DNA of 43,594 nt from contig CABMII010000010.1 in NCBI GenBank assembly GCA_902386255.1, positions 1 to 43,594 on the forward strand, in the 5' to 3' direction. Source of the stretch: an uncultured archaeon (GTDB lineage Archaea > Halobacteriota > Methanosarcinia > Methanosarcinales > Methanoperedenaceae). This document shows, in pieces, positions 1 to 43,594 of this stretch (position 1 is its first letter; each line of letters begins with the position of its first letter). The notes under the pieces were generated by a model. It made no database searches. It was given only the letters and a program-made list of their open reading frames with translations, and was not told the DNA's origin. Made by a program: the position numbers and the translations under genes.

Positions 1-95
1 CATTTTATTATCCCCTCTATATTTTTAGATGGGATAATATCATAATTATATTTTACGGTTGATTTATGGAGTCTATGGCTGAATATGATCTTTTG

Positions 96-120
96 TTCGG
101 AAGTCAGGGTATTCGGAAGT
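96..120. repeat. 9-bp direct repeat upstream of the ABC operon
   Basis: TTCGGAAGT occurs twice (96-104 and 112-120), 16 bp start to start, about 75 bp before the first gene. It could be a pair of regulator half-sites for the ABC importer operon, but two short copies are weak evidence. The rest of 1-192 shows no gene; an SD-like GAGAGGG precedes the start codon at 193. Confidence 0.3.
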
Positions 121-192
121 ACTGTAAACATGGAAATTGTTAAATACGACGTTTGTTGAAAGATAATAATTAATTATTAGAGAGGGTTAATC

Positions 193-1296
193 ATGAAAAA
201 TTCATTGAAAATTCTACTGGTAGTTATTTTGGCGATATTGGCAGCCGGATGCATTGGGGGCAATAAGACACCGCAATCAGTTTCAGAGCCCATTAATCTT
301 GTGAAAATGAGCGGGCAGGATATGGTTCAGAGATTGGGGACAGGCGAAATCGCCGGTTTCATTATGTGGGAACCTTACCCCGCAATCGCAATGACCAACG
401 GGTATGGCAAACCTTTGTTATACTCAGGGCAAATATGGAAAGGGCACCCATGCTGCGTCGTTGCGTACGATTATAACTGGTACAAGAATACGACGAACGC
501 CGATGAAATCCTGAAACGCATGGCCCTCGTGCAGCTAAAATCGGTTGAATACATCAATAATGCAAAGGAAACTCGCTCGCCGGACCATGAAGACCTGATA
601 AAATATACCATGGAATTCGGCGGCATGACAGACCCGAAAGCAGCAAATCTTAGCCTTTCTGATGTCGAATTCGTATATGCGCCCAACATTGCAGATGCAC
701 AGACATTCATAACCAGGATACAGGATTTCGGTATTTTTGACTCGGAGAAATGGAACCAGTCCGGATATAAGAATGCTTCGGATTATGCAAACGCATTGAT
801 TAACAAGAGTTACTCCGATTGGGCATCGCAGAATAAGAACGCCAACCTTACAAGCGTGGCATTGAAGACACCGGTAACAATCCGGTATGCCTATCTTGTA
901 AATGATATCCACGAGCTGCCGTTCTATGTGGGATGGAAAAAAGGCTGGTTCAAAGATGCCGGAATAAACATCACCCTCTCCGATGGTACGCCGTTCCAGA
1001 ACGGCGCGTTCGAGATGCAAAAAGGTTTCAAATCAGGAGTTGTCGATATCGGAAGCCTTGGCATCCCGCCTGTAATTATCCACAGGATAAACAGCAACGA
1101 TTTCACAATTGATGACACCCGTGTCGAAGTGGTAGCAGGGATGAATAACGAAGGGTCTGTTATCGTGGTAGGAAAGAATATCACCTCGATGAAAGACTTA
1201 AGCGGCAAGACCGTTGGTTACCCGGGGCCGGGAACCATCCAGCATGTGCTTTTCCTGATGGAGGCCGATAAGGAAGGACTTAAGGTTCGTTATTGA
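193..1296 (+). CDS. ABC transporter substrate-binding lipoprotein, NitT/TauT-like, halves in permuted order
   Basis: Extracytoplasmic solute-binding lipoprotein of an importer. The signal peptide ends in a lipobox (LAAG before Cys20). Residues about 33-225 look like the second half of an SsuA/TauA-type binding protein (GQDMVQRLGTGEIAGFIMWE, then SGQIWKGHPCC). Residues about 226-367 look like the first half (FYVGWKKGWFKDAGI, KDLSGKTVGYPGPG). The protein stops just where a normal one would run on into the second half. So it is either circularly permuted or the product of a deletion within a tandem two-domain binding protein. The stop overlaps the permease start (TGATG), which implies translational coupling and an operon with the permease and ATPase genes. 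Substrate unknown; nitrate, sulfonate, taurine or thiamine-precursor classes are all possible. Confidence 0.8.
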   Translation: MKNSLKILLVVILAILAAGCIGGNKTPQSVSEPINLVKMSGQDMVQRLGTGEIAGFIMWEPYPAIAMTNGYGKPLLYSGQIWKGHPCCVVAYDYNWYKNTTNADEILKRMALVQLKSVEYINNAKETRSPDHEDLIKYTMEFGGMTDPKAANLSLSDVEFVYAPNIADAQTFITRIQDFGIFDSEKWNQSGYKNASDYANALINKSYSDWASQNKNANLTSVALKTPVTIRYAYLVNDIHELPFYVGWKKGWFKDAGINITLSDGTPFQNGAFEMQKGFKSGVVDIGSLGIPPVIIHRINSNDFTIDDTRVEVVAGMNNEGSVIVVGKNITSMKDLSGKTVGYPGPGTIQHVLFLMEADKEGLKVRY

Positions 1297-2102
1297 TGAA
1301 AGTCGATTCAGGGAAAAAAGGATTGGTGATCAACCTTCTTTCCCTTATCGGTCTTGTTGTATTATGGCATCTTCTTGTAATTTTGGCCAGGGAAAATATA
1401 TTCAATATACCTTTTATCCGGCTGCGGGATGTTCCTACACCTGTTGAAACTTGGTATGCTCTTATCGGTTCTTTGTTCACCAAAACCTACGGGCCTGCAC
1501 TTACGGTTGGTATCCTTGAACATACCCAGGCAAGTCTTCTGCGTGTCATCGAGGGAGGTATTATCGCTTTTATAATAGGAGTCCCACTGGGTATCGGAAT
1601 CGGATACTCAAAACCAATCGGCAATGTCCTTAACCCGATAATTGAAATCGTACGCAACATGCCCCCTATGGCATGGATTCCCCTTGCTGTGTTCATCCTT
1701 GTGGCCGGAGGTTCGATATTCATCGTTTTCATAGGAACGGTCTTCCCCATAATCCTCAATACGATCCATGGTGTAAAATCCACAGACTTAAGGCTTATTG
1801 ACGCGGCAAAGACGCTCGGAGCTTCCGGGTCGCAGATGATAACAAAGGTTATTATTCCATCGGCTTTTCCGTCTATAATTGCAGGCTTACGCATCGGTCT
1901 TGGCGTGGGCTGGATGGCAATCGTAGCAGCCGAAATGGTTATCAGGAGCCCAATCGGTCTTGGTTATTTTATCTGGAACATGGGCGAACTCGGGAGATAT
2001 CCGGAAATGGTGGCAGGAATGATTGTGATAGGAGTAATTGGGTACATAATGAATATCAGCATACTTCTTTTGCAAAAGAGGTTCGTAAAATGGGTAGATT
2101 AA
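1296..2102 (+). CDS. ABC transporter permease, SsuC/TauC family
   Basis: Inner-membrane channel subunit of the importer. The protein is about 268 residues, normal for the family, with roughly six hydrophobic segments. The cytoplasmic coupling loop is clear: DAAKTLGASGSQMITKVIIP has the EAA-loop pattern that docks on the ATPase. The ATG overlaps the upstream TGA by one base; a TTG three bases earlier is possible but less likely. The 3' end overlaps the ATPase gene by 13 bp. Family assignment is secure, transported substrate is not. Confidence 0.9.
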   Translation: MKVDSGKKGLVINLLSLIGLVVLWHLLVILARENIFNIPFIRLRDVPTPVETWYALIGSLFTKTYGPALTVGILEHTQASLLRVIEGGIIAFIIGVPLGIGIGYSKPIGNVLNPIIEIVRNMPPMAWIPLAVFILVAGGSIFIVFIGTVFPIILNTIHGVKSTDLRLIDAAKTLGASGSQMITKVIIPSAFPSIIAGLRIGLGVGWMAIVAAEMVIRSPIGLGYFIWNMGELGRYPEMVAGMIVIGVIGYIMNISILLLQKRFVKWVD

Positions 2103-2845
2103 TCTTAAAGGATATCTCCAAAAAATTCAATGACTTTCTTGCTCTTGAAAATGTGAATTTTGAAGTGGAAGACGGGGAGTTTGTATGCCTTCTCGGCCCG
2201 AGCGGATGCGGAAAAACCACTATCCTTCGGCTGGCCGCAGGACTTGATTCCCCGACGGACGGAGAAATATTCCTTGACGGGAAAAAGATAGCGGGCACGA
2301 ACAAGGAATGCGGATTCGTGTTCCAGGAATATGCGCTGTTCCCGTGGAGGACCGCCAAAGGTAATATCGAGTTCGGTCCGCAGGTGAAAGGGTGCAGCAA
2401 AGAAGAGTGCGAGCGGATTTCACGGCATTATATCGACCTTGTGGGTTTAAGAGGATTCGAAGATCATTTCCCGCATGAATTATCAGGCGGAATGAAACAG
2501 AGGGTGGGCATAGCGCGGGCGTATGCCAACAAACCTAAACTCCTGCTGATGGATGAGCCTTTTGGCGCTCTTGATGCCCAGACAAGAAACATCATGCAGG
2601 CTGAATTGCTCAGGATTTGGGAGAAAGAACATATAAGTGTGCTGTTCGTCACCCATAGCGTTGATGAAGCTGTTTATCTTGCGGACAGGGTTGTTGTGAT
2701 GTCTGCCCGGCCTGGCACGGTGAAAGAGATTTTTGGCATAAACCTTCCGCGTCCCAGAATCAGAACAAGCCCTGAAGCTAACGCCCTCAGGGATGCCATA
2801 CTCAGGTCACTCGGCTCGGAGATTAAACGCGCTGCCTCGATATAG
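2090..2845 (+). CDS. ABC transporter ATP-binding protein, SsuB/TauB family
   Basis: Cytoplasmic ATPase that powers the importer. Walker A is GPSGCGKTT (about residues 36-44), the Q-loop lies at FQEYALFPW, the signature is LSGGMKQR and Walker B is LLLMDEPFGALD, followed by the switch His in VTHSVDEA. Length (251 aa) is typical for the nitrate/sulfonate/taurine group. It is the third gene of the overlapping operon. All catalytic motifs are intact, so the transporter should be energised even though its binding protein is unusual. Confidence 0.93.
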   Translation: MGRLILKDISKKFNDFLALENVNFEVEDGEFVCLLGPSGCGKTTILRLAAGLDSPTDGEIFLDGKKIAGTNKECGFVFQEYALFPWRTAKGNIEFGPQVKGCSKEECERISRHYIDLVGLRGFEDHFPHELSGGMKQRVGIARAYANKPKLLLMDEPFGALDAQTRNIMQAELLRIWEKEHISVLFVTHSVDEAVYLADRVVVMSARPGTVKEIFGINLPRPRIRTSPEANALRDAILRSLGSEIKRAASI

Positions 2846-2862
2846 CCAGAGTAAGAAAGAGG

Positions 2863-2871
2863 ATATATAAA
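2863..2871 (+). promoter_or_regulatory. TATA box for the DUF1858 operon
   Basis: ATATATAAA preceded by purines (AAGAGG, BRE-like), 33 bp upstream of the ATG at 2904. The spacing fits an archaeal promoter with a short leader holding the GGAGG ribosome binding site. Confidence 0.55.
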
Positions 2872-2903
2872 GACAAATAATAATTATTGTGTGGGAGGAA
2901 TGT

Positions 2904-3107
2904 ATGACAGAAAAGATAACCAAGTCCAGCAAGCTAAATGAAATAATAACAAAATATCCTGCAACTCGGGATGTATTTATCAAACATGGTATGCCAAAAT
3001 ACGCAGGTAGGCTGCCTTCGGAGAATCTTGAATTCTTCTGTAGGATGCACAGGGTGAACATCGAGCAATTACTTGATGAACTGAACAAAGCGGCAGGGCT
3101 GTCTTAA
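2904..3107 (+). CDS. DUF1858-type small protein
   Basis: A 67-residue protein with the DUF1858 pattern: LNEIITKYPATRDVFIKHGM followed by a helix and the tail VNIEQLLDELNKA. The pair of cysteines often seen after the GM turn in this family is not present. I chose the ATG at 2904 over the GTG 15 bases upstream because GGAGG sits six bases before it. Only 24 bp separate it from the next gene, so the two probably form an operon. DUF1858 proteins often accompany hybrid-cluster proteins or NO-related membrane proteins; the function here is inferred from that context only. Confidence 0.75.
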   Translation: MTEKITKSSKLNEIITKYPATRDVFIKHGMPKYAGRLPSENLEFFCRMHRVNIEQLLDELNKAAGLS

Positions 3108-3131
3108 CGAAGAAGGCACGAAGAGGAAAGT

Positions 3132-3533
3132 ATGGAAATACCTCTGAAATTTGCCTGGGCAAGCCTTTTCTACCTGGTGATTGGGAGCACCCTTGGGTTA
3201 ATAATGGTGATAAATTCATCACCGCTGACACCCGCTCATGCCCACCTGCTGCTTTTAGGATTTGTATCGATGATGATATTTGGCGTCGGGTATCATTTGC
3301 TGCCTGTGTTTGCAGGTACCGACCTCTACAGTATCCGCCTGGCAGAGCTGCATTTCTGGCTTCAGAACATCGGGCTTGTCGGGCTTGCGTTCACGATGCC
3401 CTACAGATATACAGGCGAAGACTACAGGCTGGGCACCATCTTATTCGGGGCGATATCGCTTCTGGCGATATATATTTTTGTCTATAATACGGCGCGGTCA
3501 CTCATCCCACCAAAAGAGGAAAAGAAAAGCTGA
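3132..3533 (+). CDS. Small four-TM protein resembling a heme-copper oxidase subunit I / NnrS fragment
   Basis: A 133-residue membrane protein with about four TM segments. Histidines H36, H38, H55 and H74 lie in the pattern PAHAHLLLLGF, GYHLLPVF, ELHFWLQNIG. This resembles the short proteins annotated as cbb3-type oxidase subunit I-like, or part of NnrS. It may bind heme or metal in the membrane; no electron partner is evident. It follows the DUF1858 gene and converges with the ferredoxin gene two bases away. Together with the neighbouring CODH-like protein this suggests a role in NO or hydroxylamine stress, which is inference. Confidence 0.7.
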   Translation: MEIPLKFAWASLFYLVIGSTLGLIMVINSSPLTPAHAHLLLLGFVSMMIFGVGYHLLPVFAGTDLYSIRLAELHFWLQNIGLVGLAFTMPYRYTGEDYRLGTILFGAISLLAIYIFVYNTARSLIPPKEEKKS

Positions 3534-3535
3534 AT

Positions 3536-3754
3536 TTACCCGATATGAATTACCTGAACAGGGCATAACTGCACAGCTCTTCGTATCAGGTCTCCGAGCT
3601 GTTCGGGTGCCTCTCCCCTACCAATGCCTGTCCTGTATTTTTTGATTACCTGACTGTGGGTATCGTCTGGATTCTGTTCAAAGAATTCCGGGCATGTATT
3701 CCAGCATGCTCCGCAACTGATACAACCATCACGGTCTATGCTAATACTAAGCAT
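3536..3754 (-). CDS. Single-cluster ferredoxin
   Basis: A 72-residue ferredoxin: C11, C14 and C17 plus C64 (in QLCPVQ) can ligate one [4Fe-4S] cluster, and C21 before Pro is an extra cysteine. The acidic insert between the motifs is like that of other archaeal one-cluster ferredoxins. It is too small to be a CooF-type multi-cluster partner but lies directly downstream of the CODH-like gene on the same strand, 100 bp away. It is a plausible electron carrier for that protein. Confidence 0.85.
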   Translation of the reverse strand: MLSISIDRDGCISCGACWNTCPEFFEQNPDDTHSQVIKKYRTGIGRGEAPEQLGDLIRRAVQLCPVQVIHIG

Positions 3755-3813
3755 TCCTGTCTATCCTTATAATGATTTATTAGGAACAATCTGATTATTG
3801 TGTATAAATAGAT

Positions 3814-3831
3814 GCGCCGGAAAGCCGGCGC
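3814..3831 (-). terminator. GC-rich hairpin downstream of the CODH-like gene
   Basis: Perfect 7-bp stem GCGCCGG/CCGGCGC with a 4-nt loop, 26 bp past the stop of the CODH-like gene. Read on the minus strand it is followed by a weakly T-rich ATCTATTTAT. It is likely a 3'-end or termination hairpin separating that gene from the ferredoxin gene. Confidence 0.5.
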
Positions 3832-3856
3832 TCATTTTCCAAATCTGTGAAAGCCG

Positions 3857-5734
3857 TTAAGCCGGCAGTCCCAGCGCTGCCCTTTTCTTCATTATGTGCG
3901 ATTCGATGCCATTAGCGGCCGCCACCATATCGGTTTCCACGGCAAGCTTGCCGCCGGTCAAACCTTCTACGTCCTGCGTAAGGAGCTTCACAAGGCGCGG
4001 CGCTCCTCCGACCGGCGGCAGCGGCGCAACATGGGTATAGAGGCCGAAAGCCACTGCAAATATGCCATCTATGGTCGCCTTTTGTTCCATGTATGTGGGT
4101 GCGGTTACTGCTACCGGCAAAGCTGACGGGTCAACGCCAAGTGCATCAGCGACCGCAGTAACGAGAAGTGTTATTCTTCCCGTATCGGTACATGTGCCAA
4201 AACTCAATACCGGCGGGATTTTAAGCAGTTCACATACGGCTTTAAGGCCAGGACCTGCTTCCTCTTTTGCCTCAAGCGTGGTGAGACCTCCGACCTGGAG
4301 AGCTGCATTTCCGCATCCTGCGCTGATGACAAGTATATCGCGCTTGATAAGTTCCCTTGCTATCTTCAATGTGTTGACATCCTGGCCTCCGTCCCGAAGC
4401 GTTGTGCAGCTCACAAGCGCAACTACTCCTTTGAGAGTTCCTTTCTTGATGACATCAAGCAATGGGTCAAGCGAGCCGCCAAGCGCCCCAAGACATGCTT
4501 CGGTCGAGAACCCGAGAATGGATTTCTGTTTCCTGCCTGACGGATTTGTAGGTTTTCCTTTTCGTTTCTTGAAATTCTCTATTGCCATATCGATAAGCTT
4601 TTGCGCCTGGGAAGCTGCTTCTTCAGGTTTGTATACAATCTGTCCTTTCATTCCAGGGACATTGACAAGTTTTGAAACAGAAACGAGGAGCGTATTGTAT
4701 TTCTCCTGGTATTCAGCCATCGCAGGAGGCGAACAGTTCATATCCATGGCAAAAACATCTATGCCGCCTGTTGCAAGCGCGGGTTCGATGGCAAGCCAGT
4801 TTCCGGTCAGGCCCACGAATACATTATCTGTTGCAAACCTCTGCACAAGTTCCTGCCCTGTTTCGATGGAGCCTATGATGTGAAGACCCTTTGCTCCGGC
4901 GTGTTTAGCCTTATCCTGGTTTTTTGCTTCATGGGCTGCCTTAATGAGGGCGACGCCGATGAAAGGTTCATGACCGTTCACCACAACATTCACATACGAG
5001 GGGTCGATTATTCCTATGTCAACGTCAACGCTGTGGGGCGATGGCGTCCCGAACAGCGCATCCTGCCCGAGTTCAAGCGGAATCTGGGCGCCATATATGC
5101 AAGCAATCCCAAGTCGCAGGGCTTTCTTTGCAAGAGAGACATAATCTCCGTCGATATTGGTCTGGGAACTTGAAACCGCATCCATGACCTCATGGACAGG
5201 ACCGCCGGGCAGGATTCCCAATTTCCGCCACAGTTCAATCCTTGATTTAGGGGCAAAGAAGAGAACATTGGCAAGCTCGTCATCCGAATCCGCATTTATT
5301 CCTGCAAGCATGGCATCCGAAACTGCAAGAGCAAGTTCTTTTGTGCTTTTATCTGTTTTTATCCCGAGCTTCCCTGCAAGGCTTCGGAGTTTTGTCTCGT
5401 CTTTGATCTGGAAAGGGGTTTTTCCAAGTGCTGTTGCCTTCAGCGTCTTTGCAACTTCTTTGGCATGGAAGGTATAGGTCGAGGTACCCATGGTGTTAAG
5501 GAAGAGCAGGTTCCTCATTGCCATACCGTCCGCATCTATGCCGCATACGCCGCGTTCCGCCCCGGGTTTTATCCTGCACGGGCCATTGCTGCAAAGCTGG
5601 CAGCTTATGCCCTGTTCACAGAATGAACAGCGTTTCCCCTGTGCATTGAACCGGTCAAATGTATTCGTCATCTCATCTTTTTTCAGTATATTATACTGTT
5701 CTTTTACTGATTGGTGTGCGCTAATAGTTTCCAT
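3857..5734 (-). CDS. CooS-family (CODH-like) protein lacking a canonical C-cluster cysteine
   Basis: A 625-residue protein with the full CooS scaffold. B-cluster cysteines C45, C48, C53 and C64 are present. The D-cluster motif is CX2C (C36, C39), with Ser44 where CX7C enzymes have Cys. C-cluster ligands found: H255 (NGHEP), C334 (DMNC), C443 (SCTT), C474 (AGCGN), C515 (GTCTD), and the conserved K552. The ligand usually in a GICCTG motif is absent: the segment reads GSIETG (288-293), and there is no cysteine between H255 and C334. The proton-tunnel histidines, spaced by three, read Y87, H90, E93, K96. A deviant CooS-V of Carboxydothermus lacking a cysteine of this motif holds an Fe-S-O hybrid cluster and acts on hydroxylamine, not CO. 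True CO dehydrogenase activity is therefore doubtful. Confidence 0.88.
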   Translation of the reverse strand: METISAHQSVKEQYNILKKDEMTNTFDRFNAQGKRCSFCEQGISCQLCSNGPCRIKPGAERGVCGIDADGMAMRNLLFLNTMGTSTYTFHAKEVAKTLKATALGKTPFQIKDETKLRSLAGKLGIKTDKSTKELALAVSDAMLAGINADSDDELANVLFFAPKSRIELWRKLGILPGGPVHEVMDAVSSSQTNIDGDYVSLAKKALRLGIACIYGAQIPLELGQDALFGTPSPHSVDVDIGIIDPSYVNVVVNGHEPFIGVALIKAAHEAKNQDKAKHAGAKGLHIIGSIETGQELVQRFATDNVFVGLTGNWLAIEPALATGGIDVFAMDMNCSPPAMAEYQEKYNTLLVSVSKLVNVPGMKGQIVYKPEEAASQAQKLIDMAIENFKKRKGKPTNPSGRKQKSILGFSTEACLGALGGSLDPLLDVIKKGTLKGVVALVSCTTLRDGGQDVNTLKIARELIKRDILVISAGCGNAALQVGGLTTLEAKEEAGPGLKAVCELLKIPPVLSFGTCTDTGRITLLVTAVADALGVDPSALPVAVTAPTYMEQKATIDGIFAVAFGLYTHVAPLPPVGGAPRLVKLLTQDVEGLTGGKLAVETDMVAAANGIESHIMKKRAALGLPA

Positions 5735-5766
5735 ATTACCTCCGATATTGGTTAATATGAGGTAAT
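5735..5766 (-). promoter_or_regulatory. Hairpin enclosing the ribosome binding site of the CODH-like gene
   Basis: An inverted repeat of 8 + 5 bp (ATTACCTC-ATATT / AATAT-GAGGTAAT on the minus strand) with a 4-nt loop and a 2-nt bulge. Its 3' arm contains the GGAGGT Shine-Dalgarno sequence and ends directly at the ATG. As RNA it would block ribosome access; as DNA it would be a dyad operator. A TATA-like TTTATACATTAAAG lies just upstream. Confidence 0.65.
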
Positions 5767-5852
5767 AATCCTTTAATGTATAAACTTAATCACTATAATT
5801 TATAATTAAAATTCAAAATCATCCTATAACTATTTGTTATTCTACAGGTTTA

Positions 5853-7370
5853 TTAAATGACCTTGAACGTCTGGACACGTTCAAGAAGCATGCCCTCGAC
5901 TATCAGGGGATAGTCCTTTTCCGCGCTTTTTAAAGCATTAGTAAGCTTCCAGCCCTTATCTGCAAAAATAGTGATAAGCGGCTCACCTTTCTTGACAAGC
6001 TCACCCTTTTTCCGGTGAATCCAGACGCCTGCTCCTTTATCGATAGGAGCCCCCGCAATCCTTGCAATCTCGACAATACGTTTGTTATCGAATTCAATGA
6101 CATACCCGTCAGCAGGGGAAGTTAGCTCACCCCTGTGTTCTCCGGGTTTGATATCTGTATGACCAATTTTCGGATTTCCACCCTGGGCTTCAATAATTTC
6201 CCTGAGTTTATTAAGGGCTTTCCCCGAACGCAGCGTCTCCATTGCAAGATCCTTCCCGCGTCCTCTGGCTGCTGTCCCACCCATTTCAAGCAAAATTCCA
6301 GCCAGCGCCGTGCTCTTTTCAATGAGGCTGTTTGGTCCCTGCATTGTTTCAAGAACCTTTAGCGCTTCCCGCACTTCAAGAGCCGGCCCGATGGTTCTTC
6401 CTACCGGGGATGCACCGTACGTCATGGCACATTCCACATTCATCCCCAACCGCTCACCCAGTTCCATTAGTTCCCTGGCAAGTTTTTTTCCTTCTTCCAT
6501 AGTCTGGACTTTCGTCCCGCTCCCTACCGGGATATCAATAACAACACAATCTGCCCCGACGGCGCCCTTTTTTGCCATGATAGATGCCAGGAGCTGGTTA
6601 TGCGGGTCTATACTTAGCGGATATTCTGATTGTATCAGCTTATCATCAGCCGGGGCGATATTGGTAGCGCCTCCCCATGCTATTACTCCGCCAACTCTCT
6701 CGGTAATGGATTTTATCTCATCTGCCGAAAATTCCACAGGCGCCAGCACCTCCATCAAATCCGCAGTACCTGCAGCGCCCGTTATAGCCCTTGAGCTTGT
6801 CTTGGGTATGAGAAGACCATTTGCGGCAATTATAGGCACTACGAGCAGGGAGATTTTGTTGCCGGGAACGCCGCCGATGCTGTGCTTGTCCATTATTGGA
6901 TGCGTCTGGAATTCGATTTTTTCACCGGTATCGATCATTGCCCTTGTCAGCCATTCAATCTCATCCGTGCTCATTCCGTGGATATAAGAAGTGGTAACGA
7001 ATGCGGACATCTCAATTTCCGTGAGGTTATCTTTTACGATATCCTGGACTATCTGGTATATTTCTTCCTGCGTAAGCTTCTGTTTGTCCATCATCTTTTT
7101 AATGAAACTGACGGAATTCGGCCTTGAGGTAGGAATAATATTTATTGTAAGGGGGCACGCTTCGCCCAGCTTCTCACAGCATTCCTGGTACACTCCCACA
7201 GTGCCTTTTGGGATGATTTCTCCGGTTTCCACGATTGCGGTTAAATAGCTGTGGTCTTTTAACTGGACACGGTCTCCGCCCCTGACGCCCAGTTCTTTAG
7301 CATCATGGGTGTTAAGTACGACTTTATACTTGCCTGCTTTAATCAATAGTGACTGGACTTTAAGTTCCAT
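5853..7370 (-). CDS. deoA: AMP phosphorylase
   Basis: A 505-residue archaeal member of the thymidine phosphorylase family. It converts AMP and phosphate to adenine and ribose-1,5-bisphosphate, the entry to the archaeal nucleotide-salvage route through R15P isomerase and form III RuBisCO. An N-terminal domain of about 80 residues, absent from bacterial DeoA, precedes the phosphorylase core. Core motifs include MDKHSIGGVPGNK (phosphate binding), TSSRAITGAAGTAD and the C-terminal alpha/beta domain ending in ILLERVQ-like sequence (MLLERVQTFK). GAGGGT precedes the ATG. Neither the isomerase nor RuBisCO is in this window. It appears to be transcribed alone. Confidence 0.92.
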   Translation of the reverse strand: MELKVQSLLIKAGKYKVVLNTHDAKELGVRGGDRVQLKDHSYLTAIVETGEIIPKGTVGVYQECCEKLGEACPLTINIIPTSRPNSVSFIKKMMDKQKLTQEEIYQIVQDIVKDNLTEIEMSAFVTTSYIHGMSTDEIEWLTRAMIDTGEKIEFQTHPIMDKHSIGGVPGNKISLLVVPIIAANGLLIPKTSSRAITGAAGTADLMEVLAPVEFSADEIKSITERVGGVIAWGGATNIAPADDKLIQSEYPLSIDPHNQLLASIMAKKGAVGADCVVIDIPVGSGTKVQTMEEGKKLARELMELGERLGMNVECAMTYGASPVGRTIGPALEVREALKVLETMQGPNSLIEKSTALAGILLEMGGTAARGRGKDLAMETLRSGKALNKLREIIEAQGGNPKIGHTDIKPGEHRGELTSPADGYVIEFDNKRIVEIARIAGAPIDKGAGVWIHRKKGELVKKGEPLITIFADKGWKLTNALKSAEKDYPLIVEGMLLERVQTFKVI

Positions 7371-7531
7371 TATAGTACCCTCTTTATTATAACAAGTATT
7401 TAATTTAGCGTTAACTATTTTTAGGACATATTTTTTTATTGTCTTTTAATAGGCTTATTAAAAACCTGCCTTTTTGACCTGCCATATAATACATCTAAAA
7501 ATAGCAGTTAAACCATAAAAAGCTTTATCTG

Positions 7532-8290
7532 ATGGGTGTAAGGGATTTTGCCGGAGGGCTTGTTGTTCACGGGGCCGCCGGAGCAGCGGGTCTTGCTGTT
7601 GTTTACAAGATATGGCAGGAGGAGAAGCGCAAAGGCCTGAAAGAGAGTCCGGCGGTAAGTCTTTCGGTTAGTCCCGGTTGGCTCACATTATCCATTCTTT
7701 TGTTATGGGTTGGATGGTTCGGGTTCAATCCGGGCAGCGTGCTGGCATTCAATAACGAGGCAACTGTCGTGGTGTTAACCACTTTCCTTGCGGCAGCATC
7801 TGCTTTTCTCTCAACGATGTTCTTCAAATACCTGATCGATAAGAAGAATCCGGGACTGCCTTATGCAGCAAACGGTATCCTGATCGGTTTGATTATAATA
7901 ACTCCCCTTGCTGGCTTCGTAAGTCCGGTCAGTTCTGTTATTCTCGGACTTCTTGGAGGACCGCTATACCTTGCTGGTGAGAAATGGTTCGGACGATATA
8001 AGTGGTTCTCCGATCCTGTGAGTCTGTTTCCCGGGCATTTGCTTGGCGGCGTCTTCGGAGTGGCAATGATTGCGTTCTTTACTCAAAATGATTTTGCAGC
8101 GGCTTCGGGTAATTCAAATCTACCGAATGGATTGCTGTTTGGAGGAGGAATTGCTGCGGTGCAGCAGCTTGGACTGGAAATGCTCGCTATTGTAGTCGTT
8201 CTGGTCGTGGTGTTCGTAATCTCGTACTTATCTATGTGGCTAATTGGATTGGTGATGCATGGGATAACAACAGATTACGGGAAAGAATAG
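7532..8290 (+). pseudogene. 5'-truncated ammonium transporter (Amt)
   Basis: The product begins inside the Amt fold at DFAGGLVVH, the segment carrying the first of the two pore histidines, and continues to a normal C-terminus; a second histidine lies in FPGHLLGGVFG. Roughly the first 150 residues (about five TM segments) are missing. In-frame reading upstream meets a stop at 7502, and no Amt sequence is seen between this point and the AMP phosphorylase gene. No PII gene follows. It is most likely a remnant left by a deletion or rearrangement, although the ORF itself of 252 codons is undamaged. Confidence 0.75.
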
Positions 8291-8390
8291 GTTAAGGTGA
8301 GTGCACCTGGATAAAACCCCTTAGCTTAAAATTGAGGACGTTGCTCCTTTTATTTTAAACTCATTTCAAATTTACAAGATAATTTACAAA

Positions 8391-8762
8391 TTATTGATTA
8401 AATAAAGCACCCGGTCTCTTTCTCCTGATATAATCAACAATCTCCTGGCCCTTCATTCCTTTCATCCACAAAATTACGCCGTTTAGCAAACTTGCCCGAT
8501 TGAAACCCTGTTCGCAATGAACCAAAACTTTCATCTTCTTTTCATAAACCAAATCGTATCCAAAGGACGCAACCATCTTCAAAATATCCAAATCAGGCAA
8601 TCCTGCGTCTTCTATTGTCCATTTTAGATAAATCTTAAAATCGCTTGCATCCGGATCTATGCCGCCCGCCAAATCAATGCAAGCATCAAACATCTTGACC
8701 CTTTCCACGTCGTCTATCATGGAACTCTGATACAAATTCTCGTCTATTTGAAATATTTCCAT
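8391..8762 (-). CDS. Dual-specificity phosphatase-like protein
   Basis: A 123-residue protein with the HCX5R active-site loop HCEQGFNR (Cys83, Arg89), followed by the helix and the RRKRPGALFN segment typical of DSP/PTP enzymes. It is at the short end for the family. Cys-dependent removal of phosphate from a protein or small molecule is expected; the substrate is unknown. It is a single gene between two remnants (a truncated Amt and a Cys-rich fragment), so this stretch has been rearranged. Confidence 0.82.
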   Translation of the reverse strand: MEIFQIDENLYQSSMIDDVERVKMFDACIDLAGGIDPDASDFKIYLKWTIEDAGLPDLDILKMVASFGYDLVYEKKMKVLVHCEQGFNRASLLNGVILWMKGMKGQEIVDYIRRKRPGALFNQ

Positions 8763-8820
8763 AACTGAAGTAAATAAATAGAATCAGGTAATTTTAAACT
8801 CTTCTGTTGTTCTTTTTTTT

Positions 8821-9018
8821 GAGTATGCATGCAACTCCTGCCAATGGCATACCTCCTGCAGCAACGGTTGGTTACACCATATCCAATTCGGAATAGAGTA
8901 TCGCGATACAGTCAAAGAGCTTGTTGAAAAAGGAATAATTAAAAAAACGAGAGACAAGGAATGGATAGACTACCTCAAAAAATGCAACAGCTACGTGCCT
9001 GAGGTAGTTGGAACATAA
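8821..9018 (+). pseudogene. Cys-rich gene remnant, C-terminal part
   Basis: An open frame of 65 codons without any plausible start codon; the frame is closed upstream at 8779. It encodes CNSCQWHTSCSNGW, then the charged helix VKELVEKGIIKKTRDKEW and the end VPEVVGT. The composition is coding-like and the stop is clean. I do not recognise the family. It reads as the 3' end of a gene whose 5' part was lost. Confidence 0.4.
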
Positions 9019-9061
9019 TCTTACGAATGACTTAAGTGTTAATGTACCAAAGTCAAGGTAC

Positions 9062-10018
9062 ATGCAAGCAATTGAAGTATCTCATCTCATCAAAAAATTC
9101 GGTTCGCTCACTGCGCTCAATGATATAAATTTCTCAGTTGACGAAGGAGAAACCTTTGGGTTTTTGGGTCCCAATGGCGCAGGCAAGACCACTACCATTC
9201 GTATTTTGACCGGGATTTCGCGGCCGACCTCTGGAACGGCAACTATTTTTGGCCATGATATTGAGCACGACACCATTGCTGCACGGCAGTCCATGGGCAT
9301 TGTATCCGAGAATTCGAATGTGTACGATGACCTGACCGCATGGCAGAACATGATTTTTTCCGCTGAACTCTACCATGTGGGACGGAACGAGCGAGAAAAA
9401 AAGACAACCGAGCTGCTCAAGATATTCGGGTTATACGAACGGTGCAATGATAAAGTGCACGGGTTTTCAAAGGGAATGAAACGGCGCCTGACGCTCGCGA
9501 TGGGTCTGGTCAACAGCCCGCGCCTGCTGTTCCTGGACGAACCCACCTCAGGGCTCGATGTACAGAGCAACCTCATCATCCGGGATGTGGTCACTGACCT
9601 TGTCCGCGAAGGTGTCACGGTTTTTTTAACGACGCACAATATTGAGGAGGCAAATATCATGTGTGACCGGGTGGCGATCATCAATAAAGGAAATATCGCT
9701 GCAATTGATGCACCGGAATCCCTGAAAAAGACGATCCAGAGCGTGCAGTCAATTGAGGTCTCGTTTGACCGCAGTTCTGCAGACCAGCTGGACGAGCTTC
9801 GCCGCCTTCCGATGGTGAATGACGCGCAAAAAGCCGGTGACAAGTTTAAGCTCTATACTGAAGACCCGTCCGAAGTTATCGATGCCGTGATGGCTTATGC
9901 CCACACTCACAACCTTAAAGTGATGAGTATCACGACTCTTGGCCCGAGCCTCGAAGATGTGTTCATACGGTTGACCGGCCTGCAACGGAAAGGAGGTGCA
10001 GTTCATGCCATCGATTAA
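9062..10018 (+). CDS. ABC-2 type exporter ATP-binding protein
   Basis: ATPase of a DRA/ABC-2 exporter, about 318 residues. Walker A is GPNGAGKTT, the signature is FSKGMKRRL, Walker B is LLFLDEPTSGLD, and the switch His lies in TTHNIEEA. The C-terminal extension (about residue 225 on) is the usual regulatory domain of this group, ending in LEDVFIRLTG. I chose ATG 9062 (after AAGGT) because the domain starts there; a TTG at 9008 would add 18 unrelated residues that overlap the upstream remnant. It overlaps the permease gene by 14 bp. Exported substrate unknown (drug, lipid or peptide). Confidence 0.9.
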   Translation: MQAIEVSHLIKKFGSLTALNDINFSVDEGETFGFLGPNGAGKTTTIRILTGISRPTSGTATIFGHDIEHDTIAARQSMGIVSENSNVYDDLTAWQNMIFSAELYHVGRNEREKKTTELLKIFGLYERCNDKVHGFSKGMKRRLTLAMGLVNSPRLLFLDEPTSGLDVQSNLIIRDVVTDLVREGVTVFLTTHNIEEANIMCDRVAIINKGNIAAIDAPESLKKTIQSVQSIEVSFDRSSADQLDELRRLPMVNDAQKAGDKFKLYTEDPSEVIDAVMAYAHTHNLKVMSITTLGPSLEDVFIRLTGLQRKGGAVHAID

Positions 10019-10772
10019 TCATGAGAGCTGGTCAAAACGTCTTTCCCGCGAGCTGTCCGCTGCATGGGCGATTGCCAGAAAGGATATGCGGATATACTAC
10101 CTCAAGCCCAACATCATCGTTTCTGGAATCCTCTTCCCGCTCTTCATGTTCCTGGCATTTGCCATCGGGAAGAACGCCCCGCCCGGTACCCTGATCCCGG
10201 GGCTGATTTCTATCACCCTCCTGTTTTCGGCCTCATCGATAGAGCCGGTCTCGATACCCATTGAACGGCGGGTAAAAACCTTTGACCGCCTGCTCTCGGC
10301 ACCGATCTCGCTGTATTCGCTGGTGTCGGGTGAGAGCCTGAGCGGATTTCTCTACAGTCTCGGCATCGCGTGTCTTCCGCTTGCCATCGGTATCGTCGTG
10401 TTCAGTACGCCTATTGTAAATGCGCCTGTCCTTGTGGTCGCCATGATACTCACTGCCTTCTGTTTTGCGACGCTCGGGACGCTGTTCGCCGCATACCCCA
10501 CCGAGAATGTGGGAGAGGTTATGTCGATGCTCAACACTGTCAGGCTGCCGCTTATCTTTATCTCCGGTGTTTTTATCCCGATATCTACTATGCCAGAAAT
10601 CGGCCAGGAGATTGCACTGATATCTCCCCTTACCTATGGAAATGATATGATCGAGTACGCATATACCGGCAGATCGCTTTTTTCACCGCTGCTGGACATC
10701 GTGGTGCAGGTGGTCTTCATCCTGGTCTTCCAGATCACGGCAAATTATCTTTATAAAAAGTTTAACGAATGA
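10005..10772 (+). CDS. ABC-2 type exporter permease
   Basis: About 255 residues with six hydrophobic segments, the partner of the ATPase just upstream. The family pattern is visible: an N-terminal cytoplasmic stretch AWAIARKDMRIYYLKPN, then TM1, and the late motif LPLIFISGVFIPISTMPE. The ATG at 10005 is preceded by a strong AGGAGGTG and lies inside the end of the ATPase gene, so translation is coupled. The GTG at 9996 falls inside the SD and is unlikely to be used. Confidence 0.88.
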   Translation: MPSINHESWSKRLSRELSAAWAIARKDMRIYYLKPNIIVSGILFPLFMFLAFAIGKNAPPGTLIPGLISITLLFSASSIEPVSIPIERRVKTFDRLLSAPISLYSLVSGESLSGFLYSLGIACLPLAIGIVVFSTPIVNAPVLVVAMILTAFCFATLGTLFAAYPTENVGEVMSMLNTVRLPLIFISGVFIPISTMPEIGQEIALISPLTYGNDMIEYAYTGRSLFSPLLDIVVQVVFILVFQITANYLYKKFNE

Positions 10773-10796
10773 AGTGTTTGTAAGAACCAATCGGAA

Positions 10797-10850
10797 ATCA
10801 CCACGTCCCCTCGAATGCGAGGACAAACTCCTCTCGCCATCGCCATTCAT
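10797..10850. other. Intergenic stretch with small hairpins
   Basis: The 254-bp gap between the exporter and the Old Yellow Enzyme gene holds no gene. Two short overlapping inverted repeats occur: CCTCG-AATG-CGAGG and GAGGA-CAAAC-TCCTC. Neither is followed by a T-run. They may mark the 3' end of the exporter transcript. Confidence 0.3.
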
Positions 10851-11026
10851 AGAAGTATGATTGATACTCTCCCCATATTATAAAACTCATAGTCGACATT
10901 TTCTCCGCTCGATAATTTTATGTTGTATAGATACAAAATATGTGATTTAGGGAAAGGGTATTGCAGTTTTGAAGCTAAAATTGAAATTTCGTATGCCCTC
11001 TTCAAAAGAACAAGGAAGTAAGTAAT

Positions 11027-12097
11027 ATGAATCTTTTCTCACAGTACAAATTGGGCGATCTTGACCTCAAAAACCGCATGGTGATGGCGCCGATGACCCG
11101 TTGCCGCGCGCTTCCGGGCAATGTTCCTAATCCATTAGCTGTCACCTATTACGTGCAAAGAGCAACGGCAGGTTTAATCATCACGGAAGGGTCGCAGGTG
11201 AGCCCGCAGGGGGTCGGTTATGTCAGTACCCCGGGAATTCACTCACCTTTGCAGGTTGCAGGCTGGAAGAAAGTGACCGAAGCCGTTCATAAGGCGGGCG
11301 GGAAAATTTTCATTCAACTCTGGCACGTGGGGCGCGTGTCGCATCCCGATTTCCTCGGAGGCGAACTGCCTGTCGCTCCTTCTGCGCTTCCCTTCGAGGG
11401 GGAAATTCATACAGTGCAGGGCAAAAAGAAATTTGTTACTCCAAGAGCTCTTGAACTAAACGAGATACCCGGCATTATTGAACAATTTCGAAAAGGTGCC
11501 CAGAATGCAAAGGCGGCAGGCTTTGATGGCGTTGAGATCCATGGTGCCAATGGGTATCTGCTGGACCAGTTCCAGAGAAACGGTTCAAACAGACGAACAG
11601 ACAAATACGGCGGAAGTGTCCAGAATCGCGCACGTCTTCCGCTCGAAGTCATAGAAGCAGTTGCAGGAGTATGGGGTGCGGACAGGGTCGGATACAGAAT
11701 TTCGCCACACTTTTCAAACTATTCAATGTCTGATACGAATCCGCGCCAGACCTTTTCATATCTGGCAGAGCAACTGAACAATTTTGGCATAGGATATCTT
11801 CACATGGTGGAGCCTGTTGGAGGCAGGATGGGGGCAACGCCACAGGATATACGATTGGCTCCAATCATTCGCGACATATTCAAAGGCACGCTCATGTTAA
11901 ATGGAGGCTACGATGCCCGCAGTGGAAACGAAGCTATTGAAAAAAGCAACGCTGATCTGATCTCATTCGGAGTTTTATTTTTGGCTAATCCGGATTTACC
12001 TCTGCGCTTCAGACAAAATGCGCCGCTCAATTCTGCGGATGTTTCGACCTTTTACATAGGTGAGGAAAAAGGTTACATCGACTACCCGAAACTGTGA
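11027..12097 (+). CDS. Old Yellow Enzyme-type NAD(P)H:flavin oxidoreductase / alkene reductase
   Basis: A 356-residue FMN enzyme of the NemA/OYE class. The TIM barrel begins with LGDLDLKNRMVMAPMTR. Other family landmarks are the QLWHVGRVSHP segment, the substrate-binding HGANGYLLDQF, and RRTDKYGGSVQNR. Enzymes of this group reduce activated C=C bonds, nitro compounds or nitrate esters using NAD(P)H. SD-like AGGAAGTAAG precedes the ATG. Classical OYEs of this subclass are mostly bacterial or fungal, so horizontal gain is likely. It stands alone; the small winged-helix gene 170 bp downstream may or may not be related. Confidence 0.92.
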   Translation: MNLFSQYKLGDLDLKNRMVMAPMTRCRALPGNVPNPLAVTYYVQRATAGLIITEGSQVSPQGVGYVSTPGIHSPLQVAGWKKVTEAVHKAGGKIFIQLWHVGRVSHPDFLGGELPVAPSALPFEGEIHTVQGKKKFVTPRALELNEIPGIIEQFRKGAQNAKAAGFDGVEIHGANGYLLDQFQRNGSNRRTDKYGGSVQNRARLPLEVIEAVAGVWGADRVGYRISPHFSNYSMSDTNPRQTFSYLAEQLNNFGIGYLHMVEPVGGRMGATPQDIRLAPIIRDIFKGTLMLNGGYDARSGNEAIEKSNADLISFGVLFLANPDLPLRFRQNAPLNSADVSTFYIGEEKGYIDYPKL

Positions 12098-12267
12098 AAA
12101 ACAGTGAACAATATAATAGTTTTTACTGCAAAAGAGCCTATTTTTTCATCCTCGACCATAGACCAAAGCCTGCTCAAAAGATGGTTAGCTGAGCTTTGCG
12201 TTTTCTTGCGCTTTTTACGATGCGGGATTTATGACAAACTCTGTATGGAAACATTACAGAAACCGAA

Positions 12268-12456
12268 ATGATAGACCTTGAAGAACAGATTATCAAGCTC
12301 TTAAAGGAAAACAACGGGTCTCTTTACCAGTCAAATATCGTAAGAAAGCTCAATCTCCCGAAATCGACAGTAAGTTCGGCATTGAATGAACTGCATAACA
12401 AAAATCTTATTCTCAAAATCAAAAAAGGGCGGGAAAACCTGATACGTCTTAAATAA
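12268..12456 (+). CDS. Small winged-helix DNA-binding protein
   Basis: A 62-residue, single-domain winged helix of MarR/ArsR-like form: helix LEEQIIKLLKENN, recognition region SNIVRKLNLPKSTVSSALNEL, and wing LILKIKKGRENLIRL. It resembles the C-terminal winged helix of archaeal membrane-associated regulators but no membrane part is present. It may be a stand-alone regulator or a surviving domain. It lies between the Old Yellow Enzyme gene and a membrane protein gene. Confidence 0.6.
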   Translation: MIDLEEQIIKLLKENNGSLYQSNIVRKLNLPKSTVSSALNELHNKNLILKIKKGRENLIRLK

Positions 12457-12631
12457 CTCAGAGCAATTTCAAAATGGATTTTAAGCAGATTTTGATTCTT
12501 TGAATTAAAAACAAGAAGTTGAACCAAGGATTTCTCGATTTTGTAAAAATTGCGTTAAGTGCATATTTTTATAATCATCAACGATTAACATCCTATGCTT
12601 CCCTATTTACAATTCAATTTAACAATAACAA

Positions 12632-12656
12632 GTTATAAATAGGAATATATATTATT
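12632..12656 (+). promoter_or_regulatory. TATA region for the 12670 gene
   Basis: GTTATAAAT and a following AATATATATTATT lie 14-38 bp before the ATG at 12670. The first is placed for a very short or absent leader. No SD is visible. Confidence 0.4.
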
Positions 12657-12669
12657 TTGAGATTAAGAT

Positions 12670-13353
12670 ATGAACGGAGATGTAGCAGGTTCAGAAATTT
12701 CAGAGACTAATTGGAAACAACTAGATGTAGCTTACAACCTAATGGACAGGATGGATAGGCGGATCGACACCTATATTAGCATAATGTCTATGGGCACGGG
12801 TTTTTTAACTCTTTCGGATGTTTTTCTAATCGAGAATTTTTTTGACACAAGTAAGTCCTTAAGAATACAATATACTACTGGAATATTAGCACTTGGGGTT
12901 GGTACTTTTATTCTCACCATGCTAATATCGCTCGCATGTTGCATTTTTGTTATCAGACCTTATAAGATACATCTTGAATTGAATAAAGGAATCCCGGAAT
13001 TTTCTGCAGATACTGATTTTTCTGTAAGTGAGAATTTAAATATAAGCAATGAGGGGATTATTTCTCAAATTAGGACATGGGAGGCCGTAAAAAATACCAA
13101 ATATGCCATATTGATATTTGTTGGAAACATAATATATGCAGGTCTGTTCACCTTCATCGGGTGCCTAATAATTAGTGCATATGTTTGGAAGGTCTCACAA
13201 AATTATTCAGATTTTACAAATTTTTATAAATATGCAATAATCTTAGAATTTGTAACTCTCCTCTCGTTTCTGTTAATGTGGCTATCGGGGAAAAGGCTTA
13301 CCACATGGTTTTACAACTATGTGAACCGAAAAATAAAAGGATCGTTGATATAA
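12670..13353 (+). CDS. Four-TM membrane protein of unknown function
   Basis: A 227-residue protein with an amphipathic N-terminal helix (YNLMDRMDRRIDTYISIMS) that runs into TM1, then TM2 ending in IRPYK, a polar stretch of about 60 residues, and two further TM segments before a basic tail. The plan (helix, two TMs, soluble stretch starting after RP, two TMs) is like that of Pycsar-type membrane effectors, but I see no decisive motif and no cyclase gene next to it. AT-rich compared with the core genes. Treat the family as unassigned. Confidence 0.6.
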   Translation: MNGDVAGSEISETNWKQLDVAYNLMDRMDRRIDTYISIMSMGTGFLTLSDVFLIENFFDTSKSLRIQYTTGILALGVGTFILTMLISLACCIFVIRPYKIHLELNKGIPEFSADTDFSVSENLNISNEGIISQIRTWEAVKNTKYAILIFVGNIIYAGLFTFIGCLIISAYVWKVSQNYSDFTNFYKYAIILEFVTLLSFLLMWLSGKRLTTWFYNYVNRKIKGSLI

Positions 13354-13751
13354 TACCTTGCGCACAACGTGCCATTATTTACTTGTGGGTAAAAAACCCC
13401 AGGCGCTTCATATTAAACCATCCCGAAGGGCTGTTCCTGAGGCAGGCGCACATTCAATTTACGTTTCATGTCGTGGTGAAGCGAAGATAGATATGACTGT
13501 TTAAATAACTGAGTGAGTGATACAGCGTCGATACGCTGCCCTGCTGAGCATGGGGGTGGGGAACACTGTGGATAAGGGGCTTGCCCTCATGGACTCAGCG
13601 GAGGAACGCTACTCTGAACTATTTGCTCAGAAGGCGCAGTTAATTGAATGTTGGTTGATGTTTGCAATAGTTTAATTTAAATAAGATAAAAAGTGGGCTT
13701 TCGTATGGGGTAATAATCGATTAATGTCAAAAATTGCTCTAGAAGAATCAT
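13354..13751. other. Gene-poor stretch with a structured segment and a possible small ORF
   Basis: 398 bp without a convincing gene. It includes the perfect hairpin CAGCGT-CGAT-ACGCTG (13523-13538) and a longer interrupted stem pairing GCTGAG..CATGGGG with CCCTCATG..CTCAGC around 13543-13610. The same DNA carries one open frame from a GTG at 13517 to 13675 (52 codons, with EERYSELFAQKAQLIE), which has a coding-like composition but no SD or recognisable domain. Either an RNA or a gene remnant is possible. Confidence 0.3.
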
Positions 13752-14426
13752 TTATAGAATTGTTAAAATTGATTTTAATTCATCCACCCTTAATTGCCCC
13801 GGAGCCGTGGGTTTATCCACATAACCGTAAGTCATGACTGAACCGTAAATCGGGGCGACTACACGCGAATGCCTGCCAATATTGCCCATGGCGATTGTAC
13901 ATACTTTCCCGCTTGAGCGTAAAGTAACCTCAAGCAGGTGGAGAACATCCAGAAGCGTGTTTGGCGTTACTGCAAGCTTGGCAATATCTGCCCCGGCCTC
14001 AAAGGATTCGTTGATTATACCGGCCATGATATCAACCTCAGGCGTATTCTGGAAATCATGGGTGGAGATGATGACCGTTTTTCCTTCGGTTTTTGCTTTT
14101 TTAACAACATCATCGCGTTTTTGGGCGCATAATTCGATATCAATTGCATCTGCCAGAGGGAGCAAGGACAACAGTATCCGGATTCTCTCATCTTCGCTCC
14201 CTTCCCATGCCCCGCCTTCCTGTTTCATCCGGTTGGTAATGATAACAGGCAAATCAAGCTTCTTTAACTCCAAAATCGCCGTGCGTGCATCCATATCAAG
14301 GAGGTCTATCCGTAATTCAATTAAATCCGCGCCGAGCTTTTTCGCTTTTGATGCAGATTCAAGAGGATTTTTACTGATGGAGGCAACTATTGACCTTTCA
14401 AGCGGAAGACCGCCTATGCGAACCAT
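13752..14426 (-). CDS. aroD: 3-dehydroquinate dehydratase, type I
   Basis: Third step of the shikimate pathway, dehydrating 3-dehydroquinate through a Schiff base. The catalytic residues are visible: His123 in STHDF and the Schiff-base Lys150 in ADIAKLAV. Other landmarks are the N-terminal VASISKN and ADLIELRIDLLD, and the C-terminal GSVMTYGYVDKPTAPGQL. At 224 residues it has the usual archaeal length. No other shikimate gene is adjacent; the gene appears to be transcribed alone. Confidence 0.95.
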   Translation of the reverse strand: MVRIGGLPLERSIVASISKNPLESASKAKKLGADLIELRIDLLDMDARTAILELKKLDLPVIITNRMKQEGGAWEGSEDERIRILLSLLPLADAIDIELCAQKRDDVVKKAKTEGKTVIISTHDFQNTPEVDIMAGIINESFEAGADIAKLAVTPNTLLDVLHLLEVTLRSSGKVCTIAMGNIGRHSRVVAPIYGSVMTYGYVDKPTAPGQLRVDELKSILTIL

Positions 14427-14535
14427 ACAGCGATAAATATCGTTAATCTGTGATAAGGGTTATGAAAAGAATATATCAATGTAGAATATATCAAATCAAA
14501 ATATTTATCTGGTTTGCATTACATAAAAACGAAAG

Positions 14536-14814
14536 ATGGATCGTCTGGATGGAAAAATTCGAAGAGCTGCGACAAGTTTTCTTCCGGTGGATGGCACCCG
14601 CGTCGGTGAATGTAAAAATTGCGGCTCTTGCTGTATGTTCTTATATAAATGCCCGTTCCTGAAATTTGAAAATCATAATTCTCACAAAGCCATTTGCACC
14701 ATACACAGTATCAGGCCGCCTATGTGCAGGAAATATCCAAGAACACGGGAAGAGCAGGCGCATCAACCTTGCGGGTATTATTTTATTGAAAAAAAGACCG
14801 CCAAAGCGCAGTAA
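14536..14814 (+). CDS. YkgJ/UPF0153-like cysteine-cluster protein
   Basis: A 92-residue protein with CKNCGSCC (residues 26-33) followed by further Cys in KCPFL, ICTIH, MCRKYP and PCGYY. This is the pattern of the YkgJ (zinc/iron-chelating, CxxCxxCC) family. It probably binds an Fe-S cluster or zinc; no enzymatic role is established. It is on the same strand as the SDR gene 67 bp downstream and could share its transcript. Confidence 0.8.
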   Translation: MDRLDGKIRRAATSFLPVDGTRVGECKNCGSCCMFLYKCPFLKFENHNSHKAICTIHSIRPPMCRKYPRTREEQAHQPCGYYFIEKKTAKAQ

Positions 14815-14881
14815 AGAGAACTGAAGGCTAACTTCATGTTGTTAGATAGATTAAATATATTTCAAATCACATAGAGAATGT

Positions 14882-15778
14882 ATGATACTCCTCACAGGCT
14901 CAACAGGTTTCATCGGCGCCCGGGTTTTGCGGGTATTAGCGGAAAAAAACTTAGAGGTCAGGTGCCTTGTGAGGAAACGGGCAAGCCAGGAAAAACCGAA
15001 CATCACTTACATGACAGGCGATGTGCTTGATTATGATTCGCTGGTCAGGGCAACAGAAGGCATAGACACCGTTTATTACTTTATTCACATGATGGGGAAC
15101 CAGCCAAGGGGCGAGCAGAAAAGGTTCGATACCCTCGACAGGCTTGCAATAAATAACATGGTCAAAGCCTGCAAGCTAAATGGCGTTAAAAGGATAATAC
15201 ATCTTACCGGTATGAGAAATCCTTATGAAAAGCTGTCTCAGCACCTTGAGAGCCGAAAAGAGGTTGAAGAAATAATCAAGAATAGCGGCATCGGTTACAC
15301 TATTTTCAGGGCTTCGGTCATAATCGGCAGGGGAGGCGCAGCTTTTGAAATCCTGGATACCGCTGTTAGAAAATTTCCAATTATCCCTGTCCTTAACTGG
15401 GAGAACACAAAAGTGCAGCCCATTTACATCGACGACGTAATACGATATCTTGTGGAGTGCCTTGACAGGAAAGAAACTTTAAACAGGTGTTTTGACATCG
15501 GCAGTTCAAAGATTTTCACATATAAGGAATTGATGCAGCAGTATGCAGAGGAGCTTGGATTAAAAAGGAGATTTATATCCATTCCCGGTTCATGGAACCG
15601 GCTCTCAGCAGCAGTACTTGGAAAGTTTGCCCCAGTGAATCCCAATGTGGTTTACTGGCTGGTAGAATCGCTTCAGAATAACATGGTTTGCGAACCGAAT
15701 GACCTTAAAAAGATATTCGGCTTTGAGCCTATTTCGTTTAAGGAAAGCATCAGGAAAATAGGAATCGTCAATAAATGA
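14882..15778 (+). CDS. NAD(P)-dependent extended/atypical SDR (NmrA/NDUFA9-like)
   Basis: A 298-residue Rossmann protein. The nucleotide-binding motif TGSTGFIG is at residues 5-12 and is followed by LVRKRAS, whose basic residues suggest NADP. It has VYYFIHMM and IHLTGM where classical SDRs carry the active site, and the Tyr-x3-Lys pair is not evident, as in atypical SDRs such as NDUFA9 and NmrA relatives. The C-terminal substrate domain is complete. In archaea such proteins have been linked with lipid or quinone reductions and respiratory complexes; here the substrate is unknown. It converges with the GGGPS gene, 12 bp apart. Confidence 0.82.
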   Translation: MILLTGSTGFIGARVLRVLAEKNLEVRCLVRKRASQEKPNITYMTGDVLDYDSLVRATEGIDTVYYFIHMMGNQPRGEQKRFDTLDRLAINNMVKACKLNGVKRIIHLTGMRNPYEKLSQHLESRKEVEEIIKNSGIGYTIFRASVIIGRGGAAFEILDTAVRKFPIIPVLNWENTKVQPIYIDDVIRYLVECLDRKETLNRCFDIGSSKIFTYKELMQQYAEELGLKRRFISIPGSWNRLSAAVLGKFAPVNPNVVYWLVESLQNNMVCEPNDLKKIFGFEPISFKESIRKIGIVNK

Positions 15779-15790
15779 TGGATGCCGATT

Positions 15791-16537
15791 TTACGATTTA
15801 ATCGCTTTGACAAGTTCTTCTATTTTACCCCTGACATCCTGAACCTGTTCTACAATCGTGCCTGTGCATATCATATCGGCTCCGGCTTTTACCCGTTCCT
15901 GGGCAGCAGGCCCATCCCTGATACCGCCGCCCACGATGACTTTGGTCTCCTTACCTACAGCCTTTTTCACGGCCGTCACCATCTCAACAGGCACAGGCTT
16001 ATCTGCACCCGAGCCAGCTTCAAGATAAATATAATGCATGCCGAGATATTTCGCGGCAAGCGCGTATGCGACTGCAAGCCTGGGTTTGTTTCTCGGTATC
16101 AGGCGTGCATCGCCCACCCATCCTGCAGCTCCCCCCGGTTCTATTATGATATACGCCATCGATATCGGTTCGATACCGTGCTTATACACAAGCGGCGCAC
16201 CAATTGCCTGGTTCGTGGTAATATAATTGACATCCCTGGAATTCAGGAGGCTCATAAAAAAGACGGCATCCGCACTCTCCGCAAGCCCGGCGGCATTTCC
16301 CGGGAATAAAATGACGGGAAGGTTACAGGCAGATTTTATAGCCTGCACGGTCTGTTCAACCGTGACACCTGTAGCTCCCGTAGAGCCCCCCACCATTATA
16401 GCATCTGTTCCGCCAAGTGACGCCTCGTGTGCGATTTTCCCTGCAACCCCAGGTAACTGTGAGTCTGGGTCGATAAGGGTAAGGTGAACAGCACCTTCTT
16501 TTTCTACTATCTGGTTGAGGCGTTCCTCGACGACCAT
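15791..16537 (-). CDS. Geranylgeranylglyceryl phosphate synthase
   Basis: Makes the first ether bond of archaeal membrane lipids from sn-glycerol-1-phosphate and geranylgeranyl diphosphate. The 248-residue TIM barrel shows HLTLIDPD near the N-terminus (Mg/diphosphate site), VGGSTG, ILFPGN, YLEAGSGAD and VGGGIRDG (phosphate binding), all family hallmarks. It starts five bases after the L40e stop on the same strand, so the two form an operon. This gene is a firm archaeal marker for the window. Confidence 0.95.
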   Translation of the reverse strand: MVVEERLNQIVEKEGAVHLTLIDPDSQLPGVAGKIAHEASLGGTDAIMVGGSTGATGVTVEQTVQAIKSACNLPVILFPGNAAGLAESADAVFFMSLLNSRDVNYITTNQAIGAPLVYKHGIEPISMAYIIIEPGGAAGWVGDARLIPRNKPRLAVAYALAAKYLGMHYIYLEAGSGADKPVPVEMVTAVKKAVGKETKVIVGGGIRDGPAAQERVKAGADMICTGTIVEQVQDVRGKIEELVKAIKS

Positions 16538-16542
16538 CTGGT

Positions 16543-16692
16543 TTACGTTCCCTTAAGTTCCTTTGATTTCATTCTAAGATTGGTATATCCGCATTTCCGG
16601 CATCTGGTTGCGCGTACTGAATTGCGGGCATTGCATTTCATGCATATCTTCATATGTAAAAGTACTTTTTCCGCTTCTGGAAATCTTGCCAT
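16543..16692 (-). CDS. rpl40e: Ribosomal protein L40e
   Basis: A 49-residue gene easily overlooked because of its size. It encodes [12 protein letters not shown], then a C4 zinc ribbon: [10 protein letters not shown] and [11 protein letters not shown], ending in a basic tail KSKELKGT. This matches archaeal L40e in length and motif order. The ATG is preceded by GAGGTGAATC. It is the first gene of an operon with GGGPS, a link between ribosome and membrane-lipid genes. Confidence 0.93.
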
Positions 16693-16746
16693 GATTCACC
16701 TCTGGTGGACTGCTTACTATAATGTTATCAGATTTAACCCTTTGGT

Positions 16747-17139
16747 TCAGAATTTCTTCTCTTTCTTTTCTTCCACCTGCCGCACTATCTGCGGATAACT
16801 CCCGAATACTGAAGCCAGGTCGATGGTGCAGACCACATCCACAATACCCACGGCTGCAACAGGATTTCCTTCGCTGTCCTGTATGGGAGCAACCACTACC
16901 GGTATTCCCTTATATGCACCCCTGTCGGGTATGGTTTGTATAACACAATTTTTAATCAATGCCTCTTCAAGTACCGGACCTGTATAATCTTCATCAACTA
17001 CTTTCCCTTTTTCAAGTCTGACGCCTTTTTTATTCTTGCTGCGCATCGTGACAGGGAGTGATAAAAGTTCATGCACCATTTTAGCAAAGGGAAGGATTTC
17101 ATCAGTTTCGGAATCGGCAGACAAACGCAAAGCAGGCAT
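16747..17139 (-). CDS. DUF2111 family protein
   Basis: About 130 residues with the DUF2111 features LLSLPVTMRSKNKKGVRLE, DYTGPVLEEAL, and a C-terminal half GIPVVVAPIQDSEGNPVAAVG that resembles a small ligand-sensing (PAS/GAF-like) domain. The family is found mainly in methanogens and relatives and has no known function. I prefer the ATG at 17139, nine bases after AGGAG, over the GTG three codons upstream. It lies 20 bp downstream of the AMMECR1 gene on the same strand, so they are probably co-transcribed. Confidence 0.8.
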   Translation of the reverse strand: MPALRLSADSETDEILPFAKMVHELLSLPVTMRSKNKKGVRLEKGKVVDEDYTGPVLEEALIKNCVIQTIPDRGAYKGIPVVVAPIQDSEGNPVAAVGIVDVVCTIDLASVFGSYPQIVRQVEEKKEKKF

Positions 17140-17168
17140 CTCAATCACTCCTTATATATTATTAATCA

Positions 17169-17774
17169 TTATTCACACTTAATATCCTTTTCCCTGACCT
17201 CTCCGCCAGGTTCGACCTCTTCGAATATCTGCCCCTCAAAAGAATAGACGTCTGCGCCATTGAGCCAGGCATCAGGCATAAGTCCTGCTTTCATGCACGT
17301 CTGGCACAGGAATTCAGTACAATCAAAACCATGCTCGACAGCCACCTGTGGAAGCAATAGCCCCGAACATGCTCCTGTTGCAACTATCAGGCCGTCCCTT
17401 CCTATTACTATCTTATCGGGCAGGTCTTTTGGTTTTGCTTTTATTTTTTTTGGGACTGTTAGTACAGTAACCTCAATCACCAGATCTTCGATTTCTTCCG
17501 GTTTCACCGAGTTAAAACGCGGGTCATCACGCGCCGCATTGATTGCAGATACTATGATTGCTTCGCCGAGCGGCAGTACGGGATATGGTCTGCCAATACA
17601 TCCACGAAGCTCTTTATGTTCTTTTTTCTTATTTAAAGTCACAAAGACTCCGCGTTTCTCTTTAAATACTTTTGGCAGGTTATCCGGGCTGGTTTTTTTC
17701 CCGTTTTTCAGGCATTCCTCAATTGCTTTTCTTGCGAGGCGAACTGCCAGTTCTCCTTCTTGTTTTGTGAGCAT
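17169..17774 (-). CDS. AMMECR1 domain protein
   Basis: A 201-residue protein of the conserved AMMECR1 family. The signature LRGCIGR is at about residues 56-62, followed by ARDDPRF and the C-terminal [25 protein letters not shown] (partly quoted: [18 protein letters not shown]). The protein is near full family length. Biochemical role is unsettled; relatives of the partner protein Memo are not seen here. It is likely the first gene of a pair with the DUF2111 gene. Confidence 0.9.
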
Positions 17775-17881
17775 GATTAAGAATTAGTTTGTTGGGATAT
17801 ATGTTTTTTCAGAAATGTTATTCTTGTGATGAGGTCTATCGATGTATTTTTGCATTATTTGTTGAAATGAAATCCGAAAAG

Positions 17882-17910
17882 TTAATTACATTTGATTACA
17901 ATGTAATTAA
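17882..17910. promoter_or_regulatory. Operator-like palindrome of the UPF0175/PIN module
   Basis: Perfect 9-bp inverted repeat TTAATTACA / TGTAATTAA with an 11-bp centre that itself holds a further ATTACA. It ends one base before the first in-frame ATG (17912) of the antitoxin gene. This is where an autorepressing antitoxin would bind. Confidence 0.6.
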
Positions 17911-17911
17911 T

Positions 17912-18220
17912 ATGGAAAGCATGCAAGTTAGAATTGATGAAAAAAATATGAATGCTTTGAATGAACTTGCACAAACCCTCAGTTCATCCAGATCAGAAGT
18001 CATAAGAAGAGTAATAGAGGGCGGCATCAGGGAGCTGCGCATGAAAATTGCCATGGAAAAGTATATTGATGATGAATTTTCTTTGTGCCGGGCCGCAGAA
18101 TTTTCCGGTGTTTCAATACAGCAGATGGCAAAATACCTTGCCCAGAGAGGTATTCCATTTTTCAAGCAGAGTATAGAAGAGACAGAACGGGATGCAAAGG
18201 AGGCGCAAAGCTGGTTTTGA
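17912..18220 (+). CDS. UPF0175-family antitoxin
   Basis: About 102 residues. The N-terminal strand MQVRIDEKN plus LSSSRSEVIRRVIEGGI forms a ribbon-helix-helix-like DNA-binding part, and the rest (SLCRAAEFSGVSIQQMAKYL, then GIPFF) is the UPF0175 helix-turn-helix. The start is ATG 17912 or 17921, just after the palindrome; an earlier ATG at 17789 would place the operator inside the gene. The stop is two bases from the PIN gene. It is expected to neutralise the PIN protein and repress the pair. Confidence 0.82.
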   Translation: MESMQVRIDEKNMNALNELAQTLSSSRSEVIRRVIEGGIRELRMKIAMEKYIDDEFSLCRAAEFSGVSIQQMAKYLAQRGIPFFKQSIEETERDAKEAQSWF

Positions 18221-18222
18221 AA

Positions 18223-18708
18223 ATGCGCGTATTTGTTGATTCATCCACGCTTATCGCTCTTGCAAGAATAGGCAAACTGGAAATGCTCAGGACAGTTTTT
18301 AAGGAGATATTTATTACTACGGCTATTAAACAAGAGATAATAACCGAAAAATCACCTGATGCAGAAGCTTTCAAAGATGCAATCAATCAGTGGATCAAGG
18401 TTGCAGATTACAAAGGGAAAACGGCTGAGCTAAAAAAATATGGATTGGATTCAGGAGAATCAAGTTTGTTTCTTGCTGCCCAACCGTATGATAGACTTAT
18501 TCTTGATGAGGCAAATGCGAGAAGGTTTGCAGAGGCAAAGGGATTAAAATTCACCGGTTTAATAGGACTGATTGTTGCAGCGGTAAGAACACGGAAATTA
18601 ACAGGAAAGGATGCCCTCGAAATAATCACTAAACTGGCAGCAGGGGACTTCAGGGTAAGCACAGAACTCTATCTTTGGGCACGAGGAGAAATAGAGCGTA
18701 ATTGTTAA
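18223..18708 (+). CDS. PIN-domain toxin, DUF3368 type
   Basis: A 161-residue PIN nuclease. Acidic metal-binding residues appear in order: Asp6 in FVDSSTLI, Glu in IKQEII, Asp in LDSGESS, and Asp in LILDEANAR, all retained. The pairing of a DUF3368 PIN protein with a UPF0175 protein is a well-known archaeal and cyanobacterial arrangement. It probably cleaves RNA when free of antitoxin. ATG 18223 follows the antitoxin stop by two bases. Confidence 0.87.
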   Translation: MRVFVDSSTLIALARIGKLEMLRTVFKEIFITTAIKQEIITEKSPDAEAFKDAINQWIKVADYKGKTAELKKYGLDSGESSLFLAAQPYDRLILDEANARRFAEAKGLKFTGLIGLIVAAVRTRKLTGKDALEIITKLAAGDFRVSTELYLWARGEIERNC

Positions 18709-18711
18709 ACT

Positions 18712-19806
18712 TTACTTCTTCACTTTTTTCAATCCCTCAATCACAGCATCATACCGCTGGCATATTCTTTTGACCACATCCATATCAGCATTCTTATGCG
18801 TGGGAATCAGGATATCCGCCCCGCCTCCTATCATTTCACCTTCGCTTGAAGTACCATAATCCGGCGCAATTTTCACGCCATCCCCTGAAATCCCAAGACG
18901 CAGTTCGTTGACAATCCGCGATACCATTTCAGTTTGCGGCGCCACTTTCGCAGTAATGAAATTGGCTCTCTCGATATACTCCTGTTTCAAACCTGAAATA
19001 TATTCGACACTTTCCTTCACTTTTCTTTTACTTCCATATTCGGCAAGGATATTGATGGAATTTGTTAAATCATCAAACGTGGTTGCCTGGACTTCGATTA
19101 TTCTTCCGTCAAAGTATTCGCCGAGTTTTTCTTTATAACCCCTGGAAATCACAAGCACGCCCAGGTCCATCAGGCTGTCACGCTGTTCGTCCGTCGGGTT
19201 GTACGGGTTTACTAATTCGTATTCCTCAATCCCGCACAGCGTCATCAATGATTCATACATTGGAGTGACCCCTATGCCCTGTTTCCCGAGCCATTTGTCA
19301 AGCCCCATCTTCTGCTCGCGCGCAAGTTCAATTATCTTGCGTTTTATGGCTTCAGGGTCGCCAGAATCGAGGTTGAAATACTCGGCAAACCTCGCCGTTG
19401 TCTGGAGAAGCCGTGTCCTTCCCTGCGGCGCTGCAGATACAAACCCGGACTCTTCCAGTTCCCTGACATGGTCATACGCGGCTGCTCCCCTTCTATCCAC
19501 AAGGTCAGCTACGGTCAGGGGCTGGTGGTAAGCAACCATCGCAAGAGTCCGAAGCACTGGTGAGCGAAGTTCCTTGGGAGCAAGTGACCTGACCTTTTCT
19601 GCAAACTCAGGTCTTACCTGCATCACGAACCTTCCCTCGATTTCCCTTATCTCGATAGCGCTTCCGCGCCCCGAATATTCGTCCATTAATTCCTGAAGTA
19701 ACTCCCGCACATTTTTTCCTTTTACAAGGTTTTTAAGCTGCGCCGTGTCCAGCGGTTCACCCGATGCGAACAACGCGGCTTCGATAATTTCCTTATCCCC
19801 GCTCAC
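18712..19806 (-). CDS. scpB: ScpB-like chromosome segregation protein with long C-terminal extension
   Basis: Kleisin-associated winged-helix protein of the SMC-ScpAB complex. The first 165 residues hold the two winged helices of ScpB (EAALFASGEPL, then RTLAMVAYHQPLTVADLVDRRG cut here as LAMVAYHQPLT). The protein is 364 residues, about twice the bacterial length. The extra part includes GVTPMYESLMTLCGIEEYE and a second alpha/beta section with GGGADILIPTHKN that I do not recognise. The start overlaps the scpA stop by four bases (ATGA), so translation is coupled. Confidence 0.85.
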   Translation of the reverse strand: MSGDKEIIEAALFASGEPLDTAQLKNLVKGKNVRELLQELMDEYSGRGSAIEIREIEGRFVMQVRPEFAEKVRSLAPKELRSPVLRTLAMVAYHQPLTVADLVDRRGAAAYDHVRELEESGFVSAAPQGRTRLLQTTARFAEYFNLDSGDPEAIKRKIIELAREQKMGLDKWLGKQGIGVTPMYESLMTLCGIEEYELVNPYNPTDEQRDSLMDLGVLVISRGYKEKLGEYFDGRIIEVQATTFDDLTNSINILAEYGSKRKVKESVEYISGLKQEYIERANFITAKVAPQTEMVSRIVNELRLGISGDGVKIAPDYGTSSEGEMIGGGADILIPTHKNADMDVVKRICQRYDAVIEGLKKVKK

Positions 19807-20501
19807 GATGCTCCCTGCCTCCTTATGAAAAGCTCGCCGAAAAGTTCTTCCTGCTCAAGCCAGATTTCCTTTTTCGTGGCAAGGAAAAGGATAGCAAGGT
19901 AAGCCATTACCATTCCAGTCCTGTCAAGTGGTGAAGATAGTTCTGAAAATTTGATATATTTTTGTTTCTCGAATAATTCATTTAATATATTTCTCATTTT
20001 CCCGACCCTGCTTTCTATGTCTTCCTCATGGGCGATAGAAAGCACTTCCTCAATAGTAGTGCGGCGCTCTTCGGTCTTGTTTTTAACGCGGTCAATCCTT
20101 CGCTTTTCTATCGCTTCTGCCTTCTTCAGTTCGGACAGCAGCTCCTCAAGCGTCACCGGGCGGTTGGAAGAGCGCCTAAGAGGCATCGCAGGTATGGGAT
20201 AATCGCTGATTTCAAAATTGTCAGGTTCATAATCCATTATTTCATCGGGAGGTTCATCAACTTCCACAAGTGCGTTGGATTTCATGCGCAGGAGGATGGC
20301 GGCGTATAGCAGAGTTCTCCCTGAAACGCGCAAATCCATCTTTTCAAGTTCTTCGACGTGCTTTAAGAATTTATCCGTAAGCTCGACGATATCGATGTTC
20401 CATGGGTCGATCTCTCCGTTTTTGGTGAGGTTTACCAGGATTTCGATGGGTTCTTCAAGTATGTCTTCACCTGAAATTGCCTCGGCCTCTCCTTCTGTCA
20501 T
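19803..20501 (-). CDS. scpA: ScpA kleisin
   Basis: Kleisin subunit of the SMC condensin-like complex. The N-terminal motif EILVNLTKNGEIDPWNIDIV is a clear ScpA signature, followed by GRTLLYAAILLRMKSNAL and a C-terminal winged helix (MVMAYLAILFLATKKEIWLEQ, partly). I choose the ATG at 20501 over 20531 because CTTTTATA on the minus strand at 20521-20528 is a TATA box 25 bp upstream. This predicts a leaderless message and lies inside the longer reading. About 232 residues; no SMC gene is in the window. Confidence 0.87.
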   Translation of the reverse strand: MTEGEAEAISGEDILEEPIEILVNLTKNGEIDPWNIDIVELTDKFLKHVEELEKMDLRVSGRTLLYAAILLRMKSNALVEVDEPPDEIMDYEPDNFEISDYPIPAMPLRRSSNRPVTLEELLSELKKAEAIEKRRIDRVKNKTEERRTTIEEVLSIAHEEDIESRVGKMRNILNELFEKQKYIKFSELSSPLDRTGMVMAYLAILFLATKKEIWLEQEELFGELFIRRQGAS

Positions 20502-20520
20502 ATTTGCATGGATATAAGCA

Positions 20521-20528
20521 TATAAAAG
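20521..20528 (-). promoter_or_regulatory. TATA box of scpAB
   Basis: CTTTTATA read on the minus strand, about 25 bp before the ATG at 20501. It supports the shorter scpA start and a leaderless transcript. Confidence 0.45.
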
Positions 20529-20543
20529 CACATAAGGATTTTG

Positions 20544-21467
20544 TTAGACAATATTATGTTTTGCCCCGTCCTTTGACAAAAGCACCACACGACTGTTCAC
20601 AGCTTCATCCGCGATGCAATAACCCAGCGCCTGTGCCACTTTTTCGGAAAAACACAGCACTTCCTCGTGGGATGGCATGTTATCCTGCGCCAGGCGCTTT
20701 CTTGAGAATCCAAGGTGCATGTAGGCTTTCAACTCAACATATTCCGGCTCAGCTAGCGCTATCAATCGTGCAAAACCTTCAGGATTCGTCATATTAACGC
20801 CTTTGGCCAGGGTTGTCCTGACTGCTGTCCTAATTCTTGAATCTTTCATGAGCTCAAGCGACTGCTTTAGGTTCCCCCATGTATCGCCAAGCGGCGCGCA
20901 TACTTTTGAATAAGTCTCTCTATCAGGCGCGTTCAGGCTGATATAAAGCTGCGTGGGCTTTATTTTTCCAACCATTTCAGGATTAGTCCCATTGCTGACC
21001 ACAAATGTTGTGAGATTCTTTTTATGAAATTCATCGATAAGTTCGGGCAGATACGGATAGAGCGTCGGCTCGCCAGATAACGATATGGCAACATGCTTCG
21101 GTTCAAACGCCTCTTTCCATTTTGCTTTGTCCATAGTTTCCGAGCCGCCATAGCCTGAGACAAGCCGCCGCTGCTCAGCAAGGCAGCTTTCCACAATCTC
21201 CTGCGGAGAATCCCACTGTTCAGGAACATCGACAGGCGACTCGATGGCGCGCCAGCAGTGAAGGCAGCGGTGGTTGCACACCAGCGTTGGCGTCATCTGG
21301 ATGCAGCAGTGCGATGTAATGCCGTAGAACTTTGATTTATAGCAGCCGCCCTCGCTGCGCAGGCTTTTATTGAGCCACAGGCATGTCTTTACAGCACCGT
21401 GGGTGCCCGCGAGGTGGTAACCGTGTTTTTTCAGGAGAAATTTTGTGGAATCAGATATAAAAGTCAT
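20544..21467 (-). CDS. taw1: 4-demethylwyosine synthase (radical SAM)
   Basis: Forms the tricyclic ring of wyosine at G37 of tRNA-Phe from pyruvate and N1-methylguanosine. The radical SAM cysteines are C64, C68 and C71 (CNHRCLHC). The family's second [4Fe-4S] cluster has candidate ligands C29, C42 and C55, spaced as in archaeal Taw1. AISLSGEPTLYPYLPEL is the SAM-contacting region. At 307 residues it has normal archaeal length, without the flavodoxin domain of eukaryotic TYW1. It is 13 bp upstream of the scpA-proximal region on the same strand but likely has its own promoter. Confidence 0.94.
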   Translation of the reverse strand: MTFISDSTKFLLKKHGYHLAGTHGAVKTCLWLNKSLRSEGGCYKSKFYGITSHCCIQMTPTLVCNHRCLHCWRAIESPVDVPEQWDSPQEIVESCLAEQRRLVSGYGGSETMDKAKWKEAFEPKHVAISLSGEPTLYPYLPELIDEFHKKNLTTFVVSNGTNPEMVGKIKPTQLYISLNAPDRETYSKVCAPLGDTWGNLKQSLELMKDSRIRTAVRTTLAKGVNMTNPEGFARLIALAEPEYVELKAYMHLGFSRKRLAQDNMPSHEEVLCFSEKVAQALGYCIADEAVNSRVVLLSKDGAKHNIV

Positions 21468-21490
21468 TGTTTAGCGTTTTTAACCTAAAT

Positions 21491-21766
21491 TTAAAGATTT
21501 TCAATAAGCTCAAGCCACTTATCTCTTGTAATTTTAGCGTCGTTTATTATCTTTCTTATCATCCCTTTTCCAACGTCCTCACCGGGATGTACAGTGATTA
21601 TAGTGGTTCTACCATCAGGATGCCGCATAAACAAATGGCTGCCCTTTTGTCTAATCTGCTGCAAACCAATCTTTTCAAGTGCCTTAATCACTTTCTTAGC
21701 TGGTAGAGGCTTGATTTTATCCATATTTGACTTTGAGGAGTTGCGATAGGGATATATTTTATTCAT
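21491..21766 (-). CDS. hicA: HicA-type mRNA interferase toxin (pair 1)
   Basis: A double-stranded-RNA-binding-fold toxin that cleaves mRNA. Core: LPAKKVIKALEKIGLQQIRQ, then KGSHLFMRH with the catalytic His, then ITVHPGEDVGKGMIRKIIND. The start shown overlaps the hicB stop by one base (TAATG). An internal ATG at 21724 gives the usual 77-residue length and may be the real one. The hicB-hicA order makes this a type II module. Confidence 0.85.
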   Translation of the reverse strand: MNKIYPYRNSSKSNMDKIKPLPAKKVIKALEKIGLQQIRQKGSHLFMRHPDGRTTIITVHPGEDVGKGMIRKIINDAKITRDKWLELIENL

Positions 21767-21987
21767 TAAACGGCAACTTCGACCTTCTGAACACCCACGA
21801 ATTCCAGAGGAACCTCTCTAATCAGGTCGGATTCAACTTCCAGATAAAGCTGTATAGCTTCCTTTATCCGCTCTCTTAAATCATCAAGAGTTCTTGCCTG
21901 CGTATGGCAGCCTTCGAGTTCGGGTACAGAGGCGACATAAACGCCATCCTCGTCCTGCTCGATAACAATAGTGAATTCTTTCTTCAT
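21766..21987 (-). CDS. hicB: HicB-type antitoxin (pair 1)
   Basis: A 73-residue partial-RNase-H-fold antitoxin: FTIVIEQDEDGVYVASVPEL, EGCHTQARTLDDLRERI, and a short C-terminal strand. It lacks a separate DNA-binding domain, so autoregulation would need another mechanism. It lies upstream of hicA and diverges from the S-adenosylmethionine synthetase gene. Confidence 0.85.
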   Translation of the reverse strand: MKKEFTIVIEQDEDGVYVASVPELEGCHTQARTLDDLRERIKEAIQLYLEVESDLIREVPLEFVGVQKVEVAV

Positions 21988-22065
21988 ACTTATTACTTAC
22001 TTCAATTCCATTTGATATAAACCCTGCTTCTTAAAAGACATTCCACCCCAAGCCCTTACCTCAAA

Positions 22066-22083
22066 CCGAAAGGTATTATATAC
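22066..22083 (+). promoter_or_regulatory. BRE/TATA promoter of the S-adenosylmethionine synthetase gene
   Basis: CCGAAAGG (BRE-like) followed by TATTATATAC, 39 bp before the ATG. A GAGGT ribosome binding site precedes the start codon. Confidence 0.55.
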
Positions 22084-22121
22084 AAAATAACATCAATGAA
22101 GGAAACCATAGAGGTAATTCA

Positions 22122-23318
22122 ATGGCACGAAATATTCGCGTTGAAAAAATCACACAAACACCAATCGAAAAACAGGAAATTGAAATTGTAGAAAGAAAAG
22201 GGGTTGGGCACCCCGACAGCATGGCAGACGGCTTCGCTGAAGCGGTAAGCAGGGCGCTGTGCAATGAATACATCAAAAAATGCGGGACTGTGCTTCATCA
22301 CAACACAGACCAGGTTGAAGTTGTAGCAGGACGCTCCCATCCTGAATATAATGGCGGGGAAATGATTTCACCGATTTATGTCCTTCTTGTGGGAAGAGCA
22401 ACAAAAGAATTCGAGGGGAAAAAGATACCTACAGATACCACAGCGGTCAGGGCCGCAAAGCAATACCTGAAGGATACACTTCCTGATATTGATTCCGAGC
22501 ATGACATCATAATAGACTGCAAACTCGGCGTCGGTTCAACTGACCTGCAGAGCGTTTTCAAACGGGGAAAGGCGCCAATGGCAAATGATACTTCTTTCGG
22601 CGTGGGGCATGCTCCTTTTTCGGAAGTCGAACAGATTGTATATAATACAGAACGCCAGATGGTCTTGAACTTCAAGAAAGACCTGCCGGCTATCGGAACT
22701 GATATAAAGGTCATGGGCATGAGGAAGAACGATAAAATAACCCTCACCGTTGCCTGTGCGATGATAGGAAAATATATTGATGACCAGTCGCATTATTTCT
22801 CGATAAAAGAAGAACTTCGAACTAAAATCTGCGACCTTGCTATGGAATATACTGACCGCGAAGTGGAAGTATTCGTCAATACAGGAGATGATGAAGAGAC
22901 GGGATCGGTTTATCTCACGGTCACAGGAACGTCAGCCGAGATGGGCGATGACGGTTCTGTCGGGCGCGGGAACAGGTGCAATGGGCTGATTACCCCGAAC
23001 AGGCCGATGAGCATGGAAGCCACAAGCGGGAAGAACCCCATAAACCATGTGGGCAAGCTGTACAACCTTCTTTCCAACCAGATAGCAAAGGATATTGCAG
23101 AGAACGTTTCGGGAATCGAGGACGTGTATATTCGCATCCTTTCGCAGATAGGGAAGCCCATAGACCAGCCTTTGATTGCAAGCGCGCAGGTGATACCGGA
23201 AGATGGCGCGAATATGAAAAATATAAAATCAGAATCTGAAGCCATCATCGATAAATGGCTTGGCGATATTACAAAGATTACTGAGATGACTACCAGGGGA
23301 GAGTTAGAAACATTCTAA
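22122..23318 (+). CDS. mat: S-adenosylmethionine synthetase, archaeal type
   Basis: Makes S-adenosylmethionine from ATP and methionine. The 398-residue protein matches the archaeal family, which differs strongly from bacterial MetK. Landmarks: ERKGVGHPDSMADG with the conserved GHPD, HHNTDQVEVVAGRS, and the C-terminal TVTGTSAEMGDDGSVGRGNR segment (in parts) plus SMEATSGKNPINHVG. A good TATA box and SD support the start. Its neighbours on both sides point away from or toward it, so it is transcribed alone. Confidence 0.96.
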   Translation: MARNIRVEKITQTPIEKQEIEIVERKGVGHPDSMADGFAEAVSRALCNEYIKKCGTVLHHNTDQVEVVAGRSHPEYNGGEMISPIYVLLVGRATKEFEGKKIPTDTTAVRAAKQYLKDTLPDIDSEHDIIIDCKLGVGSTDLQSVFKRGKAPMANDTSFGVGHAPFSEVEQIVYNTERQMVLNFKKDLPAIGTDIKVMGMRKNDKITLTVACAMIGKYIDDQSHYFSIKEELRTKICDLAMEYTDREVEVFVNTGDDEETGSVYLTVTGTSAEMGDDGSVGRGNRCNGLITPNRPMSMEATSGKNPINHVGKLYNLLSNQIAKDIAENVSGIEDVYIRILSQIGKPIDQPLIASAQVIPEDGANMKNIKSESEAIIDKWLGDITKITEMTTRGELETF

Positions 23319-23327
23319 CTCCTCATA

Positions 23328-23717
23328 TTATTTTTCAATTATCATTACATTCACGCTGCGGTTCCTCGGTCCGTCAAGTTCCACAAAGAATATGCTCTGC
23401 CATGTTCCGAGAACAAGATGACCATCTTCGATAGGTAATGTCGCGCTGTTGCCAAGCAGGGCCGCGCGCAGGTGCGAAGCTCCATTATTATCTATCCGGT
23501 TGTGGGCGTAGCTTTTATTTTCCGGTACAAGCGTCTCCAACATCTCAAGAATATCGCTCCTTAGCCCGCGCTCGTTCTCGTTTATAATAATGCTGCTTGT
23601 GGTGTGCCGTGTGGATATTACGCAGATACCATCTTTTATCCCGCTTTCGTTTACTATTGAGCGCACGCGGTCGGTTATATCGACGAGTTCAGTCCGGGTT
23701 GTTGTCTGGATGTCCAT
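23328..23717 (-). CDS. YjbQ / UPF0047 family protein
   Basis: About 129 residues with the family signature: STRHTTSSIIINENE, SHLRAALLGNS, and GTWQSIFFVELDGPRNR. Members bind metal through the conserved His residues and can make thiamine phosphate at low efficiency; the true role is unclear. The ATG at 23717 is preferred over the GTG three codons upstream. It converges with the S-adenosylmethionine synthetase gene, 9 bp apart. Confidence 0.9.
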   Translation of the reverse strand: MDIQTTTRTELVDITDRVRSIVNESGIKDGICVISTRHTTSSIIINENERGLRSDILEMLETLVPENKSYAHNRIDNNGASHLRAALLGNSATLPIEDGHLVLGTWQSIFFVELDGPRNRSVNVMIIEK

Positions 23718-23784
23718 TGGTATCACATAATTTCAATATAATTTGAAAGACCTATGAACAATTAGAATATTGAATCATCGATAA

Positions 23785-24423
23785 TTAACCCCTATAATCA
23801 GCTAGAAATTTTTCTAAAATATTTAGTATATCTTCTTCTACTTTTTTTAAATTTTGACTACCATCTATTTTAATCCATTCTTTAGAAAATATTCCTTCGA
23901 TTAGCATTTTCTGATATAAACTATCAACATTTTCTAACAATTTAACATCCTTTTCATGTCTATCTAAAGATTTCTTTTGTTCATATTTTCTTTTTAAGGC
24001 TAACTGTGGCGGTATTTGAATGAACAAAGTCAAATCGGGTTCAATAACATTCATGACCCCAATTATTGAAATCGCTTTTTGATAACTAAAACCTTTAGAG
24101 CATTGAAATGCAATTGTAGAAGAAAAATATCTATCAGTTATGACAATTTTGTCTTTTTCTAATAATTCACGAATTTTATTTTGGTCTTTTAATATATCAA
24201 TAAAATATGCAAAGAATTGTTCGTTTATATTAAGTTCGATTTCATTATTGAGATAATTTTCAATAATTTTCCCCCAAATGCTTGAATAATCAGGATATGC
24301 AAATTGAACAACGTCATGTTTCTCTGATTCTAAAAACGTTTTCATGAATGAACATAAAGTACGTTTCCCAGCTCCGTCTATACCTTCAACTGCTATTAAA
24401 AATCCCTTTTTCTGTGCAATCAT
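23785..24423 (-). CDS. tmk: Thymidylate kinase-like nucleoside monophosphate kinase
   Basis: Phosphorylates dTMP, or a related nucleotide, with ATP. P-loop GIDGAGKRT is at residues 14-22 (Arg where Ser/Thr is usual), the DR(Y/H) motif is TDRYFSSTIAFQ, and a lid region RKYEQKKSLDRHE follows. At 212 residues it is of normal length. The DNA is much more AT-rich than the core genes to its left, and the gene starts only 61 bp from the divergent radical SAM gene. It may be the housekeeping kinase or part of an acquired pair; substrate specificity cannot be told from sequence here. Confidence 0.85.
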   Translation of the reverse strand: MIAQKKGFLIAVEGIDGAGKRTLCSFMKTFLESEKHDVVQFAYPDYSSIWGKIIENYLNNEIELNINEQFFAYFIDILKDQNKIRELLEKDKIVITDRYFSSTIAFQCSKGFSYQKAISIIGVMNVIEPDLTLFIQIPPQLALKRKYEQKKSLDRHEKDVKLLENVDSLYQKMLIEGIFSKEWIKIDGSQNLKKVEEDILNILEKFLADYRG

Positions 24424-24484
24424 TTATGTTAAAGTATTACGTACTGTATTTAGATTTATCTATGTAATTCGTCGAGATGAGACT

Positions 24485-25786
24485 TTGGATAAAGTTGTTC
24501 TTATATTCCCTAAAACAGGATTGGATAAATATTCTCAATTACCATTGGGTCTTCTTTCAGTTGCTTCAACTATAGTTGACGATTATGAAGTCAAAATCAT
24601 TGACCAAAGACTTGATAACAATTGGGCTAACAAAATTGAATCTGAATCTCAAAATTCAATCTGTGTAGGCATTACTTCAATGACAGGAGAACAAATTTTA
24701 AACGGTTTAGAAATATCAAAAATTGCAAAAAAAAATACAAACGTAATTTGGGGTGGAATACATCCAACAATATTGCCTAAACAAACATTGGAAAACAAAT
24801 ACATTGATTTTATTGTTATAGGCGAGGGAGAAGTTACTTTTCCTCAAGTTATAAAAGCTTTAAAAAATAAAAAAGAGTTTAATAATATTAAAGGAATCGG
24901 ATATAAAGATGGAAGAGAGATCCAAATCAATGAAAAACAGAATTATCTTGATTTGAATAATTTACCAGATTTGCCATATCACTTGTTAAATATGAAAAAA
25001 TATGTAACCAAGAGAGACGGTTTCCAAAGGTGTCTGACTTTAGAAACTAGTAGAGGTTGTCCCCATGATTGTAATTTTTGTTCTAACCCTATAATTCATA
25101 AAAGAATTTGGAGAAGTCTAAATGCAGACAATATTATCCGAAAAATAAATTATTTACAAAATAAATTTAATTTAGATGGAATTATTTTTCAAGAGGATAA
25201 TTTTTTTGTTAATACTCAAAGAATAAAAAAATTCTGTGAAAAAATTATTGTTAATAATATTGGTTGGAAAGCTAATTGTAGAATTAATTATCTTCTTGAT
25301 AAAGATTCATCTTTTTTTAAAATGTTAGAAAATGCAGGATGCAGAATGCTTCAATTTGGTGTCGAATCTGGCTCAGATCGTATATTAAATTTGTTGAATA
25401 AAGGGATTAAAAAAGATGATATACTGAGGATTAATGAAAAATTAGCAAAAGCCAATATATTATGTAGATATAATTTTATTGTTGGAATGCCTACTGAAAC
25501 TGAGGAAGAAATAAAGGGAACATTGCAATTTATCGACAAATTGAAAAATGAAAATGCAAATTTAGATTTGCCGTTTTTAAATATTTACACACCTTGGCCG
25601 GGAACAAAATTATTTGATTTAGCTATTAAAAATGGCTTTAGTCCTCCAAACAGATTGGAAGAGTGGTCAAAATTTAATTGGAATTCTTATAATCTTCCTT
25701 GGTTAAATGAAAAGACTTCAAAATTTTTAGAAGAAATCTCTATAAAATATCGAAATGAAAATAGATATTTTTTAGCTTGCAACTGA
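24485..25786 (+). CDS. B12-binding-domain radical SAM protein
   Basis: About 433 residues. An N-terminal cobalamin-binding (Rossmann) domain runs from the start to about residue 140 (GITSMTGEQI, VIWGGIHPTILP, VIGEGEVTF). The radical SAM core follows with CX3CX2C at C192, C196 and C199 (CPHDCNFC), then IIFQEDNFFVN and QFGVESGSDRILN. I chose the TTG at 24485, after GAGATGAG, because the domain begins there; the longer frame would overlap the divergent kinase gene. Relatives methylate or rearrange unactivated carbons in lipids, cofactors or natural products. Substrate unknown. Strongly AT-rich, probably acquired. Confidence 0.85.
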   Translation: MDKVVLIFPKTGLDKYSQLPLGLLSVASTIVDDYEVKIIDQRLDNNWANKIESESQNSICVGITSMTGEQILNGLEISKIAKKNTNVIWGGIHPTILPKQTLENKYIDFIVIGEGEVTFPQVIKALKNKKEFNNIKGIGYKDGREIQINEKQNYLDLNNLPDLPYHLLNMKKYVTKRDGFQRCLTLETSRGCPHDCNFCSNPIIHKRIWRSLNADNIIRKINYLQNKFNLDGIIFQEDNFFVNTQRIKKFCEKIIVNNIGWKANCRINYLLDKDSSFFKMLENAGCRMLQFGVESGSDRILNLLNKGIKKDDILRINEKLAKANILCRYNFIVGMPTETEEEIKGTLQFIDKLKNENANLDLPFLNIYTPWPGTKLFDLAIKNGFSPPNRLEEWSKFNWNSYNLPWLNEKTSKFLEEISIKYRNENRYFLACN

Positions 25787-25792
25787 TAGATA

Positions 25793-26575
25793 TTATTCAA
25801 AATCAGTTGTACATCCCGTATCATTCCATAAATCATTAAAATGTTTTTCGTATTGTTTAAAAATTTCAGTATCGCTTTCTATTTTATATGTTATCGTACT
25901 CCTACTTGAAATTTTATGAAGATACGGTCCAATAAACATAATGTTGTCAATTCTGAAAATCATTGTAGATGGAACAGCATTATAAAACTTTAATTGTATT
26001 TTGTTTCCTTCATTTAATTTAACAATAGTTTCATTAACGTCTCGAACATAAGATTTTAATTTTTCTAGAGGTATTTCTATTTTTTCACCTCTTAAATCAT
26101 TTTCTTGATACGAACGGATTGAAGATACCTGTGATTCCGGCTTAATTGCCAGAAGGCGTATTTGAATGCCTTCAAGCGCTTTAGCTTTAACAATTTCGCC
26201 ATTATCTTCTCTAAAATGATCTAAACCAAGACCTAAAACATCAATTTGTTTCTCTGCTTTATCTAATAGTTCCAAATATTCTTGACTCAGGTTTCTTCGT
26301 TGATAAACATCAATAAGACCCATTTTTCTAAAACGTAAATAATCCTTTTCGATATCTAAATGAGGATAAATAAGATAAAATATGGCAACTATGCCACTTG
26401 TAACGAGACCTGCTCCAATATTTATGACTATTTGGTCGTCCTTAAAATAACCATACACTGTAAAAATAATCCCTAAAAAAATTATAATTATATTAATTAA
26501 AATAATTATTTTTGTTTTATCTTTAAGAGTTGCCCAGTTCATTGCCATATCCTTTATTTTAGTAGTAGTATCCAC
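25793..26575 (-). CDS. Two-TM protein with a C-terminal PLD-like domain, unknown function
   Basis: A 260-residue protein with two N-terminal TM segments (about residues 23-42 and 50-70), a linker, and a soluble domain from about residue 85. That domain shows AEKQIDVLGLGLDHF, GIQIRLLAIKPES, and MIFRIDNIMFIGPYL, the order seen in PLD-like folds, but no HxK catalytic motif is present. Similar TM plus PLD-like proteins occur near defence and signalling genes. It converges with the radical SAM gene, 6 bp apart, and is equally AT-rich. Function not assigned. Confidence 0.65.
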   Translation of the reverse strand: MDTTTKIKDMAMNWATLKDKTKIIILINIIIIFLGIIFTVYGYFKDDQIVINIGAGLVTSGIVAIFYLIYPHLDIEKDYLRFRKMGLIDVYQRRNLSQEYLELLDKAEKQIDVLGLGLDHFREDNGEIVKAKALEGIQIRLLAIKPESQVSSIRSYQENDLRGEKIEIPLEKLKSYVRDVNETIVKLNEGNKIQLKFYNAVPSTMIFRIDNIMFIGPYLHKISSRSTITYKIESDTEIFKQYEKHFNDLWNDTGCTTDFE

Positions 26576-26694
26576 AAGTTATGAATGCCTATAAAAGTTA
26601 CTAAGAGAGTTAATTCCCATCATGCCTCTCGAATATTTCGCTGGTTTTCATTATACCCATAAGAGCTAACTTTATTGACCTCATTAAATTAATA

Positions 26695-27267
26695 ATGGAA
26701 GCCAACATCGGAACTGCCAGAATAACCCTCGTCCTGGGCGACATCACCGAACAGGAAACAGACGCCATAGTCAATGCAGCCAATCCCACCCTTATGGGAG
26801 GCGGCGGGGTAGACGGCGCAATACACAGGAAAGGGGGATTAGATATATTGAAAGAATGTAAGCTCATCAGGCAGACATTATATCCTGAGGGGCTTCCGAC
26901 TGGAAAAGCCGTCGCGACGACCGGAGGAAAACTGAAAGCGAAAAAGGTTATCCATACGGTCGGACCGATATGGGGCGGTGGAAATAATCGGGAGCCTGAA
27001 CTTCTTGCAGAAGCTTACAGGAATAGCTTCGCTCTTGCCCTGAAAATGGATTTAAAGACAATTTCCTTACCATCCATAAGTACTGGAGCATACGGGTACC
27101 CGGTCGAGAAAGCAAGCAGGGTCGCAATCAAAACTGTTGTGGAATTTCTTAAAAGAAATAAGGAGATTGAAGAGGTCAAGTTTGTCCTCCACAGCAAGGA
27201 TGACCTGCAAACTTACACCGACGCTTTAATGGAAATTCTGGATTCGTTTGCTAAAAACTATAGATAA
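26695..27267 (+). CDS. Macrodomain protein (O-acetyl-ADP-ribose deacetylase type)
   Basis: A 190-residue macrodomain. DAIVNAANPTLMGGGGVDGA is the ADP-ribose-binding and catalytic loop of the MacroD group, and SLPSISTGAYGYP is the second conserved loop. It should remove ADP-ribose from acidic residues or deacetylate O-acetyl-ADP-ribose. It stands just outside the AT-rich island and has ordinary composition. A TATA-dependent leaderless start is likely since no SD is seen. Confidence 0.92.
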   Translation: MEANIGTARITLVLGDITEQETDAIVNAANPTLMGGGGVDGAIHRKGGLDILKECKLIRQTLYPEGLPTGKAVATTGGKLKAKKVIHTVGPIWGGGNNREPELLAEAYRNSFALALKMDLKTISLPSISTGAYGYPVEKASRVAIKTVVEFLKRNKEIEEVKFVLHSKDDLQTYTDALMEILDSFAKNYR

Positions 27268-27299
27268 CGTTTATATTTAATCGGCTATTAGGTTAAATT

Positions 27300-27962
27300 A
27301 TGGCAGAGCTTGGAAAAATAGAAAAACCGCAAGCTTCGGATTTCTCTGCGAAGCGGAAACTTTACGTGGTTCCCACACTTCCTTTTGAAGAGCTTGCTTT
27401 CCAATACCAGCTCGATACCGCAAAAATCGAACGGTTCTGGGGGGAGGTCAGGGAAAAAATAAACCATTTCGTATCAACCTATGGGAAAATCAGCACCATC
27501 TTTATCGAAGGTGTGAATGAGGACGAGAAAACAGGAATTGAATTTCTTGAGAAATTCGGGAAAGAAAGCAACCATTACAAGCTGTTAAAAGGCCTCATTG
27601 ATAGCGGGGCTGTTATCAGGGGAATTGAAAATAAGACATATATTGAAAAGTCAAAGCTGCTATTTGATGAGTACTCAAAATCATTCCTTCCTGAAGAAAA
27701 AGAAATCCACGAAGGTTTTTACGGAAAAGACAAGGATTTTGGCGAGTGGAGAAATTATATTGTAAAAAATATCCAGGAAATACAGGATGAGATGGGAAAA
27801 CTTGCTTGCAGGCTCCTGGGAGAACTGCCTGCAGAAACGAATGGTGTCCTTATTATAACCGAAGGGAGGCCAATCGGTTTTCCTGATGGGATTGATGTTT
27901 TCCAGATAAGACCGCCGGCTTTTGATGAGATTGCCCGGAATATCAGGGAAAAAACAAAATAG
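27300..27962 (+). CDS. Archaeal protein of unknown function
   Basis: A 220-residue soluble protein that I do not recognise. Visible features: KLYVVPTLPFEELAFQYQLD near the start, FIEGVNEDEKTGIEFLEKFG, GLIDSGAVIRGIENKTYIEK, and a C-terminal LIITEGRPIGFPDGIDVFQI. The GVN..TGIEFLE / IRGIENK alternation suggests an alpha/beta fold, possibly of the TraB-like kind, but I cannot confirm that. A TATA box (TTTATATTTAA, about 27271) lies about 28 bp upstream of the ATG, which predicts a leaderless message. It follows the macrodomain gene after 32 bp. Confidence 0.65.
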   Translation: MAELGKIEKPQASDFSAKRKLYVVPTLPFEELAFQYQLDTAKIERFWGEVREKINHFVSTYGKISTIFIEGVNEDEKTGIEFLEKFGKESNHYKLLKGLIDSGAVIRGIENKTYIEKSKLLFDEYSKSFLPEEKEIHEGFYGKDKDFGEWRNYIVKNIQEIQDEMGKLACRLLGELPAETNGVLIITEGRPIGFPDGIDVFQIRPPAFDEIARNIREKTK

Positions 27963-28066
27963 TTCTACTTTTAAAATTTATTTTTGATATAACAGATAAC
28001 CTTAAATATTACATGCTTACGTATGTTATATTGCAGGCATAATTATTATCATGAGAATAAGCCTTG

Positions 28067-28138
28067 TGTCCGAGCCCGAAACCTCCTACGGGTTGCTCCT
28101 CTGTTCGCTATTAGGGGGTGAAAATCCCCCCTCGGACA
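28067..28138 (+). ncRNA. tRNA-like folded RNA element upstream of trpS
   Basis: A 72-nt segment closed by a perfect 8-bp stem (TGTCCGAG 28067-28074 with CTCGGACA 28131-28138). Directly inside are two hairpins: CCCG/CGGG (28075-28092) and GGGGG-TGAAAAT-CCCCC (28114-28130), the latter stacked on the closing stem like a T-arm with a 7-nt loop. The remaining 21 nt do not form a clear anticodon arm, and the loop is not TTCRANY. So it is not a normal tRNA: a degenerate tRNA, a small RNA or a leader. An AT-rich promoter-like stretch lies about 55 bp upstream, and TTTTT follows at 28153. Confidence 0.4.
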
Positions 28139-28219
28139 AATCTCCTCGAATTTTTGAACATATTTCTTCCACGACCACCACAATAACATTTACATATCTA
28201 TACGCCGAGAATAGGGGCA

Positions 28220-29509
28220 ATGACAACTCTTGACCCATGGGGCGCAGTCAAAATAGATAATTATTCAAAACTCTTTGACGAGTTCGGGATTTCAAAATTT
28301 GACGATCTTCTCGCAAGAATTCCCAAGCCGCACAGGTACATGCGCCGGCATGTTATTTTTGGGCACAGGAGTTATGAATCTGTACTTCTGGCGATGCTTG
28401 CAGGGAGGCCTTTTGCGGCAATGAGCGGCTTCATGCCTTCTGGCAGGGCGCATCTCGGGCACAAAATGGTGATGGAAGAGATAATCTGGCACCAGCAGCA
28501 GGGCGGAGATGCATTCCTGGCTATTGCGGATATGGAAGCGCATGCTGTCCGGGGAAAAAGCTGGAGAGAATGCAGGGAGCTTGGTATAAATGAATATATT
28601 CTCAGCGCTATTGCTCTTGGTTTTGAGCCAGGCGAACACGGCCATATCTATTTCCAGTCAAAATCCGCCAACGTTAAAGACCTTTCTTTCGAGCTTGGCA
28701 TAAAAGCCAATTTTTCAGAATTAAGCGCTATCTACGGTTTCAACGGAGAGACAAACATCGCACACATGGTAAGCGCCGTAACGCAAAGCGCGGACATACT
28801 ACAGCCGCAGCTTGCGGAGTTCGGGGGACCGAAACCTGTGGTTATTCCGGTGGGCGCCGACCAGGACCCGCATATCAGGCTGACGCGGGGGCTTGCGTAT
28901 AAAGTGAATATGTTCATCGTAGAGGAGAGAAAAAGCGCAGATAAAGCATTCATAAGCGTGCGCGGCAAGGCTGCCCCGGTAAATGCCCTTTCTGAAATAG
29001 CAAAGCTGACAGGCGGTAAGCTATACGAAGAGCATGTGGATGTTTTCAAACATACTCTGGAAGAGGTAGAAGACATTGTCAGGCAAGTGGAATTAAAATA
29101 CAACGGCTATGCCTTCATTCCACCTGCGTCCACCTACCACAAGTTCATGACAGGTTTGCAGGGCGGCAAGATGTCAAGCAGCATACCCGAAAGCTACATT
29201 GCGCTTACGGAAAAACCTGAAGACGGAGCAAAAAAGGTAATGCGCGCAAAAACTGGCGGCAGGGTGACGCTTGAGGAGCAGAAAAAGCTTGGAGGCGAGC
29301 CGGATAAATGCACTGCTTATGAATTACTTCTTTACCATCTGGTTGAAGATGATAATGAGCTTCTTGAAATCTATAAGGACTGCGTTGGCGGCACGCGAGT
29401 CTGCGGCAATTGCAAGAAACAGGCAGCAGAGCTCATGTGCGATTTCCTGAAAGAACACCAGGAGAAGAGGGAGCTTGCGAGAGAGAGGTTAAGTGAGTTC
29501 GGGCTATGA
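28220..29509 (+). CDS. trpS: Tryptophanyl-tRNA synthetase, archaeal/eukaryotic type
   Basis: Class Ic synthetase charging tRNA-Trp. The HIGH-type motif is HLGH at residues 78-81 ([13 protein letters not shown]) and the KMSKS-type motif is KMSSS at 317-321. Other archaeal TrpRS landmarks are PWGAV near the N-terminus, [13 protein letters not shown] and the C-terminal CTAYELL. A C-terminal CGNCKKQ with one more Cys suggests a small metal site. The TATA-like TTTACATA about 30 bp upstream fits a leaderless start. It converges with the second hicA gene. Confidence 0.95.
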
Positions 29510-29514
29510 TATCA

Positions 29515-29739
29515 CTACAAAAGTTCTATATATTCCTCCACAGTTAATCCAGCCTGTTTGATTAGACCCCTTAATGTCCCTTTTGCGATTTCTTTATGGT
29601 TTGGTACTGTTAGCCTTCTATGTGGATATTCTCGTTGCCTGAGAATAATATGACTGCCGGTCTGATGGTCAACTTCATAGCCTTTTTTAGAGAAGGCTTT
29701 GACAGCTTCTTTGCCAGAAATTACAGGCAACTTAGGCAT
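29515..29739 (-). CDS. hicA: HicA-type toxin (pair 2)
   Basis: A 74-residue HicA: LPVISGKEAVKAFSKKGYEV, QTGSHIILRQ with the catalytic His, VPNHKEIAKGTLRGLIKQAG and the ending VEEYIELL. It is closer to the consensus than the copy at 21.5 kb. It overlaps hicB by 8 bp. Confidence 0.9.
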   Translation of the reverse strand: MPKLPVISGKEAVKAFSKKGYEVDHQTGSHIILRQREYPHRRLTVPNHKEIAKGTLRGLIKQAGLTVEEYIELL

Positions 29740-29944
29740 TTACTTCAACCAGTTCTTCAGTTATTGAAGGTGGGATAGGCTCATTATGTTTTTTCAGGCT
29801 AATTAAATAGCCAAGAGCAGCATCCTTTATATTATCTATTGCTTCCTCTCTTGTTTTTCCTTGAGAGATGCAGCCAGGCAATTCAGGAACAGAAGCTACA
29901 AAAATTCCGTCTTCGTCCTCTTCTATCAGAACTCTATATTTCAT
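29732..29944 (-). CDS. hicB: HicB-type antitoxin (pair 2)
   Basis: A 70-residue HicB: VLIEEDEDGIFVASVPELPG, CISQGKTREEAIDNIKDAAL. It lacks an added DNA-binding domain, as does the first copy. The pair sits between trpS and the RNA ligase gene. Confidence 0.9.
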   Translation of the reverse strand: MKYRVLIEEDEDGIFVASVPELPGCISQGKTREEAIDNIKDAALGYLISLKKHNEPIPPSITEELVEVNA

Positions 29945-29990
29945 AATATTAAGTTATATTCTTGATATATAAATTCTTGTTCGCCGAACC

Positions 29991-31157
29991 TCAACTCCAC
30001 AACTGCCCGCCCAGTATCGCTTCAGTCCTGTCATTGGTACTCTGGTGTATTTTCCTGATTCTTACGAGGTATTCATTACCTATCTTTTCCGGTGCTTCAA
30101 AAACAGCATCAACACCCACCAATTTCAGGTATTCCTCAAATTCCTTTACAGTATCCAGGCTCTTCACCCTTATCTGCACGTTCTCAGCGATACGTTCGCC
30201 ATCTTTTTTCTTTTTTATGGTTTTTATCATGGGCAAAAGAAGATTTTCCCCGAGCTGTCGGCACCTTTTTTTAAGACTCTCCTCGTCCTCGCCCCATTCA
30301 ACCGACTGGAAAGCTTCCCTGCACACCCTTCCGAAGAAAAAATCCCGCCCGAAATCATTGTAGAATTCAAAAGCGTATCTCAGGTCAGCGCAGTTACTCT
30401 GCGAACTTGTATACTTCACTGGGGGAAGAATCATTTGCGGGTCTTTTATAACCACCCCTTCATGCATTGAACCTCCCAATTCCCTGATAATCTGCGAAAT
30501 CTCGTTATGCGCCTCTCCGATTTCGAACTCCCCGAAAAACCTGACCGATGGAATCCCATATTCTTCCATAAGCGCCCGCCGTTTCATCACAGGCATGGGT
30601 TTCCCTGTTATCTTCTCTCTTATATCAAAAACAAAAAAATCAAGGGACTCTATATCATAAAACGTTTTTGGCACATATGGGCTGTCCGGGCCAACCATCT
30701 CCCCACACAGCACAAGTTCAGGATGGTCTTTGAAAAAATCAAGACCCACGAGGTCAATTGCTTTTTCGGTTGTATAAGGGCAGATAAAACCGCCGCGCGT
30801 GAGAGCCACGAGCGCATCGCCGATTAACGCCACCCTGACATTGTAGCCGTTCATCTTCTCCTCCACTGCAACTTTCCTGCATGAAGAGAAGTGTTTTTGA
30901 AGGGCTGGATTAAGCATCAGCGTGCGTGAAATCTTGGGAAACCCGCGCACTATATCAAAGGGTTTAGTGAATACCGATGTTCCTCCTTCGATAGAGGACA
31001 CGGGTTTATCGAACCTGAATAATTCTTTCTTTCCCCAAACATACTGTACCGTCTTTCTTTTCAGCGCGCCTGTTATCCTGTGTTCCGGAATATCCAGCAA
31101 TCCGGATAATTTTCCTATATCCAGTTTTTTGGCAAATTCTGAGACATCCCGTCTCAT
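29991..31157 (-). CDS. ATP-dependent RNA ligase, Rnl3 / archaeal circularising family
   Basis: A 388-residue ligase. The nucleotidyl-transfer motif I is EEKMNG with adenylated Lys101, followed by NVRVALIGD. Other motifs are LTRGGFICPYTT, LCGEMVG (motif III-like), FFVFDIREK and EGVVIKDP (motif IV). Relatives such as the Pyrococcus and Methanothermobacter enzymes circularise single-stranded RNA. The start overlaps the stop of an upstream CBS-domain gene by four bases (ATGA), making it the last gene of a six-gene operon with five CBS proteins. That context suggests nucleotide-sensitive control of RNA repair, which is inference. Confidence 0.92.
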   Translation of the reverse strand: MRRDVSEFAKKLDIGKLSGLLDIPEHRITGALKRKTVQYVWGKKELFRFDKPVSSIEGGTSVFTKPFDIVRGFPKISRTLMLNPALQKHFSSCRKVAVEEKMNGYNVRVALIGDALVALTRGGFICPYTTEKAIDLVGLDFFKDHPELVLCGEMVGPDSPYVPKTFYDIESLDFFVFDIREKITGKPMPVMKRRALMEEYGIPSVRFFGEFEIGEAHNEISQIIRELGGSMHEGVVIKDPQMILPPVKYTSSQSNCADLRYAFEFYNDFGRDFFFGRVCREAFQSVEWGEDEESLKKRCRQLGENLLLPMIKTIKKKKDGERIAENVQIRVKSLDTVKEFEEYLKLVGVDAVFEAPEKIGNEYLVRIRKIHQSTNDRTEAILGGQLWS

Positions 31158-31936
31158 CCTTTCTCCGCCAAGTGCTTGATAATCCCTCTCCTGCTGATTA
31201 CACCCACAAGCTCGTCCTTGAGATTAAGAACAGGCACACCGCCAATATTCTCATCCAGCATCAATGATGCAACCTCGGAAATAGGTGTGTTCGTTCTAAC
31301 GGATTTCACACCTTTGGTCATGATATCCCTCACAATGAGATTGCGGATTCTTTCATCCTGCTGGTTATCAGGTACGAGGTCCCTGAAATTCATCATCGCT
31401 TTTGCAACATCACGCTCGGTGATGATTCCTGCAACATCGCTATTTTCAACTACAGGCACCCTTCCAATATCGTTATCCAGCATTATGCGCCTTGCGTGCG
31501 CGACCCTGTCTCCGGGGCTTACGTATATGGGTTCTTTCATTATCTCGCCAGCGTATCCTTTCACGCCCTTTGCGCTTTTTAATATCTCATGCGGCGTAAC
31601 CCATCCGAGGATATTGCCATTGTCGGTCACCACGAGTATTCCCCCTTTCCTGTTCATCAATGTAATCGCATCTTCAACACGCGTATCCGGAAGGACCTTT
31701 GCGAACAAATCAGTTGTGGCTGCGGCAACATGAAGCGATGATGCTGGAAGGTTTGATGTCTTCCATGTCCCGAGTTTCCGGGCAATGCTTCTCATCGTAA
31801 TCACGCCCAGGAGTTCGCTCCCGTTAGTCACGAGGAGCCTGCGTGTATCATGCTTATCCATCAAGTCCATTGCCTGTGAAAGTTTGTCTGATTTATGCAC
31901 CGAAACTGGTTTACTCATTATGTCTTTTACTTTCAT
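31154..31936 (-). CDS. Four-CBS-domain protein
   Basis: A 260-residue protein that is almost entirely CBS modules, starting at about residues 1, 68, 128 and 200: VKDIMSKPVSV, then AITLMNRKGGILVVTD, then AGEIMKEPIYVSP, then VRDIMTKGVKSV. CBS pairs (Bateman modules) bind adenine nucleotides, SAM or other ligands and regulate partners. No catalytic domain is fused, so it should act through a partner protein. It is fifth in the operon and overlaps the RNA ligase start. Confidence 0.9.
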   Translation of the reverse strand: MKVKDIMSKPVSVHKSDKLSQAMDLMDKHDTRRLLVTNGSELLGVITMRSIARKLGTWKTSNLPASSLHVAAATTDLFAKVLPDTRVEDAITLMNRKGGILVVTDNGNILGWVTPHEILKSAKGVKGYAGEIMKEPIYVSPGDRVAHARRIMLDNDIGRVPVVENSDVAGIITERDVAKAMMNFRDLVPDNQQDERIRNLIVRDIMTKGVKSVRTNTPISEVASLMLDENIGGVPVLNLKDELVGVISRRGIIKHLAEKG

Positions 31937-31953
31937 GTTATCATCTCACTTTT

Positions 31954-32805
31954 TTAAACCATTGCCATTATTGATTTCACTATATTCTCACCGGTCAATA
32001 TCCCCATAACCCCGTTACCCACTACCGGCAACCCGTTTATTCTCTCCTTTACCATTATGCCTGCGGCGTATGTTGCCTGGTCATCATTATTGATTGAAAT
32101 AATCGGGCTTGTCATAATGTCCTCGGCCACGAGAGGCACTTCTTCTATATACCTGTACTGTTTCCTTCCTGCCGCGCTTTCCTTTCGCGTCATCTTTATT
32201 TCTTTTTGTGGCAGGTCGCCTTTTTTATTTTTCATCTCCGTGAACGTGAGATTGGAACTTGTAATAATCCCAACGGGTTTATCATTTTCTTCAAGAACCA
32301 CTGCCCTGTCCATCATATTTGCATCCAGTTCGTGAAGTATGTGGCTTATCGTATGATGCCTGTTAACGGTCAATGCAGGCTCAATTTTCAAGTCCTTGAC
32401 TTTGAGGTCAATATCCAGAGTTGAGAAATACCTGATTAAATCCCATTTTGTGACTATGCCTATCACTTCATTCCTGTTGTTCACAACCGGCAATCCGCCT
32501 ATATTATTTTCACTCATCAATTCTGCAAGCTGCTTTGGTGTCGCATCAGGAAATATCGTTATCAGGCTCTCTGTCATGACTTTCCTTACAGGTATATCAT
32601 CAATCGGCCTCCTGCGCCACTGGGGCTCGGCCTGGTTAAGCCTTCTGCTTATGTCCTTTTTGGTCACAACCCCGATGGGCTTGTTATTCTCGACAATTAC
32701 AAGCCTTCCGATTTTGTGGCGAAGCATCAGGTTCCTGGCCCTTGCAACATTCTCATCCGGCGATACTACAAAAACTGGTGCGCTCATTATATCCTTGATT
32801 TTCAT
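31954..32805 (-). CDS. Four-CBS-domain protein
   Basis: A 283-residue CBS-only protein. The modules start at IKDIMSAPVFVVSP, VRKVMTESLITIFP, VKDLKIEPALTVN and AEDIMTSPIISIN. A basic linker of about 30 residues (KKGDLPQKEIKMTRKESAAG) separates the third and fourth modules, a feature the sister proteins lack. It could contact RNA or DNA. Fourth gene of the operon, 17 bp from the next gene. Confidence 0.9.
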   Translation of the reverse strand: MKIKDIMSAPVFVVSPDENVARARNLMLRHKIGRLVIVENNKPIGVVTKKDISRRLNQAEPQWRRRPIDDIPVRKVMTESLITIFPDATPKQLAELMSENNIGGLPVVNNRNEVIGIVTKWDLIRYFSTLDIDLKVKDLKIEPALTVNRHHTISHILHELDANMMDRAVVLEENDKPVGIITSSNLTFTEMKNKKGDLPQKEIKMTRKESAAGRKQYRYIEEVPLVAEDIMTSPIISINNDDQATYAAGIMVKERINGLPVVGNGVMGILTGENIVKSIMAMV

Positions 32806-32814
32806 AAAAACCTC

Positions 32815-33750
32815 TTAATCTGCAATTGCCCTGACAAAATCGCGTTCTGTTATGATGCCCTTAAGTTCGCCTTCTTCAAGCACAGGAAGCGAACCGACAT
32901 TCTTATCAAGCATGACACCTGCGGCTTCTCCTAGGTCCACACCCGATTTCGTAAAAATTACATCTCTTCTTATGAGGGTGCTGACCGGCACTTCAAAAAC
33001 CTCTCTGGCGTTTCCTGTAACAAGTCGGTTGAACATGTCGCCGCTTCCCAGAAAACGCATTATGTCCGACGCGGTTATTATACCTATCAGGACATTATCC
33101 CGGATGACGGGAAGTCTCCTGAAACCATTGTTTATCATGGATTTGGCTGCAACGCCGACTGACATATCGGATGGGGCTGTTACTATTTTCTTGCTCATGT
33201 ATTCGTCTATAGTCTTGCCTGTGATAATTCCGGATATCAGGAAAACAAAGTCCCTTTCTGAGATGATGGATTTTACTCTCTCCTCTGCGTCAAGGATAGG
33301 AATCCCGCCGACATTTTCTTTTATCATCGTATCCATTGCATCCTTGAGCGAATCCTTTTCATTAAGCGTTACAACATTCTCCTCCATTATCTCGCTTATA
33401 CTGCCATTAACTGCTGCAAGAAGGTTTCCTTTGAACCTGTTCTTTACAATAAGGTTCCTTTGACCGCCTCCAAGAAAATCCACAATATCCTGCGACGTCA
33501 CTATTCCTTTTAAGCGGCTGGTACCCGCGTCAACCACCGGGAGCCTCCTGAAGCCATGCTTCAACATGGTCTTAACTGCTTCAATTACCGGCATTGTCGG
33601 GGGTATTGTCACAACTTCCCTAGACGCTACAGTCATTATATCGCCGGGTTTTTCAGAAATCCTAGATTTAAAACCAATGGGCGCCATATTACGCATATAT
33701 CCCCTTGGATCCTGTTGTTTTTTTCTCATTGTCGTATTGCTAAAATTCAT
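32815..33750 (-). CDS. Four-CBS-domain protein with N-terminal extension
   Basis: A 311-residue protein. A basic N-terminal stretch of about 35 residues (MRKKQQDPRGYMRN) precedes four CBS modules: GDIMTVASREVVTIPP, ISEIMEENVVTLN, IDEYMSKKIVTAPS and VSTLIRRDVIFTK. The first and third modules share an unusual FRRLPVI/FRRLPVV strand, which suggests internal duplication of a two-module unit. Third in the operon; 9-bp gaps on both sides. Confidence 0.9.
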   Translation of the reverse strand: MNFSNTTMRKKQQDPRGYMRNMAPIGFKSRISEKPGDIMTVASREVVTIPPTMPVIEAVKTMLKHGFRRLPVVDAGTSRLKGIVTSQDIVDFLGGGQRNLIVKNRFKGNLLAAVNGSISEIMEENVVTLNEKDSLKDAMDTMIKENVGGIPILDAEERVKSIISERDFVFLISGIITGKTIDEYMSKKIVTAPSDMSVGVAAKSMINNGFRRLPVIRDNVLIGIITASDIMRFLGSGDMFNRLVTGNAREVFEVPVSTLIRRDVIFTKSGVDLGEAAGVMLDKNVGSLPVLEEGELKGIITERDFVRAIAD

Positions 33751-33759
33751 AAAGCACCT

Positions 33760-34533
33760 TTAGATGAACGCTTTGATTATATCGCTTCTATCAACTATAC
33801 CTGTAAGTTTCCCGCCATTCAATACCGAAAGCCTCCCGACGTCAAGCTTCATGAAAGCCTGGACAGCTTCCTTTAAACTCATTTCCGCGTTTAAGGAGTA
33901 TGCAGGAGTGCTCATTATCTTTTCTACAGGCGGCGACATGGAAGACCTCGTCCCCTGCTCATCCTCTCTCTCAATCCTGGCATAGCCTGCATTGATGATA
34001 TTGCGCCGTGTGACCATGCCGATAAGTTCACCATTTCTTACTACAGGGAAACCCGAAAAACCTGTTTCTTTCATGTTCAGCCAGACTTTAGCAACATTAT
34101 CCTTCGGAGAACATGTTTTTACATCTGTGGTCATTACATCGCTTATCTTCTTTGAAGGAATTTTGTCAAGGTTGAGGTTCCTGAAAATATCAACCATGCT
34201 CAAAATACCCACAAGCGTCATGTCCTGTCCGGATTTCAATACCGGAACACGACCGATGCCTGCCTCTATCATCAATCTGGCGGCCTGCATCATATCCGTA
34301 TCAGGATACACAAAAGGGAATTCAGACGTAAAACCTTCAACAGTTACATTTGATTTTGTGGAATATATGTTCAACAATTCCTTCTCATTTAATATCCCGA
34401 TTACCCTGTTCTTATTATCCACCACCGGAAGTGTTCGAAAATGCCTGTCCCTCATCAACTGGCGCGCATGCGTCATGAATTCCGTATCGCGAATAAAAAC
34501 AGGGTTTTTGGTCATTACATTTTTTACTATCAT
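33760..34533 (-). CDS. Four-CBS-domain protein
   Basis: A 257-residue CBS-only protein. Modules begin at VKNVMTKNPVFIRD, at FTSEFPFVYPDTD (degenerate first strand), at ISDVMTTDVKTCSP and at VEKIMSTPAYSLN. An acidic and polar linker (EREDEQGTRSSMSPP) lies before the last module. AAGGAG lies 10 bases before the ATG. Second gene of the operon. Confidence 0.9.
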   Translation of the reverse strand: MIVKNVMTKNPVFIRDTEFMTHARQLMRDRHFRTLPVVDNKNRVIGILNEKELLNIYSTKSNVTVEGFTSEFPFVYPDTDMMQAARLMIEAGIGRVPVLKSGQDMTLVGILSMVDIFRNLNLDKIPSKKISDVMTTDVKTCSPKDNVAKVWLNMKETGFSGFPVVRNGELIGMVTRRNIINAGYARIEREDEQGTRSSMSPPVEKIMSTPAYSLNAEMSLKEAVQAFMKLDVGRLSVLNGGKLTGIVDRSDIIKAFI

Positions 34534-34582
34534 AGCCTCATACTCCTTTTAACGAATATTTGTTACTTAATTAATCCCGGAT

Positions 34583-35140
34583 CTACTGCGTTAAAGCATC
34601 TCTGCAACTTTCACAAAGAAGTTTTCCATCTACAAGTAACAGGGTATCAACGTTATCGCCGCATTCCTCGCAAATCCCCCGATTGATATTTTGAGGAACC
34701 TCCATTGAAAAAACCTTCTCTCGATGCATCTTGATGAGGTCGGAGAAGATATTTCCCATCTCGGCTGAAATCGCGATGAGGTCGGTATCCGTGACGATCC
34801 CCACGAGTTTTCCATTTTCCACTACGGGTAATCGCCTTATCTCCATTTTCACCATCTTTTGCATGGTTTCGGTAACATCCTCTTCAGTGCCTATGGTTAT
34901 TAGAGGAGTTGACATCAATTCCTTTATGGAAATATCATCCGGTTTGAGATTTTTCGATATGATTTTCCTCACAATATCGCGCTCTGTTACTATCCCGACT
35001 GGCTGTTTATTATCAGTAACGATGACACTACCAACATCGTAATCCAACATTTTTTTGGCTAATTGCTGGACATCACTTTTTATATCTACGGTAACGACAT
35101 CCCGGGTCATTATTTCTTTTACCGGCATCTTAACTTCCAT
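34583..35140 (-). CDS. Two-CBS-domain protein with C-terminal zinc ribbon
   Basis: A 185-residue protein: one CBS pair (VKEIMTRDVVTVD, IKELMSTPLITIG), a helix, then a C4 zinc ribbon (CEECGD and LCESC). GGGAGG precedes the ATG by eight bases. As the first gene of the six-gene operon it may be the regulator or sensor subunit, with the ribbon serving for nucleic-acid or protein contact. Upstream are a TATA-like ATTTAAAC on the minus strand and the sequence ACGTAA repeated. Confidence 0.9.
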   Translation of the reverse strand: MEVKMPVKEIMTRDVVTVDIKSDVQQLAKKMLDYDVGSVIVTDNKQPVGIVTERDIVRKIISKNLKPDDISIKELMSTPLITIGTEEDVTETMQKMVKMEIRRLPVVENGKLVGIVTDTDLIAISAEMGNIFSDLIKMHREKVFSMEVPQNINRGICEECGDNVDTLLLVDGKLLCESCRDALTQ

Positions 35141-35268
35141 TACGTAATCCTCCCTAATACGTAAGTATGTATTTTGATGTGTTTAAATGTTATTGTTGGC
35201 TATTAATAATTCAAAAGGCATCAGATAAATAATAAAAAAGCTGTATTTCGCTTTCAAATTTTTCTGGC

Positions 35269-35679
35269 TTATTCTTTTAACATCCTGACCATTTTTATTG
35301 CAGCCTCAACTGCCCGCTTGGCATAATCCACACGCTCATGGGCATCAAGCCTGCTCATCCCAGGACCTGATATTCCAAGAGTTACGGGTTTCCCGTATTC
35401 CAGGGCAAGGTCGGTTATTTTCCTCGAGGACTGCTGAATAACAATTTCATCGTGTTTTGTCGCTCCCTGTATCACGCAGCCAATTGTGACTACGGCATCA
35501 ATTGTTTCATCCTCGGCAAGTTTCTTTACCGCAAGGGGCATGTCAAAGACTCCGGGGACGTATAATATTTTCTCAACAGAAGCTCCAAGAAAGGCTGCAT
35601 GTTCTTTTCCAAGGGTCTCCATCTGGATTGTTAAATCACGATTGAATTCGGAAACCACGAATCCTAATTTTATACTCAT
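35269..35679 (-). CDS. ribH: 6,7-dimethyl-8-ribityllumazine synthase
   Basis: Penultimate step of riboflavin synthesis, joining the pyrimidine and the four-carbon unit. The 136-residue protein is normal for archaeal RibH. Motifs: [10 protein letters not shown] at the N-terminus, [14 protein letters not shown] (substrate loop) and [14 protein letters not shown] with the catalytic His. SD AGGTG precedes the ATG. Its promoter carries the same upstream element as ilvC (see the element at 35735). Confidence 0.95.
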
Positions 35680-35713
35680 TTTAGCACCTGAATTTAGTAT
35701 ATTATTTGATTCA

Positions 35714-35721
35714 TCTATATA
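35714..35721 (-). promoter_or_regulatory. TATA box of ribH
   Basis: ATATATAG on the minus strand, 34 bp before the ribH ATG. Thirteen bases separate it from the two-site element upstream, exactly as at ilvC. Confidence 0.55.
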
Positions 35722-35734
35722 TTTTTCGATAGAA

Positions 35735-35797
35735 GGTTCTGTTACGTTGTCGGGACTTTTAACTTTCTAAATCCATCTGTTGCATGGCGGGAGTTTT
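35735..35797 (-). promoter_or_regulatory. Two-site promoter-upstream element of ribH, shared with ilvC
   Basis: On the minus strand: a distal site ACTCCCGCCATGCAACA and a proximal site GTCCCGACAACGTAACAGAA, similar to each other and offset by 37 bp, ending in AGAACC. The ilvC promoter has a copy with equal total length (63 bp), equal offset and equal 13-bp distance to its TATA box, while the 22-bp centre differs. That pattern points to a protein binding two like sites. Confidence 0.65.
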
Positions 35798-35832
35798 TGG
35801 GCGTGGATGGCGAATCGGTGGGTAGTTTTGTA

Positions 35833-36132
35833 TTATTCTTTTTTGGATTCCATCATTTTGCTCATATACATATTGTCTGCTTTATTGACTAGCCAGTAGT
35901 GAAATATTAGAAATATTGCTATAAATAATCCTGCGAAGAAACCACTCACTTCTAACCATATCAAAATCGCATCATCTCTTGTATATTTTTCACCTATCTG
36001 ACCGATCGTAATACCTACGAAAAAAATTTCCATAAGAAACATGAACAAAATCCCCACTGCTCCACCCTTAATATCTAAAGCGTTAATATACAGTTTCCCA
36101 CCAGGTAAATTTTGTATATACTCTTTTATCAT
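35833..36132 (-). CDS. Small membrane protein, unknown
   Basis: A 99-residue protein with two TM segments (about residues 28-48 and 65-85) and a charged C-terminus. A polar N-terminus, YIQNLPGGKLYINAL, precedes the first segment. I do not recognise it. It lies in a patch of small, AT-rich genes between ribH and ilvC. No SD is obvious. Confidence 0.45.
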   Translation of the reverse strand: MIKEYIQNLPGGKLYINALDIKGGAVGILFMFLMEIFFVGITIGQIGEKYTRDDAILIWLEVSGFFAGLFIAIFLIFHYWLVNKADNMYMSKMMESKKE

Positions 36133-36180
36133 ATTATCCCTCGGTTTTTACTACGTGACGAAACAAAAGGATTGTGTAAT

Positions 36181-36576
36181 TTAATTATTTTCACAATCCC
36201 ATATTAAGTAAAGCAAAGTTCCTATGGCTACGCCTGCTGCGATTGCTCTTGCCTCTTTGGGGTGCTCCCTTGCCAATTTTATAGCACCCTTAATAAGACA
36301 TACGATAGGGTCTTCTGTTGTCTGGCTTGGCCTCCTTTCCTCGTACTTATATCCGATGCATACTCCACCTACTATCCCTCCTTTAGACAACGCTACTCCT
36401 GCACGGATTTCACGTGGTATCAAAGCCTTCTCTATGTCTCCGAGGTATACGCCGTCTTCTATCGCTACTCCTGTAAGGTGCTGTGAGTTTAGTTGATTTG
36501 GTTTGTAGAATATACCTTTTGTTATTGGTGTTCTCGAATTGAGACATACGCCTTTAGATATCTTTTCATTATTCAT
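36181..36576 (-). CDS. Hypothetical protein with a C-terminal TM segment
   Basis: A 131-residue protein. The body is Gly- and Ala-rich with several Cys (GVCLN, GGVCIGYKYEERR, IVCLIKG). Near the end AIAAGVAIGTLLYLIWDC is a probable membrane anchor. An AGAGGTAATATAAAT stretch before the ATG includes GAGGT as an SD. It is 48 bp upstream of the small two-TM gene on the same strand and may share its transcript. Family not recognised. Confidence 0.5.
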   Translation of the reverse strand: MNNEKISKGVCLNSRTPITKGIFYKPNQLNSQHLTGVAIEDGVYLGDIEKALIPREIRAGVALSKGGIVGGVCIGYKYEERRPSQTTEDPIVCLIKGAIKLAREHPKEARAIAAGVAIGTLLYLIWDCENN

Positions 36577-36708
36577 TTATATTACCTCTTTTATCCTTCT
36601 AAGGGGTTTGCTCGCTACCCTTTTTATTATTAAATGCCTTTGAATTATATAAAGTTGTTGCTAAAAATCCAAAAGTCCCGGCATCATATAAAATAAGAAA
36701 AATTAAAA

Positions 36709-36872
36709 CTACTGAGCACCATTATCCTTCTGGCACTCAACACTCTGTTCAATCATACTAAACCATCTATTTCCTTTGAGATTAAGATTAATCCCTGCGA
36801 CTTCCGCGGGTGTTTTGCCATCCAATGCCATGTGTGGTCTAAGGAAATTATAGTAAACTCCGGTGCGGTCAT
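36709..36872 (-). pseudogene. IS transposase remnant, C-terminal end
   Basis: The minus strand encodes YYNFLRPHMALDGKTPAEVAGI, the conserved C-terminus of DDE (IS6-like or integrase-core) transposases, and then a normal ending of about 25 residues. The similarity fades upstream of about 36872, and the rest of the transposase is absent. It abuts a zinc-ribbon remnant on the opposite strand. Confidence 0.7.
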
Positions 36873-36965
36873 GAATGGATACCACGTAAAGAGCCACGTC
36901 AATGCCCAAAATGCAAGTCTGCTTATTGGGATGTGCCTAAGAAAAATCTGAATCCTGAAACCTAA
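36862..36965 (+). pseudogene. Zinc-ribbon gene remnant
   Basis: The plus strand reads LRCGHEWIPRKEPRQCPKCK and then SAYWDVPKKN before a stop. This is the C-terminal zinc ribbon of a family of small archaeal proteins (usually CxRCGHxWxPR..CPxCKSPYW). The N-terminal part, including one of the four Cys, is missing and no start codon is present. It meets the transposase remnant at its 5' side, so the insertion or its decay probably destroyed it. Confidence 0.5.
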
Positions 36966-37085
36966 AAGGCGATAGCCTTATAAAAGTTAAAAATAAAAAG
37001 GTACAGGGCAAGGCAAATAAGTTTCGGTTGGTTTCGGAAGCTAAAATCATATATTCAAAAAATCACACCCAGAGATAAACCCAAT

Positions 37086-37280
37086 ATGACTGACGGAAAT
37101 AAAAAAGATGGAAATTTAGTAAAAGTTGTGGGTAAAGGGGCTATTGTTCTGGGTGCGTTGTGGTTTTTAAGTAAATTGGTTCAGAATAAACCAATTCCGA
37201 GATGTCCTAATTGTGGTTTAGCCCTTCAAGATAAAATACCTCAATGTCAACGGTGTGGAGTGTTCTTACAGTGGGATTGA
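37086..37280 (+). CDS. Small membrane-anchored zinc-ribbon protein
   Basis: A 64-residue protein with one N-terminal TM segment (about residues 15-32, GKGAIVLGALWFLSKLV) and a C-terminal zinc ribbon: CPNCGLAL and CQRCGVFLQ. The TGA overlaps the next ATG by one base (TGATG), so the two are translated together. The role is unknown; such proteins are often accessory membrane subunits. Confidence 0.6.
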   Translation: MTDGNKKDGNLVKVVGKGAIVLGALWFLSKLVQNKPIPRCPNCGLALQDKIPQCQRCGVFLQWD

Positions 37281-37498
37281 TGAAGGTTTGCTATGAAAAC
37301 CCACACGGGCTTTTTCTGGCGTTTTGTGTATTGTTTTTTATTTGCATAGCTGTAATTTCTTTTATACTCGTTATAGGGGATTCTATGGGGTTCAATTTTG
37401 GGCATAAAGATTTGTGGACTAACATATTTATAGCTACCACAACGGGTATAAGCACATTTTTATTGGGTGGAAATATAATGAAAAAAATTCAGAAATAA
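37280..37498 (+). CDS. Small two-TM protein
   Basis: A 72-residue protein with two hydrophobic segments (LFLAFCVLFFICIAVISFIL, partly, and IFIATTTGISTFLLGG) and a basic end KKIQK. The start ATG overlaps the stop of the zinc-ribbon gene. A longer frame from 37244 exists but would overlap that gene. No family recognised; the coupling suggests the two products act together. Confidence 0.5.
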   Translation: MKVCYENPHGLFLAFCVLFFICIAVISFILVIGDSMGFNFGHKDLWTNIFIATTTGISTFLLGGNIMKKIQK

Positions 37499-37518
37499 TT
37501 GTTTATGTTTGCCTTTAT

Positions 37519-37581
37519 AAAACTCCCACCATGCAACACCTCTGTCAAAACTCGCTCAGCTCCCGACAACGCAACAGAACC
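37519..37581 (+). promoter_or_regulatory. Two-site promoter-upstream element of ilvC, shared with ribH
   Basis: Distal site ACTCCCACCATGCAACA and proximal site CTCCCGACAACGCAACAGAA, offset by 37 bp and ending in AGAACC. Length, offset and the 13-bp distance to the TATA box equal those at ribH; only the centre differs. It starts about 20 bp after the small two-TM gene. Confidence 0.65.
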
Positions 37582-37594
37582 AATCCATGAAACA

Positions 37595-37602
37595 TTTATA
37601 TC
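37595..37602 (+). promoter_or_regulatory. TATA box of ilvC
   Basis: TTTATATC, 38 bp before the ATG at 37641, preceded by GAAACA. Its position relative to the upstream element matches that at ribH. Confidence 0.55.
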
Positions 37603-37640
37603 CCTTATTAATGTATGAAAGGAGAAAGAAGGAATCAATT

Positions 37641-38636
37641 ATGGTTAAAATATTCTATGATAAGGATGCAGATTTAAACGTATTGAAGAATAAGACCATT
37701 GCAGTAATCGGTTATGGCAGCCAGGGAGCAGGCCAGGCGCAGAACCTTCATGATTCAGGACTGGATGTTATAGTGGGCGTCCGCAAAGGCGGCGAATCCT
37801 GGGCACAGGCCAAGGCTGACGGTCTCTCAGTGGCGACAATGGCAGACGCAGCTAAAAAAGGAGATTTAATCCAGATACTGGTACCTGATGAAATACAGGG
37901 CGCAATATATTCAAGCGAAATCGCCCCCAACATCAGCAAAGGCAAGACGCTGTGTTTCTCGCATGGATTTAATATTCATTTTAACCAGATTGTGCCTCCA
38001 AAAGACGTTGACGTAATAATGGTGGCACCCAAAGGACCGGGTTTCCTTGTAAGACGCACTTATACTGAAGGCATCGGCGTTCCAGCGCTTCTTGCAATAT
38101 ACCAGGATGCTTCCGGGAATGCATGGGATACAGGCATGGCTTATGCAAAAGGCATCGGCGCCACTCGAGCCGGCGTGATCGAGACAACATTTAAGGAAGA
38201 AACCGAGACCGATCTCTTTGGCGAGCAGGTTGACCTGTGCGGCGGATGCACGAGCATGATAAAGGCATCCTTTGAGACGCTTGTAGAGGCAGGATACCAG
38301 CCCGAGATAGCATATTTCGAGACATTGCATGAATTAAAACTCATCGTTGACCTGATACATGAAGGCGGCTTGAGTAAGATGTGGTATTACGTGTCCAACA
38401 CAGCCGAGTACGGAGGCATGACCGTTGGTCCGAAGATAATAAATGAGCAGTCCCGCCAGGCTATGAAAGAGGCGCTTCGCAGGATACAGAGCGGGGAGTT
38501 CGCGCGTGAGTTCGTGCTTGAAGGCAAAACGAACAGACCGGTATTGAATGCACTTGAGAGACAGGAGAACGAGCACCAGATAGAAAAAGTAGGAAAAGAA
38601 CTGCGCTCCATGATGCCGTGGCTTAAAAAAGATTAA
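37641..38636 (+). CDS. ilvC: Ketol-acid reductoisomerase
   Basis: Second step of valine, leucine and isoleucine synthesis: NADPH-dependent isomerisation and reduction of acetolactate. The 331-residue class I enzyme shows the nucleotide motif [26 protein letters not shown], and the metal-ligand region with [16 protein letters not shown] and [15 protein letters not shown] chose the ATG at 37641 (after AAGGAAT); the frame could extend 18 codons upstream but that would overlap the TATA box. No other ilv or leu gene is adjacent. A hairpin terminator follows. Confidence 0.96.
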
Positions 38637-38640
38637 TTAA

Positions 38641-38667
38641 GATGGCAAATTGCCATCATTTTATTTT
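38641..38667 (+). terminator. Terminator hairpin after ilvC
   Basis: GATGGCAA/TTGCCATC, a perfect 8-bp palindromic arm pair around a single A (in practice a 6-bp stem with a 5-nt loop), five bases after the ilvC stop, then ATTTTATTTT. Both stem and T-rich tail are present. Confidence 0.65.
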
Positions 38668-38840
38668 GAATTACTTACCAACCATCAACCGGATAATATT
38701 CAGGTCACAATCATTTCCCTTCAATGCCTGGATTGCTGTGACACTGGGTATTCAGAATGTGACATGCTAAATCATGTTGTTTTAAAATGTTTTTAGAAAA
38801 CTATAAATATCGATGGTGTAACATATATACTACAAATAAA

Positions 38841-38859
38841 TGTGATATAGTAGTTCACA
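38841..38859. promoter_or_regulatory. Dyad in the promoter of the XRE regulator/ppsA operon
   Basis: TGTGA-N9-TCACA centred about 28 bp before the TTG start, next to the TATA-like ATATATAC. An additional ACTAC / GTAGT inverted pair surrounds it. It is a likely autoregulatory site for the XRE protein encoded just downstream. Confidence 0.45.
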
Positions 38860-38877
38860 TTAATTTGGGAGGTTTAC

Positions 38878-39312
38878 TTGAAAGTTGCATCAAAGCCTTT
38901 GCTGTATGCGCCTGAATGGCTTGTCTCATTTGAAAAAGAAGCGGCTTCCGAAATTATCCTGAATCAGGACACAGGCGAAACGATTCGTGAATACAGGACG
39001 AGATATGGGATGTCTCAGGAACAACTCGGGGATTTAATGAACCTGAGGCGCGAATCCATATCGCGTATTGAAAATGGAAGTGTGACGCCAACATTGGGTT
39101 TTATCAAAAAATTCGTTAATGCCGTATCTTTAATTGAGGCAATCCGTGTCGAAAGGGCACAGCATAAGGAAATCGATGTTCATTTTCTTGAGAATCTGGC
39201 AAAGGAACTTGGTTTTTCCCGTGAAGAACTTACGGGAATCCTGAAAGTGGCTGTAGAAAGTTACGATAAAAAACTCATAAAAATTCAAAAATCTTTAAAG
39301 GAGAAAAAATAA
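38878..39312 (+). CDS. XRE-family transcriptional regulator
   Basis: A 144-residue DNA-binding protein. An N-terminal arm of about 35 residues precedes the HTH: TIREYRTRYGMSQEQLGDLM, then LRRESISRIENGSVTPTLGF. A C-terminal helical part follows. The TTG start is supported by GGAGG seven bases upstream. Its stop overlaps the ppsA start by one base (TAATG), so regulator and enzyme are made together. This suggests it senses gluconeogenic state and controls ppsA. Confidence 0.85.
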   Translation: MKVASKPLLYAPEWLVSFEKEAASEIILNQDTGETIREYRTRYGMSQEQLGDLMNLRRESISRIENGSVTPTLGFIKKFVNAVSLIEAIRVERAQHKEIDVHFLENLAKELGFSREELTGILKVAVESYDKKLIKIQKSLKEKK

Positions 39313-41594
39313 TGACAGATGAATCGGTTGTCTGGCTTGAAGAAGTTGGAAAGGAAGATATTGCGATTGTAGGTGGAAAAGGCGCAAGCCTCGGTGAGAT
39401 GTTGCGCGCTGAACTCCCTGTTCCCCCTGGATTTGCCGTGACTGCGCAGGCATATCGTCGGTTCCTGGATGAAAACGGAATAAGCGATGAACTTTTCAGC
39501 TCCCTTGAAGTGGATGTCGATAATGCCGATATTTTAAGGGATGCCGAGAAAAAGGCAAAAAAAATCATCATGGGAGCAAAAATCCCTGCTGATATGGAAA
39601 AGAGCATCAAGTCAAAATATAAGGAGCTGTGCAAACGAGAGAATGAGGAGGTTTTCGTGGCTGTGCGTTCAAGCGCCACAGCCGAAGATTTGCCTGACGC
39701 CAGTTTCGCGGGGCAGCAGGATACCTTCCTTAATATTAGAGGTGAACAAAACGTAATTGATGCGGTAAAGAAATGCTGGGCATCACTTTATGGGGCGCGC
39801 GCCATTTATTATCGTGTAAAACAGGGATTTGACCACAGCAAGGTCAACCTCTGCGCTGTAGTGCAGATGATGGTAGATGCAGATAAAGCTGGCGTGATGT
39901 TCTCATCCCATCCCTCTACCGGTGAGCCGGTCACCATTATCGAAGGTGCATGGGGGCTTGGTGAAACTGTGGTATCGGGATCGGTTTCGCCTGATTATTA
40001 TGTTGTGGATAAAAAATCAAGGAACATAAAAGAGCGAAAAATCGCAACCAAAAATGTCATGCACACAAAAGACCCCAAATCCGGCAAAACCATTGATATG
40101 CCAGTGCCTGCGGATAAGAAAAATGCAAAAGTCCTTGATGATGATGAGATATTGAAACTGGTTGATTTCGGGGATGTCCTTGAAGAGCTTTACGGAATAC
40201 CGCAGGATATTGAGTGGGCGATAAAGAATAAAGAGATATTCATTCTCCAGTCAAGACCTATAACCACAATAAAGAAGAAAAAAGAGACAAAAGAAAAAGT
40301 AGCAACATCAGCTATTCTTGAAGGTCTTGGGGCTTCCCCCGGAACCGCATACGGTGAAGCAAAACTCATTAGTGATGCAAGCGAACTTGGAAAGGTCAAG
40401 CATGGCGATATTCTTGTGGCTGTGATGACCACGCCGGACATGGTCCCGGCGATGAAACGCGCCGCTGCTATTGTGACAGACGAGGGGGGGCTGACCTGCC
40501 ATGCAGCCATTGTATCGCGCGAACTCGGCTGCCCTGCAGTCGTGGGAACAAGAAAAGCAACGGAATTATTGTCTGATGGCATGATGATAACAGTGGACGG
40601 AGAGAAGGGGCTTGTATTCGAAGGGAAAAAGGATATGCCAGCGGCTGTGGCAGCGCAGCCCGAAAAGGCGTCTGTTTCTTTTGCCAGGCCCAAACCCATT
40701 ACCGCAACCGAAGTTAAGGTGAACGTTTCTATTCCCGAAGCAACGGCGCGGGCTGTGGAAACGCAGGCAGACGGTGTGGGGCTTCTGCGCATCGAGCACA
40801 TGATACTCGGGCTTCCCAAGCACCCCAAGCAATACATAAAAGAAGGAAAAGCGGATGAGTATGTCAACGAACTTGTTTCGCGCATCCAGACTGTTGTGGA
40901 TGCATTTTATCCCAAGCCTGTGTGGGTGAGGACGCTTGATGCGCCAACGGACGAATTCAGGGCAATGGAAGGCGGCGAAGGAGAGCCGATTGAACCGAAT
41001 CCCATGCTCGGCTACCGGGGTATCAGGCGTGACCTCATCGATACTGAGCATTTCGAGCTTGAGGTAAGGGCATTCAAGGAATTAATCAAGCGCGGCTACA
41101 ACAATATGGGCATCATGATACCGCTCGTGCAGCATCCTTCGGAACTGCGGCGGGCAAAGGAGTTCATGCGAAACGGCGTGCTTGATATCGAAAAGCTTGA
41201 TATCGGGATAATGGTGGAGATTCCTGCCGCGGCGCTCATAATCGACCAGTTCATAGCCGAAGGGCTCAGTTTCGTGAGTTTCGGTACTAATGACTTGACG
41301 CAATATACGCTTGCTGTGGACAGAAATAATGAGCATGTGGCGCATCTTTACAATGAGCTGCACCCCGCCATTATGAAACTCATCGAGCATGTCATCATTG
41401 AGTGCAATAAGGCAGGCGTGAAGACAAGCATCTGCGGGCAGGCAGGAAGCAATCCCAAGGTTGCAAAGCGGCTTGTGGAACTCGGGATTACGAGCATTTC
41501 CGCGAATATTGATGCAGTGGAGGCTGTGAGAGATATGGTGGCGAGGACTGAGCTGCAGTTGTTGCTGAAGGGGGCGAGGGAGAAGAGGGGATAG
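39312..41594 (+). CDS. ppsA: Phosphoenolpyruvate synthase
   Basis: Converts pyruvate, ATP and water to PEP, AMP and phosphate, the entry to gluconeogenesis. The 760-residue protein has three parts: an ATP-grasp domain (GGKGASLGEML, AVRSSATAEDLPDASFAGQQ), the swivelling phosphohistidine domain (GGLTCHAAIVSRELGCPAVV, phosphorylated His397), and the PEP/pyruvate TIM barrel (GVGLLRIEH, MIPLVQH, SFGTNDLTQYTL, ICGQAGS). All catalytic residues seem intact. It is the second gene of an operon with an XRE regulator. Confidence 0.96.
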   Translation: MTDESVVWLEEVGKEDIAIVGGKGASLGEMLRAELPVPPGFAVTAQAYRRFLDENGISDELFSSLEVDVDNADILRDAEKKAKKIIMGAKIPADMEKSIKSKYKELCKRENEEVFVAVRSSATAEDLPDASFAGQQDTFLNIRGEQNVIDAVKKCWASLYGARAIYYRVKQGFDHSKVNLCAVVQMMVDADKAGVMFSSHPSTGEPVTIIEGAWGLGETVVSGSVSPDYYVVDKKSRNIKERKIATKNVMHTKDPKSGKTIDMPVPADKKNAKVLDDDEILKLVDFGDVLEELYGIPQDIEWAIKNKEIFILQSRPITTIKKKKETKEKVATSAILEGLGASPGTAYGEAKLISDASELGKVKHGDILVAVMTTPDMVPAMKRAAAIVTDEGGLTCHAAIVSRELGCPAVVGTRKATELLSDGMMITVDGEKGLVFEGKKDMPAAVAAQPEKASVSFARPKPITATEVKVNVSIPEATARAVETQADGVGLLRIEHMILGLPKHPKQYIKEGKADEYVNELVSRIQTVVDAFYPKPVWVRTLDAPTDEFRAMEGGEGEPIEPNPMLGYRGIRRDLIDTEHFELEVRAFKELIKRGYNNMGIMIPLVQHPSELRRAKEFMRNGVLDIEKLDIGIMVEIPAAALIIDQFIAEGLSFVSFGTNDLTQYTLAVDRNNEHVAHLYNELHPAIMKLIEHVIIECNKAGVKTSICGQAGSNPKVAKRLVELGITSISANIDAVEAVRDMVARTELQLLLKGAREKRG

Positions 41595-41596
41595 CA

Positions 41597-41607
41597 TTAT
41601 ATAAAAT
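41597..41607 (+). promoter_or_regulatory. TATA box of the nuclease/MNT/HEPN cluster
   Basis: TTATATAAAAT, about 27 bp before the ATG at 41629 and immediately after ppsA. No SD is present, so the transcript is probably leaderless. Confidence 0.6.
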
Positions 41608-41628
41608 CGGATTATTTAATATATTGTA

Positions 41629-42336
41629 ATGAAACAGATTCAGGAAAGCACACTTAATCTTGAAAATTTTAGAAAAGGATTATTCACATTACGTGATAGT
41701 TTGGCAACTATCAATGAAAGAGAATCCGCGCAAGATGTAGAAGAATTAAAAGAGGGATTTCTTTGTTTATTTTCAGCAATAAATAATGCTAAAGAAAAAG
41801 GACTATGGCGAAAAACCCATTTAAATCTTTTCGAGGTTTTTGGAATTAAACGACTTGAATCGGTGCATTCGAATATTCTTGCGTGGCTTTTGAACCCGGA
41901 GGAAGCACACGGTTTTGGTGAAAAATTTTTGCGCGATTTTATTAATAAAGTTTTTATTGATAATAAGCTACCAAGCAAATTATTTGTTAAAGTAACCACA
42001 GAAAAAAAAGACGGCGAAAATATACTTGATATAGTTGTAGAGGGTAAGAATTGGTGGTTGGTAATTGAAAATAAAGTTGATAGTGGTGAACAAGAAAACC
42101 AAACAATAAGGTATGCTGAAAAATATAAACAAAAAGGAAAACTCGGAGAGAAAGTATTTTTAGTTTTATTAAGTCCTGAAGGAGTGCCGCCTGTATCATC
42201 TTATTTTACACCAGTATCTTATCGAATTATTAGAGAATTATTGGAAACTCTATTGAAAACTCTACATTTCGAAAGCGATTCAGATATATTAATTCGTCAT
42301 TTTATAGATCATATAATCTTAGATTTTGGAGAATGA
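41629..42336 (+). CDS. PD-(D/E)XK nuclease-like protein, PDDEXK_4 type
   Basis: A 235-residue protein. SVHSNILAWLLNPEEAHGFG is the N-terminal signature of the PDDEXK_4 family. The nuclease core is LDIVVEGKNWWLVIENKV, with D134, E147 and K149 as the expected metal site and catalytic lysine. YAEKYK and FLVLLSPEG follow, as in relatives. It probably cuts DNA or RNA. The stop overlaps the next gene by four bases (ATGA). The DNA is AT-rich compared with ppsA, pointing to separate acquisition. Confidence 0.85.
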   Translation: MKQIQESTLNLENFRKGLFTLRDSLATINERESAQDVEELKEGFLCLFSAINNAKEKGLWRKTHLNLFEVFGIKRLESVHSNILAWLLNPEEAHGFGEKFLRDFINKVFIDNKLPSKLFVKVTTEKKDGENILDIVVEGKNWWLVIENKVDSGEQENQTIRYAEKYKQKGKLGEKVFLVLLSPEGVPPVSSYFTPVSYRIIRELLETLLKTLHFESDSDILIRHFIDHIILDFGE

Positions 42337-42926
42337 ATATGGCAGATAAAAATTTTGAATTTGACCCACGTTTTGCTGTTGTTATGGCAAATCTAAAAAC
42401 TGTTAGAGAGATTGAAAAAGCTATCAAAGAAGAAAGTAAGAACAATATTAATAAATTTTCAAATTATATAAACGAAACGTTGAATAAAAACTTGCCTGAA
42501 TTAAAATTATGGGAGTGTTATTTATCGAACGAAAAACCTTATAGTTCTATTAGTTATTATTTTGGAGACCATTGGATAGTTCACAAAGAAGATTTTATTT
42601 GTTTTTATTTTCTGATATCTAGAACTTTATTTGAAATGGATACTCCGACTATAGGCATCTATTTACCTAAAGATTGGGAGCAAAGAAAAAATTTTGTGGA
42701 AAAATTAAATGAAAAATTACCTGAAAATTTCATAAGATTTTGGGCCAAATCTGAAGATGAAGATCGATATAACTCACCTTTTTGGGCTTATATAGAAATT
42801 GAAGATTATGCAAAAGGAGACATTTTCGATACAAATGGTTTTGTTTATGAAGTTGAAGAATTAGTAAAAGAATTATTAGAACAAAAGGAAATAATCGACA
42901 ATGCTATAAAGCAAATTCAGAAGTGA
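42333..42926 (+). CDS. Partner protein of the PDDEXK_4 nuclease, unknown
   Basis: A 197-residue soluble protein I do not recognise. It has a helical N-terminus (VREIEKAIKEESKNNINKF), a central part with aromatic residues (YYFGDHWIVHKEDFICFYF, in part), IGIYLPKDWEQR, and a C-terminal helix. It overlaps the nuclease gene by four bases and the MNT gene by four bases. It may be a specificity subunit or antidote for the nuclease. Similar two-gene arrangements are common for PDDEXK_4 proteins, but this is inference. Confidence 0.6.
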   Translation: MNMADKNFEFDPRFAVVMANLKTVREIEKAIKEESKNNINKFSNYINETLNKNLPELKLWECYLSNEKPYSSISYYFGDHWIVHKEDFICFYFLISRTLFEMDTPTIGIYLPKDWEQRKNFVEKLNEKLPENFIRFWAKSEDEDRYNSPFWAYIEIEDYAKGDIFDTNGFVYEVEELVKELLEQKEIIDNAIKQIQK

Positions 42927-43219
42927 ACAAACAAATGAGTGTGAGTGGAATGATCACCGAAAGCGATAAGAAAATAATCTTGCAATACGCCAAAAAATAC
43001 AACGTCTCATCCATAATCTTATTTGGTTCATCGTTAGAAAAAGGGAAAAAAGCCAACGATATAGACCTTGGAGTAAAAGGAATCGAACCTCGTTTATTCT
43101 TCAAATTTTACGCTGAATTATTCAAATATCTATCCAAGCCAGTTCATCTTATTGATCTTACTAAGAAATCATTATTTAACGACCTTGTAGAAGAAACTGG
43201 ACAAAAAATTTATGGATGA
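42923..43219 (+). CDS. MNT-type minimal nucleotidyltransferase (antitoxin)
   Basis: A 98-residue nucleotidyltransferase: FGSSLEKGKKANDIDLGV has the GSS and DxD (D46, D48) motif of polymerase-beta-like enzymes. MntA-type antitoxins AMPylate and inactivate HEPN toxins. The stop lies 8 bp inside the HEPN gene. Order here is MNT then HEPN. The start could also be an internal ATG (residue 5 or 10). Confidence 0.83.
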   Translation: MNKQMSVSGMITESDKKIILQYAKKYNVSSIILFGSSLEKGKKANDIDLGVKGIEPRLFFKFYAELFKYLSKPVHLIDLTKKSLFNDLVEETGQKIYG

Positions 43220-43478
43220 ACTGCACAAAAGGATACTGGCAGAAAAAGAAAATGTTGAGATTGCACTTGGTAATCTCATAGATGCAATGGCAAGAAATGA
43301 GAAGACTGTTATTGAATTAGCAGCCATCGCCACATTTCTTCATAATATTTACAATGGTATCGAAAATATTTTGAAACAGATTCTCAAAGCAAAAGGCATC
43401 GACATTCCAGAATCTGCTGCATGGCATAAGGAGCTGCTGAACATATCGGAATCTCAGGGAATTATATCCCAATTTTGA
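43212..43478 (+). pseudogene. HEPN (HepT-like) protein, 3'-truncated
   Basis: The 88 codons encode the first part of a HepT-like HEPN protein: AAIATFLHNIYNGIENILKQ and then SAAWHKELLNISESQGIIS. Family members continue for another 50-60 residues, including the conserved R-x-x-x-Y/H region used for RNA cleavage and AMPylation. Here the frame ends two codons after GIIS and IS-like sequence follows. The toxin is therefore probably inactive. Confidence 0.7.
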
Positions 43479-43594
43479 CAGTTAAATAAAATAAGTGTCC
43501 TTAGCATGTTTATGCTGATTTCCTATGAAACAAACAAAACTAAGGACGGATGAAATTATCCCCAACGATAATATATGCTTTCCCATTGGCACGA
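43479..43594 (+). mobile_element. Left end of an insertion sequence with the start of its transposase, cut by the window edge
   Basis: The truncated HEPN frame gives way to DNA with GTCCTTAG (43497-43504) and its inverse CTAAGGAC (43540-43547), plus a hairpin AGCAT-GTTT-ATGCT (43503-43516). An ATG at 43525 opens a frame to the window end that begins MKQTKLRTDEIIPNDN. The IS family cannot be told from 23 residues. The exact terminal base is not visible because the right end is missing. Confidence 0.5.

Follow-up and report, generated by a model that had tools for sequence, protein, structure and literature searches.

We were able to assign the gene at positions 3857..5734 (minus strand) of the window, the whole stretch of 43,594 nucleotides analysed here, with high confidence to an already described protein family, the CooS-V type of CO dehydrogenase homologs (structural group D-1 of Inoue). 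This placement follows from the presence of every hybrid-cluster ligand of CooS-V, and is in line with the open reading frame, profile match, PDB match and alignment. The host belongs to the Methanoperedenaceae (ANME-2d), and the closest relatives of the gene are found in Candidatus Methanoperedens MAGs, at an identity of at most 95%. The preliminary description had recognised a full CODH scaffold in this reading frame; indeed, the 625-aa protein is a full-length CooS that reaches 793.6 bits against the TIGR01702 equivalog (cut-off 478), and it fails the HCP family model TIGR01703 (30.7 bits, cut-off 360.8). Its top PDB match is CooS-V (7b7q, 812 bits; runner-up 420 bits), and it shares 60% identity with the Carboxydothermus protein from end to end. 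The view that it is an individual oddity has to be given up, since the group was described before (Inoue D-1, PMC6344411; CooS-V, PMC9311411). A pseudogene or an assembly error was considered and ruled out: in the 80 nearest loci, taken from 84,980 searched genomes, the decisive residues are invariant where covered, and comparison with the 95%-identical relative gave a dN/dS of about 0.05, so that the residue pattern is neither chance nor an error of assembly. This CooS and one CdhA are the sole PF03063 proteins of the window genome, which is 96% complete.

The active-site residues were mapped by aligning the window protein with CODH-II and CooS-V; all codons given below lie on the minus strand. 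The eight contacts of the CooS-V hybrid cluster, H259, E295, N337, C338, C449, C480, C521 and E556 (PMC9311411), all have their counterpart: H255 (4970..4972), E291 (4862-4864), the pair N333-C334 (4733..4738), C443 (4406..4408), C474 (4313..4315), C515 (4190..4192), which corresponds to the persulfide cysteine, and E550, the first residue of E550-Q-K552 (4079..4087), in which K552 is the acid-base Lys. E291 is part of the motif GSIETG (residues 288-293, 4856..4873) and replaces Cys295 of CODH-II, and E550 takes the place of CODH-II H561 as a second Glu substitution. The C-cluster motif of functional Ni,Fe-CODHs, consisting of a His and five Cys, is thus broken at its first Cys. Both GSIETG and the lack of a Cys between H255 and C334 had been pointed out before and are seen in the alignment. 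The Cys is indeed absent, as had been claimed; however, it is not simply lost, since E291 equals the CooS-V ligand E295. The search for a missing ligand elsewhere in the fold gave no candidate, as Glu291 and Glu550 fill the positions.

The CX2C motif of the D-cluster, also reported earlier, is C36-X2-C39 (5618..5629), a type III D-cluster that would form a [2Fe-2S] bridge by analogy with CooS-V (PMC9311411), and the B-cluster cysteines are C45, C48, C53 and C64 (5543..5602); the cysteines of both clusters are found in every nearest-locus row covering them. The tunnel reads as previously stated, with Y87, H90, E93 and K96 aligned on H93, H96, H99 and H102 of CODH-II, although E93 and K96 carry little weight, as the solved ChCODH-IV and Thermococcus AM4 CODHs also have D/E at positions 93 and 96. 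Among the tunnel residues, only Y87 (5474..5476) separates clade D from these two enzymes; it stands where CODH-II has the acid-base His93 of functional Ni,Fe-CODHs. E291, N333, E550 and K552 are present in 80 of the 80 nearest loci, Y87 wherever its position is covered, and the eight hybrid-cluster contacts are invariant in 82 D-1 rows.

Glu291, the type III D-cluster (Gly to Cys41), Y87, K552 and E550 are the features of D-1 membership, and the window protein equals every column of the D-1 signature in Table 2 of Inoue 2019 (type III D-cluster; H, E, C, C, C, C, Y, K; no E/F clusters; PMC6344411). Alignment, tree and fold model all group it with CooS-V. After removal of the active-site columns, the tree placed it in a branch of 42 Glu291 proteins including CooS-V, with a support of 100 in a quick method with SH-aLRT only and with some long branches meeting; this branch speaks for common descent. 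D-4 proteins are the neighbours and the canonical CODHs lie apart, and a position among the active CODHs was looked for in this tree and not found. The AlphaFold (AF2) model (pLDDT 90, pTM 0.92) retrieved CooS-V as the first Foldseek hit (TM 0.98, 1.3-1.5 A), followed by canonical CODHs (TM 0.95). The proposal of a deviant CooS resembling CooS-V is therefore upheld by ligand set, 60% identity, PDB match, fold and tree.

CooS-V of C. hydrogenoformans (7b7q, 7b9a) and the window protein are alike in the ligands, the cysteines of the B-cluster and type III D-cluster, and the Y/H/E/K tunnel; they differ in that the window protein is archaeal and has its gene flanked by that of a ferredoxin. Inoue 2019 (PMC6344411) names D-4 for Methanoperedens, whereas D-1 is far commoner in the genomes searched here. 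The D-4 CooS of Methanoperedens (for example L116:7324-9252) represents the sister branch, with about 50% identity and with Y87, N333 and the HCP-like Glu550 in common; unlike the window protein, it retains the first C-cluster Cys (SMCT) and has a type II D-cluster. The pattern of a kept Cys beside Tyr87, Asn333 and Glu550 was seen in this BLZ2 protein and in eight other Methanoperedens loci, and D-4 CooS might possibly be intermediate between Ni-CODHs and hybrid-cluster forms. Some D-4 genes adjoin DUF2114 and, in BLZ2-like genomes, also a NarG-type gene. HCP belongs to the same Pfam family, and the catalytic-site residues of D-1 have been reported to be identical to those of HCP (PMC6344411); in contrast to HCP, the window protein has a CODH-type length, a B-cluster motif and a D-cluster.

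What is known of characterised relatives argues against a CO enzyme. CooS-V, produced under the conditions that yield active CODH-II, contained Ni below detection and catalysed neither CO oxidation nor CO2 reduction, and the C295E variant of CODH-II is Ni-deficient and incapable of CO oxidation (PMC9311411). CooS-V is a very slow reductase of hydroxylamine (0.13 per s; 20 per M per s), for which no catalytic NO reduction was detected; its active site is accessible only in the reduced state, and the cluster rearranges reversibly with the redox state (PMC9311411). In clade D, to which the CooS of A. fulgidus belongs (PMC13056359), the expression of this A. fulgidus gene is not CO-regulated (PMC4543118), and C. 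autoethanogenum was little affected by loss of its clade-D gene (PMC13056359, PMC4895105). Outside the Methanoperedenaceae, clade D CooS is reported to show the strongest co-occurrence with HCP (PMC13056359). That the window protein most likely does not act on CO, as had been proposed, is well supported by its homology to CooS-V.

In the window, the cooS gene stands alone except for a same-strand gene that follows 102 nt downstream (3536..3754, minus) and encodes a single-cluster ferredoxin of 72 aa. It belongs to the same family as the ferredoxin of the BLZ2-type D-1 cassette and is possibly the electron donor of the window CooS. A conserved ferredoxin-CooS operon was rejected, since the arrangement was not seen in the relatives, including the 95%-identical one. 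Neither of the cassettes of the relatives described below is present. Searches of the window genome gave no HAO-like ortholog, by which an HAO partner in this genome was rejected, no NrfA above the cut-off, no HCP gene, and only a NarG-like Mo protein far below the NarG cut-off; nitrate respiration as a source of N-oxides in this organism was therefore dismissed. Flavodiiron homologues are present elsewhere in this genome. On the plus strand of the window, an ammonium transporter gene (7532-8290) matches only the C-terminal part of its family and is probably truncated, since the upstream frames hold no N-terminal half. Also on the plus strand, a 133-aa cytochrome-oxidase-subunit-I-like protein (2906-3533; profile 307-398 of 436) follows an ORF of about 67 aa and is a candidate for a miniature haem-copper-oxidase-like protein or a remnant.

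The relatives offer more context. Because MAGs occur in more than one collection, raw neighbourhood counts include duplicates. In marine ANME-2/-3, a cassette on one strand consists of YgaP-TM, rubrerythrin, an FprA-type flavodiiron protein and a ferredoxin-thioredoxin-reductase-like protein, followed by D-1 CooS; it was found in nine distinct loci, some of which run into a contig end and show only part of the genes, and the ANME locus L030 is without it. L028 (Methanosarcinaceae/ANME-3) and L031/L033 (ANME-2) have all five of these genes in common but no further gene within the searched flanks of 8 kb, and their rubrerythrins are only 43% identical. In some ANME, an octahaem HAO-like cytochrome (top PDB match 6h5l, 1e-34; 8 CxxCH) adjoins D-1 CooS, in seven distinct loci altogether; L031 carries both this gene, here with a PGF-CTERM surface anchor, and the cassette. 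Among 27 canonical CooS loci taken as a control, one had a weak flavodiiron match and none an HAO. The flavodiiron/rubrerythrin and HAO-like neighbours are the first recurrent D-1 gene context found, and no published report of a flavodiiron-rubrerythrin-CooS link in ANME was met in the literature searched. None of these stress genes is adjacent to D-1 in the Methanosarcina and bacterial loci examined; the Methanosarcina neighbours (P-type ATPase, formyltransferase, lactate racemase-like and others) are uninformative.

Of the 34 Methanoperedenaceae genomes, 25 encode a D-1 CooS; this number counts a fragment that lacks position 291 and shares 95% identity with the window protein. D-1 is the only CooS type found in 13 of the 34, among them the window genome; eight of these 13 are at least 90% complete. 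The BLZ2 assembly (G004) encodes two D-1 CooS, one D-4 CooS and a canonical pair, whose members share 98.4% identity over 313 residues with each other and 30-34% with the remaining CooS. According to PMC13079737, BLZ2 oxidises CO fast and has five chromosomal CooS with 31.3-97.6% identity; two CooS, which have low identity and belong to another structural group, show hardly any expression, and five others, two of them on a mobile element, are described as tightly linked to CO oxidation, the five CooS genes rising under CO/NO3. These statements fit a single assignment, in which the silent pair is canonical, and we deduce from it that the five CO-linked, highly expressed CooS are three D-1 and two D-4 proteins; the assignment of CooS_3 and CooS_5 of that report is deduced in the same way.

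Outside this family, G148, apparently Methanosarcina acetivorans, carries one D-1 and one canonical CooS; L173 (1.56-1.58 Mb, apparently of strain C2A) is the locus of the D-1 gene, whose product shows CX2C, SIE and Glu550. From the locus numbering, we take this D-1 gene to be that of CooS1F. The presence of an apparent D-1 gene in this tractable organism makes the role of the group testable. One review credits CooS1F and CooS2 of M. acetivorans with helping to remove CO when its pressure is high (PMC4652020). Further archaeal D-1 CooS are encoded at L041, L047, L055, L077 and similar loci, L041 being a Hydrothermarchaeota MAG.

As the best explanation of the whole, we propose with moderate confidence a homodimer of the CooS-V type with a Ni-free hybrid cluster, acting as a low-potential reductase that removes small oxidants; the detoxifying function taken by itself appears slightly more probable than its opposite. 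By homology with the solved CooS-V, we infer that the CODH scaffold would bind, in place of the Ni-Fe C-cluster, an Fe-S-O hybrid cluster devoid of nickel, would turn over neither CO nor CO2, and would be switched by redox state at the C515 persulfide. If the active site opens only when reduced, the protein would work as a reductase. Judging from the gene context of relatives, ferredoxin might supply low-potential electrons for the removal of NO, hydroxylamine and possibly peroxide, oxidants that endanger a strict anaerobe. The protein may thereby take over the role of the hybrid cluster protein (HCP), which was absent among the PF03063 matches in the 34 Methanoperedenaceae genomes. For lineages in which the octahaem HAO-like cytochrome is a neighbour, the more specific candidate substrate would be hydroxylamine. 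The N-oxide substrate suggested at the outset is therefore plausible from the relatives, but draws no help from the host, in which no N-oxide gene is adjacent and no candidate for NarG, NrfA or an HAO-like protein passed the tests. The lack of either cassette and of an HAO ortholog, of NrfA above its cut-off and of more than a sub-threshold NarG-like protein speaks against detoxification in this organism, and so does the absence of the stress genes beside D-1 in the Methanosarcina and bacterial loci examined, as would the slow hydroxylamine turnover and the lack of catalytic NO reduction if they carry over from CooS-V (PMC9311411).

The BLZ2 D-1 genes, which appear to be CO-induced, and the claim made for CooS1F also count against the detoxifying reductase. 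Both would be expected of a D-1 CooS that oxidises CO, or reduces CO2, in its own host, where an active cluster would be assembled thanks to the native maturation or conditions. We consider this highly improbable: no D-1 protein retains the exo-iron Cys ligand or the acid-base His, neither CooS-V nor CODH-II C295E supports such activity, and the D-4 CooS and CdhA of the same genome can account for CO oxidation. A redox, NO or CO sensor or regulator, whose restructuring cluster signals instead of turning over a substrate, would agree with the very low turnover and reversible rearrangement of CooS-V, with the redox sensing and regulatory roles proposed for clades C and D (PMC13056359), and with solitary D-1 genes being common. 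Such a role seems rather unlikely to us, as a signalling partner is neither fused nor consistently linked (an HTH gene precedes D-1 only in BLZ2-type and sister-genus loci, and a histidine kinase does so in one Methanosarcinaceae locus), and the flavodiiron and rubrerythrin partners are catalytic enzymes. Reduction of an unrelated small substrate, neither an N- nor an O-oxidant, is an improbable variant, for which no gene context was seen in the examined loci; in its favour, the comparison of CooS-V with the coli HCP was read by its authors as pointing to another physiological function (PMC9311411).

In its more specific form, the proposal would make the D-1 CooS of ANME a stand-in for HCP and, together with the HAO-like cytochrome, part of a two-compartment hydroxylamine pathway, in which the surface-anchored cytochrome would make hydroxylamine and the cytosolic CooS would reduce it to ammonium. 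Such a pathway would be the archaeal parallel to reverse-HURM, which has been put forward for Nautilia (PMC3701875); we regard it as speculative and, on balance, unlikely.

A better knowledge of the D-1 group, which has been described yet has no established physiological role, matters since its genes are being counted as CO dehydrogenases and as evidence that methane-oxidising archaea burn CO. In the 13 genomes in which only the CooS-V type was found, the presence of cooS says nothing on CO oxidation. The CooS of Hydrothermarchaeota, taken as evidence of CO oxidation (PMC6946796), should likewise be rechecked against the active-site motif. The deduction for BLZ2 leaves the measured CO oxidation standing and questions which enzyme performs it. 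If D-1 CooS were indeed a stand-in for HCP, much of the CO-linked cooS expression in Methanoperedens would reflect nitrosative stress or nitrogen metabolism.
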